This document shows positions 1-64,000 of a DNA stretch of 64,000 bases, piece after piece. Below the pieces are notes generated by a model. That model was not told the origin of the DNA. It did not search any database and saw only the letters and a list, made by a program, of their open reading frames with translations. Each line of letters starts with the position of its first letter. Position 1 is the first letter of the stretch. Origin of the DNA: an uncultured Flavobacteriales bacterium (GTDB lineage: Bacteria > Bacteroidota > Bacteroidia > Flavobacteriales_E > Vicingaceae); assembly GCA_913056345.1 (NCBI GenBank), contig CAJXMH010000005.1, positions 1 through 64,000 on the forward strand, in the 5' to 3' direction. Made by a program: the position numbers and the translations under genes.

Positions 1-35
1 TTGGGGTTTAGAGCTTAGAGCTGAGAAGTTAGATT

Positions 36-833
36 TTAGAGATTAGATTTTTTGTGCAGTTGATTGAGCCAAGCATCAAATTGTTTCTGCTTTTTGATCT
101 TACAAATAAACTCTTGTCCGCGGCCGCCGGAGTTCCATAATCCGTTTTTAACTTTTTTGATGCGCTTGCTTTGCGGTTGCAGGAAAGGGAGGGCTCTCCA
201 AAATGACTTTTTGTATGGCTTTTGATCGAGGTTACTCAGAATATGCTGCTTACTGAATTGAAAAATACCGCTTTCAGCTTCTGAGGAAGCAAAAACCAAA
301 TTGTGACTTTTTTGATGAAAGTCAACTTCTCGAACATGCGGATGGTACTGCAAAGTCTCGTGGATTTGCCCCTTTTCGATCTGCTTTTGGTCGTAAATGG
401 CTTCTACTTTTAAGTAGCCCCAAATTACATGCATTTCAGGACTGCCTTTTACGAATTGAAACCGTCCCTCGCTATAAGTCGCCTGCCTGAAGTTGCCAAA
501 GAAGAGGAAAAGGTCTCCCACTTCAACTTCAAGCAGTTCTGCAGCTGCATTGCCTGCTTGACCCAAGGCCGGTTGCCATGCTGCCGCTCTCGACTTTACT
601 CCCCGAATGAGATCAGGGTCCAAATGGCATTCACTGTAAAAATTCACATTTAAATCCTTGAGCAATTTGGCATAATTAAAGTGTTCTCCTTGGTGCGTGA
701 AGTTTAGGTTTCGATAATCATCACCGCTGTATGCTCTTGGAATGGGCAAAGAGATCAGTTGCTTGCCCAAAATAGGTGAGGGGATGCCACCTGCTGCTGA
801 ATCAAAACCTTTTCGGGAGAGAATGACTTTCAT
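36..833 (-). CDS. Nmad3-type nucleotide modification associated domain protein
   Basis: Product of 265 aa. The N-terminus (MKVILSRKGFDSAAGG followed by a PSPI motif) and the later FLFFG and YHPHV segments match my recollection of the Nmad3 family, a domain named for its association with DNA-base modification gene sets in phages and bacteria. No enzymatic activity is established for it, and I see no signal peptide or membrane segment. The ATG is preceded by TACTTTTA with a 4-nt gap, directly beside a 65-bp palindromic repeat (847-911). No base-modifying enzyme lies next to it here, so the gene is an orphan in this window. Family assignment is from memory of the motif pattern; the function is unknown. 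Confidence 0.7.
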   Translation of the reverse strand: MKVILSRKGFDSAAGGIPSPILGKQLISLPIPRAYSGDDYRNLNFTHQGEHFNYAKLLKDLNVNFYSECHLDPDLIRGVKSRAAAWQPALGQAGNAAAELLEVEVGDLFLFFGNFRQATYSEGRFQFVKGSPEMHVIWGYLKVEAIYDQKQIEKGQIHETLQYHPHVREVDFHQKSHNLVFASSEAESGIFQFSKQHILSNLDQKPYKKSFWRALPFLQPQSKRIKKVKNGLWNSGGRGQEFICKIKKQKQFDAWLNQLHKKSNL

Positions 834-837
834 ATTT

Positions 838-845
838 TAAAAGTA
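838..845 (-). promoter_or_regulatory. -7-like element TACTTTTA, 4 nt before ATG
   Basis: On the minus strand the sequence reads TACTTTTA-AAAT-ATG, matching the Bacteroidota -7 consensus TAnnTTTG except for the last base. The spacing implies transcription starting at or next to the start codon. No clear -33 TTG is visible; that position falls inside the repeat at 847-911. Confidence 0.45.
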
Positions 846-846
846 G

Positions 847-911
847 GAATTCCTTGTCTTGTTCTCGATACCCGTCTCCTTACAGTCGAAGCACTCGAAC
901 TGACAAGGAAT
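847..911. repeat. 65-bp palindromic repeat, copy 1 (GIY-YIG-associated)
   Basis: The unit begins GAATTCCTTGTC (847-858) and ends with the exact reverse complement GACAAGGAATTC (902-913), so it is a long hairpin-forming unit. It carries an internal AGTCGAAGCACTCGAACT segment. By eye it matches 1434-1498 at 62 of 65 positions, differing only around 871-875. It sits 13 bp upstream of the start codon of the Nmad3-type gene on the minus strand. Confidence 0.9.
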
Positions 912-1059
912 TCAGTCACTTAAGATATATTTTCTTTTCACATCTAGTGCCAAGCTTTTGCGTGGTTTATCGAGAGCTAGACAAAATCACTCGAACTGAC
1001 AATGAGAAAATATTCCCACTAAATCGGGACAGCCGAGAACAACATACAAATGATATCAC

Positions 1060-1122
1060 TAAAGTTTGTCACTTTGAGTGTCCCGATTCTATCGGGATGT
1101 ATCGAGAAGCAGACAAACTTTA
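1060..1122. repeat. Divergent 63-bp palindromic element overlapping GIY-YIG stop
   Basis: Outer arms TAAAGTTTGTC (1060-1070) and GACAAACTTTA (1112-1122) are perfect 11-bp inverted repeats. Between them lies a second hairpin, TCCCGAT-TCT-ATCGGGA (1081-1097), and a TATCGAGAAGC segment. Length and the TTGTC/GACAA arm core match the 65-bp repeats, but the outermost bases differ while staying complementary. Its right edge overlaps the last codon and stop of the GIY-YIG gene. Confidence 0.8.
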
Positions 1123-1419
1123 CTTTCCAAACTTCTTCTTCGACAACTCAGGCAATTTCTCAAAATGACCTTCAATCAAAGCCTGCTTTTTTGCCTTTGA
1201 CCATTTCTTTATTTTCTTCTCGAAAGCAATTGCCTTGTCGATGTACTGAAATTGTTCGTACCATTTTAGTTCAACAGGTCTTCTTCGATTGGTGTATGCT
1301 TCAGGATTAATACCTTCCTGATGTTCTTTTAGTCTTCTTTCTAAATTGTTGGTAACACCAGTGTAGTAGGTATTATCTGAACATTCTAGGATATAAACGA
1401 AATACTGGTGTCGGCACAT
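1120..1419 (-). CDS. GIY-YIG nuclease family protein, copy 1
   Basis: Product of 99 aa, the usual size of single-domain GIY-YIG (YhbQ/UPF0213-like) proteins. Visible motifs are FVYIL and YYTGVTNN for the GIY/YIG strands, the ERRLKEH helix with the conserved Arg and His, and IAFEKKIKKW with the Glu region, followed by a Lys-rich tail. Such proteins are predicted structure-specific DNA endonucleases; substrates of this Bacteroidota group are not established. It shares roughly 60 percent identity by eye with the second copy at 6439-6786. It lies between near-identical 65-bp palindromic repeats (847-911 and 1434-1498), and its 3' end enters a third element. TACCTTTA sits 4 nt before the ATG. Confidence 0.88.
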   Translation of the reverse strand: MCRHQYFVYILECSDNTYYTGVTNNLERRLKEHQEGINPEAYTNRRRPVELKWYEQFQYIDKAIAFEKKIKKWSKAKKQALIEGHFEKLPELSKKKFGK

Positions 1420-1423
1420 GGAT

Positions 1424-1431
1424 TAAAGGTA
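1424..1431 (-). promoter_or_regulatory. -7-like element TACCTTTA, 4 nt before GIY-YIG ATG
   Basis: The minus strand reads TACCTTTA-ATCC-ATG, one base from TAnnTTTG. Together with the adjoining 65-bp repeat it reproduces the arrangement upstream of the Nmad3-type gene at 838-911. Confidence 0.45.
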
Positions 1432-1433
1432 AG

Positions 1434-1498
1434 GAATTCCTTGTCTTGTTCTCGATAAACTTCTCCTTACAGTCGAAGCACTCGAACTGACAAGGAAT
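1434..1498. repeat. 65-bp palindromic repeat, copy 2 (GIY-YIG-associated)
   Basis: Same unit as 847-911, with 62 of 65 bases identical by eye. Its left arm GAATTCCTTGTC (1434-1445) pairs with GACAAGGAAT (1489-1498). It is 15 bp upstream of the GIY-YIG start codon, so the two copies bracket the gene in the same orientation. Confidence 0.9.
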
Positions 1499-1883
1499 AC
1501 AGAAACAAAAGTAAATTTTCTTATCATATCGACTGTCCCGATTTTATCGGGATGCCCGTCCGAACGGATTTCATCTGGGCGGGCACTTTATTGTTGCCTC
1601 GACTGTCCTGCAGCTTCTCGTTACAATTTTCAGGCATTTCGATACAACTTAAACCGTACCCTGAGTGATCCCGAATCTTCGGGATAGCCTGCCTGCCTAA
1701 GGAAGGTATCGAAGGGCACGGTTTAAGCCACTCAATGTCCTGAAAATAAATCGAATAGCGAATTTAGCGGTTTAAGTTATATTGAGAGGTGCAAATAAAA
1801 CAGTCGAAGTCCTGCGGGATGCCCGCCCGAATTAACACCTTTCGGACTCATATCTAGAAGCTGCCAGACACTCAAGCAAGGAA
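1499..1883. repeat. Repeat-rich intergenic region without a gene
   Basis: No credible reading frame. The stretch contains the hairpin TCCCGAT-TTT-ATCGGGA (1536-1552), followed by an imperfect GCCCGTCC/GGGCGGGC hairpin. It also holds a long nested imperfect inverted repeat from about 1626 to 1747, with arms CTTAAACCGTACCCT (1648-1662) and AGGGCACGGTTTAAG (1713-1727) matching 14 of 15 pairs. Within that lies the 18-bp palindrome ATCCCGAATCTTCGGGAT (1668-1685). A further AGTCGAAG and GATGCCCGCCCGAA segment occurs near 1802-1833. These look like several generations of the same intergenic repeat family. Confidence 0.75.
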
Positions 1884-4310
1884 TTAGTCAGCGGCAGCTT
1901 CGCTTCGGTTCTTGACATGCGTTTCAAGCCATTGGTCTTGCTCCCACAACAAATGAAGAATACTTTCTTTGGAGCGGTAGCCATGACTTTCTTTGGGTAG
2001 GATAACTAAACGAACCGTGGCTCCTAATCCTTTTAGCGCATTGAAGTAACGCTCACTTTGCATGGGGTAAGTTCCGGAATTATTGTCTGCCTCTCCATGG
2101 ACCAAAAGCAAAGGTTGGTTCATTTTGTCGGCATGCATAAAAGGGGACATGCTGTTGTAGATCTCCGGCGCTTCCCAATAATTTCGTTCTTCACTTTGAA
2201 AACCAAAAGGAGTTAGGGTTCTGTTGTATGCGCCACTTCGGGCAATACCGGCCGCAAAAAGATCAGAATGCGAAAGGAGGTTCGCCACCATGAAAGCACC
2301 ATAACTATGACCGGCAATGGCTACGCGCTTTTGGTCAATGTAACCCATTTCACCAACGGCATCAATTGCTGCTTTCGCATTGGCTACTAATTGCTTTCTG
2401 AAGGAATCATTTGGTTCTTCATCGCCTTCCCCTACAATGGGAAAAGAAGCATCATCTAAAACCACATAACCGCGGCTTACCCAATACACCATAGAACCGT
2501 AATAGGGATAGGTAAATTCGTTGGGGTTTTGAGTAGTTTGTCCTGCACTTGCTTTATCCTTGTATTCAGTTGGGTAGGCCCAAATAATGAGGGGCATTTT
2601 TTCTCTTTTCTCCTTATCGTAACCAATTGGCAGGTAAAGGGTAGCAGAAAGCTCTAGGCCATCCTCTCTTTGGTATTTGATCACTTCTTTGTGTACATCT
2701 TGTAGGCTTTTAAAAGGGTTTTCAAAAAAGGTAATCTGCTTGAGTTCATTACCATTGGCACTTCTAAAGTAATAGTTGGGGTATTCGGTAGGCGATTCAA
2801 TTCTTACCAATATTTCTTTCTTTTCAGGATCGTAGTTTCGGATGTCTTCTAGCTTATCCTCATATTCTGATCGATAGATGCGCTTGGTTTCAAGGCTATT
2901 CAAATCCAGTTGATCCACAAAAGGAAACTGACCCTCTTTGGTAAAACCTGCTCCAATCGAAAAAATGCGGTTGTCGATCATACTCAAAACGCGACTGCCC
3001 ATTTCGTTTCTTTTCATTACAAAACTTCCAGGATCGCTGTAACGGTCTTGGTAGTTACGGTCATGCAAAATGGTTGGATTTTCAGAAGAATCTGAAGGAT
3101 TGAAAAGGTAGGTTTTGGTATTTCGAGTATTCCACCAATAATCATAGGCGATAGCCAATTCATCGTTTCCCCAAGCCATGCCATAAGCTCGATTAATGGT
3201 TTTTATCAGACTTTTGCCTTCTCCATTGAAAGGCGCTTCAACTTCAAAGATCTCATCTCTGTAATCGACTTCCTTTTCAGGATCACCTTCGTCAAGCGCT
3301 ACCATGTAAATCAAGCTTGCAGGCTTATCGTTTCGCCAACTAAAGTTGCGTTTACCTGTGCGCACTGCCATAAAGCCTTGCGGAAGATCTTCGATCAGAG
3401 GAACTTCCAAAACCGTTTCAACTTTTTCGCCTGCTTGAGTGTAAATAGTGGTTTTTGAGGGAAATCTTCGGTAGGGCACTAAATAAGAGAAAGGTTTTTC
3501 AATGCTTACCACCATAACATATTCTCCATTAGGAGAAAAGCTAATGTTGGCATAGAGCTCAGTCTCTAACCATTTTTCCTTGGACCCATCTAAAGAAACT
3601 TTGTAAAGCTCAGAAAGGGCAAGTTGCTCGAAGTTGTATTCGTCGTTCTTGTTTTTCAGTAAATCTTGATAGGTTCGGTTTTGCGCTTTTTTACCATCAT
3701 TAACAGAAATAGTCGGTCCTGTAGGAATTGCAGATTCTGTATCGATGAGTGGTTTGCGGTCTTCCGCCACCATCTTTACCAAAATAGACTTTCCATCTTC
3801 AAACCAATTGATCACATCGCCAAGATTGGCGTTCAGATTGGCCCCCGTGATCTTTGAAACAGATGCTGTTTTAATGTCGAGCAGCCAGAGTTCAACTCCT
3901 TCAGCTGTGGTATTGGTAAGGGCAATTTTACTTTGGTCGGGCGACCAGTTAAAGTTGGTTAGCTTGGGGTTCTCAGGCAATCCTTTTACTTGTATGATCT
4001 CATCCGACTGATTTAAGCGTTTAAGCTTCACATTGTTGAAGTAAGTTACTCGGCTGCCAATGTTGGTTTTTGGGTCAATTCTTAGGCCGCCCAAACGTAA
4101 TTCTTCTTTCGATAAGTCTTCGATCGATTTGTAAGCATCGCGATACAGCAGTATCATATTTGCTTTGTCATCGTCTAATAAGACCGAGGGAGCACGCGGC
4201 ACATCCACCAGCTCCAAGATCTCTTGTGGTGGTTTTTGGTAAGGCGTATTATCTTGAGCAAAAAGCAATGTAGCACTTAAGAAGCAAGCGAAGCTGAATA
4301 AGAATTTCAT
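1884..4310 (-). CDS. Secreted S9 family serine peptidase (glutamyl endopeptidase-like)
   Basis: Product of 808 aa with a signal peptide ending near residue 18 (FLSATLLFAQ). An N-terminal beta-propeller-like region (about 100-560, WSPDQSKIAL and SPNGEYVMVV blade motifs) precedes the alpha/beta-hydrolase domain. The catalytic triad is visible as Ser669 in GHSYGAFM, Asp742 in GEADNNSGT and His776 in KESHGYR. The GHSYGAFMxxNLL signature and the length resemble the glutamyl endopeptidase branch of S9, related to plant CGEP, rather than prolyl oligopeptidase; this subfamily call is an inference. It probably acts in the periplasm or outside the cell on peptides. Its neighbours on both sides are unrelated. 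Confidence 0.9.
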   Translation of the reverse strand: MKFLFSFACFLSATLLFAQDNTPYQKPPQEILELVDVPRAPSVLLDDDKANMILLYRDAYKSIEDLSKEELRLGGLRIDPKTNIGSRVTYFNNVKLKRLNQSDEIIQVKGLPENPKLTNFNWSPDQSKIALTNTTAEGVELWLLDIKTASVSKITGANLNANLGDVINWFEDGKSILVKMVAEDRKPLIDTESAIPTGPTISVNDGKKAQNRTYQDLLKNKNDEYNFEQLALSELYKVSLDGSKEKWLETELYANISFSPNGEYVMVVSIEKPFSYLVPYRRFPSKTTIYTQAGEKVETVLEVPLIEDLPQGFMAVRTGKRNFSWRNDKPASLIYMVALDEGDPEKEVDYRDEIFEVEAPFNGEGKSLIKTINRAYGMAWGNDELAIAYDYWWNTRNTKTYLFNPSDSSENPTILHDRNYQDRYSDPGSFVMKRNEMGSRVLSMIDNRIFSIGAGFTKEGQFPFVDQLDLNSLETKRIYRSEYEDKLEDIRNYDPEKKEILVRIESPTEYPNYYFRSANGNELKQITFFENPFKSLQDVHKEVIKYQREDGLELSATLYLPIGYDKEKREKMPLIIWAYPTEYKDKASAGQTTQNPNEFTYPYYGSMVYWVSRGYVVLDDASFPIVGEGDEEPNDSFRKQLVANAKAAIDAVGEMGYIDQKRVAIAGHSYGAFMVANLLSHSDLFAAGIARSGAYNRTLTPFGFQSEERNYWEAPEIYNSMSPFMHADKMNQPLLLVHGEADNNSGTYPMQSERYFNALKGLGATVRLVILPKESHGYRSKESILHLLWEQDQWLETHVKNRSEAAAD

Positions 4311-4579
4311 AGGATCTACTGTTTGATTTGATTAAAGTGAAGGTACAAGATAATTAAAAGCGGCTAAAGGTTATCCATCAATATGAGACTGTTTCTTAAC
4401 CGTTTTTTATAGTTTGAAACAAGAGATTGACTTGTGAATGAGTATTCATTTCGGTTTAGTAGCTATCAGCTGCCTTTTTTAACACTCAGCTTGTGAGACT
4501 TAGGATGTGGAGAGGATGCAAGGTCTTCGAGAGTGCCAAATTGCAAACTAGCTGAGTGGCTTCTATTAAAGAACTTGAA
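4311..4579. other. Intergenic region, nothing recognised
   Basis: 269 bp between the S9 peptidase start and the DUF2779 stop, both on the minus strand. No frame, RNA, clear hairpin terminator or member of the 65-bp/25-bp repeat families was found. Confidence 0.4.
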
Positions 4580-6073
4580 CTAAACAACCTCACGCAACTT
4601 CTCCCAAATTTTCACCATTGCCAAAGTATCTAATTTGCAGTAAGCTAGCAAGTCTTGGCGGACTTGTGCTTTGGTTTTAGGGTCTAAGGTGTTTTCAGCC
4701 ACGGCTTGCAGCAGGGTAGAGGCAGTGCCGCCTTCTGAAACGGTAAGCGAATCGTAGCTTAAATCAGAATCATGGGGAAAGAGAGCCGGCAAGACCGCTT
4801 TAATGCTAGCTGAGCCATGCATCTTAGGGTGGTAGTAGTATTTCTTGCTAAAGGGAATGATTAAGTCTTTAAAACGAGGGAGCAGGGCTAAGAGTTGGGG
4901 GGCTATTTCTGGATTCGATTCAGCCAAAGACTTAATCACCCGCTGCTCAAAGCTCATGTTGTAGGCGATGATGCTTCCGCTACTCCCGAGGTCTTTAATT
5001 AGCTGTTCGGCCAACTCAGGGCGAGGATCGCTTTGGAATTCGCTTAAAAACTCAAGGTGTTTAAGTTCTGCCTTCTCGTTTTCCAGCCAATGCAAAGAAT
5101 ACTGCACTCCAATTTGTTCATAGGGCTTGCTGCCCTCATAAAGCGGAATCGCCGGATTGATGGTCTCAAAATCGAAGAAGTAGAGTGGGTACTCCAATTT
5201 TCCTAAAAACTGTTTGATACCCTCGGGCTTGAGTTGAACCTCATTTTTTAAATAAGACCTTACTTGCAGCTTTTGATTGCCGCTCAGTTCAGACTCTTCT
5301 TTCAAGTCCTCATAACTGACTTTTCCTTCCTCATAAAAGCGGTAAGCCTTTGTCCCGATACGCGACAAATCAAAAACCGAAGGAGAGGGGATGTGCTGCC
5401 AACAATGGTTGATGAATTCACAAGCAAAGGGATCACCACAATGCGGACCAATGGGCACTTCCGGTATTTCAGCTTGAGCCAATACCGCCTTATAGCTCTG
5501 GAGGTTTTTACCCACTTCTGTTCGCTTCTCTTTTACCAATTCCGTGATGTCAGTTAGGGTAAACAGTTGCTTAATGTCTAACGCTTTACCACGCACATAC
5601 TGATTGTTCAAGTGCATGATAAAAAAGCGATTCGGTGCCTGTTCCAATTGCTCCATGATCCAATATTGCAGAGCAGCATCGTCTAGGTGATATTCCTTTA
5701 CAGAGGTAGAACTCTTTACTTCTATGGCCCAAACTTCTTCTCCCTCCCGATGCCAAATATCCAAAGCCGCTAAGACCTGATCATGAAAAAATGATGCTTC
5801 GTAAAGGGTCTGCTTGCCATCACTAATAAATACTTGCGTTTGCTCAATGGAAGGGCCAAAATCATAGTAAGATTCAGGAGTGCAATCCACTCCTCCCGGA
5901 AAATAAGCTTGTGCCAATTCTCCTACTGTAGTCCCTTGCTGCATAATGGCTTCTTGAGTAGCAGTTGGAGCGCTAGCTAAATGGCGGTATTTCTTTTGCA
6001 AATACAAGCGCTTCAGGCATTGCTTACCACTGATGTAAGCAGATTTAGAGAGTTTATGTCGGTAGTTGCCCAT
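4580..6073 (-). CDS. DUF2779 protein: Cas4-like Fe-S nuclease fused to DEDD-type exonuclease-like domain
   Basis: Product of 497 aa from the ATG at 6073; a GTG 12 codons upstream (6109) is possible. The N-terminal half shows a PD-(D/E)xK core as Asp105 (LAALDIW) and Glu118-Val-Lys120 (IEVKSS), plus cysteines 19, 212, 218 and 224 spaced like the 4Fe-4S cluster of Cas4/AddB nucleases. The C-terminal half (from about 295) has FFDFETI (Asp301, Glu303), AYNMSFEQ (370-377) and YCKLDT (Asp482), resembling DnaQ/RNase-D exonuclease motifs. DUF2779 is the family name I recall for the C-terminal region. A DNA-processing role in repair or defence is likely; the substrate is unknown. It is monocistronic between intergenic repeat regions. 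Confidence 0.8.
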   Translation of the reverse strand: MGNYRHKLSKSAYISGKQCLKRLYLQKKYRHLASAPTATQEAIMQQGTTVGELAQAYFPGGVDCTPESYYDFGPSIEQTQVFISDGKQTLYEASFFHDQVLAALDIWHREGEEVWAIEVKSSTSVKEYHLDDAALQYWIMEQLEQAPNRFFIMHLNNQYVRGKALDIKQLFTLTDITELVKEKRTEVGKNLQSYKAVLAQAEIPEVPIGPHCGDPFACEFINHCWQHIPSPSVFDLSRIGTKAYRFYEEGKVSYEDLKEESELSGNQKLQVRSYLKNEVQLKPEGIKQFLGKLEYPLYFFDFETINPAIPLYEGSKPYEQIGVQYSLHWLENEKAELKHLEFLSEFQSDPRPELAEQLIKDLGSSGSIIAYNMSFEQRVIKSLAESNPEIAPQLLALLPRFKDLIIPFSKKYYYHPKMHGSASIKAVLPALFPHDSDLSYDSLTVSEGGTASTLLQAVAENTLDPKTKAQVRQDLLAYCKLDTLAMVKIWEKLREVV

Positions 6074-6380
6074 TTTTATTAATTCAGTTGGTGAGCTATA
6101 ATTCTTCACTGGTTTGAAGCCTGAATGTACGATTAATCTGCTTGTGGTTTTAGACTTTGACTGCTAAGCTCAGGGCTCATCGTTTAAACCTCTCGAGGAT
6201 CAAATAGAAAGCTCCAAGGATAGATTCCATTCCGATGGGGATCGAGAAAAGCTCTGGAACTACTATTTACTATAGACAGGCATCAAAAACCATTATGCTT
6301 AGTGGGAGAGTTTTTATTTTTTCAAGATTTGCTTGTCATGCTGAGTAATGGGTAAATAGATCATAAAGGATTTTCTTGCT

Positions 6381-6405
6381 TGTCATGCTGAGCGATAGTC
6401 GAAGC
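6381..6405 (+). repeat. 25-bp repeat, left member of inverted pair around GIY-YIG copy 2
   Basis: The unit runs from TGTCATGCTGAG to GATAGTCGAAGC. Its reverse complement occurs at 6795-6819 with 24 of 25 bases matching, immediately beyond the GIY-YIG stop. This sequence resembles a short repeat seen widely in intergenic DNA of Flavobacteria, as far as I recall. Confidence 0.88.
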
Positions 6406-6426
6406 ATAAACAAGCAAAATAACCCT

Positions 6427-6434
6427 TAACTTTA
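6427..6434 (+). promoter_or_regulatory. -7-like element TAACTTTA, 4 nt before ATG
   Basis: Reads TAACTTTA-AATC-ATG. Same layout as GIY-YIG copy 1, although the surrounding sequence is different. Confidence 0.45.
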
Positions 6435-6438
6435 AATC

Positions 6439-6786
6439 ATGACCAAAGTACATTGCTATTACGTCTATATTCTTAAATGCTCTGACAAGTCATATTATAC
6501 TGGAGTGACAAATAATTTAGAACTAAGGATTGCACAGCATGATCTGGGAGTAAATAAAGAAGCCTATACCTACAATAGACGGCCTATTGAATTGGTTTTT
6601 AGCATTGAGTTTAAATACGTTGACAAAGCCATAGCGTTTGAGAAACAATTGAAAGGATGGTCGAGGAAGAAAAAAGAGGCGGTAATCAACAAGGAATGGG
6701 AAAAATTGAAAGAATTAGCTGAATGTAAAAATGAAAGTTCAACAAGACGTAAAGGGTATAAAAGGGATAAAGATTGGAGTGGGTAA
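6439..6786 (+). CDS. GIY-YIG nuclease family protein, copy 2
   Basis: Product of 115 aa. Motifs are YYVYIL, YYTGVTNN, ELRIAQH and IAFEKQLKGW, aligned one-for-one with copy 1 (about 60 percent identity by eye). Copy 2 has a longer, basic C-terminal tail after residue 95. It is a predicted structure-specific DNA endonuclease. The gene is flanked by a 25-bp inverted pair (6381-6405 and 6795-6819) and further partial copies on both sides, so it forms an about 440-bp unit with inverted repeat ends. Unlike an insertion sequence, it has no transposase motif. The identity is firm; the role in moving or maintaining the repeats is conjecture. Confidence 0.88.
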   Translation: MTKVHCYYVYILKCSDKSYYTGVTNNLELRIAQHDLGVNKEAYTYNRRPIELVFSIEFKYVDKAIAFEKQLKGWSRKKKEAVINKEWEKLKELAECKNESSTRRKGYKRDKDWSG

Positions 6787-6794
6787 TTGCCTAG

Positions 6795-6819
6795 GCTTCG
6801 ACTATCGCTCAGCCTGACA
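6795..6819 (-). repeat. 25-bp repeat, right member of inverted pair
   Basis: Begins GCTTCGACTATCG and ends CTCAGCCTGACA; it is the reverse complement of 6381-6405 with one mismatch. It starts 9 bp after the GIY-YIG stop codon. Confidence 0.88.
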
Positions 6820-7120
6820 ATTCCCTTAATTTATTATCTGCTCAGCCTGACAATCCTCTTAATTGCTGCTCAGCTCGGCATGATAATTCTTTTAATTTTA
6901 TGAATTTCAAAGCCTAACAACTCTTTTAGTTCATGCTTAGCTCAATCTGATAATGTCCACAATTCTTCTGATTCATTCTTTGTTCAGCTTGCTCCAAGTT
7001 GCTCAAGCCTGTTATTTTTATTATTCAGTTCTTCGATTGCTTATAAAAGCAAGATTCAAACAGCATTCTATTAAATTTTAACCCACTTAAAGTGCAATTA
7101 GCATACTTGAACTTACAAGC
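6820..7120. repeat. Decaying array of CTCAGCCTGACAAT-like units; no gene
   Basis: After the 25-bp repeat the motif GCTCAGCCTGACAAT-nnnn-TTAATT recurs with roughly 30-40 bp spacing, becoming more degenerate to the right. Recognisable copies are near 6807 and 6840, with poorer ones near 6868, 6910, 6937 and 6984. No reading frame with protein-like sequence is present up to the stop of the TonB-dependent receptor gene. Confidence 0.6.
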
Positions 7121-9478
7121 TTAAAAATCCAGCACCAAACCTATGCTAGGAATCGGTGAGCCTTCGTCGGCGGGGTTTTGCACCAAGCGGCGCGGGTCTA
7201 AAGGTTGGCCATTTTCATTGCGGGCTAGAGCGAAGGAAGCCGGCTCGGGGGCGTTTTGTCCTAAGAGATTTTGGATCTCAAAAAAGAGGTTAAAGGAAAG
7301 CTTGGGGAAGTTCCATTTTTTATCCACCCTGAGGTCAACTTGAGTAAAAGCTTCTAATCTGTCGTCACCCAATTGCTGGAAGTCCACAATTACTTCAGGA
7401 TAATTGGCTAGGGTGGCTTGTTGATCAACTGGCACAAATGGGCTAGGTCCGGCAAAGCGCAGACGGCTACTGATTTCCCAATTGCGCTTCAACTTGTAAC
7501 CACCGGTAAATGAAACTAAATGACGGCTATCCCAAACCGAGGGTAAGTATTCAGAACGATCAAAACCGGTAAACTCGCTGTAGAAGAAGGTGTAGGAGAA
7601 AATTCCGTAAAAGTCTTTACTCAGCTTTTGCTGAAAGAGCAATTCCAAGCCATAGCTTCTGCCTCTGCCTACGGTAGCCACATTTTCGTTGCCAAAGACT
7701 TCAAAGCCCGCACCTTTATTGGCTAAAGAAACACTGTCGCGCACCGAAACCGGATAATCTTCATATTGCTTGTAAAAACCTTCTAAGCTTATGCTAGCCG
7801 CAGGACCTAAAATTCTTTCTATGCCCACAACATAATGATCACTTTGGGTGTAGTCAGCATCTCGGTTGACTAATTCTTGGTTTCTATCTCGATAGCCTAA
7901 AACGGTATAGGGAGCTAGCTTGAAGTAACGTCCCACCGTACCGTTGAGCTTCCATTTTTCAGTTAAGCTGTAAGACAAGCCAACGCGCGGGGAAATGGTC
8001 TGACTGATGTTATTGTCTTCCGTAAAGCTGTCTCCATCTGCTCGAATCCCAAAGGAAACATCAAAGCGCTTTTCAAAAAAGGACTTGGTGACATTGGTAA
8101 AGAACCCATATTTAATAAAGTTGATATCGGTCTGGTAGCGAAAGTTCCGATTTAGGTCTCTGGTAGTGTTTTCATAATCGCTGCGCTGCACGTTAAAACC
8201 GCTAACCCATTTCCAGCCATCTTGGTAATAATTGTATGCGTAACGTAATTTGGTTTCCATCTCCGTGGAATTGTTATTGAAAAATAGCCCTTCACGATTT
8301 TGATTATCACGGTAGCGTGAAAAATCATTGATTAGAAAGTTGTTACTCAAGGTGGTAGTCATGAAGGCCTTTTCGTTTTTAAACAGCTTTTTCCAGCTTA
8401 GACCAATGGTATTAGACTGTTGCTCAATAAAGGGCACTTGCTCTTGGGTGGCTCTTTCCTCTTGGGGAAGGTCTTCATCGGGCTCAATAGTAAAATCGTC
8501 TATAGAGCCAACCCCGATTAGGTTTAAGGTATTGTAATCATTGATCTGATGGGTGACTTTGTATTGGTAATCGTAGTAATCAGGACGGATGGGTAAGCCA
8601 ATCAACTCAAATAAATACTGCAGGTAGCTTCTCCTTACGGAAGCGATCACAGAGGTTTTGGAAGCTTCGTTCTCGCCTTTAAATATCGGGCCATCAAAGG
8701 TTAAGGCAGCCTCACTTGCACTTACGCGGATATTGGTGCTGGCTTTTCGGCGGTTTCCCACTCTTTGCTCAAATTGTAATACTCCGGATAGCGGATTGTC
8801 GTATTGAGCGCCAAAGGAAGAGGAGGAGAGCGTCACATTATCAATGAAAGAGACATTGAGCAAGCCCACTGGTCCACCGCCGGCGCCCTGCGTACTAAAG
8901 TGGTTAATGTTAGGAATTTCAACTCCATCTAAATAATAAACCGATTCATTTGGTGCACCCCCGCGAATGATCAGGTCGTTTCGAAAGCCACCGGTGGAAG
9001 GGGAGACGCCGGGTAGTGATTGAGCAACCCGCACTACATCATTGTTTCCTCCGGGGTAGGTGGCTAATTCGTTGGCGGTTAATTTTTGAGTGGAAAGTGG
9101 AGTTTCTTTCGGGCGACTGATCTTGTTTTGTTCAGCCATAACCACTACCTCTTCCAAACCAGTAGTTTGTTCTTCTAATTCAAAATTGTAGAGCTGGTTA
9201 CCTACTGATTTAACCAAGATGTTGTACTTGGTTTGGGATTCGTAACCAACAAAACTGGCAATCAAATTGTAATTACCTGGCTCAACTCCTGAGATGCTGT
9301 AGTAACCCTCAAGGTCAGCAGAAGAACCTTGGGTACTTCCTTCTATGTATACCGTTGCTCCGATCAGGGGAGCGCCTTTTTTGTCGTAGACATAGCCTTC
9401 AACCGTAGCAGACTGTCCATTAACGAAAGCCGATAGCAGCCCTAAAATGAAAATTAGCGAAAAGCGAATGGTGCTCAT
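7121..9478 (-). CDS. TonB-dependent receptor with N-terminal carboxypeptidase-regulatory-like domain
   Basis: Product of 785 aa. A signal peptide ends near residue 22 (SAFVNGQ). Residues about 25-110 form a CarboxypepD_reg-like domain (VEGYVYDKKGAPLIGATVYIEG). A plug domain follows (SLPGVSP, IIRGGAPNES, YYLDGVEIP), and then the 22-strand barrel with alternating aromatic strands, ending in GLVLDF with a terminal Phe typical of outer-membrane proteins. No SusD partner is adjacent, so it is not a SusCD pair, and the substrate cannot be deduced. The upstream 158 bp contain no obvious iron-box or other operator. Confidence 0.93.
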   Translation of the reverse strand: MSTIRFSLIFILGLLSAFVNGQSATVEGYVYDKKGAPLIGATVYIEGSTQGSSADLEGYYSISGVEPGNYNLIASFVGYESQTKYNILVKSVGNQLYNFELEEQTTGLEEVVVMAEQNKISRPKETPLSTQKLTANELATYPGGNNDVVRVAQSLPGVSPSTGGFRNDLIIRGGAPNESVYYLDGVEIPNINHFSTQGAGGGPVGLLNVSFIDNVTLSSSSFGAQYDNPLSGVLQFEQRVGNRRKASTNIRVSASEAALTFDGPIFKGENEASKTSVIASVRRSYLQYLFELIGLPIRPDYYDYQYKVTHQINDYNTLNLIGVGSIDDFTIEPDEDLPQEERATQEQVPFIEQQSNTIGLSWKKLFKNEKAFMTTTLSNNFLINDFSRYRDNQNREGLFFNNNSTEMETKLRYAYNYYQDGWKWVSGFNVQRSDYENTTRDLNRNFRYQTDINFIKYGFFTNVTKSFFEKRFDVSFGIRADGDSFTEDNNISQTISPRVGLSYSLTEKWKLNGTVGRYFKLAPYTVLGYRDRNQELVNRDADYTQSDHYVVGIERILGPAASISLEGFYKQYEDYPVSVRDSVSLANKGAGFEVFGNENVATVGRGRSYGLELLFQQKLSKDFYGIFSYTFFYSEFTGFDRSEYLPSVWDSRHLVSFTGGYKLKRNWEISSRLRFAGPSPFVPVDQQATLANYPEVIVDFQQLGDDRLEAFTQVDLRVDKKWNFPKLSFNLFFEIQNLLGQNAPEPASFALARNENGQPLDPRRLVQNPADEGSPIPSIGLVLDF

Positions 9479-9636
9479 GGTTTGGTTTGATTGATTCCCA
9501 TTAGATTAACTCTATAAAGACTTAATACTGTATTCTAAAAGAAAAAACGGCCAAATTGTTCTGCTAGTTAACTGTTCTTTTTATCTAATAAACCTCGAAT
9601 TAATGTGAATCGGAAAGCAATATCAAGAAGAACAGT

Positions 9637-10614
9637 CTATTCTTCAAACTCTACTACCCAAATGCCTCTTAACTCATTTACATCGTAACCCGTAGCCTGA
9701 TCATTCGGGTATTCTTCTTGCAATTTGGCCAGCGTTGCCTGATTAATTTCTTCACCTGGCTTGCCATGACATTGTAGGCACATGGTGTTGGTCATGATAG
9801 GGTAATAGCCAACCCATTTCCCATCTACCTGCTTGATCTGTGGTTTGTTCTTTTTACCTTGTGAAATCTTGGCTTTGGCTTCTTGGATGTAAGCGAGTTC
9901 TGCCTCATTGGCTTGATTAAGCGGATTCCTATTTTGATCAGAAACTCTTTTAATATTGGCATTTTGCATCTTTGCCAGACTGTCGGTAATGGGTAAAGCT
10001 TTTAAGCTGCAAAATTCAACGGCACCGGCTGAACCTTTTTCATTGATGGCTTGCATTAAGTTTTTACCCAAAGCAGCTTTGGTTTTTAAAGCCATTTCTT
10101 TTCCTTTTGCCAAGGGACTTTCTGATTGACCTTCTGCTTGTTTTTTATGCTTACCCTTTCCATGCTTTTTGCCTTTGCCGTGCTTTTGTTTGTGGTGTTC
10201 GTCAAACCATTCTGGCTTAGGTAGGTCTTGTTCATACATGTAAGTTGCAATCAAGTCGATTTCTTCATCCGGGAAATTCATGGCTGCCATCAAGCCAAAC
10301 TTTTCGATTGCACCCTTCATGAGGGCTTTATCCTCAGTAGGCTGATTTAAAAACGATTTGATCGCAGTAACAAACGCCTCTTTACTTGCATATTTTTTGG
10401 TGTAGTGTTTTTTCACCGCAAAAAGAGGTGGTGCTAATCGACTATTTTCAGGAGAAGTAGGGTGGTGGCAGCTGTAACATTTGTTTTGCATTAATGCTAA
10501 GGCCTTTGACTCTTCTGACTTAGCCTCATTTACACAGGCTTGTAAAATGATTGCCGTTAGAGCTAAAAGCATACTAGCCACTGCAAGATTCTTAAATGAT
10601 GTTCTGTTTTTCAT
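9637..10614 (-). CDS. Lipoprotein c-type cytochrome with C-terminal DUF3365 (Tll0287-like) haem domain
   Basis: Product of 325 aa. A lipobox-like LQAC gives Cys27 as the probable lipidation site. There are two CxxCH haem c motifs: Cys46-Tyr-Ser-Cys49-His50 in an N-terminal cytochrome region, and Cys279-Leu-Gln-Cys282-His283 in the C-terminal DUF3365-like domain, which continues to GIWVVEFEE. Between them lies a Lys/Gly/His-rich linker (about 140-165). DUF3365 domains are haem-binding redox or sensor modules. The protein is likely periplasm-facing and membrane anchored. No oxidase or electron-transfer partner adjoins it. Confidence 0.82.
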   Translation of the reverse strand: MKNRTSFKNLAVASMLLALTAIILQACVNEAKSEESKALALMQNKCYSCHHPTSPENSRLAPPLFAVKKHYTKKYASKEAFVTAIKSFLNQPTEDKALMKGAIEKFGLMAAMNFPDEEIDLIATYMYEQDLPKPEWFDEHHKQKHGKGKKHGKGKHKKQAEGQSESPLAKGKEMALKTKAALGKNLMQAINEKGSAGAVEFCSLKALPITDSLAKMQNANIKRVSDQNRNPLNQANEAELAYIQEAKAKISQGKKNKPQIKQVDGKWVGYYPIMTNTMCLQCHGKPGEEINQATLAKLQEEYPNDQATGYDVNELRGIWVVEFEE

Positions 10615-10821
10615 AGGTAGTAGAAAAGTTAAAATATATCGACTACTAAGTTCACAATTTCAATTTTCTCCTTTTGTAACTTTTGAGACATAGGGTACGA
10701 GATCGCTTCGCTTTTAGTGATAAGAGTTGAAAGCCTCAAGCGTAAAGTAAAAGAATAGAAAGTGGAAGAGAAGAAGAACTCAAAGGATTAGCTTTCAGCT
10801 TTCCACTTTAGGCTTTTAGCT

Positions 10822-13251
10822 TTAGTAAAGTGCAGGGAATTTTTCCGGATCAACATCACGCATCAGGTCGTAAGCCGCTTCAACCATATCATCTATGCTT
10901 GGTTTAGAGAAATAATCTCCATCTGTTCCGTAAGCAGGACGGTGGTCTTTTGAACTCAATGTTTTAGGCTCTACATCTAAGTGATAGTAGCCTGCTTGTT
11001 CTTCCAAAACTTGCTGCATCATAAAGGCGGAAGCTCCCCCTTTCACATCTTCATCTAAGAAAAGCACTTTGTTGGTTTTCTTTAATGATTCAACGATACT
11101 GTGATGAACGTCAAAGGGCATCAGGCTTCTTACGTCAATCAATTCGGCAGAAATGCCCAAAGCTGCTAGCTCTTTTACTGCTTCTTCAGCTAAATTACAA
11201 GTTGAGCCATAGGTAACAATAGTAAGGTCATCACCTTTTGTTACAATTTCAGGAACCCCTAGTGCAACTTTGAATTCACCCAAGTTAGAAGGCATTTTTT
11301 CTTTACTACGGTAGGCATTCAATGGCTCAATGATCAAAGCAGGGTCATCGCCATGCAGCAGGGTGTTGTAAAAACCTGCGGCAGTAGTCAAGTTGCGCGG
11401 TACACAAATGTGCATTCCTTTCAAGGAGTTAATAATAGTCCCCATTGGAGAACCTGAATGCCAAATTCCTTCTAAACGATGACCTCTAGTTCTAACGATC
11501 AAAGGAGCTTTTTGTCCACCAGCACTGCGGTATTGAACCGTGGCCAAGTCGTCGCTTAAGATTTGTAAGCAGTAAAGTAGGTAATCCAAATATTGAATTT
11601 CAGCAATAGGGCGTAAGCCTCTCATCGCCATCCCAATTCCTTGTCCGGCAATGGTTGCTTCCCGAATTCCGGTGTCACTCACGCGTAACTCTCCGTATTT
11701 CTCTTGCAGACCTTCTAAGCCTTGGTTTACATCACCAATCTTACCGGAGTCCTCCCCAAAGATCAAGACTTCAGGGTACTTTTCTAAGATCTTGTCAAAA
11801 TTATCGCGTAGCACCACGCGGCCGTCAACTTCTTCAGCATCGTCGGCATATACAGGATCAACTCCTTCAATAGATAGAGGACTGTGCTCTGATTCACTGT
11901 AGAGCTTACTGTTGAAGCGGGCTGCATTTAATTCTTGATTTTGGTGATACCAATTGATCAATTGGCTGCGTTCTGCTAAAGATTCTCCTCGACTGATTCG
12001 GATTGCTTTACGCACTGACGCCAAAACATCTTTTCGAATAGGTTCGGGATTGGTTTTTAGTTCAGTAATCAGGGGCTTGATAAAATTTCCTTGATTTGAA
12101 GTTTCTGCAAGAGCAGAAAGGTTTGAAACAGCCTCATCTCTTTCGCTTTTAATGGCACCTAAAAAGCTTTCCCAAGCTGCCTTTTTGCCATTACGAACCT
12201 CTTTTTTAGCTGCATTTTGAATATCCTTCAATTCTTCTTCTGTTGCAAGCCCTTTTTCGACTATCCAATTGCCCATTTTGGCGATGCAATCGTATTCCGT
12301 TTCCCAAGCTAAACGCTCTTTGGATTTGTAGCGCTCATGCGAACCTGAAGTAGAGTGACCTTGAGGCTGCGTCACTTCCTCTACATGAATTAAAACAGGA
12401 ACATGCTCCTCTCTAGCAAGATTTACGGCCTTTTCATAAGTAGCAATTAAAGCAGGATAATCCCAAGCCTTAACCTTTATGATTTCAAAGCCATTCTTTT
12501 GGCCTTCGTCACGCTGAAAACCTTTTAATACCTCTGATATACTTTCTTTGGTAGTTTGGTATTTTTTAGGAACCGAAATACCATGACCATCATCCCAAAC
12601 TGACATCACCATGGGTACTTGCAAAACTCCTGCGGCATTTATGGTTTCCCAAAACAAACCTTCTGAGGTACTAGAATCACCAATGGTGCCAAAAGCTACT
12701 TCATTGCCTTTACGGCTAAAAAGGTTGTCTTTGGCAATTAAGTCATTGTTTCGGTAAATTTTAGACGCCTGTGCTAAGCCCAATAATCTTGGCATTTGCC
12801 CTGCAGTGGGCGAAATATCGGCAGAAGAGTTTTTCATCTCTTTTAAACTCTTCCAATTACCCTCTGTATCTAAACTTCTGGTAGAGTAGTGGCCATTCAT
12901 AGAGCGTCCGCCAGAAGAAGGCTCTTCATCAATATTAGGATTAGCGTATAGTTGAGCAAAGAACTTTTCTACATCTGTTTGACCAATGGCCATCATGAAA
13001 GTCTGATCCCGGTAGTAACCTGAGCGAAAATCACCATCTTCGAAAAATTTTGCCATGGCAATTTGAGGAACTTCTTTTCCATCACCAAAGATGCCAAACT
13101 TTGCTTTTCCGGTTAAGACTTCTCTTCTTCCTAAAAGGGAAGTTTCCCTGCTAACATTGGCTAAGCGGTAGTCTTCTAGAACAATTTTTTTAAAGTCCTC
13201 TTTAGACAGATCTGCTTCTTTCTTAGTGGCGGCTACAACATCTTTGCTCAT
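10822..13251 (-). CDS. 2-oxoacid dehydrogenase E1, fused alpha and beta subunits
   Basis: Product of 809 aa, about the sum of an E1 alpha and an E1 beta chain. The alpha part (1 to about 400) carries the thiamine-diphosphate region GDSSTSEGLFWETINAAGV and the GHSTSGSHERY loop. The beta part (about 460-809) carries FGEDSGKIGDV, the IREATIAGQGIGMA motif with the catalytic-region Glu, and a transketolase C-terminal domain (VTYGSTCNLAEEAV, LFLDEDV). Such fusions are common in Bacteroidota and are annotated as branched-chain or pyruvate dehydrogenase E1; the substrate is not decidable here. E2 and E3 are not adjacent. A TACTTTTG element lies 28 nt before the ATG. Confidence 0.92.
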   Translation of the reverse strand: MSKDVVAATKKEADLSKEDFKKIVLEDYRLANVSRETSLLGRREVLTGKAKFGIFGDGKEVPQIAMAKFFEDGDFRSGYYRDQTFMMAIGQTDVEKFFAQLYANPNIDEEPSSGGRSMNGHYSTRSLDTEGNWKSLKEMKNSSADISPTAGQMPRLLGLAQASKIYRNNDLIAKDNLFSRKGNEVAFGTIGDSSTSEGLFWETINAAGVLQVPMVMSVWDDGHGISVPKKYQTTKESISEVLKGFQRDEGQKNGFEIIKVKAWDYPALIATYEKAVNLAREEHVPVLIHVEEVTQPQGHSTSGSHERYKSKERLAWETEYDCIAKMGNWIVEKGLATEEELKDIQNAAKKEVRNGKKAAWESFLGAIKSERDEAVSNLSALAETSNQGNFIKPLITELKTNPEPIRKDVLASVRKAIRISRGESLAERSQLINWYHQNQELNAARFNSKLYSESEHSPLSIEGVDPVYADDAEEVDGRVVLRDNFDKILEKYPEVLIFGEDSGKIGDVNQGLEGLQEKYGELRVSDTGIREATIAGQGIGMAMRGLRPIAEIQYLDYLLYCLQILSDDLATVQYRSAGGQKAPLIVRTRGHRLEGIWHSGSPMGTIINSLKGMHICVPRNLTTAAGFYNTLLHGDDPALIIEPLNAYRSKEKMPSNLGEFKVALGVPEIVTKGDDLTIVTYGSTCNLAEEAVKELAALGISAELIDVRSLMPFDVHHSIVESLKKTNKVLFLDEDVKGGASAFMMQQVLEEQAGYYHLDVEPKTLSSKDHRPAYGTDGDYFSKPSIDDMVEAAYDLMRDVDPEKFPALY

Positions 13252-13279
13252 AGGTTCAGGAAATTTTTAAATTGGATTA

Positions 13280-13287
13280 CAAAAGTA
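13280..13287 (-). promoter_or_regulatory. -7 element TACTTTTG for the E1 gene
   Basis: Exact match to TAnnTTTG on the minus strand, 28 nt upstream of the E1 start codon in the divergent interval with def. No TTG at the usual 17-23 bp distance. Confidence 0.5.
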
Positions 13288-13353
13288 GTAAATAAGGCTA
13301 AATCACTTCCCATAATCAACAAGGATAGGCGTATAATGTTAGTTCTCTTTGAT

Positions 13354-13361
13354 TATTTTTG
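13354..13361 (+). promoter_or_regulatory. -7 element TATTTTTG, 4 nt before def ATG
   Basis: Reads TATTTTTG-CAGG-ATG. If used, the transcript would begin at the 13366 start codon, and the upstream in-frame ATG at 13336 would not be transcribed. Confidence 0.5.
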
Positions 13362-13365
13362 CAGG

Positions 13366-13923
13366 ATGATTTTACCGATAGTGGCATATGGCGATCCAGT
13401 CTTGAAAAAAGAAGCAGAGGAGATTAATAAAGATTATCCTTTTTTGGAAGAGTTGATCGACAATATGTTTGAGACCATGTACGAAGCAGAAGGAGTAGGC
13501 CTTGCGGCTCCGCAAATTGGAAAATCCATTCGTTTATTTATTGTAGACGCCTCTCCTTTTGAAGAGGAAGAACCCAAATTGAAAGGGTTCAAAAAGGTTT
13601 TCATCAATCCCATAATTGTAGAAGAAGAAGGAGAGGAGTGGAATTTTAATGAAGGTTGTTTAAGTATCCCAGGAATAAGAGAAGATGTAAAAAGGCAACC
13701 TCAGATCACCATTGAATATTACAATGAAAAATTTGAATTGATCGAAGAGACCTATAAAGGGATTGCTGCTCGTGTTATTCAGCATGAATATGACCACATA
13801 GAAGGAGTCCTTTTCACTGATTTGATTAACCCTTTGAAAAGAAGATTATTAAAAGGTAGACTGAACAACATTTCAAAAGGAAATGTGAAAGTTCCTTACC
13901 GTATGAAATTTCCTAAATCTTAA
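13366..13923 (+). CDS. def: Peptide deformylase
   Basis: Product of 185 aa from ATG 13366. All three signature motifs are present: G43-V-G-L-A-A-P-Q-I-G, E-G-C98-L-S and H140-E-Y-D-H144, giving the Cys and two His metal ligands plus catalytic Glu141. The enzyme removes the formyl group from nascent peptides in the cytoplasm. The internal start is preferred over 13336 because homologues begin at MILPIVAYGDPVL and a promoter-like element lies between the two ATGs. It pairs functionally with fmt at 33388. The next gene starts 6 nt downstream, suggesting co-transcription. Confidence 0.96.
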   Translation: MILPIVAYGDPVLKKEAEEINKDYPFLEELIDNMFETMYEAEGVGLAAPQIGKSIRLFIVDASPFEEEEPKLKGFKKVFINPIIVEEEGEEWNFNEGCLSIPGIREDVKRQPQITIEYYNEKFELIEETYKGIAARVIQHEYDHIEGVLFTDLINPLKRRLLKGRLNNISKGNVKVPYRMKFPKS

Positions 13924-13929
13924 CCAGAA

Positions 13930-14526
13930 ATGAGAAAGTTAGTAGTATTGAGTTTATTTAGTGTGGGACTGCTCTTTGGGGCTTGCAACCAAAGTGGAAA
14001 TAAGGAAACGGAGACAGATAAAGAGGAGGCTTACGTTCCGCTTCATAAAATGAACATCGAAAGCTTAAACGAAGAGATTGAGCGGAGAGAAGCAGCTTTG
14101 GATAAAGATTCCAATTTGGTGAACAGTCAGAATGCAGCTCGTTTAATGGAAGCTTATGCAGTCTACGGTGAAAATTTTGCTAATTACCCCTCTGCTGCCG
14201 AGCGTTTGTTCAAAGCAGGAGAACTGGCCATGGGACTAGGTCATAAAGTTCAAGCAATTAAGCACTTTGATAGAGTTTACAACAATTTTAAAGACTACGA
14301 TAAACGGCCTTATGCTTTATTCATGAAGGCTTTTGTATTGGAAAATCAAGCAAGACGCTATGAGCAAGCTAAAGTAGTTTACGAGCAATTTTTAAGAGAG
14401 TATCCGACACACGCTATGGCAGATGATGCTGAGTATTCGATAAAAAATATGGGAAAAAGTCCCGAAGAATTGATCAAAGAATTTGAAAGACAAGATAGTA
14501 TTCGAAAAGCGCAAGGAGCCGCTTAG
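13930..14526 (+). CDS. TPR-like lipoprotein
   Basis: Product of 198 aa. A lipoprotein signal ends in LLFGAC, with Cys19 predicted to be lipidated. The body is alpha-helical with tetratricopeptide-like pairs around 90-165 (ALFMKAFVLENQARRYEQAKVVYEQFL, then YPTHAMADDAEY). This resembles BamD/YbgF-type envelope scaffolds, but no specific family is recognised. It follows def by 6 nt and converges on cdaA, whose stop codon overlaps its own by 4 nt. A periplasmic protein-interaction role is inferred. Confidence 0.8.
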   Translation: MRKLVVLSLFSVGLLFGACNQSGNKETETDKEEAYVPLHKMNIESLNEEIERREAALDKDSNLVNSQNAARLMEAYAVYGENFANYPSAAERLFKAGELAMGLGHKVQAIKHFDRVYNNFKDYDKRPYALFMKAFVLENQARRYEQAKVVYEQFLREYPTHAMADDAEYSIKNMGKSPEELIKEFERQDSIRKAQGAA

Positions 14527-15338
14527 TCTTCTTTCAGTTCTCGCTCAAGAAAACTTCTTAATTCCTCAGCGCTAATATCAAGTTGAAGGTCTCCTGCCTT
14601 AACAGCTGAAATTTTACCAGTTTCCTCTGAAACTGCAATAGCAATAGCGGTAGTGTTTTCAGTAATGCCTACCGCTGCTCTATGGCGTAAACCTAGGTGT
14701 GGCGGTATTTTCGGACTATCAGACACAGGCAAGATGCAGCGTGCTGCTTTGATTCGGTTCTGGTAAATAATTACCCCTCCATCGTGCAAGGGGCTATTTT
14801 TGAAAAAGATACTTTCGAGCAAACTAGCAGAGAGGTTGGCATCTATTGCCGTACCTGTTGAAGCTTGGTATTGTAATTCAGATTCTTGGCTGATCACCAA
14901 TAAGGCACCTGTTTTTGAGCGGGAAAGGTCAAAACAAGCTCTGATGATTGCGCCCACATCTAACTGCTCTTCCGTCACTTTATTCTTGCTCCAAGAGAGG
15001 ATCTTCTTAATGATTCCCGGACCTGCAAATGCGCTTTGTGAACCAAGTAAGAGCAAAAAACGCCGAATTTCTTGCTGAAATACAATGATCAAGGCCAATA
15101 CTCCCACGCCTATGAATTGCCCCAGAATTTCAGACAATAACTCCATTTGCATGGCCGAAACGAGTTTCCAAATCAAATAGATGGCCAATATGCCTAGGAA
15201 AATCCGGATGGCAACCGTTCCCTTGATCAATTTATAAAGCTGGTAAAGCAAAATAGCGACAAGCAAAATATCCAGCACATCTAGCCAACCAATGCTGATA
15301 AAAAGAATACTTTGTATAAGTGCTGTCATGTTCAGCAA
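14523..15338 (-). CDS. cdaA: Diadenylate cyclase (c-di-AMP synthase) CdaA
   Basis: Product of 271 aa. Three hydrophobic segments (about 8-35, 42-62 and 72-88) anchor the protein in the inner membrane. The DAC domain follows, with the DGG motif at 186-188 (LHDGGVII) and the RHR motif at 218-220 (GLRHRAAVG), which bind ATP and metal. It makes the second messenger c-di-AMP, used in osmotic and envelope homeostasis. It sits 2 nt downstream of folP in the same direction. Pairing of a DAC gene with folP is a common Bacteroidota order. Regulators such as CdaR or GlmM are not adjacent. Confidence 0.95.
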   Translation of the reverse strand: MLNMTALIQSILFISIGWLDVLDILLVAILLYQLYKLIKGTVAIRIFLGILAIYLIWKLVSAMQMELLSEILGQFIGVGVLALIIVFQQEIRRFLLLLGSQSAFAGPGIIKKILSWSKNKVTEEQLDVGAIIRACFDLSRSKTGALLVISQESELQYQASTGTAIDANLSASLLESIFFKNSPLHDGGVIIYQNRIKAARCILPVSDSPKIPPHLGLRHRAAVGITENTTAIAIAVSEETGKISAVKAGDLQLDISAEELRSFLERELKED

Positions 15339-15340
15339 TA

Positions 15341-16207
15341 TTAATGCTTTTGATAATAGTCTACGATCTGAATTGCCTCTTTTGCCTCCTTTGCATCATG
15401 CACCCGTAGAATATTGGCTCCGTTTAGCAGTGCCAATACATTTGCGGCTGTGGTGCCATTTAATGCATGCTGTGCATCAGCTTGAATTACTTTTTGGATC
15501 ATTCCTTTTCTACTTAGACCTGCCAGAATAGGAACTTTTAATTGCTGAAAGTGTCTCATGTTTTTTAAGATCTGGTAATTGTGTGCTAAAGTTTTGCCGA
15601 ATCCAAAGCCAGGGTCAACAATAACATCTTGCACGCCCAAAGCATGCAGCCGATCCAACTGGGATTTAAAATAGATAAAAAGTTCTTTTACCACATTATC
15701 GTAAGTGGGTTTATCTTGCATGTTCTCAGGTTTTCCTTGTATATGCATCATCACATATGGCACCTTGAGGTCTGAGATGGTAGCAAACATCTGCTCATCG
15801 AATTTACCGCCCGAAATATCATTGATCATACAAGCGCCTTCTTCTACCGCTTTCTTAGCAATACTCGAACGGTAGGTATCTATGGAAAATAGCACCTTAG
15901 GAAAATGCTTAACCAAAGCTTTTAAAGCAGGGATGAGGCGTTCTGCTTCTTCTGACTCCGTAATCAACTTTGCTCCAGGTCGAGAGGAAAAGGCACCAAG
16001 GTCGAGAAAGTCTGCTCCGTCTTCTAGTAATTTTTCGGCTTGCTTAAGTAAGCGATCTTCTTCTTGGTAACGTCCACCATCAAAAAAGGAGTCAGGGGTG
16101 AGATTAAGAATCCCCATCACCTTAGGTGTGGATAAGTCGACTAAAGTACCCTTACAATTTAGCGAGTAATTCAGTTCAAAAGGGCTATTTTCGTGAGTCA
16201 ATTGCAT
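15341..16207 (-). CDS. folP: Dihydropteroate synthase
   Basis: Product of 288 aa. Motifs are GILNLTPDSFFDGG, FLDLGAFSSRPGA, ISIDTYRS-like SIDTYRSSIAKKA, MINDISGG, VIVDPGFGFGKT and LAGLSRKGMI, all characteristic of FolP. It condenses p-aminobenzoate with the pterin pyrophosphate in folate synthesis and is the sulfonamide target. It is transcribed ahead of cdaA with a 2-nt gap. TAATTTTG stands exactly 4 nt before the ATG. The gene diverges from the DUF1599 gene, leaving only 20 bp between the two starts. Confidence 0.96.
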   Translation of the reverse strand: MQLTHENSPFELNYSLNCKGTLVDLSTPKVMGILNLTPDSFFDGGRYQEEDRLLKQAEKLLEDGADFLDLGAFSSRPGAKLITESEEAERLIPALKALVKHFPKVLFSIDTYRSSIAKKAVEEGACMINDISGGKFDEQMFATISDLKVPYVMMHIQGKPENMQDKPTYDNVVKELFIYFKSQLDRLHALGVQDVIVDPGFGFGKTLAHNYQILKNMRHFQQLKVPILAGLSRKGMIQKVIQADAQHALNGTTAANVLALLNGANILRVHDAKEAKEAIQIVDYYQKH

Positions 16208-16211
16208 GATT

Positions 16212-16219
16212 CAAAATTA
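16212..16219 (-). promoter_or_regulatory. -7 element TAATTTTG, 4 nt before folP ATG
   Basis: The minus strand reads TAATTTTG-AATC-ATG, an exact TAnnTTTG match inside the 20-bp folP/DUF1599 divergent gap. Confidence 0.5.
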
Positions 16220-16227
16220 GCTAAAGC

Positions 16228-16773
16228 ATGGCAAATACTTCAGTACAATATGACCAAGCGGTTCAGCGCTGTCGTGACATTTTTGAGAAAAAAATGAAAG
16301 ACTATGGCAGCTCTTGGCGTATCTTAAGAATTTCTTCAATTACTGATCAGTTATACATTAAGGCTAAGCGCATTAGGAGTTTAGAAGAAAAAGGAGTTAG
16401 CCGGGTAGAAGAAGGGATAGAAGGGGAGTTTATGGCTATCGTTAATTATGGAGTCATGGGCTTAGTTCAATTGGATAAAGGCTACAGTGAAGAGACCAGC
16501 CTGCAAGCTGAAGAAGCCTTGAAATTGTATGACGATTGGATCGCAGAGGCAAAAGGTTTGATGGAAAATAAAAACCATGATTACGATGAAGCTTGGCGAG
16601 AAATGCGCACTAGTTCTCTTACAGACATGATCCTTCAAAAACTATTGAGGACGAAGCAAATAGAAAGTAATCAAGGTAAAACATTAATTTCTGAAGGCAT
16701 AGATGCTAACTATTTAGACATGGTCAATTATGCGATTTTTGCTTTGATCCAATTGTCAGAAAAATCTGAATAA
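16228..16773 (+). CDS. DUF1599 domain-containing protein (tandem domains)
   Basis: Product of 181 aa made of two related halves. Residues about 6-80 (AVQRCRDIFEKKMKDYGSSW, then SITDQLYIKAKRIRSLEE) and about 95-178 (AEAKGLMENKNHDYDEAWR, then SLTDMILQKLLRTKQIE) align, each ending in a VNYxxxxLxQL helix. DUF1599 has no established function; its all-helical, duplicated layout with KxxDY-xxxW motifs is reminiscent of MazG/dUTPase-type nucleotide-binding proteins, but that is only a resemblance. It diverges from folP and is followed by a DoxX-like gene. Confidence 0.88.
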   Translation: MANTSVQYDQAVQRCRDIFEKKMKDYGSSWRILRISSITDQLYIKAKRIRSLEEKGVSRVEEGIEGEFMAIVNYGVMGLVQLDKGYSEETSLQAEEALKLYDDWIAEAKGLMENKNHDYDEAWREMRTSSLTDMILQKLLRTKQIESNQGKTLISEGIDANYLDMVNYAIFALIQLSEKSE

Positions 16774-16818
16774 GTGTTAAGGCTGCCTTTTGCGCTTTAC
16801 TCAGAAGTCATTGCAGTG

Positions 16819-16826
16819 TATATTTG
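16819..16826 (+). promoter_or_regulatory. -7 element TATATTTG for the DoxX-like gene
   Basis: Exact TAnnTTTG match, 14 nt before the ATG at 16841. It lies downstream of the alternative upstream start at 16790, so it supports the internal start. Confidence 0.5.
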
Positions 16827-16840
16827 AAAAAACAAGATGT

Positions 16841-18100
16841 ATGAAATTTCTCCTTCATTTTTCAAGGCTATTCGTAGGTAATCTATTTATTTTCAGTGGG
16901 GTGGTGAAAGCCAATGACCCTTTAGGTTTTTCTTACAAACTTGAAGAGTACTTTATTGAATTTGGCATGAACTGGCATTGGCTAGAAGAACTTTTAGTTC
17001 CCTTAGCTGCTGCACTTTGTATTGTTGAAATAGTGTTAGGAGCTGCCGTGCTTTTGGGCTACCGCATGCGAATCGTCAGCTGGGTACTTCTCCTCATGAT
17101 CATTTTCTTCACCATTCTCACTGGTGCATCAGCCATTTTTGAAATTGTACGTTCGTGTGGCTGTTTTGGAGATGCCATTCCCTTAACCCCCTGGGAGTCA
17201 TTTTATAAGGATCTAGTCTTATTAGCCTTGATTTTAATTCTTTTTGCCAAAAGCAAGTCCATCAAACCTTTTGAGCAGCCAAAAAATGACCTTTATTACC
17301 TGGGAGTTTCTGCTTTTGTTATGGTTTTACTTTCTATTATGCTCGATTGGAATGCTACGCTTTACCTAACAGTAGCTATTTTAGGAGGGGCATTGATCGT
17401 AAAATACGTTCAGCCTAAGCTTGCCGCAGCTGTTGGAACTGCACTTAGTTTGATATTGAGTACAGTGTTTTCAATTTACGCTATAGAGCACTTGCCTTAC
17501 CGCGATTTTAGACCCTACGCCATTGGAAAGAACATTGATGAACAAATGCAATTACCTGAAGGAGCAAAACCACCTGTTTATGAAACGCTTTTAGTCTATA
17601 AAAACACAGAAACCGGTGAGCAGAAAGAATTTACTTCAGAAGAATATACAGCTTCTAAGCTATGGGAAAACCCTGCTTGGGAATGGGTAAGCACGGAGAA
17701 TAATTTAATAGAAGAGGGCGACTTGCCTAAGATAACAGATTTTTCTATTAGTTCGCAGAGTGGTGATGACATTACCGACATTGTGCTTAGTCAGAATAAG
17801 GTCTTATGGATTGTTGCTTACGATCTAAGTAAAACGGAAACAGCTCATACTGCTGAGCTAAAAGAGCTGATTAAAGCAGCAGAACAAAATGGAATCCAAA
17901 CTATGGTGCTCTCCTCAGCAGGAAGTGAGGAGACAGTCGCTTTTGAAAAGCAGCATCAATTAGGTTTACCGTACCACATTACAGATGGAATCGTGCTCAA
18001 GACTATAGTCCGTTCTAATCCAGGCATTGTGTATTTGGAGCAAGGAACCGTTAAAGGTAAGTGGCATGAGAATGACATCCCAAGTATCGAAGAACTTTAA
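16841..18100 (+). CDS. DoxX/MauE-like membrane protein with thioredoxin-fold C-terminus (BT_3928 family)
   Basis: Product of 419 aa from ATG 16841. The N-terminal half has four or more transmembrane segments of DoxX/MauE type, including the SCGCFGDAIPLTPW motif with a Cys-Gly-Cys pair. Additional hydrophobic segments run to about residue 215. The C-terminal third (about 310-415, KVLWIVAYDLSKTE, VLSSAGSEE) looks like a thioredoxin fold but lacks a CxxC pair. Homologues in Bacteroidota are known only as the BT_3928 family. A role in periplasmic thiol redox chemistry is inferred. The adjacent tpiA and permease genes give no clue. Confidence 0.8.
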   Translation: MKFLLHFSRLFVGNLFIFSGVVKANDPLGFSYKLEEYFIEFGMNWHWLEELLVPLAAALCIVEIVLGAAVLLGYRMRIVSWVLLLMIIFFTILTGASAIFEIVRSCGCFGDAIPLTPWESFYKDLVLLALILILFAKSKSIKPFEQPKNDLYYLGVSAFVMVLLSIMLDWNATLYLTVAILGGALIVKYVQPKLAAAVGTALSLILSTVFSIYAIEHLPYRDFRPYAIGKNIDEQMQLPEGAKPPVYETLLVYKNTETGEQKEFTSEEYTASKLWENPAWEWVSTENNLIEEGDLPKITDFSISSQSGDDITDIVLSQNKVLWIVAYDLSKTETAHTAELKELIKAAEQNGIQTMVLSSAGSEETVAFEKQHQLGLPYHITDGIVLKTIVRSNPGIVYLEQGTVKGKWHENDIPSIEEL

Positions 18101-18112
18101 GTAATATAGACC

Positions 18113-19189
18113 TTGATCAATTTTGTAATCAAACGTCTTGCTTATGGTTTACTCGTTCTATGGGGAGTTCTCACTGTCGTCTTTTTTATTTTTAATATTC
18201 TTCCTGGCGATCCTGCAAGAATGATGCTTGGTCAAAGAGCTGATCAAGCTGCTGTGGATGAGATTAAGCGAGAACTTGGCATGGATCGCAGCATTTTGGT
18301 GCAATACGCCATTTACTTGAATGACCTTTCTCCGCTATCTTTTCATCATCAAAATAAAAACGCTTCCACCTACTATGATGCGAAAAAATATCAGGGAACG
18401 GTTCTTCTCTCGATCAAGCAATACAAACTTGCTCTTAAAGCTCCTTATTTAAGACGATCTTATCAAAGTCAAAAAGAGGTTTCGGCAATCTTAGCTGAGA
18501 GTATCGGAGAAACTGCAGTTCTTGCCTTGGCTTCAATTTTATTAGCCGGCCTAGTGGGTATACTATTCGGTTTACTGGCTGCACTTTTTCAAGATAGCTT
18601 CTTTGATCGAGCGCTGCTTTTTATAGCCACCTTAGGAATGGCTCTTCCATCCTTCTTTATTGGGGTAATTGTAGCATGGTTATTCGGTTTTGTGTGGTCC
18701 GATTTGACAGGTTTGAACATGACAGGTAGTTTATATGAAGTAGACGATTTAGGGAGGGGAGAGTATTTGCAACTTTCTAATTTGATCTTGCCTGCATTAA
18801 CCTTGGGCGTTAGACCACTTTCAGTTATTTTGCAATTAAGCAGAAATGCGCTCTTAGAAGTATTGCAAATGGATTACATTAGAACAGCTAAAGCAAAGGG
18901 GTTAGCACAATCAACAGTGGTTTTGAAGCATGCTCTTAAAAATGCGATGAACCCTGTGCTTACAGCCTTATCAGGTATGTTTGCCTCTTTAATGGCAGGA
19001 GCGGTTTTTGTAGAGATCATTTTTTCATGGAAAGGAATAGGATGGGAGATCGTTAACGCCTTGGAAAAGTATGATTTGCCAATTGTAATGGGAGCCGTTC
19101 TTTTGATTGCGGCTATATTTGTTTTGATAAATATTATTGTAGACCTGTTATATGGGGTCTTAGATCCGAGAGTTAGAATCAAATCATAA
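18113..19189 (+). CDS. ABC transporter permease, DppB/OppB type
   Basis: Product of 358 aa starting at TTG 18113, 12 nt after the previous stop; no better ATG lies near the first membrane segment. The N-terminus (VIKRLAYGLLVLWGVLTVVFF, ILPGDPARMMLGQ) and the EAA-type loop DYIRTAKAKGL near 260 identify the peptide/nickel permease family. About six transmembrane segments are visible. Partner permease, ATPases and binding protein are not in the neighbourhood, which is usual in Bacteroidota where these genes are scattered. The substrate is probably di- or oligopeptides. Confidence 0.9.
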   Translation: MINFVIKRLAYGLLVLWGVLTVVFFIFNILPGDPARMMLGQRADQAAVDEIKRELGMDRSILVQYAIYLNDLSPLSFHHQNKNASTYYDAKKYQGTVLLSIKQYKLALKAPYLRRSYQSQKEVSAILAESIGETAVLALASILLAGLVGILFGLLAALFQDSFFDRALLFIATLGMALPSFFIGVIVAWLFGFVWSDLTGLNMTGSLYEVDDLGRGEYLQLSNLILPALTLGVRPLSVILQLSRNALLEVLQMDYIRTAKAKGLAQSTVVLKHALKNAMNPVLTALSGMFASLMAGAVFVEIIFSWKGIGWEIVNALEKYDLPIVMGAVLLIAAIFVLINIIVDLLYGVLDPRVRIKS

Positions 19190-19190
19190 T

Positions 19191-19934
19191 ATGAGAAAAA
19201 AAATTGTTGCCGGTAATTGGAAAATGAACCTAGACCTTGAAGAAGGAAAGGAATTAGTCAGAAGTTTAATCCAAGAAGATTTGTCGGCTGAAGTGGAGTG
19301 TATTCTGATCCCTTCTTTTGTCCATTTGAGTGAAGTCAGTAAGCTGACTGAGCAAACTACACTAAAATTAGGAAGTCAAAACAATCATGCAGTAAATGGA
19401 GGAGCCTATACCGGAGAAGTTTCGGCTAAGATGCTTCAATCTGTGGGTGTGTCTTATGGTTTAGTTGGCCATTCTGAAAGAAGAATATATCAGAAAGAGG
19501 ATGCTGAGACGCTATCTGCCAAGGTGCAACAGCTTTTGAAAAATGGAATCAATCCTATTTTTTGTTGTGGAGAATCACTGAGCGAACGAAAGAATTCGCA
19601 GCATTTCGAAACAGTAGAAAAGCAGCTTCAGCTCTTATGGGAGCTAGAGCCGAAAGAATTTGAGCAAGTAATCATTGCTTATGAACCTGTTTGGGCAATT
19701 GGCACGGGAGAGACAGCTACAGCCGAGCAGGCGCAAGAAATGCATGCCTTTATTCGAGCACAGTTGCAGAAAAATTTCGGCACCCTTGCTGCTCAATGCA
19801 GTATTCTTTACGGAGGAAGTTGTAAGCCAGGGAATGCAGCAGAATTGTTTGCTCAAGAAGATGTTGACGGTGGCTTGATTGGTGGAGCTTCCTTAAAGGC
19901 AAAAGATTTTGCCGCCATAGTAAATGCTTTTTAA
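19191..19934 (+). CDS. tpiA: Triosephosphate isomerase
   Basis: Product of 247 aa, the standard length. Catalytic residues are seen as Lys11 (GNWKMN), His94 (VGHSERR) and Glu165 (YEPVWAIGTG); the phosphate loop is YGGSCKPGNA and the terminal GGASL is present. It interconverts dihydroxyacetone phosphate and glyceraldehyde 3-phosphate in glycolysis and gluconeogenesis. It starts 1 nt after the permease stop and abuts prmA without a gap, so the three genes are likely co-transcribed. Confidence 0.97.
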   Translation: MRKKIVAGNWKMNLDLEEGKELVRSLIQEDLSAEVECILIPSFVHLSEVSKLTEQTTLKLGSQNNHAVNGGAYTGEVSAKMLQSVGVSYGLVGHSERRIYQKEDAETLSAKVQQLLKNGINPIFCCGESLSERKNSQHFETVEKQLQLLWELEPKEFEQVIIAYEPVWAIGTGETATAEQAQEMHAFIRAQLQKNFGTLAAQCSILYGGSCKPGNAAELFAQEDVDGGLIGGASLKAKDFAAIVNAF

Positions 19935-20771
19935 ATGTCTTATTTGCAATTTACGATTAGTTTAAAGCCTTATGCGCCCTATGATGAAATTATTATAGCG
20001 CAACTAGCAGAATGGGGCTTTGAAAGCTTTACGCAAGAGGAACCCCTGCTCAATGCTTATATTCCTGAAGCTGAATTTACAGAAACAATGGCCCAGCAGC
20101 TTGATAGCCTGATGGAGGATTTTGAAGCCATTCAAACTATAGATCAAAAAAAGTTACCTAAAGAAAATTGGAACCAACAATGGGAATCAAATTTTGAACC
20201 AATACCCATATCTGATTTCTGCTATATCCGTGCACCTTTTCATGAAGCAAAAAATGCTTTTAAGTTTGAATTGATCATAGAGCCTAAGATGTCTTTTGGT
20301 ACGGGCCACCATCAAACAACCCAACTCATGGTTGAATTACTATCGGCTGAGCAACTGAAAGGGAAGAACATTTTAGACATGGGTGCAGGAACAGGTATCC
20401 TAGGAATCTTGGCCGATAGAATGGGGGCGAAAGTGGTTGATGCGATTGATATTGAAGAGTGGGCCTACGAAAACATGATTGAGAATGCCGAGCGAAATCA
20501 ATGCAAGGCTTTTAACGCCTATCATGGAGGCATAGAGGTTTTGCAAGGGCTAGACCATAACTACGACTTGGTCATTGCCAACATTAACAAGAATATTTTA
20601 TTTGAACAGCTTGATAAATATCGGTCTAAATTAAAAGCAGGAGGAGCCCTATTTTTAAGCGGATTTTTTGAAACCGATCAAGCTGAGTTCGAAGACTATG
20701 CTAAGCAAAATGGATTGAAGATTGCTAAAGCTCTGGTTAAAGATGATTGGACTGCCTTAAAGCTTGTTTAA
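19935..20771 (+). CDS. prmA: Ribosomal protein L11 methyltransferase
   Basis: Product of 278 aa. The methyltransferase motif I is LDMGAGTGILGILA and motif IV is LVIANINKN, preceded by the PrmA-specific MSFGTGHHQTT. It trimethylates ribosomal protein L11. The gene begins on the base after the tpiA stop; the pair tpiA-prmA is frequent in Flavobacteriales. The N-terminal substrate domain (1-90) is typical for the family. Confidence 0.95.
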   Translation: MSYLQFTISLKPYAPYDEIIIAQLAEWGFESFTQEEPLLNAYIPEAEFTETMAQQLDSLMEDFEAIQTIDQKKLPKENWNQQWESNFEPIPISDFCYIRAPFHEAKNAFKFELIIEPKMSFGTGHHQTTQLMVELLSAEQLKGKNILDMGAGTGILGILADRMGAKVVDAIDIEEWAYENMIENAERNQCKAFNAYHGGIEVLQGLDHNYDLVIANINKNILFEQLDKYRSKLKAGGALFLSGFFETDQAEFEDYAKQNGLKIAKALVKDDWTALKLV

Positions 20772-20866
20772 GCCCTCTCTCAAAGCCTGGAATGAGTTTT
20801 GATAAGAGTGAATTATTCACTTTATTTACAAATTAATCAACCTATTACATGCACTGCTTGAAATTG

Positions 20867-23800
20867 ATGAGAAAAGTTCTTCTAATTTGCCTGTTTTTAG
20901 GCAGCTTATTTCAAGTTAAAAGTCAAACCCCTGCAAGCTTTCCCAACGACTCTATAGCTTTTTTTGAAGAGATGGAGCGATTTCTGGTAGATTCCCGAAA
21001 GGAGGGAAAAGATTTTATGAAACAATTTGAAGAGGTCTGGTATGGAGGATACTTCTCTGAATCCCAAAGGCAAGGGGTTTATGCAACTACCAACAAAATG
21101 CTGCAGCGAAAACTTAGGGCTTTTCCCGACTTTCGTAATTACCTGTTTACTGTTGGTAGTTTTGTGGTTGATGAAAACCAGACTGATGAAAGTTTCATGG
21201 CTTGGCAGCGTATTCTGTTTCGTTTGATTGACCAAAAGCGGAAAAAGAACTTTACAGACTTTTTAAATTTTTGCAACGACCTTTTCCGTGAAAATGCAAT
21301 CTATTATTCTCCATCTGTAAGTTGGGGAGCAAGCAATAGCGAATATATCTTCGGCTTTGATAGCTTGCCAAAGATTACCTTTCAATCACTAGACTTGATT
21401 TGTTACTCAAAGCGAGATAGCATGAAAATCTATCAAACAAAGGGCTCTTATTACCCAACAGAGGAGAAGTGGGTTGGTCAGGGAGGAGTGATAAATTGGG
21501 CTAAAGCAGGTCTGCTGTCTGATGAAGTTTATGCTGAGATCGGCTCTTACACGATAGACGCACAATCTTATGATTACACCATAGACTCAGTGACGTTTTA
21601 TAACTCCTTCTATTTAAGTAAGCCATTAGTTGGTCAATTGCAAAACAAGCTTTTAGCCAATATGACTCCTTCTAACACTTCTTATCCGCGTTTTGATTCA
21701 TATGATAAACGGATTAGGATTGAAAACATCATGCCCGGCGTAAACTTTGACGGTGGTTTCTCTATGAGAGGGGCAAAATTATTGGGAAAAGGTAATGAAG
21801 AGCAGTCCGCCATAATTGAATTTTCAAGGAATGACACCCTATTTCTTAAGGTGTTGTCTGAAAACTTCTCTATTCGCACCGACCGGATCATTTCAACAGA
21901 AGCAGGGATTCGATTTTATCTGGGTAAGGATTCTATTAGCCATCCTGGTTTAAATTTTAAATACTTAAAAGAAGACAACCTAGTAACGCTTTACCGAGAG
22001 GGAGAAGGGATATCTAGAACTCCTTACGGTAATACCTTTCATCAATTGGAGATGGATTTTGAAGTTTTGAATTGGAAGCGAGAAGAACCGCAAATTACTT
22101 TTACCAATTTAGTTGGGGGAACTAAAACTGATGCATTTTTTACTTCAGCAGATTTCTTTAAAGAAGAATTGTTTGATCAAATTGGAGGAAGAGGTAGAAT
22201 AAATCCAATGTATGAAATCAATGGCTTGGTGCAACGCTACAACAGCCTTGAGTTAACGGTCAAAGAACTCAGTTATCAAATGAATATGGACATTCCTTCT
22301 ACCCAGAACTTGATTGTGCATTACAGTACTTTTGGCTTTTTAAGTTTCGATTTTGATAAGGGCACCTTCACGGTTAGGCAAAAACTACTCGATTATGTAT
22401 TGGCAAATAATGAAAAAATCGACTACGATGTAATCAGTATCTATTCTGATATTCAAGGCGCGCCAAATGGTAAGCTAAACCTATTAAATTATGACCTCAC
22501 TATAAATGGAATTCCTGGCATAGTGGTGAGTGACTCTCAGCAAGTGGTTATTTTGCCTAGCGGCGGTCAAATCAAAATGAAACGCAACCGCTTTTTCGAA
22601 TTTGGAGGTAGAGTAAAAGCAGGATTATTTGATTTTTACGGAAAGCGCTTTGAGTTTGATTACCAAAATTTTAAGGTCAATTTGAATAATATTGACTCGA
22701 TGCAGGTCAAAGCACTTACGGGTGAGAAGGATCCGCAAGGAAACCCACTTACCAAACCTGTGAGAACGGTAATTGAAGGCATAAAAGGTGATCTGTTGAT
22801 TGATAACTTCGAAAATAAATCAGGTTTAAAGGACTTTCCTGACTATCCCATTATTAATAGTACTGCCGACAGCTATGTTTTTTACGACAAGCAGGAAGTC
22901 TTGGATGGGGTGTATAATCGAAATAACTTCTACTTTAAGTTAGAACCTTTCAAAATTGACAGTATTGATAATTTCAATAACGATAAGCTGAGCTTTGAAG
23001 GAACCTTTTCTTCGGCAAACATTTTCCCAGAATTTGAAGAGCAATTGACTTTACAAGAAGATTTTTCCCTTGGCTTTAAAAGGTCAACACCTCCGGGCGG
23101 CTATCCCATGTATGACGGTAAAGGACAGTTCTTCGATCAAATCAAGTTGAGTCATGATGGGCTAAGAGGTGATGGTAGCCTTGAATACATCACTTCAACT
23201 ACTTACTCTAAAGATTTTATCTTTTACCCTGACTCTATGCTAACACAAGCCGATCAGTACTTCGTAGAGAAGCAAAAAGACGGCATTGAATATCCGCCGG
23301 TTAAAGCTGAAAAAACCAAAATGCGTTGGCTTCCTAGCGAAGATGTTATGTATGCAAGTACTACAGAGAGTGGAATGATCATGTATGATGATCGAGCCAA
23401 TTTTGAAGGCACCACCTCTCTTACGCCCGATGGAGTAGGTGGTGAGGGTGTTTATCACTTTGATCGAGCAGACCTTTCTTCTTCCATCTTTGAATTCAAG
23501 CACAATACGTTTGACTCAGATACCGCTAATTTTCAATTGAACGATCCTAATGCAGGTGGTTTTGCGTTAAAAACCAATAATGTTAATGCTCATGTTGATT
23601 ATAGGGAAAGGGTCGCGGAATTCAAGTCGAATGGAGAAGCTGACCCAATTGAGTTCGGCCTCAACCAATATATCTGCTTTATGGAAGAGTTTAAATGGTA
23701 TATGGATGATGGTTCTATCGCCCTTACCAGTTCTTCCTCGAAGCAGGTTTCTGCAGACGTGAAACTCGAGGGATCTAAATTTATTTCAATCAATCCTGAC

Positions 23801-25300
23801 CAGGACAGCCTACTTTTTTATGCACCCTATGCAAAATATGATTCAAGAAGGCATATCATAAGGGCGCAGGATGTACAATACATCAACACTGCAGATGCAA
23901 GGGTATATCCGGATAGCGGTTTTGTGACCATTGAAAAGAAAGCTAAAATGGATCCCCTTTTGAATTCAGTTATTGTGGCAAATTCTGTTACAGAGTACCA
24001 CAATATATACAATGCCAATACAAGAATATTTGGTCGTAAGGATTATTCGGCCACCGGTTACATTGACTACCAAGACCGAAAAGGGATGCTTCAAACCATT
24101 TACTTGCAGAGTATTAACGTTGATACAACAGGACAGACCATTGGAAATGGAGAGATTGCAGATACGGTAGAGTTTTCATTAAGTCCTGAGTTTATCTTTG
24201 ACGGCAAAGTGAAGCTATTTGCCAGTAATGAGTTCTTAGTTTTTGACGGTTTGACCAAGATCAACCACAATTGCGAAAGCTTGAATAGACCGTGGATTCG
24301 TTTCGAAGCGGAAGTCAACCCTTTCGAAATCTATATTCCGGTTGATTCAACCATGGAGGACTCTGCCGGGGCAAGACTTACTTCTAGCATTAATTTAAAT
24401 GTTGATTCAATCTACTTGTATTCCGGTTTTATGGTAAACCGTTCAAATTATAGTGACATTAATGTGCTGCCCGCATACGGTTATTTACACTATGATACTA
24501 CTGAGGCAACTTTTGCCATTTCTTCCAAAGAAAAAATAGCTGAACAGAGTTTGGCAGGTAATTACCTGCGTTTGAATACCAAAGACTGTAAAGTATATGG
24601 TGAAGGCGCTATCGATATTGGTGCCCGAACAGGTCAATTGACATTTGATGCAGCAGGTTCTGCTATTCAGGATCTCAAAGATGAGTCGGCGGTATTTGAA
24701 ATGCTGATGACCGTAGATTTTTTCTTTGATGACAATGCTGCAAAGAAAATGGCTGATGAGCTTAATGAAAACATTAATTTGAATCCGGTCGATTTCAGTA
24801 AAGCAACTTATGAAAAAGGATTAAAGGAAATAGTTGGGGTAGAGGAGGCAGATGAGATCATCTCGCAATTGAGCTTAAATGGTAAAATAAAAAGAATGCC
24901 TGATGAACTGAATAAGAGATTGGTTTTTAGTGAAGTAAAATTCAAGTGGGATGAAGAATTGAATGCCTTCAAATCTTTTGGACCGCTAGGGTTGACCAAT
25001 ATAAATAAAGAGGAAGTCAATAAGTACGTTAATGGCGCAATCATGATCACCAAAAAGCGCAGCGGAGATATTGTTGACATTCTTCTAGAAGTTGATGCTA
25101 ATACATGGTATTATTTTAACTACAGAAGAAACTTAATGAAGGTGATTTCCTCTAATGAGGAATTCAACACCCAGATAAAAGAATTAAAAAGAGATAAAAG
25201 ACGTTATAATAATGCTAAGGGCGAAGCGCCCTTTACCTTTATGTTTGGTTCAGAAAGAGAGAAAAGAGATTTTGACCGTGCTTTTGAAAGTGAATTCTAG
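20867..25300 (+). CDS. Very large secreted beta-rich protein of unknown function
   Basis: Product of 1477 aa from ATG 20867 (an in-frame ATG at 20849 would add 6 residues). The start is chosen because MRKVLLICLFLGSLFQVKSQ is a clean signal peptide. The mature protein is alternating polar/aromatic beta-strand sequence throughout, with almost no predicted helix until about 1290. Two segments near residues 745-800 and 835-890 share the pattern MYDxxxxFxxxxxLxxDGxxGxG, pointing to internal repeats. Stretches such as AKYDSRRHIIRAQDVQYI recall the OstA/LptA beta-taco style, but this is only a resemblance. The C-terminus (about 1340-1477) has a conserved-looking globular part with a basic tail. No T9SS C-terminal signal is recognised. 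The product is likely periplasmic or at the outer membrane. Confidence 0.85.
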   Translation: MRKVLLICLFLGSLFQVKSQTPASFPNDSIAFFEEMERFLVDSRKEGKDFMKQFEEVWYGGYFSESQRQGVYATTNKMLQRKLRAFPDFRNYLFTVGSFVVDENQTDESFMAWQRILFRLIDQKRKKNFTDFLNFCNDLFRENAIYYSPSVSWGASNSEYIFGFDSLPKITFQSLDLICYSKRDSMKIYQTKGSYYPTEEKWVGQGGVINWAKAGLLSDEVYAEIGSYTIDAQSYDYTIDSVTFYNSFYLSKPLVGQLQNKLLANMTPSNTSYPRFDSYDKRIRIENIMPGVNFDGGFSMRGAKLLGKGNEEQSAIIEFSRNDTLFLKVLSENFSIRTDRIISTEAGIRFYLGKDSISHPGLNFKYLKEDNLVTLYREGEGISRTPYGNTFHQLEMDFEVLNWKREEPQITFTNLVGGTKTDAFFTSADFFKEELFDQIGGRGRINPMYEINGLVQRYNSLELTVKELSYQMNMDIPSTQNLIVHYSTFGFLSFDFDKGTFTVRQKLLDYVLANNEKIDYDVISIYSDIQGAPNGKLNLLNYDLTINGIPGIVVSDSQQVVILPSGGQIKMKRNRFFEFGGRVKAGLFDFYGKRFEFDYQNFKVNLNNIDSMQVKALTGEKDPQGNPLTKPVRTVIEGIKGDLLIDNFENKSGLKDFPDYPIINSTADSYVFYDKQEVLDGVYNRNNFYFKLEPFKIDSIDNFNNDKLSFEGTFSSANIFPEFEEQLTLQEDFSLGFKRSTPPGGYPMYDGKGQFFDQIKLSHDGLRGDGSLEYITSTTYSKDFIFYPDSMLTQADQYFVEKQKDGIEYPPVKAEKTKMRWLPSEDVMYASTTESGMIMYDDRANFEGTTSLTPDGVGGEGVYHFDRADLSSSIFEFKHNTFDSDTANFQLNDPNAGGFALKTNNVNAHVDYRERVAEFKSNGEADPIEFGLNQYICFMEEFKWYMDDGSIALTSSSSKQVSADVKLEGSKFISINPDQDSLLFYAPYAKYDSRRHIIRAQDVQYINTADARVYPDSGFVTIEKKAKMDPLLNSVIVANSVTEYHNIYNANTRIFGRKDYSATGYIDYQDRKGMLQTIYLQSINVDTTGQTIGNGEIADTVEFSLSPEFIFDGKVKLFASNEFLVFDGLTKINHNCESLNRPWIRFEAEVNPFEIYIPVDSTMEDSAGARLTSSINLNVDSIYLYSGFMVNRSNYSDINVLPAYGYLHYDTTEATFAISSKEKIAEQSLAGNYLRLNTKDCKVYGEGAIDIGARTGQLTFDAAGSAIQDLKDESAVFEMLMTVDFFFDDNAAKKMADELNENINLNPVDFSKATYEKGLKEIVGVEEADEIISQLSLNGKIKRMPDELNKRLVFSEVKFKWDEELNAFKSFGPLGLTNINKEEVNKYVNGAIMITKKRSGDIVDILLEVDANTWYYFNYRRNLMKVISSNEEFNTQIKELKRDKRRYNNAKGEAPFTFMFGSEREKRDFDRAFESEF

Positions 25301-25350
25301 CAAATTAATTACTGTTTGATTCACAATTAATTAGCCTACTTCTTTTCACA

Positions 25351-25358
25351 TACCTTTG
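25351..25358 (+). promoter_or_regulatory. -7-like element TACCTTTG
   Basis: Exact TAnnTTTG match in the 142-bp gap before the 1856-aa gene, 84 nt ahead of its ATG. No TTG occurs at the preferred distance, so use is uncertain. Confidence 0.3.
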
Positions 25359-25442
25359 TTAATGAAAAAATATCAAAATATTCTGCTAGTGTTTTAATGT
25401 CACAATATTTGTAAAACAGTCTGCTATTTGCTTAAACTATAA

Positions 25443-28400
25443 ATGAGAAAATTTATCGCCATCCTTTTTGCTTTGCTGTTCGCATCAGTTTTTCAGCTGA
25501 CTGCGCAGAACAATGTAGGTTCCGAAGAAGAGCTGAAAGAAAAAGCCAACGAATTATTTGAAAAAGAGAAATTGGTTGAGGCAAGTTCTCTCTATGCTCA
25601 GTTATTGAGTTTATATCCGCAGGACGCCACCTACAACTATCGCTATGGAGCCTGTTTGCTGGCCTCTGATGAGGATAAAGAAAAAGCCTTAAAGTACTTG
25701 ACCTTTGCAACTGCCAAACCCGGAACTGATCCCTTAGCTTTTTATTATCGAGCAAGGGCGCATCACTTAAATTATGAGTTTGCAAAGGCTGTAAAGTTTT
25801 ATAGCCGCTTTAAAAATAAGGCAAGCACAGATCAGAAGGAAAAGTATCAGATCGAGCGGAAGATCGAGATGTGTAAAAATGGTAATAGCCTATTGAGTCG
25901 TTTAAACGAGGTTCAGGTGATCGATAAACAATCGATTTCTAAAGCTGACTTTTTTAGAATTTACGACCTAGAAGGAATAGACGGTAAGGTAATTACTGTG
26001 CCTGAAGAGTTTTTGAGTAAAGAGGATAAGAAAAGAGAAGAAGCATCTATTATGTACCTCGCTCCAGGTGGGAGTGAGGTTTATTATGCCTCATACGGTA
26101 AGAAAGGAGAAAATGGGAAAGATATTTATAAGCGAGTAAAGCTAGGTAACGGAAATTGGAGTGATGCAGTTAGTTTAGGGGCATCAATCAATACACCTTT
26201 TGATGAAGACTATGCCTTCTTGCATCCTGATGGAAGAACCCTATACTTTGCCTCTAAAGGGCATAGCAGTATGGGAGGCTATGACCTTTTTCGCTCTACT
26301 TTTGATCAAAGTGTTGCAGATTGGACAGCACCTGAAAATCTTGACTTTGCCTTCAGTTCAGCCGATGATGACATTTTATTTATTACTGACCAGTCAAAGA
26401 GTTTAGCATATTTTGCTTCAAACCGAAACAATGAAGCAGGTCAATACACGGTTTATAAAGTATTGGTTGAGAAAGCTCCCGCAGAACTTTCTGTGATCAA
26501 AGGAAAATTTACTGCCGAAGACCAAAGCGGCAACCTAAAGGCAAAGATTACCGTGATCGATGCTGCAAGCAATCAGACAGTCGGCACTTTTGAAACGGAT
26601 AAGAATGGTAATTATACTATTGAGATTCCTTCAAATGGGGGTACCTATCAATTCAACTTAGAAACGTCTGAAGATGCTCCTATTCATACAGGCATGATTG
26701 AAATACCGAAGCAGGAGGAGTTAGCTGTTTTGGGTCAAGAGCTTCGCTTAGTTGGGACTGGTGAAGACCAGACTTTGGCCATTAAAAACATATTTGATGG
26801 CAGTGCTGCAAGCAATCAAAATACTTCCGGTCCTGTCGTTTCTTCAGAAGTGCTTAGACAAAAAGCACGACTAGAAGTAAACATAAAAGAGGATCAACTT
26901 ACTACTGACCAAGCAAATGAACAGCTTGCGGAGGAAGTCAAAAGTAAGGAAGAGGAAAAGTCATCTGCTGAAAATCTGAAAAATGTAGCTGCAGGATCTA
27001 ACTCTGACAATTCTGAAGCAGAAACATCGAATACATATAACGAAAAAGAAGATCCTGCTGCTGTCTCCGCTAATAATGAGGAATTGCTTGCAGCTGCTGA
27101 TCAATTAGTAGGCGAACGGCAAGTAGCTTTAGACTTGGCAGATAAAGCAGTAGATGTTGCTTATGAACAAGCCGTCGAAGATCAGAATGAGGCAAAAATT
27201 GCTTTAGAAGACCTTGAAGAACAAAAGAAAGCTGGAGCTTCAGCGGCTACACTAGAAGCGAATCAATCATTTGCAGGGGAATCTATTGCAGGCTTAGTGC
27301 ACAACAATGAATTAGTCGATGACTTCCAAAGTATTAAAAAGCAAAAGCAAGAAGCTTATCAAAATACTGCTTCGCTAAAAGTAAAATTGGAGCAGGCCTT
27401 GGAGCAAGGTCAAACAGCTGAGGCTGAAAAGCTATTGCAGCAAATGCAGCAGCAATCAGATACGAAAGATGAGATGGATGCTTTGCGTTACTTGGATAGA
27501 AGCAAAGCTGAAATCAAAGAACAGCTTCAATTGAATCAGGTCAAAACAGAAAGCTTTAGTGGCAAGCAAACCGCACTTCAGGCTGAAAAAGAACAGATTA
27601 ATGATCAGTTAAGCACTTTAAGGAGTGCTCAAAAGAAGGTCTCTTCATCTAAACGAGAAGAAATTAAAGAGAAAATTAGTCAGCTAGAACTAGATTCAGC
27701 TGACATGAATTATCAATATGTTAAAGCAGCAAACGACTATCAAAATTCTATTGACAGAGAAACAGCCTTGCAATTAAAGTTGCAAGAAGTAGAGTTGGCA
27801 GAAAGCAAGATTAAGAGCAAAGAATATGCCCCTGAAGAAGCCGACCTCGATCAATTTGATCAACTACAAGCTAAAGCCAATGAATTGAAATCTCAACCAT
27901 TCTACGAGCCTTATGATTTGGAAATAGCATCGGTTTTTGCAGATAATGCTCAAGGCGAAAGTGAGGTTTCAAGCGGGGATTCGAATTCGACTGCTGTTGA
28001 CCAAGCTGCGCCTGCAATCGAAAGCGTTGAAGAAACTGATTTGGCAACTGTATCCAATCCTGATGCTGCGGCAGAAGACATTACAGAAAGTCTAAACAGC
28101 TTAAATGCCAATTATGAAAACCAATTAAACCAAGCAGGGGAATTAGAAACAGAAGATCTTAATCCTACTCAGACTCAAGAGCGATTAAAGGTTTATAATG
28201 CATGGGAAGCTGATTTGCAACAGACGCTTAAAAAGGAAGAAGCTGCTTTAGCACTTGCCACTGAAGAAGAAGATAAGCAGCAGTATCAACAGAATGTAGC
28301 TAAACTTAATCTTGATCTAGAGCGCGTGAGCTCTAAGAAGAATAAGTTGACTCAGCTTGAGAATCAGTCAGCCTCTAACATGGTTGCTAATAATCAAGAG

Positions 28401-31013
28401 CAAGCCATAAAAGATCCTGATAGCAAACCCAAGGCTTCATCAGTTATTAGCGAAGAAGACTTAGCCGATATAGATGCTAGTAGTGTAATTGAAGATCCAA
28501 GAGGAGCCTTTGATTTTAAACAAACCTTTAACTATGCTTCAGGGGCTTCGTTAGGTGAACTTAAAGGTGCTAAGCGTTCCTTGGCACAAGCAAAACTGCT
28601 TAATGATGAGGCGAGAAGATCAAAAGAGGATGCCTTTAGCTTACCCACAGTAGAAGCACGTAATCAAGCTTTTGAGAAAGCCAATAGTTTAGAGGATGAA
28701 GCAGAGAAAAAGCAAATTGAAGCTGCCTATCAGTATGCAAGAGTAAATCAAGAGGAATTCTACAACAATGCGAATATGTTGAAGCAAATCAATGATTATG
28801 AAAGAGAATTCGAGTCCAATAATTTAGATATTGCCAATCTCTTGGCAGATGAAGCCAAATCATATTACGAGCAAGCACTTAATATAAGGGCTCAGGTTGA
28901 TACCACTGAAAGATTGTCAAGAATTGAAGCTGATCTTCAAAAGGCTTATGATCTTGAAATGTTGGCTTTGAAAAAGCAGGGAGAAGCGCTTAATAAACTC
29001 GATATAATAAACACAGAATACGAGTCTGATCTTCAAGAAACAAGCACTGCATCAGTTCAAGAAAACAATGCACTTAACCAACTTAAAAGAGAGCAAACCA
29101 TTTATGATGCAGAAGTTCTATCAGTGAAAGATGCATCAGTTGCAAGGCAAAAAGCAGATTCCTTGACTGCTGCTGTTAGCACCCTTCAAAAAGCGGTCGA
29201 TTCAATGAAATTGGCAGCTGAAAAACTTCCTGTTGGAGCAGAAAGAGATGCTTTAGTCAGTACATACAATGAGCAAATAGAAGAAGCAGAGCAGTTAAAA
29301 GCTAAGGCCTCTGTTTATTATGAGCGTGAAGAGCAGATCAACTCAGGAAAGGATGAGGAGTTAAATAAAGAATTAGCTGTTGCGCTTGTTAAACCTTACC
29401 AATCTAATATTAGCCAAACGATTGACCTTGACACAGTAGATGTTGACGATGAAAGGGCTGAAGTAGTCCTGAATTCACAGGCTTATATCAATTATGTAAA
29501 CCGAGCACAAGCAAGAGCTAACTTGACTAAAGAAGCTACCGTAGCTTATGAAGAAAGCAACCGTTTGCAAGATGAACAGATCAACCTTAAGAAACAAGCG
29601 ATCGCCCTTCGTTCCAAAGCAGCCAAAGTCGAAGACAATGCAGAAAAAGGAAGGCTGATCAAGTCTGCTACCGTAATTGAACAGCAAGCTACTCAAAATG
29701 AAGCTAAGATCGATTCGCTGAATAATTTGATGAAGGTGAAAAACCTGATGGTGCAACAAGCAGAGACAGATATGCGCAATGCCATAGCCTCTTTAAGTAA
29801 GATAGAGCAAGCTGAAATTCAAAAATTAGCACTAGAAAATGTACAAGCTGATCCGATAGTACTTGAACCACAAGCATTGGCAGAGAACAACACAGCCAGA
29901 ATAGACCAAGGTGAATTTGCATCCTCAGAGCAAAGCCAGACAATTGAAGCCGCAGAAACTTTAGATCAAAATGAGCTTGATTTGAATGAAAGTACTGCGA
30001 CGCAGGACAATAATCAATTAGCTGAAGTTGAGCCCAGTAAGGAAACGGCTACTTCGCAAGAGAGTAAACCAATAAACAACAATCAACCCAGTAAGCCTGC
30101 GGAGGACACTCAATTGAATTCCACTCAAGAAGAAGAAGGAAGCGCCGTTGAGATAGGAAATACAGATAGAAGTGAGAAGGAGTCGGGAGTTTTAGAAGCT
30201 AAACAAACTAATTTCTCCCCGACAGAGATACCCCGTATGGTAAAATCAGCTATTTTCGAGACTTTATCTCCAACTGAATCAGCCTACAATAGCAGCAAGC
30301 CTATTCCTGTGGCAAGCAAAGAAGAATTACCCGAAGGTTTGATATACAAGGTACAAGTTGGCGCATTTAGAAACCCTATTTCTCAGGCTCATTTTAAAGG
30401 TTTCGCGCCCTTAATGGCAGAAAAAACTTCAACAGGAATTACACGTTACACGGCAGGTTTCTTTGTAACTGAAACTACCGCTATTCAAGCAAGAAATAAA
30501 ATAAGAAATTTGGGATACAGTGATGCTTTTGTAGTGGCCTTTTTTAATGGTGAAAGAATCTCTATTAATCGTGCAAGAGGGATAAACCCCAATCAAACTA
30601 ATCCTCAAGGATCGCTTGCTAATATCGATGCAAACTCAACTAATCCAAACAACAACTCATCTGCTACTTCAAATGAAAGTATTACAGATAATAAAGCTCT
30701 AAGCAGGGATTTTAATAAGACAGGAATGGCCAAAGTTCAAAATATAGCAAGCCAGAGCAACCTGATCTTTAGCGTGCAAATTGGTGTTTTCTCTAAACCC
30801 GTGAAAGCAGAAACCTTTAATTTAGATGAACTTTACGTGAAAGAGCTTCCCGCCGGACTTATTCGATACAACGCAGGGGTCTATCAAACTGCTGCTGAAG
30901 CTGAACAAGCTAAAAATCGTATTGTTAGCCAAGTAAAGGATGCTTTTGTGGTTGCCTACTACAAAGGAAAAAGAATTAGCATTAATGAAGCTGCAAGAAT
31001 TCAGAATCGATAA
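25443..31013 (+). CDS. Giant PorE-like envelope protein: TPR, PD40 propeller, CRD, coiled coil, two SPOR domains
   Basis: Product of 1856 aa. A signal peptide ends near residue 22 (SVFQLTAQ). TPR helices cover about 24-130. A PD40/WD40-like propeller covers about 195-345 (YLAPGGSEVYYASYG, HPDGRTLYFASKG, YDLFRSTF). A carboxypeptidase-regulatory-like beta domain covers about 350-425. Residues about 470-1560 are Glu/Lys/Gln/Ala-rich coiled coil. Two SPOR domains end the protein (1633-1712, YKVQVGAFRN; 1774-1853, FSVQIGVFSK). SPOR domains bind denuded peptidoglycan glycan. The front half matches the order in the T9SS protein PorE, which ends instead in an OmpA-like domain. It probably spans the periplasm and links the cell wall to an outer-membrane complex. 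It is followed at once by clpS. Confidence 0.88.
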   Translation: MRKFIAILFALLFASVFQLTAQNNVGSEEELKEKANELFEKEKLVEASSLYAQLLSLYPQDATYNYRYGACLLASDEDKEKALKYLTFATAKPGTDPLAFYYRARAHHLNYEFAKAVKFYSRFKNKASTDQKEKYQIERKIEMCKNGNSLLSRLNEVQVIDKQSISKADFFRIYDLEGIDGKVITVPEEFLSKEDKKREEASIMYLAPGGSEVYYASYGKKGENGKDIYKRVKLGNGNWSDAVSLGASINTPFDEDYAFLHPDGRTLYFASKGHSSMGGYDLFRSTFDQSVADWTAPENLDFAFSSADDDILFITDQSKSLAYFASNRNNEAGQYTVYKVLVEKAPAELSVIKGKFTAEDQSGNLKAKITVIDAASNQTVGTFETDKNGNYTIEIPSNGGTYQFNLETSEDAPIHTGMIEIPKQEELAVLGQELRLVGTGEDQTLAIKNIFDGSAASNQNTSGPVVSSEVLRQKARLEVNIKEDQLTTDQANEQLAEEVKSKEEEKSSAENLKNVAAGSNSDNSEAETSNTYNEKEDPAAVSANNEELLAAADQLVGERQVALDLADKAVDVAYEQAVEDQNEAKIALEDLEEQKKAGASAATLEANQSFAGESIAGLVHNNELVDDFQSIKKQKQEAYQNTASLKVKLEQALEQGQTAEAEKLLQQMQQQSDTKDEMDALRYLDRSKAEIKEQLQLNQVKTESFSGKQTALQAEKEQINDQLSTLRSAQKKVSSSKREEIKEKISQLELDSADMNYQYVKAANDYQNSIDRETALQLKLQEVELAESKIKSKEYAPEEADLDQFDQLQAKANELKSQPFYEPYDLEIASVFADNAQGESEVSSGDSNSTAVDQAAPAIESVEETDLATVSNPDAAAEDITESLNSLNANYENQLNQAGELETEDLNPTQTQERLKVYNAWEADLQQTLKKEEAALALATEEEDKQQYQQNVAKLNLDLERVSSKKNKLTQLENQSASNMVANNQEQAIKDPDSKPKASSVISEEDLADIDASSVIEDPRGAFDFKQTFNYASGASLGELKGAKRSLAQAKLLNDEARRSKEDAFSLPTVEARNQAFEKANSLEDEAEKKQIEAAYQYARVNQEEFYNNANMLKQINDYEREFESNNLDIANLLADEAKSYYEQALNIRAQVDTTERLSRIEADLQKAYDLEMLALKKQGEALNKLDIINTEYESDLQETSTASVQENNALNQLKREQTIYDAEVLSVKDASVARQKADSLTAAVSTLQKAVDSMKLAAEKLPVGAERDALVSTYNEQIEEAEQLKAKASVYYEREEQINSGKDEELNKELAVALVKPYQSNISQTIDLDTVDVDDERAEVVLNSQAYINYVNRAQARANLTKEATVAYEESNRLQDEQINLKKQAIALRSKAAKVEDNAEKGRLIKSATVIEQQATQNEAKIDSLNNLMKVKNLMVQQAETDMRNAIASLSKIEQAEIQKLALENVQADPIVLEPQALAENNTARIDQGEFASSEQSQTIEAAETLDQNELDLNESTATQDNNQLAEVEPSKETATSQESKPINNNQPSKPAEDTQLNSTQEEEGSAVEIGNTDRSEKESGVLEAKQTNFSPTEIPRMVKSAIFETLSPTESAYNSSKPIPVASKEELPEGLIYKVQVGAFRNPISQAHFKGFAPLMAEKTSTGITRYTAGFFVTETTAIQARNKIRNLGYSDAFVVAFFNGERISINRARGINPNQTNPQGSLANIDANSTNPNNNSSATSNESITDNKALSRDFNKTGMAKVQNIASQSNLIFSVQIGVFSKPVKAETFNLDELYVKELPAGLIRYNAGVYQTAAEAEQAKNRIVSQVKDAFVVAYYKGKRISINEAARIQNR

Positions 31014-31014
31014 T

Positions 31015-31299
31015 ATGATGAGCACAGAACAACATATTCAAGAAGAAGAGTTATTGGTAGAGGAGAAGGTTAATGATTTCAAGCATGACTTGATTGTTTA
31101 TAATGATGACGTGAATACATTCGACCATGTGATCGAATGCTTAATTAGTATTTGTAAGCATAGTAAAACACAAGCAGAGCAGTGCACTTATATCATTCAT
31201 TATAAAGGAAAGTGTGCTGTAAAAAAGGGAAGCAAAGAAATCTTAATGCCAATGTTATTAGCTTTGCAAGAGCAAAATCTATCTGCAAAAATCAAATAG
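31015..31299 (+). CDS. clpS: ATP-dependent Clp protease adaptor ClpS
   Basis: Product of 94 aa from ATG 31015 (a second ATG follows directly). The signature DLIVYNDDVNTFDHVIECLI, the KTQAEQC helix and the HYKGKCAVKKG strand are ClpS. ClpS delivers N-degron substrates to the Clp ATPase. The start lies 1 nt after the stop of the giant SPOR-domain gene, and a lipoprotein protease gene begins 5 nt downstream, so these may share a transcript. The likely partner in this window is ClpC (57914-60565); no ClpA is seen. Confidence 0.94.
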   Translation: MMSTEQHIQEEELLVEEKVNDFKHDLIVYNDDVNTFDHVIECLISICKHSKTQAEQCTYIIHYKGKCAVKKGSKEILMPMLLALQEQNLSAKIK

Positions 31300-31304
31300 A
31301 ATAA

Positions 31305-32096
31305 ATGAAAAAAGCACTCATAGTTTTAGCCACTAGTTTTTTATTGTGGCAATGTTCAACTGTGCCAATCACAGGAAGAAAGCAAGTGAAATTGCTGCCG
31401 ACCAGTCAGATGCAAAGTATGAGCTTCAGCCAATATGACCAAGTAAAGCAGCAAGGTAATTTATTGCCGGATAGTGATCCACGTGTGAAAATGGTTAAAG
31501 AAATTGGAAGTAAGATTTCCGCTTCAGTTGATCAATTCTTAGCCGAGAATGGAATGAAAGATCGGGTAAAGGAATTCTCTTGGGAGTTTAATGTCACAGA
31601 TGAAAATACGGTTAATGCCTGGTGCATGCCCGGTGGTAAGGTCATGTTTTATACAGGTATTTTGCCGATATGTGATGGTGAAGCTGGTATTGCAACTGTA
31701 ATGGGTCATGAAATAGCTCACGCTGTTGCAAGACATGGTAACGAGCGAATGAGCCAAGGTTTGGCCGTTCAAGCAGGTGGAATGGCTTTGTCGGTTGCTC
31801 TTCAAGAAAAGCCTGAAATGGCCCAGAACTTATTTTTATCGTCTTACGGTGTTGGTTCGCAGTTAGGGGTATTGAAATTTTCGCGTTTACATGAATCTGA
31901 AGCTGATAAACTGGGGCTGGTTTTTATGGCTATGGCAGGTTATGATCCTGGAGCAGCTGTCGGCTTTTGGTCTCGTATGGCGAGTCAAAAAGGCGGTCAA
32001 GCACCTCCTGAATTTTTAAGTACTCACCCTAGTGATGAGCGTAGAATTCAAAATATAAAAAACTATCTACCGAAGGCTAGAAGTTATATGCCATAA
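31305..32096 (+). CDS. M48 family metalloprotease, lipoprotein
   Basis: Product of 263 aa. The lipobox LLWQC predicts Cys17 lipidation. The zinc motif is His135-Glu136-xx-His139 (MGHEIAHAVARHG), with the downstream ESEADKLG Glu ligand. The early PITGRKQ segment is characteristic of LoiP/YcaL/BepA-type proteases. The usual role is quality control of outer-membrane proteins in the periplasm. It is the last gene of the run starting with the giant SPOR protein, and a strong terminator follows its stop codon. Confidence 0.93.
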   Translation: MKKALIVLATSFLLWQCSTVPITGRKQVKLLPTSQMQSMSFSQYDQVKQQGNLLPDSDPRVKMVKEIGSKISASVDQFLAENGMKDRVKEFSWEFNVTDENTVNAWCMPGGKVMFYTGILPICDGEAGIATVMGHEIAHAVARHGNERMSQGLAVQAGGMALSVALQEKPEMAQNLFLSSYGVGSQLGVLKFSRLHESEADKLGLVFMAMAGYDPGAAVGFWSRMASQKGGQAPPEFLSTHPSDERRIQNIKNYLPKARSYMP

Positions 32097-32125
32097 AAAA
32101 AGGTCACCATTTGGTGACCTTTTTC
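32097..32125. terminator. Bidirectional terminator between M48 protease and THX genes
   Basis: The stem AAAAGGTCACC / GGTGACCTTTT around an ATTT loop (core arms 32101-32108 and 32113-32120) is followed by T-runs on both strands. It serves the convergent genes ending at 32096 (plus) and 32145 (minus). Confidence 0.85.
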
Positions 32126-32144
32126 ATTATTACTAGTTTTTAGT

Positions 32145-32396
32145 CTAGTCGCTTTCTTTCTTGGTGGTTTTCTTTTTAGTGGTGGTTGATTTTTTCTTTG
32201 TTGTGGTAGTTTTTTTACTTGCAGCTTTTTTTGTGCTTGTGCTAGCCTTTTTACTACTGCTTTTCTTTTTTTTCGGAGCAGCTTTTTTTGGTTTTTCAGC
32301 TTCGGGATTATCCTTATTGCTTTTTTTTGGTCTACTTACGCCATATGATCCTGCTCTTCGCTTTCCTTTTTTAGTCTTAATATCTCCTTTACCCAT
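32145..32396 (-). CDS. 30S ribosomal protein THX with long Lys-rich tail
   Basis: Product of 83 aa from the ATG at 32396. The first 26 residues (MGKGDIKTKKGKRRAGSYG) match the small 30S protein THX known from Thermus, which is only about 26-30 aa. Residues 27-83 are a Lys/Ala/Ser/Thr-rich tail with KKTTTTKKKSTTTKKK-like repeats, resembling histone H1 or AlgP tails. Upstream in-frame codons to 32498 are rejected because a good promoter (32434-32465) lies between them and the chosen ATG. The tail may bind rRNA or DNA; this is inference. It lies downstream of HU and is separated from it by a terminator. Confidence 0.85.
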   Translation of the reverse strand: MGKGDIKTKKGKRRAGSYGVSRPKKSNKDNPEAEKPKKAAPKKKKSSSKKASTSTKKAASKKTTTTKKKSTTTKKKTTKKESD

Positions 32397-32433
32397 AAAG
32401 TCTAGTTTAATTACGTTTAAAATTCCAACTTGG

Positions 32434-32465
32434 CAAAGATATAAATTTTGACTTCTAAGCCAAAA
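32434..32465 (-). promoter_or_regulatory. Promoter of the THX gene
   Basis: The minus strand reads TTTTG - 19 nt - TATCTTTG, a full match to the Bacteroidota primary sigma consensus (TTTG-N19-TAnnTTTG). The -7 element ends 37 nt before the ATG at 32396. Confidence 0.8.
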
Positions 32466-32480
32466 GTAAAGGATTTGGGC

Positions 32481-32506
32481 AAAAAAAAACCTGCACAATG
32501 TGCAGG
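32481..32506 (-). terminator. Rho-independent terminator of the HU gene
   Basis: In minus-strand direction: stem CCTGCAC / GTGCAGG with a 3-nt ATT loop, followed by nine T. It lies 22 nt beyond the HU stop and just ahead of the THX promoter. Confidence 0.9.
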
Positions 32507-32528
32507 CCTTTTCTTTTGGTTTGGTGTT

Positions 32529-32798
32529 TTATACCTTAGCTGATAACTCGCTACCGGCTTTGAACTTAACCACGTTTTTAGCAGGAATGTTAATTTCTTT
32601 TCCTGTTTGAGGGTTTCTTCCTTTTCTTGCTGCTCTTTTAGATACAGAGAAAGTTCCAAATCCAACTAGAGCCACTTTGTCTCCTTTTTTAAGTGCACCA
32701 CCTGTTACATCTAGGAAAGAATCCAACGCTCTTTTTGCGTCTGCTTTAGAAAGATTTGCACCGTCGGCCATAGCCTCAATTAATTCTGCTTTGTTCAT
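32529..32798 (-). CDS. HU family DNA-binding protein
   Basis: Product of 89 aa from the ATG at 32798. The sequence [25 protein letters not shown], the [13 protein letters not shown] arm and the [13 protein letters not shown] beta-arm with its Pro are classic HU/IHF. It compacts and bends DNA as a dimer. A strong promoter lies at 32852-32881, inside the open frame that extends upstream, so the extension is rejected. The terminator at 32481-32506 makes it a single-gene unit. Confidence 0.96.
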
Positions 32799-32851
32799 TT
32801 GATAAGAATTTAGGTTAATAAAATATTTTAATACTTCCTTAGAAGCATCTA

Positions 32852-32881
32852 CAAATATAGACGAAAAGACAAGTGGTGCAA
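32852..32881 (-). promoter_or_regulatory. Promoter of the HU gene
   Basis: The minus strand reads TTG - 19 nt - TATATTTG, matching the Bacteroidota consensus. The -7 element ends 53 nt before the HU start codon. Confidence 0.78.
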
Positions 32882-32989
32882 GGATTCTAGCTAAAAACAC
32901 CCAATATTGTTGAAAAGTACAACTGAATGTTAATAACTGCACTGAAACTCACGCTAGTAAAGGCTTTTAGTAATATTCTGATTGAAATT

Positions 32990-33397
32990 TTAATGACCGG
33001 TTATAAAATGGCGATCCTCGCCTTTAAATTCTGGAGCTTGGATGGATATCACCTCTAAGGGTGTTTTTGAGCTTACTTTAACAGCATGGATGGTTTCAGG
33101 AGGTATAACAACAAAGTCGCCTACTTTTATTTGAATAGAGCTATCGCCTAGTTGCATTGTTGCTTCTCCTTTTATTACTTGCAATGATTCTGTATGCCAT
33201 TGATGGAAATGTACCCTGACACTATCCTTTACCTTGATCCCAAATGATGAACAGCGTTCATCCGTATCTAGTTGAATTACTTCTATGTTGTTTTGAGTGC
33301 TAAATTCAAGCTTGTCAGCAGAAAAATGAGTTTGGGCTGAAGTAGTATTTACAATTAAAAGTATGGCGCTTAAAAAAACAAAAGTTTTCACATACAT
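32990..33397 (-). CDS. Secreted cupin-domain protein
   Basis: Product of 135 aa with a signal peptide ending near residue 21 (IVNTTSAQ). A single cupin barrel covers about 45-125: motif 1 is HFHQWHTESLQVIKGEA with His, His and Glu metal ligands, and motif 2 is PPETIHAVK. The function of such small periplasmic cupins is not defined. Its start overlaps the end of fmt by 10 nt, so it is translated from the fmt transcript. Confidence 0.85.
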   Translation of the reverse strand: MYVKTFVFLSAILLIVNTTSAQTHFSADKLEFSTQNNIEVIQLDTDERCSSFGIKVKDSVRVHFHQWHTESLQVIKGEATMQLGDSSIQIKVGDFVVIPPETIHAVKVSSKTPLEVISIQAPEFKGEDRHFITGH

Positions 33398-34350
33398 AGT
33401 TTATAGTTATCGAAATTAAAGCCGTTTAACAGTTCGCTGGTTTTCATTCTTCGTTTTCCCTCTACCTGCAACTCTTCTATTACAAGCGTGTCATTTTTAC
33501 AGCCAACCAATAGCATCCCGTCCTTTTGCATAAGGTCACCCTTTCCAAGTTTTTCCTCCCCTAAATATTCGCTTAATTGGTAGATCTTAACATTCAATTT
33601 TTTATCATTAACTGCATGGCGTATGCAAGTCCATGCTGCAGGATAGGGGCAAAGTCCTCTTACTAAGCGATCAATTTGCTTAGCATCCTGCGTCCAGTCA
33701 ATTTCACAATCACCCCTATAGATCTTGGGCGCTTTTTTAAGGCCATCTTGCTGTTCAGCAGATTGTGGTCTGATTTTATAATTGTTGTTTTGAATTGCTT
33801 CCAAAGTTTTTAAAACCAATTTCGCACCAACTTCCATTAATTTGTCATGAAGGCTGCCTGCGGTTTCATTAGCTTCTATTTTTAGCTTACTTTGATCAAG
33901 TAGATCCCCCGTATCAATTTCGTGTTTTAGAAAAAAAGTGCTCACACCGGTTTCTTTCTCCCCATTAATGATGGCCCAATTTATTGGAGCTGCACCTCTG
34001 TATTGAGGTAAAAGAGAGGCATGTAAGTTAAAGGTTCCCAAAGGTGGACTATTCCAAACAGATTCAGGCAGCATTCTAAAGGCTACAACAATTTGGAGAT
34101 CTGCCTTATAATTTTTCAGTTCATTTAAAAATTCCGGAGATTTTAAATTCTTTGGCTGTAAAACAGGTAATTCATGTTCTTGCGCATATTTCTTTACTGC
34201 TGATTGTTGAACTTTTCTACCTCTTCCTGCTTCTCTGTCAGGGGCTGTAACAACAGCTACAATTTGATTATTATTTTCATGTATTGCTTTAAGGCTTGCA
34301 ACTGCAAATTCAGGTGTGCCATAAAAAATAATACGTAGTCTTTTATCCAT
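33388..34350 (-). CDS. fmt: Methionyl-tRNA formyltransferase
   Basis: Product of 320 aa. It starts with the IIFYGTPEFAVASL strand, contains the formyl-transfer signature FNLHASLLPQYRGAAPINWAI with the catalytic Asn and His, and has the C-terminal OB-like domain (ICPYPAAWT-type GLCPYPAAW). It formylates initiator Met-tRNA in the cytoplasm; def at 13366 removes the formyl group later. It lies 1 nt after the MATE gene and overlaps the cupin gene. Confidence 0.96.
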   Translation of the reverse strand: MDKRLRIIFYGTPEFAVASLKAIHENNNQIVAVVTAPDREAGRGRKVQQSAVKKYAQEHELPVLQPKNLKSPEFLNELKNYKADLQIVVAFRMLPESVWNSPPLGTFNLHASLLPQYRGAAPINWAIINGEKETGVSTFFLKHEIDTGDLLDQSKLKIEANETAGSLHDKLMEVGAKLVLKTLEAIQNNNYKIRPQSAEQQDGLKKAPKIYRGDCEIDWTQDAKQIDRLVRGLCPYPAAWTCIRHAVNDKKLNVKIYQLSEYLGEEKLGKGDLMQKDGMLLVGCKNDTLVIEELQVEGKRRMKTSELLNGFNFDNYKLCM

Positions 34351-34351
34351 A

Positions 34352-35683
34352 TTAAACCTTCGTGTTTCTCCAATTGCCGTATTTCAAATATAGAGCCGCT
34401 AAGCTACCCATTATGCCAAAGTAAATAAATTCAGACATCCATGTTTCAGTAAGTGTATCTTCTTTGCTGATCGAAATTTGATAGGCAGCTGAAAGGTAGA
34501 TTAAAATGCTGAATAGCTCAATCAGTAAGGAAACTTTAGTTTTGCCTGTTCCTGTTACAGCTGAAAAAATAATGTAAGCTACACTGAAGAGTAACATGGC
34601 TACAGAAACTACTAGTAGAATAGGCTGACACGCTTGAATTAAAGCTGAATCGTTGGTGTAAAAACCACAGATTGTTTCAGGAAAAATCAGGATAAATGGG
34701 AGAAGCACTAAGGTGCAGCTAATAGAAAGGAGAACTATTTTTTTAACCAAGGAGCCCACGTAGATAATCGAACCTGAACCAATTAAATTTGAAACTAAGG
34801 TGCTAGTAGCAGAGCTAAATCCAAAGAGAGGAATCATCAAAACCATATAAATACTTCTTACAATGTGTGAGGCAGCCAATTCTTGTTCTCCCATTTGCTC
34901 TATGATCATGAAAAAACTTAACCAAGAGGCTAATGCCAAGAAGTTCTGCAACATAATGGGAGCAGATAAGCTAACAAGTTTTTTGAGTTTTGTCCATTCT
35001 AATCTAAAGCTTCGAAATAGATGGTATTTCTTGTAGTCTAAAAAGAATTTGCTGTAGCCCAAGAAAAAAACTAAGGCTGCAAGCTCTGATATGACTGAGG
35101 CAAAGGCGGCACCTTTTACTCCCCATTCGGGGAAACCGAAATTTCCGAAAATGAGGGCATAATCAAGAAAAACATTGATTCCTGCTTGAAGAAAGGTGGC
35201 ATAAGTCAAAACCTTTGTTTTTGTAATGCCTGTATATAAAGCGATGAATGCGTAATTTAAAAAGGCAAAACCTATACCATATGACCTTACTTCTAAGTAT
35301 GCGGTTGAGGCTTTTAAAATGTTTGAAGAGGAGGTAAGCTGAGCTAGTATAATAGGAGAGATAAACTGTATAAAAAGAAAAAGTAAAAAAGCCAGTGGAA
35401 TCAAGAAAGCGACACCTTGATTTAAAACTGGCCCAATCCGATGGAAATTACCTTCTCCATTCCTTCTGCCAATCACAATTTGGCTTCCTATTCCAAACCC
35501 TAAGCCAACAACCATTAAAACAAAGTAGAAAATGCCCGCATTACCTGCAGCACCCAGAGCAACCATGCTCAAGCGGCCAAGGAAGGCGGTATCTGTAACG
35601 TTAACAATGTTTTGAGCAATACCGCCTAAAATGATAGGATAAGAGACACTCCAAATTTTGGGGTAGCGAACAAGGTTTGACAT
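34352..35683 (-). CDS. MATE family efflux transporter
   Basis: Product of 443 aa with about 12 hydrophobic segments. The MATE hallmarks are PIILGGIAQNIVNVTDTAFLGRLS near the N-terminus and a similar segment in the second half (LSAPIMLQNFLALASWLSFFMIIEQMG). It is a Na+ or H+ coupled exporter of cationic compounds in the inner membrane; the specific substrate is unknown. It is packed with no spacing between rlmI (upstream) and fmt (downstream). Confidence 0.93.
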   Translation of the reverse strand: MSNLVRYPKIWSVSYPIILGGIAQNIVNVTDTAFLGRLSMVALGAAGNAGIFYFVLMVVGLGFGIGSQIVIGRRNGEGNFHRIGPVLNQGVAFLIPLAFLLFLFIQFISPIILAQLTSSSNILKASTAYLEVRSYGIGFAFLNYAFIALYTGITKTKVLTYATFLQAGINVFLDYALIFGNFGFPEWGVKGAAFASVISELAALVFFLGYSKFFLDYKKYHLFRSFRLEWTKLKKLVSLSAPIMLQNFLALASWLSFFMIIEQMGEQELAASHIVRSIYMVLMIPLFGFSSATSTLVSNLIGSGSIIYVGSLVKKIVLLSISCTLVLLPFILIFPETICGFYTNDSALIQACQPILLVVSVAMLLFSVAYIIFSAVTGTGKTKVSLLIELFSILIYLSAAYQISISKEDTLTETWMSEFIYFGIMGSLAALYLKYGNWRNTKV

Positions 35684-36877
35684 CTAGGACAGTTGAAGAA
35701 CCAAACCTTTTAAATATGACCCCTCAGGATGAAAAACATTGGTAGGGTGATCAGCGCCTTGTGAAAGATGATGCAGCACTTTTACACTTTGTTTCGCGCT
35801 AATTGCTGCAGCTCTAAGCGTATCTTCAAACAGTTTTCTATCAATGGCTTGACTACACGAAAAAGTAAACAACAAACCTCCAGGATTTAGTTTTTTTATG
35901 GCTGCTTCATTCAGTCTTCTGTAGGCTTGCACTGCTTTATGCTTTGCTCTGGGATGTTTGGCATAGGCAGGAGGGTCGAGCACGATGATATCAAAGGTTT
36001 CATCTGATTGGTTAATGTATTTTAAACTATCGGAAACTATTGCCTTGTGTTTTGCCTTTGCTTGACAAAACGCAATGTTTTGCTCTAGCATCTCAATTGC
36101 TAGAGATGAACTGTCGACCGATTGCACCTCTATGGCGCCGGCATTTAAGGCATAAACGGAAAAACCACCGCTGTAACAAAACGTATTCAATACCTTTTTA
36201 CCTGCTGCATACTTAGCCAATAAGGCTCTGTTATCTCTTTGATCCAAGAAGAAAGCTGTTTTTTGTCCTTTTTCCCAATCAATCAGAAAAGTATGGCCGT
36301 TCTCAAGGATTTTTACGGGCAAAGTCGCCTTGCCAGACAGGTAAGCATTCTCCGCATTTCCAATTGATTGCTGCAGACTTTCTTCACTCTTATTGTAAAT
36401 GGCCTTGAGGTTTTTACCATAAACTTTTTGCAGAGCCTCACCAATGATTGACAAGCGCATGTACATAGCCGAAGTATGTGCTTGAATTACTGCATGACCT
36501 CCATATATATCTATAATCAAACCTCCCAAATCATCACCTTCACCATGTATTAAACGGTAAGCAGTTGTCTTATTACTTTCGGTTAAGTGTAACTGCTGCC
36601 TTAGCTGATAGGCAAGTTGTAGTTTTTGGTAAAAAAAGTCAAGGTCAAGCAAAACCTTATTAAAGCTTAATAGCCTGACGGCAATACTCCCTTCTGCAAA
36701 AAGTCCAGTGCCCTTGATCTTGCCTTTATAATCTTGCACCCAAACAGCTGCTCCATCTTCTAGATGAGATTCTTCATCCACTATTACTTTTTCTATGGCT
36801 CCTGAAAACACCCAAGGGTGAAAGCGTTTAAGTGATTGCTCTCGATTCTTTTTAAGTTGAATAATTGGGTAGCTCAT
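35684..36877 (-). CDS. rlmI: Class I rRNA (cytosine-C5) methyltransferase, RlmI-like
   Basis: Product of 397 aa. An N-terminal PUA domain (FHPWVFSGAIEKV, DYKGKIKGTGLFA) and central EEHUD-like region precede the SAM-binding domain (VLNTFCYSGGFSVYALNAGA) and the catalytic DPPAYAKHP and FSCSQAI motifs. RlmI/RlmK-type enzymes methylate 23S rRNA cytosine; the exact site in Bacteroidota is not established. Its start overlaps the previous gene by 4 nt (ATGA), so translation is coupled. Confidence 0.9.
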   Translation of the reverse strand: MSYPIIQLKKNREQSLKRFHPWVFSGAIEKVIVDEESHLEDGAAVWVQDYKGKIKGTGLFAEGSIAVRLLSFNKVLLDLDFFYQKLQLAYQLRQQLHLTESNKTTAYRLIHGEGDDLGGLIIDIYGGHAVIQAHTSAMYMRLSIIGEALQKVYGKNLKAIYNKSEESLQQSIGNAENAYLSGKATLPVKILENGHTFLIDWEKGQKTAFFLDQRDNRALLAKYAAGKKVLNTFCYSGGFSVYALNAGAIEVQSVDSSSLAIEMLEQNIAFCQAKAKHKAIVSDSLKYINQSDETFDIIVLDPPAYAKHPRAKHKAVQAYRRLNEAAIKKLNPGGLLFTFSCSQAIDRKLFEDTLRAAAISAKQSVKVLHHLSQGADHPTNVFHPEGSYLKGLVLQLS

Positions 36878-37392
36878 CGATTAAAATCCGGAATTACATG
36901 AGGATCAACTCTACGAATGTCCATTTCTCGATCTCGACGGTCTTCTTCAAGCCTTTGATACATTCTAGCTTGTTTTTTGGCGCGCTCCAGCATGGGGCCT
37001 GTCATCAGCACGGGAGCTTTACCACTTGGTTTATTGGGAAACTGATTCTCAAAAGCCTGTGTAGAGTCACGGATTGCTTTTTGTTTATAGAATTGATTGA
37101 TCTTCTCAATATTTTTTTGAGCTTCGATTAACTCGTTCTTGCTCAGCGGAAGCATGGTGTATTGCTGTTTAATTTTGTACTTCACTAGCAACTTAAAATC
37201 TCCACTTTCCTCAACGTAATCGATCAGGCAATAAATCAGCTCAGGGTTCTTTGCTTTTGGAAAGAGTGCATAGTCCAACTTTTCAATCAATTCAATAGTA
37301 TCTCCTACTGAGGGATGCAAGGGATAGTAGGTTTGTGCATGGGCAAAAGGAGTAATCAACGCGCTTAATAGAGCCAAATAGAATTTAGTCAT
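36874..37392 (-). CDS. Secreted protein of unknown function
   Basis: Product of 172 aa with a signal peptide ending near residue 19 (PFAHAQ). It contains a YYPLHPSVGDTIELIEKLDY segment, then a helical basic C-terminal part (KKQARMYQRLEEDRRDREM) ending in HVIPDFNR. I do not recognise a family. It sits between a small acidic protein gene and rlmI, overlapping both (8 and 4 nt), so it is part of the same polycistronic run. Confidence 0.75.
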   Translation of the reverse strand: MTKFYLALLSALITPFAHAQTYYPLHPSVGDTIELIEKLDYALFPKAKNPELIYCLIDYVEESGDFKLLVKYKIKQQYTMLPLSKNELIEAQKNIEKINQFYKQKAIRDSTQAFENQFPNKPSGKAPVLMTGPMLERAKKQARMYQRLEEDRRDREMDIRRVDPHVIPDFNR

Positions 37393-37696
37393 CTAAGTCG
37401 TCTTCTTCGTATTTGTCTTCATATTCTTCTCTTGCTTCATCTGTTAGATTACCATCGTCATCATAGTCATCATCATCTTCAATAATTTGCTCTGCAGTAA
37501 TCTTTGACATTTTTACAAGGTAGATCTTATCCTCGGTCTCAAACCTTAAGGCAGAAACAATATCGCCATCTTTATTCGTGAATTTGATCAAATTCTCACT
37601 AAATCCTTCAGGGTTTTCGAGTTTGATCTGTTCTTGAAGATTTGGGTCTAGTTTTTCAAAAGAAGTGATTAAGCGTGGCTTAGATGACTGACTCAT
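37385..37696 (-). CDS. Small acidic protein of unknown function
   Basis: Product of 103 aa from the ATG at 37696; an upstream ATG at 37720 would fall next to a CATATTTG promoter-like element (37720-37727), so the internal start is preferred. Residues 1-70 look like a compact alpha/beta domain (FEKLDPNLQEQIKLENPEG, KIYLVKMSK). Residues 72-103 are nearly all Asp/Glu/Tyr. Homologues are common in Flavobacteriales but unnamed. It leads the hyp-rlmI-MATE-fmt-cupin run. Confidence 0.8.
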   Translation of the reverse strand: MSQSSKPRLITSFEKLDPNLQEQIKLENPEGFSENLIKFTNKDGDIVSALRFETEDKIYLVKMSKITAEQIIEDDDDYDDDGNLTDEAREEYEDKYEEDDLDD

Positions 37697-37821
37697 AGCA
37701 TTTGATATTTGATGCTTCACAAATATGAGAAAATATCAAGAAGCACAATGGTTGAAGGTGATTTTTTCAATTGAATAATTCAAGTATTTCTAAATTGAAA
37801 TAATCCATTGTTCTTTTTTAT

Positions 37822-38397
37822 TCAAAGCTCAAATCTCCAAGGTAACAGAGCATCTTCACCGGCATAACCTATGCCAATTCGTGCAGAGACTTTTAGTGCA
37901 TCGTCAGTTACATTTATGTTTCGATCTTCAATCCATATTGATTCACCTTGCAGGTCTTTACGGTCCTCTTTTAAACTTATTCCCAATGCTTGACTAACTT
38001 TTCCCGGTCCCTTAAATAAATCTTTTTTTAGTTCTTTTTGATTTCTTCTATTGAGCATAATCTCCAATCCTTCCAAAGGTTCTATAGCTCTTATAAGTAC
38101 TGCATCTGCTTGATCTTTGGGTGCTGTTACAACATTAAAAAGATGGTGGATTCCATAGCACAAATAAACGTAGGCATGACCTCCTGCTAAATACATGCTT
38201 TCATTACGCTTGGTTCGCTTACCATTATTAGCGTGTGAGGCTTTGTCATTTGATCCTGAATAGGCTTCAGTTTCTGTTATGATCCCACTTGTATATTGTC
38301 CTCCTACATTTGTGCAAAGGACTTTGCCTACAAGTGCTTTCGCGCATGAAACTACATCAGGATCTTGATAAAAACCACGGTTTAACTTAACCTTCAT
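37822..38397 (-). CDS. DNA-3-methyladenine glycosylase (AAG/MPG type)
   Basis: Product of 191 aa from the ATG at 38397 (an alternative ATG 6 codons upstream exists). Motifs are GIITETEAYSG with the catalytic Glu, DKASHANNGKRTKRN, GGHAYVYLCYGIHHLFNVV, VLIRAIEP and LFKGPGKVSQALGI. It excises alkylated purines in base-excision repair. It is a lone gene between the fmt run and a divergent DUF3667 gene. Confidence 0.95.
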   Translation of the reverse strand: MKVKLNRGFYQDPDVVSCAKALVGKVLCTNVGGQYTSGIITETEAYSGSNDKASHANNGKRTKRNESMYLAGGHAYVYLCYGIHHLFNVVTAPKDQADAVLIRAIEPLEGLEIMLNRRNQKELKKDLFKGPGKVSQALGISLKEDRKDLQGESIWIEDRNINVTDDALKVSARIGIGYAGEDALLPWRFEL

Positions 38398-38476
38398 CTT
38401 TTGAAAATAACCCACTTATATAAAATTGATAAATTTCACTCAGTAATTTTTTATTTTTAGCATTCAATTTTAAACA

Positions 38477-39280
38477 ATGGCCATAATTCCTTCACAGCAA
38501 GAATTAAAGAAATTGGATGACCTTCCTGAGCACAGTTGCCAAAATTGTAAAATGGTTTATGAGGGTTTTTACTGTCCCCGTTGTGGTCAGCGATACATGG
38601 AAGGACGCTTCAAACTTAAAGAGTCTGCTGAATGGATTTTGGCTCAGATTTTCAATTTAGATGCAGGCTTTTTTTACACCATTTGGCAGCTATTGCTTAA
38701 GCCGGGAGAAATTACAATTGATTACTTGAACAAAGCAACAAGAAGGTATGTGCATCCTTTTCGATTTGCCTTCATTGTTGCTACACTTTCAGCTTTGTTA
38801 ACCATTTTAAGCGGAGCTTTTGAAACCACCGATCTTAGTCAGTTTGCTACTGAAAAAACGGAAGAAGGTGTACAACGGGTGGAAGCAGTTTTTGACTTTA
38901 TCAAAAAGTATTTATCGCTAATTATGCTTGCAGTGATTCCTTTTTATGCCATGGTCGCTAAGTGGTTTTATGCAAAAAGGAAATTAAATTTTACTGAGCA
39001 CCTAATCGTTGCTTGTTATGCTTATTCCTTCTCTTTGGTGATCAGTTGGCCGCTCATTCTTTTAGTTTTACTTCCAGATGGGCTTTTTATAAATGGCTTA
39101 GTTTCTTTTCCCGCTACTATTGTCGCAATGGCTTGGGTTTACAATAAAACTTTTAAAGAAAAATTTCTCATTAGTGTTTTGAAGCTTTTGGTAGTAAGTG
39201 TAGTTGCTTTTTTAATAGCCATGTTCTTTGCCACCTTGATCGGCGTAATCACCGCCCTTATTTCAAAAAGTTTTCAATAA
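38477..39280 (+). CDS. DUF3667 membrane protein with zinc ribbon
   Basis: Product of 267 aa. An N-terminal zinc ribbon is formed by Cys21-x2-Cys24 and Cys33-x2-Cys36, followed by FNLDAGFFYTIWQLLLKPGEI and YVHPFRFAF, the DUF3667 signature. About five hydrophobic segments follow. The function is unknown in the family. CAATTTTA lies exactly 4 nt before the ATG, a near match to the leaderless promoter pattern seen elsewhere in the window. Confidence 0.88.
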   Translation: MAIIPSQQELKKLDDLPEHSCQNCKMVYEGFYCPRCGQRYMEGRFKLKESAEWILAQIFNLDAGFFYTIWQLLLKPGEITIDYLNKATRRYVHPFRFAFIVATLSALLTILSGAFETTDLSQFATEKTEEGVQRVEAVFDFIKKYLSLIMLAVIPFYAMVAKWFYAKRKLNFTEHLIVACYAYSFSLVISWPLILLVLLPDGLFINGLVSFPATIVAMAWVYNKTFKEKFLISVLKLLVVSVVAFLIAMFFATLIGVITALISKSFQ

Positions 39281-39357
39281 ACTCAAACTATCTTGTCTCA
39301 AAGGATTAATATTCCTTTAAGAAGTAGTTTTTTTGCCTCGAAATAAGAAATAAATAG

Positions 39358-40257
39358 ATGCGCCCTTACAACCGTAAACCAGATTCCAGTATTTATGTAA
39401 ATGGGGTCGAAATAGCTTCTTTTCAAGCTGAAGAAGGAGGTAATTTAGACCAGCAAACAGTTGATTCTTTTGGAGAGGAATGGAGTGCTTTTGATTCTTT
39501 TGATGAAGCGGAAATAGCAACCATTGGAGATGAATACTTTGATGTTGTTTCTGAAAGTATCTATGGCGAAGAAAAAGTAGCGCTTGATGTTGGCTGTGGG
39601 AGTGGGCGTTGGTCGCTTTACGCAGCAAAAAAGTTCGGTTTTGTGGAGGCAGTTGACCCAAGTAAAGCAGTTTTGACTGCTGCTGCTAATGCCAAGGGGT
39701 TGAATAATATTCGTATTAGTCAAGCAGGGGTAGACAATATACCTTTTGAAGACGAAAGTTTTGATTTTGTTTTCTCACTTGGAGTCTTACATCATATTCC
39801 TAACACAGCAGAAGCTATGAAGGCTTGCGTAAAAAAGCTCAAGTCAGGAGGGTACTTTTTAGTTTACCTCTATTACAGCCTCGACAATCGCGGTTCAGCT
39901 TACAAGCTTCTATTTAAAGCTTCAAATTCCATTAGGTGGTTTATTTCTAAAATGCCTGCTACTATTAAGAAGATCCTTTGTGATCTAATTGCTGCTTTAG
40001 TTTACTTTCCGCTTGTAATGCTTGCTAGACTTGTAAAAACTGTGGGATTTAAAAGTTGGAAAAAACTACCCTTGAGCTATTATGCCAATAAATCATTTTT
40101 TGTAATTCGAAATGACGCTCTAGATCGATTTGGCACTCCCCTGGAACAGCGTTTTTCCAAGAAAGAGATTAACCAAATGATGCGAGATTCAGGCTTAGTT
40201 GATATTACATTCTCCAATAAAACACCCTATTGGCATGCCGTGGGAAAAAAAGTGTAG
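39358..40257 (+). CDS. Class I SAM-dependent methyltransferase
   Basis: Product of 299 aa. Motif I is LDVGCGSGRWSLYA (near 78), with AVDPSKAVL and FDFVFSLGVLHHIPN downstream, as in Methyltransf_11 proteins. A hydrophobic helical insert (about 195-235) suggests membrane association or a lipid-linked substrate. It is followed 6 nt later by two glycosyltransferase genes, so it probably modifies a surface glycan or its lipid carrier. Confidence 0.88.
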   Translation: MRPYNRKPDSSIYVNGVEIASFQAEEGGNLDQQTVDSFGEEWSAFDSFDEAEIATIGDEYFDVVSESIYGEEKVALDVGCGSGRWSLYAAKKFGFVEAVDPSKAVLTAAANAKGLNNIRISQAGVDNIPFEDESFDFVFSLGVLHHIPNTAEAMKACVKKLKSGGYFLVYLYYSLDNRGSAYKLLFKASNSIRWFISKMPATIKKILCDLIAALVYFPLVMLARLVKTVGFKSWKKLPLSYYANKSFFVIRNDALDRFGTPLEQRFSKKEINQMMRDSGLVDITFSNKTPYWHAVGKKV

Positions 40258-40263
40258 CCATTT

Positions 40264-41496
40264 ATGAGCAGTCAATCAGCTAATAAGCTTCATGTGCTAT
40301 TTGTGACCTACGATGGCTTAACTGATCCGCTTGGTCAATCTCAAATTCTACCTTATTTGATTCAATTGAATAAAAGGGGATTTAAGATAAGCATTCTGAG
40401 TAATGAAAAGGCTGAAGGCATAAAGCAGAACCTTTCAACCATCAAGAAGCATCTTGCAAAAGAAAAAATTAATTGGCGCTATGTGGAATACCAAAACCAG
40501 CCACCTATTATAGGTACCTTGCTTAATATAGGTCGAATGAAAAAGGCCTTGAATGCATGGCATCAGGAAGAGGCTTTTCAAGCTTTTCACTGTCGGTCTA
40601 TTATTCCGGCGATGATTGCAGATAAAGTTAGGGATGAGGAGAATGAGAAACTCATTTTTGATATTAGAGGCTTTTGGGCAGATGAACGCGTAGAAGGTGG
40701 TTTATGGAATTTGAAAAATCCCATTTACAGCATAATGTACCGTTATTTCAAAGGGCAAGAAAGAAAGCTCTTTGCCAAAGCAAATTATATTGTTTCCCTT
40801 ACCGAAAACGCTAAGCAACATATCTTAACGCATTTTAAATCAAAAGGGAAAGTTCAGGTAATACCTTGTGCGGCTGATCTAGCGCATTTTGATCACCAAA
40901 AATTACAAGCGCATCATCAAGAAAAATTAGCAGCACAGCTAGGTATTGAAAAGGATGAGTTTGTTATAGCTTACATTGGTTCTCTTGGTACACGTTACAA
41001 GCTAAAAGAAATGATGCGTTTTTTTAAACTACTGTTAGCGCTTCAGCCCAAAGCAAAATTCTTGTTTATTAGCCGTCACGACCCTGATTACATACTCCAG
41101 CATGCTCAAATTGCCAGTATCCCTAAAGATAGATTGGTTATTCAAGCTTCAAGCTACCAAGAAATACCCCAATACATTGGCTTGAGTCATGCAAGCATCT
41201 TTTTTATTGTAACATCTTTCAGTGGTAAAGCGGTTTCTCCTACCAAGCAGGCTGAAGTTATGGGGATGGGATTGCCCATAGTGGCGAATACAGCCCTGGG
41301 CGATACTGATCTGATTTTAGCAGATTCGGCAGTTGGAATTGTTGTAAAAGATTACGAAGAAAGCAGTTTGAAGCAGGCGGCTAAACAATTGTTGGATTCC
41401 AATTATCAAAAAGAACGCATTAGGTCTGAAGCCATCAAGAGGTTTTCTTTGGAGTCTGCCGTTAACCGATACATGGAAGTGTATGAAAATCTTTAG
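40264..41496 (+). CDS. Glycosyltransferase, GT4-like
   Basis: Product of 410 aa with two Rossmann-like halves. The N-terminal half starts with LHVLFVTYDGLTDPLGQSQ. The C-terminal half has EFVIAYIGSLGTRYKL and the donor-binding SPTKQAEVMGMGLPIVAN segment, equivalent to the EX7E region of GT4 enzymes. It acts in the cytoplasm on a nucleotide-sugar donor; the acceptor is unknown. It forms a small cluster with the methyltransferase before it and another glycosyltransferase after it. Confidence 0.88.
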   Translation: MSSQSANKLHVLFVTYDGLTDPLGQSQILPYLIQLNKRGFKISILSNEKAEGIKQNLSTIKKHLAKEKINWRYVEYQNQPPIIGTLLNIGRMKKALNAWHQEEAFQAFHCRSIIPAMIADKVRDEENEKLIFDIRGFWADERVEGGLWNLKNPIYSIMYRYFKGQERKLFAKANYIVSLTENAKQHILTHFKSKGKVQVIPCAADLAHFDHQKLQAHHQEKLAAQLGIEKDEFVIAYIGSLGTRYKLKEMMRFFKLLLALQPKAKFLFISRHDPDYILQHAQIASIPKDRLVIQASSYQEIPQYIGLSHASIFFIVTSFSGKAVSPTKQAEVMGMGLPIVANTALGDTDLILADSAVGIVVKDYEESSLKQAAKQLLDSNYQKERIRSEAIKRFSLESAVNRYMEVYENL

Positions 41497-41548
41497 TTTT
41501 TTTGCAGCTTCTAGTTGAGTTTACACTTAGCTTCCGTTTGAACGTATC

Positions 41549-42646
41549 ATGAGAAAGAAAAAAGTACTCTTCATCGCCAATCATCGCTTGGGTAGATCGC
41601 CCGGGCAGCGGTTTAGATTTGAACAGTATTTAGACTTTTTAGAATATAATGGTTTCGAATGCACGCTTTCAAACATTATTTCTGAAGAGGACGACCGCAT
41701 ACTTTATCAAAAGGGCAAATACTTGAAAAAGGCGGCAATTGAATTAAAGTCGCATAAAATTAGAAGGCAAGATGTGGCGCGATCAAATGACTTTGACTTG
41801 ATTTTTATATTCAGGGAAGCCCTTCTTACTAAAAGTGTCCGTTTTGAAAAAGCCTTTACAGCAAGCAATGCCAAGGTTATTTTCGACTTTGATGATGCCA
41901 TTTGGTTGCCAAATGTATCGACTGGAAACAAGAATTTAAGCCGCTTAAAGAGTACCGATAAGATAAGGCAAGTACTGCCCTTAGTAGATCTGGTCTTTGC
42001 AGGAAATGAATACCTAGCGTCTTTTGCCAAGCAATACAATAACTCAGTAAAGGTTATACCAACAACCATTGACACGGACTACCATAAACCGGCAGCTCCG
42101 AAAGCTTCAACTGAAGCGATTTGTATAGGGTGGACAGGTACTGACACCACAAGAAGGTATTTAAACAGCATTAAGAACGCACTCAAAAGCCTTAAAGAGC
42201 AGTACAAGGACAAAATTCAGTTCAAGATCATCTGCGACAGGCCATGGGAGGAGCCTGATTTTGAAGTAGAAAATGAAAGATGGTCAAAAGAGCATGAAAT
42301 TGAACAACTTCAAGCCATTGATATTGGCTTAATGCCGCTTTCTGATGACGAATGGAGCAGAGGTAAATGTGGTTTTAAAGCCTTGCAATACATGGCAGTT
42401 GGAGCAGTTCCTGTGGTTTCCCCGGTTGGCGTAAACCAAGAAATCGTGAAAGATGGGAAAAACGGCTTTTTTGCCAATTCCGATCAGGAGTGGATCAACA
42501 AGATCGGCCAACTTATTGAATCTGTTGATCTGAGAAAGAGGCTTGGTGAAACTGCAAGGGAAAGTGTTTTAAAATATTATTCGGTAGAAGCCCAAAAACA
42601 CAATTATTTAAATTATTTTGAAGAATTATTAAACCATAAGAATTAA
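41549..42646 (+). CDS. Glycosyltransferase, group 1-like
   Basis: Product of 365 aa. The N-terminus has VLFIANHRLGRSPGQRFRFEQYLDF and FDFDDAIW; the C-terminal half has CIGWTGTDTTRRYL, GLMPLSDDEWSRGKCGFKALQYMAVG and a PVVSPVGVNQEIV donor-site segment. The proteins nearest this pattern are uncharacterised GT-B enzymes of cell-surface polysaccharide loci. It completes the methyltransferase-GT-GT cluster and is followed 3 nt later by gcvT, to which it has no obvious functional tie. Confidence 0.85.
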   Translation: MRKKKVLFIANHRLGRSPGQRFRFEQYLDFLEYNGFECTLSNIISEEDDRILYQKGKYLKKAAIELKSHKIRRQDVARSNDFDLIFIFREALLTKSVRFEKAFTASNAKVIFDFDDAIWLPNVSTGNKNLSRLKSTDKIRQVLPLVDLVFAGNEYLASFAKQYNNSVKVIPTTIDTDYHKPAAPKASTEAICIGWTGTDTTRRYLNSIKNALKSLKEQYKDKIQFKIICDRPWEEPDFEVENERWSKEHEIEQLQAIDIGLMPLSDDEWSRGKCGFKALQYMAVGAVPVVSPVGVNQEIVKDGKNGFFANSDQEWINKIGQLIESVDLRKRLGETARESVLKYYSVEAQKHNYLNYFEELLNHKN

Positions 42647-42649
42647 GAG

Positions 42650-43735
42650 ATGACAGAATTGAAGAGTACCGCTTTAAAAGATATTCACCTAGCTGCAGGC
42701 GCTAAAATGGTGCCTTTTGCAGGTTATGAAATGCCTATTCAATACAGTGGCTTAACTGATGAACACCTAGCGGTTCGAAATGGGGTAGGCATGTTTGATG
42801 TGTCTCACATGGGAGAGTTTATTTTAAGAGGAAGTAAAGCAATTGACCTTATCCAAAAAATTAGTTCCAATGATGCTGAAAAATTGGAAAAAGGTAAAAT
42901 TCAATATTCCTGCATGCCAAATGGAAGAGGAGGGATTGTTGATGATCTACTCATCTACCAAGTTGAAGACGATGCCTACATGTTAGTTGTTAATGCTTCT
43001 AACATTCAGAAAGATTGGCAGTGGATCGAGTCGCACAATTCTTTTGGGGTTCAAATGCAAGATATTTCTGATCGTACCTCGCTTTTAGCAGTTCAAGGAC
43101 CAAAGGCGGCTGAGGCTTTACTTGGCTTAACAGATATGGAGCTTGCTGAAATGAAATACTATACCTTTCAGAAAGGAACTTTTGCAGGTATTGAAAACGT
43201 CTTGGTTTCTGCTACCGGTTACACGGGTAGTGGAGGTTTTGAAATTTATTTTGAGAACCAGCACGCTGAAAAAATTTGGAATGCCATTATGGAAGCAGGA
43301 ATGCCATTTGGAATAAAGCCTGCAGGTTTAGGCGCTCGAGATACTCTCAGGTTAGAGAAAGGTTTTTGCCTTTATGGCAATGATATAACTGATGAAACGT
43401 CACCCATAGAAGCCGGCTTATCATGGATTACGAAGTTTACCAAAGACTTTGTAGACCATAAGTACTTAAAAAAGCAGAAAGAAAATGGAGTGAGTAGGAA
43501 ATTGGTAGCCTTTAAAATGATTGATCGGGGTATACCGCGACAGCATTATCCTTTATTTAATGAAGAAGATGAGCAAACAGGGGAAGTTACTTCAGGAACC
43601 AGTTCACCCTCTTTAAAGCTTGGAATAGGCATGGGTTACGTAAAAACAGCTGATGCAAAAATTGGTAATTCTATTTTTGTAGAAGTTCGCGGTAAAAAGG
43701 TAAAAGCTGAGATCGTGAAATTGCCATTTGTTTAA
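42650..43735 (+). CDS. gcvT: Glycine cleavage system T protein (aminomethyltransferase)
   Basis: Product of 361 aa. Motifs are MVPFAGYEMPIQY, GMFDVSHMGEF, the folate-binding VSATGYTGSGGFEIYFEN and GLGARDTLRLEKGFCLYGND. It transfers the methylene unit from the H-protein to tetrahydrofolate. gcvP and gcvH are not nearby. The typical length and all domains are intact. comB starts 7 nt downstream. Confidence 0.97.
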   Translation: MTELKSTALKDIHLAAGAKMVPFAGYEMPIQYSGLTDEHLAVRNGVGMFDVSHMGEFILRGSKAIDLIQKISSNDAEKLEKGKIQYSCMPNGRGGIVDDLLIYQVEDDAYMLVVNASNIQKDWQWIESHNSFGVQMQDISDRTSLLAVQGPKAAEALLGLTDMELAEMKYYTFQKGTFAGIENVLVSATGYTGSGGFEIYFENQHAEKIWNAIMEAGMPFGIKPAGLGARDTLRLEKGFCLYGNDITDETSPIEAGLSWITKFTKDFVDHKYLKKQKENGVSRKLVAFKMIDRGIPRQHYPLFNEEDEQTGEVTSGTSSPSLKLGIGMGYVKTADAKIGNSIFVEVRGKKVKAEIVKLPFV

Positions 43736-43742
43736 TTTACCT

Positions 43743-44477
43743 ATGGAAACAACTGAATTAGCCCATCAAAGAAAGGTAGAAGTTTGTTTTTCACCTGCTC
43801 TTTTTCCGGTTTATTACAGCAGTCGCAACTGTGTAGTGGTGGTGATAGATGTTTTCCGAGCTACTTCTGCTATTTGTACTGCCTTTCAAGCAGGAATTGA
43901 GCGGATCATTCCGGTTTCAACTGTAGATGAGGCTCGGCAATATCAAGATAAAGGATTTTTAGCTGCAGCAGAGCGCCAAGGGGAAGTAGTTGAAGGCTTT
44001 GAACTTGGAAACTCTCCTTTTCACTATATGGATAAGGATTTAAAGGGTAAAGAATTAGTCTTGACTACCACCAATGGCACTAAAGCAATTGAAAGAGCAA
44101 AGGCAGCAGACCATATTCTGATAGGTTCTTTTCTAAATTTAGATGCCGTTTGCAAGCATTTAGTAGAATTGAACAAGAATGTGATTTTGCTTTGTGCAGG
44201 TTGGAAAGATCGTTTTAATCTAGAAGATTCTTTATTTGCCGGAGCAGTGGTAGAGCAACTTGCACAAACTGATGTTTATACCGGTTTGGCAGATTCTTCT
44301 CTAGCTGCTTTGAATATTTATAATTCAGCAAAGTCAGATCTAAATGATTTCTTAAAGTCTTCTTCACATAGGAATAGACTAGCTAAATTAGATTTGGAGA
44401 AAGATATTAGGTATTGTTTACAAACCAACACCATGGACTTAGTTCCCGTTTTCAAGGGGAATGGCTTAAGCTTGTAG
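43743..44477 (+). CDS. comB: 2-phosphosulfolactate phosphatase ComB-like
   Basis: Product of 244 aa from ATG 43743; a TTG five codons upstream is less likely. The sequence VVVIDVFRATSAICTAF, LAAAERQGEVVEGFELGNSP and LTTTNGTKAIERA defines the ComB family. The founding member acts in archaeal coenzyme M synthesis; the bacterial substrate is uncertain, possibly 2-phosphosulfolactate in sulfonate metabolism. It lies between gcvT and the zinc-phospholipase-like gene with 7 and 1 nt gaps. Confidence 0.92.
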   Translation: METTELAHQRKVEVCFSPALFPVYYSSRNCVVVVIDVFRATSAICTAFQAGIERIIPVSTVDEARQYQDKGFLAAAERQGEVVEGFELGNSPFHYMDKDLKGKELVLTTTNGTKAIERAKAADHILIGSFLNLDAVCKHLVELNKNVILLCAGWKDRFNLEDSLFAGAVVEQLAQTDVYTGLADSSLAALNIYNSAKSDLNDFLKSSSHRNRLAKLDLEKDIRYCLQTNTMDLVPVFKGNGLSL

Positions 44478-44478
44478 C

Positions 44479-45459
44479 ATGAAGGGGAAGTATATTTTAA
44501 GGCTTTCTCTGATCTGTTTGCTTGCGATTCTTTTTCAATCTTGGGGGTTTTTTGGGCATCGTAGAATTAACCGCATGGCTGTTTTTACCTTACCGCCTGA
44601 AATGATTGGTTTTTACAAAGAAAATATAGAATACATCACAGCACATGCGGTAGATCCTGATAAAAGAAGGTATGCCACTGAAGGAGAAGCTCCTCGTCAC
44701 TATATCGACATTGATCATTATGCCCATGGTGATGATGATCCCTTTGAAGCTATGCCCCGTAAGTGGTATGAAGCCGTTGAAAAGTACTCTGAAGATACAC
44801 TTCAAGCCTATGGAATAGTGCCTTGGCATGTTGCCATTATGACTAAGAGGTTGACCAAGGCTTTTGAAGATGAAGATGCAAATAAGATCTTATACCTTTC
44901 TGCGGACTTGGGACATTACATAGCTGATGCGCATGTGCCACTGCATACCACTGAAAACTACAACGGACAATTAACAGGACAAAAGGGAATTCATGGATTA
45001 TGGGAGTCTAGAATTCCTGAACTTACAGCTGAAGAATACGATTACTTAGTGGGTAGGGCAATTTACATTAAGAGTCCTTTAAATGCCATTTGGGACGCGG
45101 TTGAGGAAAGTCATTCCCACTTAGATTCAGTGCTTTACATAGAGAAACAATTAAGCCGCAAAATGCCTTCAGACCAGAAATATGCCTTTGAGCAAAGGGG
45201 ACAGAGTACCGTTAGACAGTACTCCCAGCAATTTGCTTTAGCGTATTATAATAGAATGGGTGATATGGTAGAGAGTCGCATGCGTAAAGCGATTGTGATG
45301 GTTGGTTGTTTGTGGTATACCGCTTGGGTAAATGCAGGTCAACCCGATCTTTCTACTTTAGGCGAAAAACTCTCAAAAGAGGAGATACAAGCTAAAAAAG
45401 AAGAACTTGAGAAGTTAATTGAGGGACAGAAAATAAAAGGTAGAGAGCACGATCACTAA
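44479..45459 (+). CDS. Secreted zinc-dependent phospholipase C / S1-P1 nuclease-like protein
   Basis: Product of 326 aa. A signal peptide ends near residue 21, leaving Trp22 and His26 (WGFFGH) at the mature N-terminus, as in the P1 nuclease/PLC fold where the N-terminal Trp binds zinc. Further candidate zinc ligands are in PRHYIDIDHY and LGHYIADAHVPLHTTEN, followed by HGLWESRIPEL. Substrate choice between nucleic acid and phospholipid cannot be made here. It converges on the dihydroorotase-like gene with a 4-nt overlap. Confidence 0.85.
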   Translation: MKGKYILRLSLICLLAILFQSWGFFGHRRINRMAVFTLPPEMIGFYKENIEYITAHAVDPDKRRYATEGEAPRHYIDIDHYAHGDDDPFEAMPRKWYEAVEKYSEDTLQAYGIVPWHVAIMTKRLTKAFEDEDANKILYLSADLGHYIADAHVPLHTTENYNGQLTGQKGIHGLWESRIPELTAEEYDYLVGRAIYIKSPLNAIWDAVEESHSHLDSVLYIEKQLSRKMPSDQKYAFEQRGQSTVRQYSQQFALAYYNRMGDMVESRMRKAIVMVGCLWYTAWVNAGQPDLSTLGEKLSKEEIQAKKEELEKLIEGQKIKGREHDH

Positions 45460-46727
45460 GGGCTTAGCAGCTTTTGATCATTATTGATCACGCCGTAAAC
45501 TTTACCCATTAATTCCTGACCAAAGAATGGCGAGTTGAGTGATTTAGAAATAACTTTCGATTTCTCAAAGGTAAAGGACTCATCAGGGTTGAACAGGGTA
45601 AGATTGGCTTGTTTTTCAAGCTTGATTCGATTAGGATTCAAACCTAAAACTTCGGCAGGACCGCTTGTAAAGAGTTTAACCAATGCTTCAATGCTAAGAT
45701 CATCTTTAGTAGCCATTCGTGCTGCAGCAAAAGCAGTTTGAAGGTTGATTATGCCAAAAGCAGCATGGTCAATTTCCCTTTTTTTGCTTTCGATATCTTC
45801 CGGTAGGTGATCTGAGCAAATAGCGTTAATTGTTCCATCTTTTATAGCTTCGATAAGCTTTTTTCTGCTTTCCTCAGATCGAAAAGGGGGAAGCACTTTG
45901 AATCGGCTATCAAATCCTTCAAGAGAAGCATCAGTCAACCATAAGTGAGCTGCGGAAACATCACAACTTACTTTAAGGCCTTTGGCTTTGGCAGCCTTAA
46001 GCAGCTCTATGCTTTTGGAACCACTAATTGTTGCAAAGTGCATTTTCCCTCCGCAATGCTCTACCAAATACAAGTCTCTAGCTAGCATTAGTTCTTCAGT
46101 AAGTTCAGGTATACCTTTAAGGCCGATTTTAGTACTGACTGTCCCCTCGTTCATTACCCCATTTTCAGCTAATGCAGCGTTGAAGGGGAAATTCATGACT
46201 AAGCCATCAAAGGCTTGACAATAAAGCAAAGCATGATGCAGTAACCTAGGGTTCTTGATGGATCTTTTTCCATCAAAAAAGGCACAAGCACCTGCTACTT
46301 TAAGATCATGTAATTCAGCCAATTCCTTGCCTTCGGCATTTTTAGAAATAGCACCATAGGGTAATAAGTCTACTACTGCACCCTTAGCGCGATTGAGTGT
46401 GTACTCAATGCCTGCTTTTGAATCTCTTACAGGATTAGTCTCTGCAGACAAGCAAACACTTGTAAATCCACCTGCAGCTGCCGCTTGTATACCTGATTTA
46501 AGGTCTTCTTTGTGCTCGAAGCCAGGGTCTTGAAAATTTGCATGAAGATCAATCCAACCTCCTGAGACATGCAGATTTGGTGCATTGAATACCTCAGTTT
46601 GATCATTAGCGCTAAGTGATGGGGCAATTTCTATTAATTTACCGTCATTGATTAGCAAATCCATCACTTTTAGATGGTGTTCGCTTTGTGGGTCAATAAT
46701 CTTGGCTGACTTGATCAGTAGGTTCAT
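45456..46727 (-). CDS. Dihydroorotase-like amidohydrolase lacking key metal ligands
   Basis: Product of 423 aa from the ATG at 46727. The overall fold and motifs follow PyrC type-I dihydroorotase (GGWIDLHANFQDPGFEHKEDL, GGFTSV, GVMNEG, SDHLPEDIESKK). However, the HxH metal pair reads His62-x-Asn64, the His expected before GVMNEG is missing (MNFPFN), and the HxxH reads His230-Phe-Ala-Thr233. Asp305 is kept. By these changes the protein is probably non-catalytic, similar to PyrC-like partners of aspartate transcarbamoylase. No other pyrimidine gene is nearby. The BatA gene precedes it by 5 nt. Confidence 0.85.
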   Translation of the reverse strand: MNLLIKSAKIIDPQSEHHLKVMDLLINDGKLIEIAPSLSANDQTEVFNAPNLHVSGGWIDLHANFQDPGFEHKEDLKSGIQAAAAGGFTSVCLSAETNPVRDSKAGIEYTLNRAKGAVVDLLPYGAISKNAEGKELAELHDLKVAGACAFFDGKRSIKNPRLLHHALLYCQAFDGLVMNFPFNAALAENGVMNEGTVSTKIGLKGIPELTEELMLARDLYLVEHCGGKMHFATISGSKSIELLKAAKAKGLKVSCDVSAAHLWLTDASLEGFDSRFKVLPPFRSEESRKKLIEAIKDGTINAICSDHLPEDIESKKREIDHAAFGIINLQTAFAAARMATKDDLSIEALVKLFTSGPAEVLGLNPNRIKLEKQANLTLFNPDESFTFEKSKVISKSLNSPFFGQELMGKVYGVINNDQKLLSP

Positions 46728-46732
46728 GAGCG

Positions 46733-48754
46733 TTATTTTAAGAGGCGTAAGAGCGCTATTTCTGTTCCCAAAAATAACAAAGCCAATAAGATAAATAGCT
46801 TCCAAAGGGCTGTCCCTTCTGAAGCCTTTTGGATCTCTTGTGTTAGCGCTTCATTTGTGGAACTAAATGGGACTAACTTCACCTTTTCCTCTTTACTTTT
46901 TTCCATTAGCTTTTCGAGTTCATACAAGTCCATGGCTGATTCTTTCCTGCTGTAATTTAAACCAAGAGTGGCAATTAATTCATCACCCTGAAGTAAATCG
47001 TAGTGACCTGATTTCAACTCTGCCTGATCCAATTCTATTTGCACTAGCTTTCCTTTTCTTCTTTGTGGTGGAATCAACTCAATTGTTCCACCTTTTAAGC
47101 TAACCGGACTTTCTGCTTCTGAGATTGGCCCTACAGTAATCAATTCCTCATCAAGATAAAAAAGAGGTCTATTGGCCTTTTCAGATTGCAGCGCCATGTT
47201 GTACAATGTGGGAACAAATACCGCATGTTGCGTGAAGTTTGAACTATTATCATTTAATAGAATAGAGGAGAGGTATACTTTCCCATCCATACTCTTGTAT
47301 TTTGTAAGCGCAGCCAAACCATTATTGTAGCGCATCAAGACTTCTGCACTTGTGGTGTTTCTATTGCTCATCTTCCAAAAGGAATTGACCTTAGGTAAAT
47401 TTATATTTTCAGGAATCTGTGTAAATACTTGTTCAAAGAGTTGAGCATTTTGATTTAATTCACTGATGCGAAGCTCATCTGTGAGAAAATTGGTGTATTG
47501 ATCGATATTAAGTACTGCAAGAAATCGATTTAAGGATTCCTTCTCCATCGATCTTGAAGGAAAGATGCTAAGTGACTTACCTTCTTTTAAAAAGTTGATC
47601 AATTCGTTTTGTAAACCACTACTAATTTGACTAACTCCATCTAGAATTATAAAGGAACTAGTTGTGAAATCGTTAAAAGAAAGCTGTTTGATGGAATTCG
47701 CTTGATAATTAATAAGGCTATCTTGCTCAAACAAATTACGAATGGCTTTAGAGGCCTTACTTTCATAAAGATGAAGCACTTTGATACTTTGCTTTTGCCG
47801 ATAAGCAAAAAATAGGGTATCATCAAAGTTGATTGGGTAGTCTTGTATACTCAGCTTGCCTAATTGCCAACTTTGCTTTGAATTTTTAAAAACAATCTTG
47901 CTTTGGATACTATCCTTAGCCGGCAAATTGACTTGCATGGGTGTCTTTAGCTGGCTGTTTAAGCTTAATTGTACATTGAGCTCATCTTTGCCTTCTTCTT
48001 GGTGATTTCGAATAGAAAAGGATACTGCTTCTTTTGAACCTAAGCTTCTGAAGGGTTTGGAGAACCACATCGAGTCTAGGCTAATGTTTTGCAAAACTTC
48101 TGCTTGCAAAGCTATCAGCTTGAAAGAAAGGGAATCGTTTAGCTTTTTCCAATCAAAGAAGTTGAATTGTAGATCAGAGATCAAATAGCGCTCTGGGAAA
48201 AGTGCTTTGTCAGCTTCGAAAAGCGCATTCTGACGATTTACAATTTCACTTAATTGCCTATTTGAAGAACTGAATTCAATAGCGGGAATCAAATTAATCG
48301 CTTCTTCCTTGCTCAACCAACGTCTTTCACTTGCTCGGAAATCATTGGTGATAAGCTGAAAACGATCGCTTCGTCCAAAAGCTTCAACTATTGCTATGGC
48401 TTGATTCTTTGCTTGCTCCAATAATACGCCCTCTTCTCCCTTAGCTTGCATAGAGAATGAATTGTCCAAATAAATACTAACGCCTTTTTTCCCTTCTTTC
48501 ACAGCTTGATCATCTTGAACAAAGTAGGGTTGGCAAAATGCGAGTACTAAACAAATGATGAAAAGAATTCTGCTTAGCAGCACTAACCAATGTTTGATTT
48601 TAGACCTAGAATTGGTTTCTTTTTTTACATTCTTTAAAAACCTAACCTGAGAAAACTGTATACGTTTGTATTTCCTGAAATTAAACAAGTGAATCAGCAC
48701 AGGAATAGCAAGTGCAGCCAAGGCATAGAGAAATTCAGGATAGAGTAATTTCAT
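46733..48754 (-). CDS. BatA-domain protein with von Willebrand factor A domain
   Basis: Product of 673 aa from the ATG at 48754; upstream in-frame codons lack homology-like sequence. The N-terminal 80 residues are the BatA double-transmembrane domain (LYPEFLYALAALAIPVLIHLFNFRKYK). A vWA-like domain follows with the MIDAS start Asp97-x-Ser-x-Ser (IYLDNSFSM). A large Ig-like/periplasmic region runs to a last transmembrane segment at the C-terminus (LFILLALLFLGTEIALLRLL). Such proteins belong to Bacteroidota aerotolerance-like operons, but this copy stands with a dihydroorotase-like gene only. The molecular role is unknown. Confidence 0.88.
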   Translation of the reverse strand: MKLLYPEFLYALAALAIPVLIHLFNFRKYKRIQFSQVRFLKNVKKETNSRSKIKHWLVLLSRILFIICLVLAFCQPYFVQDDQAVKEGKKGVSIYLDNSFSMQAKGEEGVLLEQAKNQAIAIVEAFGRSDRFQLITNDFRASERRWLSKEEAINLIPAIEFSSSNRQLSEIVNRQNALFEADKALFPERYLISDLQFNFFDWKKLNDSLSFKLIALQAEVLQNISLDSMWFSKPFRSLGSKEAVSFSIRNHQEEGKDELNVQLSLNSQLKTPMQVNLPAKDSIQSKIVFKNSKQSWQLGKLSIQDYPINFDDTLFFAYRQKQSIKVLHLYESKASKAIRNLFEQDSLINYQANSIKQLSFNDFTTSSFIILDGVSQISSGLQNELINFLKEGKSLSIFPSRSMEKESLNRFLAVLNIDQYTNFLTDELRISELNQNAQLFEQVFTQIPENINLPKVNSFWKMSNRNTTSAEVLMRYNNGLAALTKYKSMDGKVYLSSILLNDNSSNFTQHAVFVPTLYNMALQSEKANRPLFYLDEELITVGPISEAESPVSLKGGTIELIPPQRRKGKLVQIELDQAELKSGHYDLLQGDELIATLGLNYSRKESAMDLYELEKLMEKSKEEKVKLVPFSSTNEALTQEIQKASEGTALWKLFILLALLFLGTEIALLRLLK

Positions 48755-48868
48755 GGCTGTCGAAATTACGAAATATGGCAAGCCAACTACAATTGGAGAA
48801 TACAAAAAGAAAGGAGAAATTAATTTGGCTAGCTCATCTTGGATTTTTCTTTTGGCATTATTTTGGCA

Positions 48869-48876
48869 TAACTTTG
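48869..48876 (+). promoter_or_regulatory. -7 element TAACTTTG for the lpoB-like gene
   Basis: Exact TAnnTTTG match 28 nt before the ATG at 48905. TTTTGG occurs upstream at 48850-48855, but only 14 nt away, shorter than usual. Confidence 0.5.
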
Positions 48877-48904
48877 GGTCGTACCAAACTAAAAAAAGCA
48901 AAAG

Positions 48905-49492
48905 ATGAAAAAAAACATAGTTGCACTCCTATTTATCTCGACAAGTCTATTTTTTACGGCTTGCAACAATACCAAACAAGTAACTAGAGTACAAGAAGAT
49001 GCTGTGATCGACCTAAGTGGCAGATGGAATGAAACGGATTCCCGATTGGTAGCAGAAGAAATGGTAAGTGATATGCTTAGCAGACCCTGGTTGGAAGAGT
49101 TTGAAAAAGGAAATGATAGAAGACCTGTAATCATTGTTGGTTTGGTAAGGAATAAAAGCCATGAGCACATTGCTACAGATACCTATATAAAAGATATTGA
49201 AAAGGCAATTTTGAATTCAGGAAAAGTAAGGTTAGTGCAAGCGGGAGAAGCAAGAGAAGAGCTAAGAAAAGAAAGAGCAGATCAAAATGAATTTGCTACA
49301 GCCGCTACAGCTGCCAAATGGGGTAAAGAATTGGGCGCTGACTTTATGCTTCAAGGCTTGGTAAACTCTATAGTTGACTCAAACAATAAAATGGAAGTTA
49401 TTTTCTACCAAACTGACTTAGAGTTGACCAACTTAGAAACCAATGAAAAGGTTTGGATTGGCGATAAAAAGATCAAAAAAGTTGTGGAGTAA
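48905..49492 (+). CDS. LpoB-like lipoprotein (penicillin-binding protein activator family)
   Basis: Product of 195 aa. The lipobox FFTAC predicts Cys20 lipidation. The mature part has DLSGRWNETDSRLVAEEMV, RPVIIVGLVRNKSHEHI and a LGADFMLQGLV core of the LpoB/CsgG-like fold. In Enterobacteria LpoB activates PBP1b from the outer membrane; in Bacteroidota this family is found next to COG3014 lipoproteins with no proven function. The COG3014 gene starts 7 nt downstream. Confidence 0.9.
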   Translation: MKKNIVALLFISTSLFFTACNNTKQVTRVQEDAVIDLSGRWNETDSRLVAEEMVSDMLSRPWLEEFEKGNDRRPVIIVGLVRNKSHEHIATDTYIKDIEKAILNSGKVRLVQAGEAREELRKERADQNEFATAATAAKWGKELGADFMLQGLVNSIVDSNNKMEVIFYQTDLELTNLETNEKVWIGDKKIKKVVE

Positions 49493-49499
49493 AGTACCC

Positions 49500-50897
49500 A
49501 TGACTTTTCCGAAAAATAGTGTCTTACTCTTATCGGCAATTTTATTTCTTTCAGCTTGTGCAAGCTATTACCAGCAACAAGCAAATTTCAATCAAAAGTT
49601 TACGGCTGGCAATTTAGAAGCAGCTAAGCGTTACCTTGAACAGCATGATAAGCAAGCAGAAAAAAAGGATCGCTTGCTCTACTTTTTAGATCGGGGAGTG
49701 GTTGAGCATTTACTTGGAAACTACCAAGAGAGTAATTTTTATTTCGAAGAGGCCTACATCTTCACACAAGATTTTAGGAAATCATTTTCTGGTGATTTTT
49801 TAGAAATGACAGCTAATCCGATGCTTCGTCCTTACCGGGGAGAAGATTTTGAAGTGGTGCTGATTCATTTTTACAAAACCTTAAACTTTATAAAGCTTGG
49901 GAGATTGAATGATGCTCTGATTGAGGTGAGAAGAATTAACATTAAGCTCAATAAATTAAATGACCGGTATGAGGATAAGAAGAATCGCTATAAAGTTGAT
50001 GCTTTTGCCCTAAACCTAATGGGTATGATCTATGAAGCAAGAGGCAACTACAATGATGCTTTTATTGCATATAGAAACGCTTATGTGGCATACGCTGAAG
50101 TTTATGCCGATGCTTTTAATGTATCAGTTCCACAGCAGCTAAAGCATGATCTTATTCGTATGGCTGCTTACAATGGATTCAGGCAAGAGCAAGAAATGTA
50201 TGAAAAACAGTTTGGCATAGAATATCAAAAACAGTCGCCGCAGCAACCAATGCTAAACTTTTTTTGGCTAAATGGTTTAGGTCCAGTTAAAGGAGAGTTT
50301 TCACTGAATCTTACTAGTTTGAGTAACGGTCAAAATGGTGTGCTGACTTTTGCTAACGAAGCTGAAGGGTTCAGTATACCGGTTAATTCCAATCAATTAA
50401 ATGGCCAAGGCGACTTGAACGACCTGAACTTTATTCGCATGGCAGTACCAAGATATAATACAAGGCAGCCTATGGCATCAGGAGCAGCCATAGTCTACAA
50501 AGAGCAAAACTTTCCACTCGCCTTGGCAGAAGATATTGAATCCATCGCTCGCTCAACCTTAAAGGATCGCTTGGCAAGAGAATTAGCAAAGTCAGTTGGG
50601 CGTTTAGCTATCAAGCAAGCTGCTCAAGCTGCAGTAAGGAAAGAAAATGAAGACCTAGGATCTTTAGTCAGTATTTTAAATGCTGTAACAGAAAAGGCAG
50701 ATACCCGCAATTGGCAATCATTACCACATAGTATATCGTATGTAAGAATACCACTTGACACTGCTGTTAACGATCTAAAACTGTCAGTAAATTACGCTAA
50801 TGGGCAAGATACCATTCGATTCAAGTGGAACGCAAATACCCTGCAAGATGTATTTTTAAGTCACCATAGCCTTGGTTCAAGTAAGCCTATAATTTAG
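49500..50897 (+). CDS. COG3014 family lipoprotein
   Basis: Product of 465 aa from ATG 49500; the longer frame from 49443 overlaps the lpoB-like gene and would place the lipobox internally. The lipobox FLSAC gives Cys20. Residues about 30-210 are TPR-like (RYLEQHDK, YFLDRGVVEHLLGNYQESNFYFEEA, LNLMGMIYEARGNYNDAFIAYRNAY), followed by beta-rich sequence. It pairs with the LpoB-like protein as in many bacteria, suggesting a shared envelope complex. The function is undetermined. Confidence 0.88.
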   Translation: MTFPKNSVLLLSAILFLSACASYYQQQANFNQKFTAGNLEAAKRYLEQHDKQAEKKDRLLYFLDRGVVEHLLGNYQESNFYFEEAYIFTQDFRKSFSGDFLEMTANPMLRPYRGEDFEVVLIHFYKTLNFIKLGRLNDALIEVRRINIKLNKLNDRYEDKKNRYKVDAFALNLMGMIYEARGNYNDAFIAYRNAYVAYAEVYADAFNVSVPQQLKHDLIRMAAYNGFRQEQEMYEKQFGIEYQKQSPQQPMLNFFWLNGLGPVKGEFSLNLTSLSNGQNGVLTFANEAEGFSIPVNSNQLNGQGDLNDLNFIRMAVPRYNTRQPMASGAAIVYKEQNFPLALAEDIESIARSTLKDRLARELAKSVGRLAIKQAAQAAVRKENEDLGSLVSILNAVTEKADTRNWQSLPHSISYVRIPLDTAVNDLKLSVNYANGQDTIRFKWNANTLQDVFLSHHSLGSSKPII

Positions 50898-50942
50898 ACG
50901 ATAGAACAAATTTAGGTACAAGGTGTTAGGTTATAAAAAAAT

Positions 50943-51377
50943 ATGACAACCTCTACCATTCAATTAGAACAAGATCGTTTAGCAAAACTTTTAACAACAG
51001 GACTAATTTCAGGTATAATTGCAGCAGGTGTAAATATCTGTTATATGTTATTGTATCAAAGTGCTACAGGTTTTAGTATGGAAAAATACATTAACATCTT
51101 AAATGTATCCATCGCCTCTATTATTCCCGGTGTGTTTTGTGGATTGATTTATTTCTCGCTGAGAAGAACATTACCCAAGTCATCTTTTAATTTATATCTC
51201 TCTATTGTAATAATAGGCGCGATTTTAAGTTTCTGGGCACCCTTATCAAATCAATTGCCTGATGGTTCGGCAATGCCACCTGAATTTGCAGGTTTAGCAA
51301 TGCCAATGCACATATTAGCACCAATAATCTATTTGGTTATGACCATTAGATCAGTGCCTGCTATTAAAACTCAATAA
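50943..51377 (+). CDS. Small integral membrane protein of unknown function
   Basis: Product of 144 aa with four hydrophobic segments (about 17-38, 50-68, 81-99 and 118-137). A LISGIIAAGVNICYMLLY start and a mid-protein GLIYFSLRRTLPKSS loop are visible. I recognise no family with confidence. It lies 45 nt after the COG3014 gene and its stop overlaps a convergent gene by 7 nt. Confidence 0.72.
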   Translation: MTTSTIQLEQDRLAKLLTTGLISGIIAAGVNICYMLLYQSATGFSMEKYINILNVSIASIIPGVFCGLIYFSLRRTLPKSSFNLYLSIVIIGAILSFWAPLSNQLPDGSAMPPEFAGLAMPMHILAPIIYLVMTIRSVPAIKTQ

Positions 51378-51895
51378 ACAATGGTAATGGTTCCTTCTGT
51401 TATTAAGGGTCCTTTAAGATTTTCATCAAAACGAGCGGTTTTTGCCGCTCGTTGTGCTTTTACGTACAAGTAATTGCTAGAGGTGGTAGAGCCTGATGCA
51501 CCAGGTTCGGCAGATCGAATATTTCCATAACGGTCAACTGTAATGTTAACCACAACCGCTCCGTGATCTTCTGTACCAATAGAAACGGTAGGCTTTTTAA
51601 TCATAGTGCGATCTTTTACTTGGTACTTTACTGTAAAACCATCAACCTCAAGGGTTTTTTCTTCAGCGTCAGGTACAAAAGTGCCATCATAAGGTACATA
51701 CTCTTTAAAGAAAACAGAACTTACTTCCTTCATATGCACCTTTTTTTCTTTACCTGCTGTAAAAATAGTCCATTCATCATTCTCAAGACCAAGCACAACT
51801 CCCTCGATCTTGTCTCCTGAATTTAAAACCATACTGTGCTGGGCTACTGAATAAAATGAGAAAAAGCATAATGCGATAAAGCTAATTACTTTCAT
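51371..51895 (-). CDS. Secreted TonB C-terminal-domain-like protein
   Basis: Product of 174 aa with a signal peptide ending near residue 18 (FYSVAQ). The first mature part (HSMVLNSGDKIEGVVLGLENDEWTIF) is a small beta domain. The C-terminal part (VVVNITVDRYGNIRSAEPG, then AAKTARFDENLKGPLITEGTITIVY) resembles the TonB C-terminal fold. It has no proline-rich linker or N-terminal anchor that stays in the membrane, so it is unlikely to be a normal energy transducer. It is transcribed alone, opposite to both neighbours. Confidence 0.75.
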   Translation of the reverse strand: MKVISFIALCFFSFYSVAQHSMVLNSGDKIEGVVLGLENDEWTIFTAGKEKKVHMKEVSSVFFKEYVPYDGTFVPDAEEKTLEVDGFTVKYQVKDRTMIKKPTVSIGTEDHGAVVVNITVDRYGNIRSAEPGASGSTTSSNYLYVKAQRAAKTARFDENLKGPLITEGTITIVY

Positions 51896-52035
51896 AAGGT
51901 TTAATTTTTAGTAAAAATACTCTAGTAAGTAAGTGTACTTCTAATTCAGTTAAGCTCTTTTCAACATTTCGCTCTTAATTAGCTCAATTAACGTTAAAAC
52001 TAAAAAACAAGCGTCAATAAGTTTATTCTAAAACT

Positions 52036-52043
52036 TACTTTTG
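52036..52043 (+). promoter_or_regulatory. -7 element TACTTTTG, 4 nt before bamD ATG
   Basis: Reads TACTTTTG-CGCC-ATG. Exact TAnnTTTG with the same 4-nt spacing seen before def, folP, recN, the Nmad3 gene and both GIY-YIG genes. No -33 TTG is found. Confidence 0.5.
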
Positions 52044-52047
52044 CGCC

Positions 52048-52872
52048 ATGCTTTTAAAAAGGTATAGTTTTATTGTTATCCTGCTCCTAATGCTCGCGGC
52101 TTGTAGTGAATACAACCGTGTCTTAAAAAGTCCAAACCCTGAGCTTAAATACCAAAAAACGGTAGAGTACTATGAAGCAGGGGAATATCTAAAAGCAATG
52201 CCATTGCTAGAAGAACTAATTCCGCTTTATAGAGGAACTGATAAAGGGCAGCTGATCTACTATTATTATTGCTATGCCAATTACTATTTAGATTACAACA
52301 TTCAAGCAGCCTATCACTTTAAGCGATATGCACGAACCTACCCACTTAGCGAATTTGCTGAGGATGCTTTGTTTATGAGTGCCTACTGTAATTATTTAGA
52401 CTCGCCAGTGCCTACTTTAGATCAGGTTCCAACCTACAAAGCCATCGATGAGCTTCAGGTTTTTGTAAACACTTATCCGAATAGCCCTTTAGTGGATAGT
52501 GCTAATACTTTGGTAGATCAATTAAGCCTAAAGCTAGAAACCAAAGATTACCTTAATAGCAAGCAGTACTACAAGATCAAACGGTACAAATCAGCTATAG
52601 TAGCTTTAGAAAATACCTTAACCGACTATCCTAACTCTAGATATGAAGAGGAAATCAAAATGCTAATCCTTAAATCATATTATGAATTAGCGATCAACAG
52701 CATCAAGGAAAAGCAATTAGAGCGTTTCAATAAAGGGATTGAGGCATATTACGATTTTATTGATAATTTTGCAGACGGTAAGAATGTTAACGAGGCCGAA
52801 ACAATCTACGCAAAAATTGTAAGGGCTAGAGAACAGTTTTTAGAAGAAAATCCAAGTGAAAATGAATTATAA
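52048..52872 (+). CDS. bamD: Outer membrane protein assembly factor BamD
   Basis: Product of 274 aa. The lipobox MLAAC predicts Cys19 lipidation. TPR pairs follow (YYEAGEYLKAMPLLEELIPLYRGT, YHFKRYARTYPLSEFAEDALFMSAYCNY, TYPNSPLVDSA), as in BamD, the essential outer-membrane lipoprotein of the BAM complex. It heads the conserved Bacteroidota run bamD-omega-coaBC-porD-recN. Its last codons overlap the next gene. Confidence 0.94.
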   Translation: MLLKRYSFIVILLLMLAACSEYNRVLKSPNPELKYQKTVEYYEAGEYLKAMPLLEELIPLYRGTDKGQLIYYYYCYANYYLDYNIQAAYHFKRYARTYPLSEFAEDALFMSAYCNYLDSPVPTLDQVPTYKAIDELQVFVNTYPNSPLVDSANTLVDQLSLKLETKDYLNSKQYYKIKRYKSAIVALENTLTDYPNSRYEEEIKMLILKSYYELAINSIKEKQLERFNKGIEAYYDFIDNFADGKNVNEAETIYAKIVRAREQFLEENPSENEL

Positions 52873-53191
52873 AGAAATAGAAGCACCAGGCTCAACAGTT
52901 ACAAGAAACCTTGTAGACATTGACAGTAAGACTGGAAACATCTACGAAGCAATCGCTATTGTTTCACAAAGATCCAACCAGATTAGTGTGAAAATGAAGG
53001 AAGAGTTGAACAGTAAACTAGCGGAATTTGCTACCACTACTGATAACTTGGATGAAGTTTTCGAAAACAGAGAGCAAATTGAAATTTCTAAGTTCTATGA
53101 AAGCCTACCAAAGCCAAATGCTATTGCTTTGAGTGAGTACATGGATGAAGAAACTTATTTTAGAAACCCTGCTTTAGACGCAGAAGAATAA
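52862..53191 (+). CDS. RNA polymerase omega/Rpb6-like subunit
   Basis: Product of 109 aa from ATG 52862; another in-frame ATG at 52856 is possible. The segment GSTVTRNLVDIDSKTGNIYEAIAIVSQRSNQIS is the omega/Rpb6 core as found in Bacteroidota, where the protein is annotated as RNA polymerase Rpb6. The C-terminal half (FYESLPKPNAIALSEYMDEE) is lineage specific. It overlaps bamD by 11 nt and precedes coaBC by 2 nt. Confidence 0.92.
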   Translation: MNYKEIEAPGSTVTRNLVDIDSKTGNIYEAIAIVSQRSNQISVKMKEELNSKLAEFATTTDNLDEVFENREQIEISKFYESLPKPNAIALSEYMDEETYFRNPALDAEE

Positions 53192-53193
53192 TA

Positions 53194-54393
53194 ATGCTAC
53201 AAGGCAAAAATGTGTTACTGGCTGTCAGTGCCGGTATTGCAGCCTACAAATCTGTCTTTTTGTGCAGGTTATTAATAAAAAAAGGGGCGAACGTAAAGGT
53301 GCTGATGACCCCTCATTCAGCCAATTTTATAACGCCTCTTACTTTTTCCACCCTTTCTAAGAATCCGGTCTACCTTGATTATTTTGATGAGAAAGATGGT
53401 AGCTGGAACAACCACGTTGAACTCGCTAAGTGGGCAGATTTCTTTTTATTAGCGCCTGCTACTGCCAATACACTCAGCAAAATGGCCAATGGCCTTTGTG
53501 ACAATGTGCTTTTAGCAACATACTTAAGCATGTCAAATCCCGTTTTCATTGCACCTGCAATGGATTTAGACATGTACCAGCATCCTGCGATAAAAGATAA
53601 TTTGAAGAAGCTTGAAAGCTTTGGACACTCCATTATTCCTGCTGAAAAAGGGGAACTTGCTAGTGGATTAGAGGGTGAGGGTCGGATGGCTGAACCTGAG
53701 CATATTATTACATACTTAGAGGGGAAGTTAAATTCAAGATCTCCTTTAAAAGGGAAAAGAATTTTGATCACAGCAGGCCCAACCTATGAAGCTATAGATC
53801 CGGTTCGTTTTCTAGGTAATCGAAGTTCAGGTAAAATGGGTTATGCCCTTGCTAGTGAAGCTATGAAGCTAGGAGCAGATGTTCATCTTATTTCAGGGCC
53901 TAGTAAGTTAGATCAACTTAAGGGTTTAGCCAGTTTTTCCGCGGTTGAATCTGCGGAGGAAATGTTCAAGTCAGTTAAAGACCTGCAGGAAGAGGCAGAA
54001 ATCATTATCATGTCAGCAGCAGTTTCTGATTACTCACCCATAACACAAGCCAATCAAAAGATCAAAAAGTCTTCAGAGAAATTAGGTATTGAGCTCAAAA
54101 AAAACCCTGATATTTTACAATGGTTGGGTGAGAATAAAAAGGAAGGACAAAAACTAATCGGATTTGCTTTGGAAACGCATGAAGAAGAAAAGCATGCGAA
54201 GGATAAACTCAAGCGAAAGAAACTCGATATGATTGTTTTGAATTCACTCAATGATCAAGGAGCAGGCTTTGATTCTGCAAAAAATCAGGTAACGCTTTTT
54301 TTCAAAAAGCAAGAGGCGAAATCTTTTCCTTTAAAGGACAAAAGCTTAGTCGCTAGAGATATTCTAAACGAAATTCAGCAGTTTTATGATTAG
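53194..54393 (+). CDS. coaBC: Bifunctional phosphopantothenoylcysteine decarboxylase/ligase
   Basis: Product of 399 aa. The CoaC flavoprotein half (1-180) starts with KNVLLAVSAGIAAYKS and has the HVELAKWAD substrate His and the PAMDLDMYQHPA motif. The CoaB half starts near 183 (GKRILITAGPTYEAIDPVRFLGNRSSG) and ends with the Lys-rich CTP-binding region (KLKRKKLDMIVLN). It makes 4'-phosphopantetheine for coenzyme A. Its last codons overlap porD by 8 nt. Confidence 0.97.
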   Translation: MLQGKNVLLAVSAGIAAYKSVFLCRLLIKKGANVKVLMTPHSANFITPLTFSTLSKNPVYLDYFDEKDGSWNNHVELAKWADFFLLAPATANTLSKMANGLCDNVLLATYLSMSNPVFIAPAMDLDMYQHPAIKDNLKKLESFGHSIIPAEKGELASGLEGEGRMAEPEHIITYLEGKLNSRSPLKGKRILITAGPTYEAIDPVRFLGNRSSGKMGYALASEAMKLGADVHLISGPSKLDQLKGLASFSAVESAEEMFKSVKDLQEEAEIIIMSAAVSDYSPITQANQKIKKSSEKLGIELKKNPDILQWLGENKKEGQKLIGFALETHEEEKHAKDKLKRKKLDMIVLNSLNDQGAGFDSAKNQVTLFFKKQEAKSFPLKDKSLVARDILNEIQQFYD

Positions 54394-55282
54394 GAGATTG
54401 CTCGTTATTTTACCCTTGTTTATCATTTTTCAGCTTTCAGCTCAAGAGCTTAACTGTGTGGTAAATGTGCAGGCAAGGCAGATAGAAGGAAGTGAAAGGG
54501 TTGTATTTGATGAAATGCAAAAGGCCGTATTTCAACTGATAAATGGTCGTAAATGGACAAAAGATGAGTACGAAACCTATGAACGCATAGATTGTAGTAT
54601 TTTAATCACACTTGAAGAAAGGTTGGGGACAAACCAATTTAGCGGAAACATTCAAGTGCAAGCCTCTCGACCGGTTTACAGCACTGATTACAAAACGCCC
54701 ATTATGAACATAAGGGATGAAGATTTTGTGATCAATTACAACCAGTTTGAACCACTGCTTTACAATGAAGGTACTTATAGCGGGGAGTTAGCGACTATTC
54801 TAGCATTTTACGTTTACATGATTCTAGGCTATGATTATGATTCTTTTTCCTTAGAAGGTGGAACTCCTTATTTCCAGGAAGCTCAGCGAATTGTTAATAA
54901 TGCCCAAAGTTCACCAGAAAGAGGTTGGAAGGCCTTTGAAGGTCAACGAAACCGTTATTGGTTAATCGAAAATGCTTTAAGTGCTCGATTTAAGCCATTA
55001 AGGAAGACTTATTATGACTACCATCGGATGGGCATGGACGAAATGCAGCAAAACCTGCAAAAAGGCAGAACTACTATTACCAACACCCTAAAGGGATTAA
55101 AACCTGTTCATAATGTTAATCCCTCATCCTACAACATGCAAGCATTTTTCAATGCTAAAATGCAAGAGATCTTGAACCTTTACAGAGAGGCTTCTGAGCA
55201 AGAAATAAGGGAAATCACCGAGCTCTTAATTACCATCGATCCAGGTAATGCCAATAATTACGAGAAGATTAGAAAAAGATAA
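54386..55282 (+). CDS. porD: Type IX secretion system protein PorD (DUF4835)
   Basis: Product of 298 aa with a signal peptide ending near residue 19 (FQLSAQ). The mature start ELNCVVNVQARQIEG, the INGRKWTKDEYETYERIDCSI segment and the FYVYMILGYDYDSFSLEGG motif are the DUF4835/PorD family. PorD is linked genetically to type IX secretion and gliding in Bacteroidota; its biochemical role is not settled. It overlaps coaBC, as is usual in the phylum. Confidence 0.9.
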   Translation: MIRRLLVILPLFIIFQLSAQELNCVVNVQARQIEGSERVVFDEMQKAVFQLINGRKWTKDEYETYERIDCSILITLEERLGTNQFSGNIQVQASRPVYSTDYKTPIMNIRDEDFVINYNQFEPLLYNEGTYSGELATILAFYVYMILGYDYDSFSLEGGTPYFQEAQRIVNNAQSSPERGWKAFEGQRNRYWLIENALSARFKPLRKTYYDYHRMGMDEMQQNLQKGRTTITNTLKGLKPVHNVNPSSYNMQAFFNAKMQEILNLYREASEQEIREITELLITIDPGNANNYEKIRKR

Positions 55283-55313
55283 ATATTCACTCCAGCTGTT
55301 AGCTCTAATCGCT

Positions 55314-55321
55314 TAATTTTA
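55314..55321 (+). promoter_or_regulatory. -7-like element TAATTTTA, 4 nt before recN ATG
   Basis: Reads TAATTTTA-CTCA-ATG in the 43-bp porD-recN gap; the final base differs from the TAnnTTTG consensus. It may give recN its own transcript. Confidence 0.42.
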
Positions 55322-55325
55322 CTCA

Positions 55326-56987
55326 ATGTTGCAATCGCTCTACATTCAAAATTATGCCTTGATCGAAAAGCTCTCTATTGACTTTGCTAAGGGGCTTAGC
55401 GTTATTACGGGAGAAACAGGAGCTGGTAAATCTATTTTATTGGGTGCCTTAAAACTCGTCTTAGGTGAAAGAGCAGACCATTCACATTTAAAGGACCATT
55501 CTAAAAAGTGCATTGTAGAGGCAAGTTTTAATGTAGCAGCCTACAATTTGGTTTCCTTTTTTAAGGAGAACGAACTTGATTATTGGGAAAACGCTATTTT
55601 TAGAAGAGAAATTAATCCCCAGGGCAAGAGTCGCAGTTTTATCAATGACAGTCCGGTTAAGCTTGATACACTAAAGCAACTTTCAGGACATTTACTAGAC
55701 ATTCATGCGCAACATCAATCTTTGCAAATCAATCAAACAGCTTTTCAGTTAACTGTGATCGATGCACTAGCTTCATCGCAAGAGATATACAAAGCCTACC
55801 AAAAGGTTTACAGTGAATGGCTCATTCAAAAGGAAACTTACCGTAAACTTAAAGATGAGATTGAAAAGGCGCAAAAAGATCAAGATTATTGGCAATTCCA
55901 ATTTGATGAACTAGTAGCATTAAATTATCAAAAAGGAGAGGAGAAGCAATTAGTGAAGGAGCAAGAGACCTTAGCTAATGCAGAAGATCTGATTGAAGTG
56001 CAAAATCAGATCAATTATTTAATTGATGGGGAGGAAAGTAATTTAATCGTGCAATTGAAACAACTGCAAAGCCTTGTTCACAAAAATGCTGCTTTAGTTA
56101 GCGCCTATAGTGATGTAAAAGAAAGGTTAAATTCTTCCACGATTGAATTAGAAGACATTGCACAAGAGCTGATTGCTTTGGGAGATGGTCTAGAATTTGA
56201 TCCCAATCGTTTACAAGTGGTAGATGAGCGTCTGGCGGAAATTCACCGTTTGCTGAAGAAACATCAATTAGAAGAAGCGGATCAGTTGATTGAGCAATAC
56301 AACTTACTTGATGAGAAGTTAATGCAAATTGGCAACTACGATGATGAACTTGAAAAACAGAAACAAAAGCAGGAAAAATTATATGCAGAGCTGATTGATC
56401 AGGGTAAAAAGCTAAGCAAGAAAAGACAAAGTATACTTGATCTATTGGAAAGTGAAATAGAAACCACTCTTGGGAAGCTTGGAATTCCTGATGCGCGCCT
56501 CAAGGTAGAACATCAAATAAAAGAACAGCCTGACCAAAATGGCTTAGATTCTTTTACTTTTCTTTTTTCAGCTAATAAAGGTATACCGCCTCAAAAGTTA
56601 GCCAATACTGCATCAGGAGGGGAGATTTCACGATTGGTTCTAGCAGTTAAGTCTTTGCTGGCGAGTAAAAAAGGATTGCCAACTTTGCTCTTTGACGAAA
56701 TAGATACGGGAATCTCTGGTGAGGTAGCTGATCAGATGGGGGACCTCTTGCATCAAATGGCTCACAATCGCCAATTAATTTCCATTACGCACCTTCCTCA
56801 AATCGCAGCAAAAGGAAAGCAGCACTTCTTTGTCTACAAAGCACAGGAAGCTGAGCAGACTATTACCAAAATAAGGTTGCTTGAAGAGGAGGAAAGGGTG
56901 AAAGAAATCGCTAAGATGCTAAGCGGCAAGCAAACAACAGAAGCAGCAATGAATAATGCTCGAGATTTATTAGCGACTAGCCGATAA
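55326..56987 (+). CDS. recN: DNA repair protein RecN
   Basis: Product of 553 aa, an SMC-like ATPase. Walker A is GETGAGKSI (near 31). A long coiled coil covers about 150-400. The ABC signature TASGGEISRLVLAVK and Walker B TLLFDEIDTGISG follow near 430-470, with ITHLPQIAAKG near the end. It acts in double-strand-break repair. It follows porD by 43 nt. Confidence 0.97.
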   Translation: MLQSLYIQNYALIEKLSIDFAKGLSVITGETGAGKSILLGALKLVLGERADHSHLKDHSKKCIVEASFNVAAYNLVSFFKENELDYWENAIFRREINPQGKSRSFINDSPVKLDTLKQLSGHLLDIHAQHQSLQINQTAFQLTVIDALASSQEIYKAYQKVYSEWLIQKETYRKLKDEIEKAQKDQDYWQFQFDELVALNYQKGEEKQLVKEQETLANAEDLIEVQNQINYLIDGEESNLIVQLKQLQSLVHKNAALVSAYSDVKERLNSSTIELEDIAQELIALGDGLEFDPNRLQVVDERLAEIHRLLKKHQLEEADQLIEQYNLLDEKLMQIGNYDDELEKQKQKQEKLYAELIDQGKKLSKKRQSILDLLESEIETTLGKLGIPDARLKVEHQIKEQPDQNGLDSFTFLFSANKGIPPQKLANTASGGEISRLVLAVKSLLASKKGLPTLLFDEIDTGISGEVADQMGDLLHQMAHNRQLISITHLPQIAAKGKQHFFVYKAQEAEQTITKIRLLEEEERVKEIAKMLSGKQTTEAAMNNARDLLATSR

Positions 56988-56992
56988 ATTAT

Positions 56993-57000
56993 ATATTTGC
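56993..57000 (+). promoter_or_regulatory. -7 element TATATTTG for fabI
   Basis: Exact TAnnTTTG match 25 nt before the fabI ATG at 57026 and just after the recN stop. Confidence 0.5.
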
Positions 57001-57025
57001 TCACTTCAACACAAATAAAATAAGG

Positions 57026-57841
57026 ATGTCAAACAATCTGTTAAAAGGAAAAAGAGGAATCATTTTCGGAGCCTTGAATAATCAATCAATTGCATGGAAA
57101 GTAGCTGAAGCTGCCAAAGCACAAGGAGCTAGTTTTACTTTAACTAACGCCCCAATTGCCATGCGCATGGGTGAAATCCAAAAGTTGGCTGAAAGCTGTG
57201 AGGCTGAAATAATTCCGGCTGATGCAACTTCATTGGAGGATTTAGAGCAATTGTTTGAGAAATCACAAGAAGTTCTAGGCGGTAAAATAGATTTCGTTTT
57301 GCATTCAATTGGAATGTCGCCCAATGTGAGGAAGGGAAAGCCTTATGATGGCACCAACTACGACTGGTTTCAAAAAACACTAGATGTATCTGCACTTTCT
57401 TTTCATAAAACGCTTCAAACCGCTAAAAAAATGGATGCGCTGAACGAATGGGCTTCAGTGCTTGGTTTGACTTACATTGCAGCTCAGCGGGTATTCCCAG
57501 ATTACAATGATATGGCAGAAGCTAAGTCACTGTTAGAGTCAATTGCCAGAAGCTTCGGCTACCATTACGGTACAGAGAAAAAAGTAAGGGTTAATACCAT
57601 TTCGCAATCGCCAACGGTAACTACGGCGGGTAGTGGAGTAAAAGGTTTCGATGCCTTTATCAATTATGCTGAAGAAATGTCTCCATTGGGTAACGCTTCT
57701 GCAGAAGACTGTGCCAATTACTGTATTAGTTTATTCAGTGATCTTACCAAATATGTGACCATGCAAAATCTTTTTCACGATGGAGGTTTTTCTTCAACGG
57801 GAGTTAGTCGAAAGGTGATGGATCGGTTTATGGAAGACTAA
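57026..57841 (+). CDS. fabI: Enoyl-[acyl-carrier-protein] reductase FabI
   Basis: Product of 271 aa, an SDR enzyme. The NADH-binding region is GIIFGALNNQSIAWKVAEA. Catalytic residues Tyr150, Tyr160 and Lys167 have the same spacing as Tyr146, Tyr156 and Lys163 of E. coli FabI. It carries out the last reduction in each cycle of fatty-acid elongation and is the triclosan target. It has its own promoter element and a terminator shared with clpC. Confidence 0.95.
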   Translation: MSNNLLKGKRGIIFGALNNQSIAWKVAEAAKAQGASFTLTNAPIAMRMGEIQKLAESCEAEIIPADATSLEDLEQLFEKSQEVLGGKIDFVLHSIGMSPNVRKGKPYDGTNYDWFQKTLDVSALSFHKTLQTAKKMDALNEWASVLGLTYIAAQRVFPDYNDMAEAKSLLESIARSFGYHYGTEKKVRVNTISQSPTVTTAGSGVKGFDAFINYAEEMSPLGNASAEDCANYCISLFSDLTKYVTMQNLFHDGGFSSTGVSRKVMDRFMED

Positions 57842-57865
57842 TTTTCTTTTTGATTTGAAATAAAA

Positions 57866-57895
57866 AAAGGGCCTTCATTTGAGAGCCCTTTCTTA
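57866..57895. terminator. Bidirectional terminator between fabI and clpC
   Basis: Arms AAAGGGC (57866-57872) and GCCCTTT (57885-57891) with a 12-nt loop, flanked by an A-run on the left and TCTTATTTT on the right. It lies 24 nt after fabI and 23 nt after the clpC stop on the other strand. Confidence 0.7.
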
Positions 57896-57913
57896 TTTTA
57901 CATAGAAGTGTAT

Positions 57914-60565
57914 TTATTTATCTGACTTTTCTTCCTCAGGTTCTTCTTTCTCATCAGAGGATTGGTTGTTATTCGATGCATCAAGCTTTTTAGGCTCATC
58001 TTTAGCACTTTTCTTCAATTTCTTCTTTGGCTTTTCAATCTCGATCTTGATTTCCTTGGCTTTCTGATCAAACTTGATCTTGATCAAATCACCTTCTTCT
58101 AATCTTGATTGAATGATTTCTTCAGCTAAAGGATCCTCAATGTATTTTTGAATTGCTCTGCTAAGCGGACGAGCGCCATAATCGGCATCATATCCTTTAT
58201 CAGCAATGTAATCTTTCGCAGGATCTGAAATTTCAACTGTAAAGCCCATTTCTCTGGTTCTGCTGTAAAGTCCTTCAAGCTCAATGTCAATGATTTCATG
58301 GATATCTTCTTTTGTCAAAGAATTGAAGATCATGGTATCATCTATTCTGTTTAAAAACTCAGGTGCAAAAGTCTTCTTTAAAGCATTTTGAATAACTCCT
58401 TTAGCATAGTCGTCTGAACTAGCTTTTTTAGCTGCAGTGCTAAAACCAACACCTTGGCCAAAGTCTTTTAACTGACGTGCACCAATGTTGGAAGTCATGA
58501 TGATGATGGTATTCTTAAAGCTGATTTTTCTGCCCAAGCTGTCAGTAACTTGTCCGTCATCCAATATTTGTAGAAGAAGATTAAACACATCAGGATGCGC
58601 TTTCTCGATTTCATCCATTAAAATCACAGAGTAGGGGTGACGGCGCACTTTTTCAGTGAGTTGTCCACCTTCTTCATAACCAATGTAACCCGGAGGTGCT
58701 CCAATCAATCTGCTTACTGCAAACTTCTCCATGTATTCACTCATGTCCACACGGATTAAAGCATCATCATTATCAAATAAATGCCTTGCAAGCACTTTTG
58801 CTAGTTGGGTTTTACCAACTCCGGTTGGACCTAAGAAAATAAAAGAGCCAATAGGCTTGTTAGGATCTTTTAATCCTGCTCTGTTTCGCTGAATAGCTTT
58901 TACGACCTTCTTGATAGCATCATTTTGTCCAATGATTTTATCGTGAATATCGTCATATAGTTTAACAAGCTTTTTACCTTCCTTTTGAGCAACACGCTGA
59001 ACAGGAACACCTGTCATCATGGCTACAACCTCTGCTACATCTTCTTCAGAAACCGTTTCTCTGTGATTCTTTGTTTCCTCTTCCCAAGCCAATTTTGCTT
59101 CATCTAAGGATTCTGTTAATTGCCTTTCAGTATCTCTAAGCTTGGCAGCCTCTTCATACTTTTGACTCCTAACTACTTTATTCTTCTGTTTTTTGATGTC
59201 TTCAATTTGTTCCTCGATATCGATGATATTCTGTGGAACTTTTATATTTGTGATGTGCACACGCGAGCCTGCTTCATCTAGCGCATCAATAGCCTTATCA
59301 GGCAAATGACGTTCACTCATGTAACGGTCAGTTAAGCTGACACAAGCATCAATTGCTTCAGGCGTGTAATTAACATTGTGGTGCGCTTCATAACGCTCTT
59401 TTATGTTGTCAAGAATTTGCTTGGTTTGCTCTGCAGTAGTCGGTTCTACCAATACCTTTTGAAACCTTCTTTCCAAGGCTCCATCTTTCTCAATATGCTG
59501 TCTGTGCTCATCTAAAGTAGTGGCACCGATGCATTGAATTTCTCCTCTCGCTAGTGCAGGTTTAAACATGTTGGATGCATCTAAAGAGCCGGAAGCTCCT
59601 CCAGCACCAATAATGGTATGGATCTCATCAATGAATAAAATAATGTTTGGAGATTTTTCCAACTCATTCATGACTGCTTTCATCCGCTCCTCAAATTGTC
59701 CTCTGTATTTAGTTCCGGCAACTAAAGAAGCCAGGTCTAGTGTGACAATTCGTTTATTAAACAATACCCGAGATACTTTTCGTTGTACGATTCTTAGGGC
59801 TAAACCTTCAGCGATAGCTGATTTACCAACTCCCGGTTCACCAATTAAAATTGGGTTATTCTTCTTTCTTCTACTTAAAATCTGTGATACTCGCTCAATT
59901 TCTTCTTCCCGACCAACAATGGGATCTAATTTATCTTCTTCCGCTAATGCAGTAAGGTCTCTTCCAAAATTATCGAGCACCGGTGTTTTAGATTTACTAT
60001 CAGAAGATTTAGAAGAAGAAGAGGATGAACCTCTAGAACTCCCGCTTCCGCGACCACCGCCCATGAAATTATCTTCATCATCGTCGTTTGTCGGGCTTCC
60101 AGGCAACTCACTTTTTGTTCTTGGCTTATTAGAAAGAATACTCTCAAGCTCTTCTCTTACCGAATCGTAGTCGATATCTTGTTCTTGTAAAGCTTGTGTA
60201 GCTATGTTGTTGTTGTCCTTTAATATAGAAAGGAGCAAATGCTCGGTTCCAATTAAACTTTGGTTGAACAGCTTAGCTTCCAAATAAGTAATCTTCAGAA
60301 CTCGCTCTGCTTGTTTTACTAAGGGAATGTTGGTTAAGTGGTTGAGCGAACTACCTCCTGATTTGGTAGAGTGTTCGATCTTTCTCCTCAACTCATTTAG
60401 GTCTACACCTAATGAATTTAAGATCTGTATACCAACTCCTTGTCCTTCTCTAATCATACCTAGCAGCAGGTGTTCTATACCTATATAATCGTGTCCAAGT
60501 CTTAACGCTTCTTCACGGCTGTAAGTTATTACGTCTTTTACTCTTTGTGAAAAGTTTGATTCCAT
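57914..60565 (-). CDS. clpC: ATP-dependent Clp protease ATP-binding subunit ClpC
   Basis: Product of 883 aa. Two Clp_N repeats occupy 1-145 (DYIGIEHLLLGMIREG, LIGTEHLLLSILKD), then a Ser/Gly-rich linker (about 155-195). AAA-1 has Walker A GEPGVGKSA; a UVR motif follows (KKQKNKVVRSQKYEEAAKLRD); AAA-2 has GPTGVGKTQ and a ClpP-docking VGF loop (GQGVGFST). The C-terminus is a charged Lys/Glu tail of about 50 residues. With ClpP it degrades proteins; ClpS at 31015 is a likely adaptor. Confidence 0.96.
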   Translation of the reverse strand: MESNFSQRVKDVITYSREEALRLGHDYIGIEHLLLGMIREGQGVGIQILNSLGVDLNELRRKIEHSTKSGGSSLNHLTNIPLVKQAERVLKITYLEAKLFNQSLIGTEHLLLSILKDNNNIATQALQEQDIDYDSVREELESILSNKPRTKSELPGSPTNDDDEDNFMGGGRGSGSSRGSSSSSSKSSDSKSKTPVLDNFGRDLTALAEEDKLDPIVGREEEIERVSQILSRRKKNNPILIGEPGVGKSAIAEGLALRIVQRKVSRVLFNKRIVTLDLASLVAGTKYRGQFEERMKAVMNELEKSPNIILFIDEIHTIIGAGGASGSLDASNMFKPALARGEIQCIGATTLDEHRQHIEKDGALERRFQKVLVEPTTAEQTKQILDNIKERYEAHHNVNYTPEAIDACVSLTDRYMSERHLPDKAIDALDEAGSRVHITNIKVPQNIIDIEEQIEDIKKQKNKVVRSQKYEEAAKLRDTERQLTESLDEAKLAWEEETKNHRETVSEEDVAEVVAMMTGVPVQRVAQKEGKKLVKLYDDIHDKIIGQNDAIKKVVKAIQRNRAGLKDPNKPIGSFIFLGPTGVGKTQLAKVLARHLFDNDDALIRVDMSEYMEKFAVSRLIGAPPGYIGYEEGGQLTEKVRRHPYSVILMDEIEKAHPDVFNLLLQILDDGQVTDSLGRKISFKNTIIIMTSNIGARQLKDFGQGVGFSTAAKKASSDDYAKGVIQNALKKTFAPEFLNRIDDTMIFNSLTKEDIHEIIDIELEGLYSRTREMGFTVEISDPAKDYIADKGYDADYGARPLSRAIQKYIEDPLAEEIIQSRLEEGDLIKIKFDQKAKEIKIEIEKPKKKLKKSAKDEPKKLDASNNNQSSDEKEEPEEEKSDK

Positions 60566-60826
60566 ACGAATGCTTCCTTTATTGTTATAACGCTCGGAGT
60601 GCCTATTTGGTTGTTCAAAGTAGGAATAATCTCACGATTTTATGCGCTTATCAAAAGTATTTTTTGTGTTCTATGCAAAAGTCTATCCAAAGCGCTTTTA
60701 TCAACAGAATTTTGTTAGTAATTAGGGAGTATTTTGACCCTAAAACCTGCATTAAGTCTGTATTTTCGAAAGCTTATAAGTTTGCTTAAAAAGAGCTTGA
60801 TCAATTACTAAAGAAAAACTGAAATT
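60566..60826. other. clpC-gyrA divergent intergenic region
   Basis: 261 bp separating the two divergent starts. No RNA gene or repeat is seen. A TACTTTG-like element for clpC (one base shorter than the consensus) and a TATTTTCG-like element about 60 nt before gyrA are the only promoter-like words, and neither has a -33 partner. No CIRCE or CtsR-type operator is recognisable. Confidence 0.4.
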
Positions 60827-63400
60827 ATGGCAGAAGGAGAAAAGATTATTCCCATTAACATTGAGGAGGAAATGAAATCAGCCTACATTGATTATTCAAT
60901 GTCGGTTATAGTAAGTCGGGCTTTACCTGATGTGCGCGATGGATTAAAGCCTGTTCATAGGAGAATTCTCTTTGGAATGCAAGATCTTGGAATCTTGTCG
61001 AACAAGCCTTACAAAAAGTCAGCAAGAATTGTAGGGGAAGTTTTGGGTAAGTATCACCCACATGGAGATACAGCAGTTTATGATTCTATGGTTAGAATGG
61101 CACAACCATGGTCATTACGATATATGTTGGTTGATGGTCAAGGTAACTTTGGTTCTGTTGATGGCGATAGTCCAGCAGCAATGCGTTATACCGAGGCACG
61201 TTTGAGAAAGCTTTCGGAAGAGATGCTTGCTGATATTGACAAAGAAACCGTTGACTTTAGATTGAATTTTGATGATTCTTTAAAGGAGCCAACTGTTCTA
61301 CCCACGCGTATTCCACAATTATTAGTTAATGGTGGTTCAGGTATTGCAGTAGGTATGGCAACCAATATGGCTCCTCATAACTTGTCAGAAGTAGTAGATG
61401 GAATAATAGCCTACATTGACGATCGTGAGATTGAAATAGAGGGCCTTATGCAACACATTAAGGCACCTGACTTTCCTACAGGGGGGATTATTTACGGTTA
61501 TGAGGGTGTTAAAGATGCTTTCCAAAATGGAAAAGGTCGAATTGTAATGCGCGCCAAAGCTGAAATTGAAACCACATCTTCCGGAAGAGAGAGAATAATT
61601 GTTACAGAGATTCCATACTTAGTTAACAAAGCTGATTTGATTAAAAGAACAGCTGATTTAGTTAATGACAAGAAAATTGAAGGTATTTCTGATATTAATG
61701 ATGAGTCTGACAGAAATGGGATGCGTATTGTTTATGACCTGAAAAAAGATGCGATTACCAATGTGGTTTTAAATAACCTTTTCAAGCATACTGCTCTGCA
61801 AACTAGCTTTTCTGTCAATAACATTGCCCTGGTTAACGGTCGACCTGAAATGTTGAATCTGAAAGACATGATTCATCACTTTGTGGAGTTTAGGCATGAG
61901 GTGGTTGTTCGAAGAACCAAGTATGAACTTAAAAAGGCACAAGATAAGGCGCATGTGATTGAGGGCTTGATTATTGCCATTGATAACCTTGATGAAGTTA
62001 TTGAGTTGATTCGTGCAAGCAGAACGCCGGAAGATGCGCGTGAAGGCCTTATGAGTCGATTTGAGCTTTCAGAGATCCAAGCAAAAGCAATACTCGACCT
62101 ACGTTTACAGAAACTTACCGGTCTTGAAAGAGATAAGTTGAAAGAAGAGTATGCTGAGTTAATGGAATTGATTAAGCATTTGGAAGCCATTTTAGCCAAT
62201 GAGGATATGCGCATGGATATCATCAAGGAAGAGTTGCAAGAGGTTAAAGATAAATATGGTGATGATAGACGCTCTGTAATTGAATATTCAGCAGAGGACT
62301 TTAGTATTGAGGATATGATCCCTGATGAAGAAGTGGTAGTGACCATTTCGCATCTTGGTTACATTAAAAGAACCCAACTTTCCGAATACCGTAGGCAAAA
62401 TAGGGGTGGAACAGGCTCAAGAGGAAGTTCAACTCGAGGTGAAGACTTCTTGGAGCATTTGTTTGTGGCTACAACCCACAATTACCTGCTCATCTTTACT
62501 GAGAAAGGAAAATGTTTCTGGATGCGAGTATTTGAAGTTCCTGAAGGAACCAAAAACTCTAAAGGTAGAGCGATTCAAAACTTGATCAGTATTGAGCCTG
62601 ATGATAATGTGAAAGCCTACATCTGTGTGAAAGACCTGAATGATGAAGAGTATATCAATAATAACTTCATTGTGATGGCGACTAAAAATGGAACCATTAA
62701 GAAAACAAGCCTAGAGGCTTATTCTAGACCACGATCTAACGGTATTAATGCAGTTACCATCAAAGAGAACGACATGCTGCTTGAAGCGAAGCTGACCAAT
62801 GGCTCTGATGAGATCATGTTAGCTGTTAAGAGTGGACGGGCGATTCGATTCAATGAGAGCAAGGTGCGATCAATGGGAAGAAACGCAACAGGCGTTAGAG
62901 GAATCACTCTTGATGATCAAAACGATGAAGTGGTCGGCATGATCACCATTCGCGAGGCACAAGAAGAAACGGTTCTTGTGGTTTCTGAAAAAGGCTATGG
63001 AAAACGTTCTTTCTTAAATGATCCTGAAGACAATTCCGAAATCTACCGTGTCACCAACAGAGGTGGAAAAGGAGTGAAAACCTTAAGCGTAACCGAAAAA
63101 ACCGGTAGCTTGATCGCGATTAAAAGTGTTACAGATCAAAATGACCTTATGATCATAAACCGTTCTGGGGTAATTATTCGAATTGCTGCCGCTGACCTTC
63201 GTGTGATGGGAAGAGCAACTCAGGGAGTTCGCTTAATCAACTTAAAGAAAAACGATTCCATTGCAGCTGTGGCTAAAGTTGAAGTTTCAGACGACGAAGA
63301 AGAATTCCTAGAAGGTGAAGAAAACCCGGGAAATGAAGCTGAAAATCAAGACGCAGAAGGAAATGGCAAAGAATTTGATACAGACGACACAGACAAGTAA
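60827..63400 (+). CDS. gyrA: DNA gyrase subunit A
   Basis: Product of 857 aa. Catalytic Tyr121 lies in MRYTEARL. The quinolone-resistance region reads [10 protein letters not shown], with Thr82 and Asp86 at the positions of E. coli Ser83 and Asp87. The GyrA box region is near [17 protein letters not shown] (about 525), which starts the six-bladed beta-pinwheel. The acidic C-terminal tail is [11 protein letters not shown] onward. Together with GyrB (not here) it introduces negative supercoils. A TPR gene follows 25 nt downstream. Confidence 0.96.
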
Positions 63401-63425
63401 TTTTATAAAAAATAAAACAGTAACT

Positions 63426-64000
63426 ATGAAAGTGAAAGTATCCATCGCCGCTAGCCTTGCCATTGGTTTATTCAGTCTTAATGCGAGCGCTCAAAAAGCA
63501 AAGGTTGTGACGGCATATAACTACAATAAATCTTACGAGCAAAGCGATAAAGATGAGAAAGACTGTGAGGACTTAGCTAAAGGGGTTGAGGCAATTCAGT
63601 CAGCAGTTAAGGATGATAAAACCAAAGATTGGGCGAAAACCTGGTACTATGGTGGTAATTTGTATTTCAATGCAGCCCTTTCTGAAGATGAGGCGTGTAA
63701 AGAGATGATCAAAGAGCCCTTGGATAACACCCTTGACTTTTACCTAACAGCTTTAAAATATAACATTGAAGCAGAAGGTTCAAATGATTTGGATTTTGAA
63801 AAGCCTGCTGATCAAATGAAGTTTATGGGTTATTTAACTAATAAGGACACGAAGTTTGATGACCCAACTTACACCCAAGATATCTTAATGCGTAAGTTCC
63901 CTTACATTGCTAATGCCTTTATCAACAATGGGGTAGAGTATTTTAATGCAGGTAATTATGAAAAAGCACTTGACTACTATGGCAAATCTGTAATGGTTAA
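63426..64000 (+). CDS. Secreted TPR protein (3' end outside the window)
   Basis: Partial product; 191 codons are visible and the frame is open at the window edge. A signal peptide ends near residue 23 (LFSLNASAQ). Helical pairs follow, including YYGGNLYFNAAL and, at the edge, NNGVEYFNAGNYEKALDYYGKSV, a clear tetratricopeptide repeat. It lies 25 nt downstream of gyrA, an order common in Flavobacteriales. It is likely a periplasmic or surface scaffold; no specific family is assigned. Confidence 0.85.
   Translation, partial: MKVKVSIAASLAIGLFSLNASAQKAKVVTAYNYNKSYEQSDKDEKDCEDLAKGVEAIQSAVKDDKTKDWAKTWYYGGNLYFNAALSEDEACKEMIKEPLDNTLDFYLTALKYNIEAEGSNDLDFEKPADQMKFMGYLTNKDTKFDDPTYTQDILMRKFPYIANAFINNGVEYFNAGNYEKALDYYGKSVMV

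Follow-up and report, generated by a model that had tools for sequence, protein, structure and literature searches.

TGTC-tagged REP hairpins around a small GIY-YIG nuclease gene: a probable REP-GIY-REP element in a Flavobacteriales genome and its relatives

Two GIY-YIG genes between inverted repeats

The window, by which we mean the whole stretch of 64,000 nucleotides analysed here, contains at positions 6380–6820 a small unit in which a GIY-YIG nuclease gene lies between two inverted repeat arms. The gene (6439–6786, plus strand, 115 aa) was assigned by a profile match to PF01541 (68 bits against a cut-off of 22.6), by its closest solved structures (1zg2 and 1ywl, UPF0213) and by its motif and catalytic residues, scored as Tyr, Tyr-x-Gly, Arg and Glu: Y10, Y20, G22, R30, H34 and E68 are at least 95% (95–100%) conserved among 55 REP-flanked relatives, and the window protein has them all. 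GIY-YIG is the sole domain encoded in the unit, as an earlier sequence-only reading had stated, and a Y1 HUH transposase is absent from it. Rfam gave no family match, and PADLOC gave no defence model match.

That reading had also described a 25-bp inverted pair with one mismatch, its right copy beginning 9 nt beyond the stop codon, and we recover it exactly: positions 6381–6405 read TGTCATGCTGAGCGATAGTCGAAGC and the reverse complement of 6795–6819 reads TGTCAGGCTGAGCGATAGTCGAAGC. The pairing in fact reaches 34 nt at 88% identity (6380–6413 against 6787–6820). This is the single inverted 25-mer pair in the whole window with at most one mismatch and at most 1 kb between its copies, and at up to three mismatches the arm sequence occurs at these two places only in the 2.92-Mb genome. 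Outside the left arm lies a partial REP (TGTCATGCTGAG, 6334–6345, plus strand) that belongs to a direct repeat (6329–6345/6376–6392), while on the right three degenerate 33-bp direct repeats with the REP tag end GCTCAGCCTGACA occupy 6807–6905 (minus strand), the first of them overlapping the right arm. These degenerate partial copies suggest repeated REP turnover around the unit.

The same architecture, a GIY-YIG open reading frame between inverted TGTC-REPs, occurs a second time in the window at 847–1498. The gene there (1120–1419, minus strand, 99 aa) shares 59% identity with the gene at 6439–6786. It has one REP on its 3′ side (TGTCACTTTGAGTG..hairpin..ATCGAGAA, 1067–1108, plus strand), an inverted one on its 5′ side (TGTCAGTTCGAGTG...ATCGAGAA, 1449–1492, minus strand) and an extra copy at 862–905 (minus strand), direct relative to that at 1449–1492.

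The arms as hairpins of the CGTC REP type

Both arms follow the layout TGTC-A-NN-CTGAG-loop-CGAAG-N'N'-T, the left (6380–6413, plus strand) as TGTCA-TG-CTGAG-CGATAGT-CGAAG-CA-T and the right (6787–6820, minus strand) as TGTCA-GG-CTGAG-CGATAGT-CGAAG-CC-T. Within the hairpin they differ at two positions (T/G and A/C, giving TG...CA against GG...CC), and since these fall at one N and its partner N', the change is compensatory and each arm keeps its own hairpin. In 170 related REPs of the window arm layout, drawn from the fetched loci taken together, standard base pairs occur at the two variable positions of the stem in 94% and 92% of cases; shuffling lowers these figures to 44% and 38%. The stem core CTGAG/CGAAG holds a tandem G.A, so that the fully Watson–Crick stem is about 5 bp long, with A-T as its first pair. 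Because the window arms taken alone fold weakly under DNA nearest-neighbour energies (z −0.3 and −0.65), our case for the hairpin rests on covariation and not on energy.

REPs of the CGTC type, as surveyed by Di Nocera et al. (2013; PMC3733652), have an unpaired tag CGTC, also TGTC, a stem of 8–9 bp that opens with A-T pairs, a loop of about 4–5 nt and a tail that is mostly CCA; they are mostly arranged head-to-head in pairs and include the Neisseria dRS3 and Rickettsia RPE repeats. The window arms share the tag (TGTC on both, with GTAG absent), the hairpin layout and the head-to-head pairing. They depart from the description in their tandem G.A core, in their ends (TAA/TAG and not CCA, although relatives such as L042 and L250 do have CCA) and in being few in their own genome, where window-type REPs number three, one of them outside the unit, against up to 132 in relatives. 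On tag and layout, though without the CCA tail, we class the arms as REP hairpins of the CGTC type that carry the TGTC tag. We considered whether they might be classical transposon terminal inverted repeats and ruled this out, as they are hairpin REPs that also occur solitary or in gene-less pairs.

REP pairs around GIY-YIG genes in other genomes

GIY-YIG genes were sampled from 46 genomes of the window's family and from a scan of species genomes, and their 250-nt flanks were tested for inverted repeats with a fixed local-alignment score. Inverted repeats flank 55 of 138 GIY-YIG genes as compared with 2 of 217 other open reading frames at the same loci; with runs of N removed and only isolated control frames retained, the figures are 53 of 135 and 1 of 68. 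The score of 142 at L149 came from a run of N and was excluded, and four loci with high scores from terminators or tRNA-linked repeats (L144, L145, L092 and L094) were omitted from the analysis of REP types. The flanking repeats are mostly REPs, that is, [CT]GTC-tagged hairpins of many sequence types (for example CGTCATTGCGGGCTTGACCCGCAATCT, CGTCATTGCGAGGNACGAAGCAATC and TGTCATTTCGACCTTGTGGAGAAATCT). When the upstream flank of one GIY-YIG gene was set against the downstream flank of another, an inverted match appeared in 2.4% of cases, so the arms match within a unit.

The association extends well beyond this family. REP-GIY-REP architecture was also found in Methylobacterium and Planktothrix, and when other phyla were sampled through plasmid-collection records with a second GIY-YIG query, 11 of the 15 fetched loci carried inverted repeats of the CGTC/TGTC type: Neisseria gonorrhoeae (whose repeat is of the dRS3 kind), Sinorhizobium meliloti, Azospirillum lipoferum 4B, Novosphingobium aromaticivorans, three Shinella (a pair of them at one orthologous site), Neorhizobium, Rhizobium CIAT894, Sphingobium and Spirosoma. 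Among the same 15, an Aeromonas locus had two repeats in direct orientation, and those of R. tumorigenes, Photobacterium and Sinorhizobium C101 had no such repeats. Several of these species or genera are listed as CGTC-positive in PMC3733652, and the repeats around the GIY-YIG genes of N. aromaticivorans, S. meliloti, A. lipoferum and Neisseria fit the description given there. The species scan added REP-flanked GIY-YIG genes from Eremiobacterota and, from Solimonas, an inverted repeat of related kind. The pattern spans alpha- and betaproteobacteria, cyanobacteria and, overall, at least four phyla. On a plasmid of Planktothrix agardhii (p1, L155), a REP-flanked GIY-YIG gene sits between an MmeI-type restriction–modification gene and the DISARM gene drmA.

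For about half of the small GIY-YIG genes in the family, no REP pair is detectable; among the small genes, some adjoin tRNAs and some resemble fixed operon members. Relatives embedded in operons are without REPs; one of them, yazA of B. subtilis, lies between conserved genes. A separate subgroup forms tandem arrays next to tRNA genes (L091, 2942–7583 in G002:C9; L092, 3097–4854; L093, 2356–3092), with 10.2 copies of 457 bp at tRNA-Met, 4.6 copies of 379 bp at tRNA-Asn and 2 copies of 362 bp at tRNA-Pro, respectively, and three further loci (L094, L134 and L147) have single or paired copies next to tRNAs. At G004:C13:17805–18983, five same-strand REPs surround a GIY-YIG gene (18321–18581) with a spacing of about 214 bp within two clusters, an arrangement that is a REP cluster and not a simple pair. 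Finally, one gene neighbourhood shared by two genera (L033 in G045 and L105 in G015) contains GIY-YIG genes that are oppositely oriented and differ in REP type, as if it had been hit twice or inverted.

REP type and copy number in relation to the nuclease gene

Across the 55 REP-flanked genes, the similarity of REP arms tracks that of the proteins between genomes (Mantel rho 0.43; the largest value in 2000 permutations was 0.20). On a maximum-likelihood protein tree, four REP classes require 11 changes as compared with 27 when shuffled (0 of 200 shuffles were as low), and the GCGRG type forms one clade with support of 92/94. The nearest relatives of the window gene (in G033, G001 and G035, at 64–69% identity) lie in other gene neighbourhoods, and those of G001 and G035 carry REPs that share the element ATAGTCGAAG.

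Copy number follows the gene as well. The pattern GTCATTGCGAGN{2,14}CGAAGCAATC occurs 49, 23 and 15 times in G015, G016 and G025, where the cognate gene is present, and 0–9 times in other members of that genus, with reversed controls at 0. Over the 46 genomes its count correlates with presence of the cognate gene (Spearman rho 0.60, within-genus permutation p 0.005), as does the count of the window's own REP type with its gene (rho 0.41, within-genus p 0.012). G016 is a strong outlier to the latter, having 132 REPs of the CTGAG type but no close GIY-YIG gene of the window type. A further genome, G012, has 15 GCGAG-type REPs, with its cognate protein matched only partially (59 and 41 residues, at C147:32135–32317 and C46:69652–69774), as if the enzyme had decayed once the REPs had spread.

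Units present and absent at defined junctions

Unit-free joined flanks were sought in 14 genomes of one genus. At the aroQ–MFS junction, three species have a unit, which starts with CGTCA and ends with TGACG, while in eight relatives the junction is contiguous and holds neither REP nor gene. At hemB–hemL, G016 has a unit, G022, G023 and G024 have the bare junction, and G020 has a gene-less REP pair. Elsewhere, A. lipoferum 4B has a unit between sufB and sufC that A. ramasamyi, A. oryzae and strain B510 lack, with flanks 95–98% identical between filled and empty sites, and a Sphingobium unit of TomTYG46 is absent from TomTYG74, which has a bare REP-like palindrome at the junction, and from TomTYG72. 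At four further sites it is gene-less REP pairs, about 60 bp long, that are present in some genomes and absent from others. The tags stand at or very near the outer ends of the units and gene-less pairs at these junctions.

The sequence-only reading took the unit at 6380–6820 for a miniature mobile element of about 440 bp with inverted ends, and named fixation in all relatives as the outcome that would speak against mobility. Homologous REP-GIY-REP units are instead present in some relatives and missing from others at empty junctions; as noted above, the arms are something other than classical terminal inverted repeats, so the proposal stands in its first part and not in its second. Nor did the edges yield the target-site duplication that it had proposed to look for: none was reproducible at the filled and empty junctions examined in relatives, where the intergenic flanks have diverged, too far in fact to tell gain from precise loss at every site. 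A ‘TA’ to the right of many REP pairs was considered as a target signal and proved indistinguishable from the AT-rich background. As for the window unit itself, its neighbours, which include a TonB-dependent receptor and a gene that we take to be of the DUF2779 type, are not adjacent in any relative compared, and because this flanking pair is not syntenic, no empty site can be shown for it.

A proposed mobilizing role for the nuclease

We interpret the unit at 6380–6820 as a REP-GIY-REP element in which the GIY-YIG nuclease is the cognate mobilizing enzyme of its REP family, a reading to which we give a probability of roughly 0.6. It draws on patterns in the sequences of relatives, namely the constraint on the hairpin, the symmetrical placement of the arms, the match of REP type to protein, copy number, and presence and absence at junctions. 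Weighed against it were the REP-less half of the small GIY-YIG genes, the G016 outlier, the want of a reproducible target duplication, the one REP outside the unit in the window's genome, the diverged flanks and the rejoining step discussed below. We also lean slightly towards the broader view that CGTC/TGTC REPs are the non-autonomous elements in a mobile system that has a hairpin-acting GIY-YIG nuclease as its sole enzyme.

Such an enzyme would recognize the REP hairpin, formed either in the single strands of replication forks or as a cruciform, and nick beside the CGTC/TGTC tag, upon which the hairpin-bounded DNA could be released or copied; the gene-less pairs of about 60 bp would then be non-autonomous derivatives of REP-GIY-REP units. 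GIY-YIG enzymes hydrolyse DNA, and we know of no strand transfer by them. The last step therefore cannot be the HUH mechanism of RAYTs, and the enzyme would not by itself account for rejoining; joining elsewhere would presumably fall to host repair.

The association could arise differently if the nuclease behaved like a homing enzyme, cutting existing REP pairs and being copied in by recombinational repair with the REPs as homology, while the pairs themselves were moved by something else. GIY-YIG homing endonucleases are well known, and both the gene-less pair of G020 at hemB–hemL, where G016 has the gene unit, and the bare palindrome of TomTYG74 are what such a history might leave; yet at aroQ–MFS the eight relatives lack REP and gene alike, and REP copy number follows the cognate gene, a correlation that pure parasitism on REPs would not call for. 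We regard this account as unlikely, though it deserves consideration. It is improbable that the REPs regulate or insulate a GIY-YIG gene with a host role, acting as its binding sites, terminators or hairpins for mRNA stability: the hairpins at 6380–6413 and 6787–6820 do lie near the start and stop codons, but copies of the same REPs away from the gene number in the tens and their presence varies at syntenic junctions, and the unpaired tag ranks among their most uniform parts.

A role in host maintenance, with the nuclease resolving REP cruciforms or hairpins and kept adjacent by chance or selection, would suit a fold whose SLX1 lineage includes structure-selective nucleases, according to PMC9071465; we find it quite improbable, as it leaves the symmetrical flanking, the match between REP type and protein clade and the presence and absence of units unexplained. 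Most doubtful of all to us is that the gene is mere cargo in REP-bounded DNA moved by a RAYT or another transposase. Other transposases were indeed suggested as possible mobilizers of CGTC REPs in PMC3733652, but that survey found no transposase gene flanked by them, whereas flanking of GIY-YIG genes recurs across at least four phyla, with matching specificities.

Relation to known systems and implications

The mobilizing role that we favour has its closest parallel in the RAYT/REPtron/REPIN systems of GTAG REPs, which likewise place one small nuclease gene between two inverted REPs, disperse gene-less REP pairs in the genome and have REP types that follow enzyme type. On our best reading, the GIY-YIG nuclease would do for the TGTC-tagged family roughly what RAYT does for GTAG REPs. 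RAYT belongs to the Y1 HUH transposases and works through a covalent tyrosine intermediate, whereas the window enzyme is a GIY-YIG hydrolase, and the tag is GTAG there and CGTC/TGTC here; in function the window system would resemble a REPtron, while, with neither HUH enzyme nor GTAG tag, it stands outside the REP/RAYT group. It resembles GIY-YIG homing endonuclease genes of the I-TevI kind in being a mobile unit that encodes a GIY-YIG catalytic domain, and differs in having no intron, no separate DNA-binding domain and hairpin bounds that recur elsewhere. By sequence the protein belongs to the single-domain UPF0213/YhbQ/YazA family (1zg2, 1ywl), from whose B. subtilis member it is set apart by its REPs and its surroundings.

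CGTC/TGTC REPs are one of two large REP super-families and occur across several phyla. They were described as elements that ‘apparently lack a dedicated transposase’ and with no associated gene (PMC3733652), whereas in the unit described here two of them enclose a GIY-YIG gene; a search confined to the open-access literature found no paper tying such genes to the REPs. Which enzyme, if any, spreads these REPs, the Neisseria dRS3 and the rhizobial and sphingomonad ones among them, was not settled in the 2013 survey, and the association reported here supplies a specific candidate. If the reading is true, many proteins of about 100 aa now annotated as ‘GIY-YIG nuclease family’ or ‘excinuclease ABC subunit C’ would be mobilizing enzymes of REP elements, and the GIY-YIG nuclease would join the enzymes able to move DNA in prokaryotes, as part of a mobile-element class without a DDE, HUH, tyrosine or serine recombinase or reverse transcriptase enzyme.
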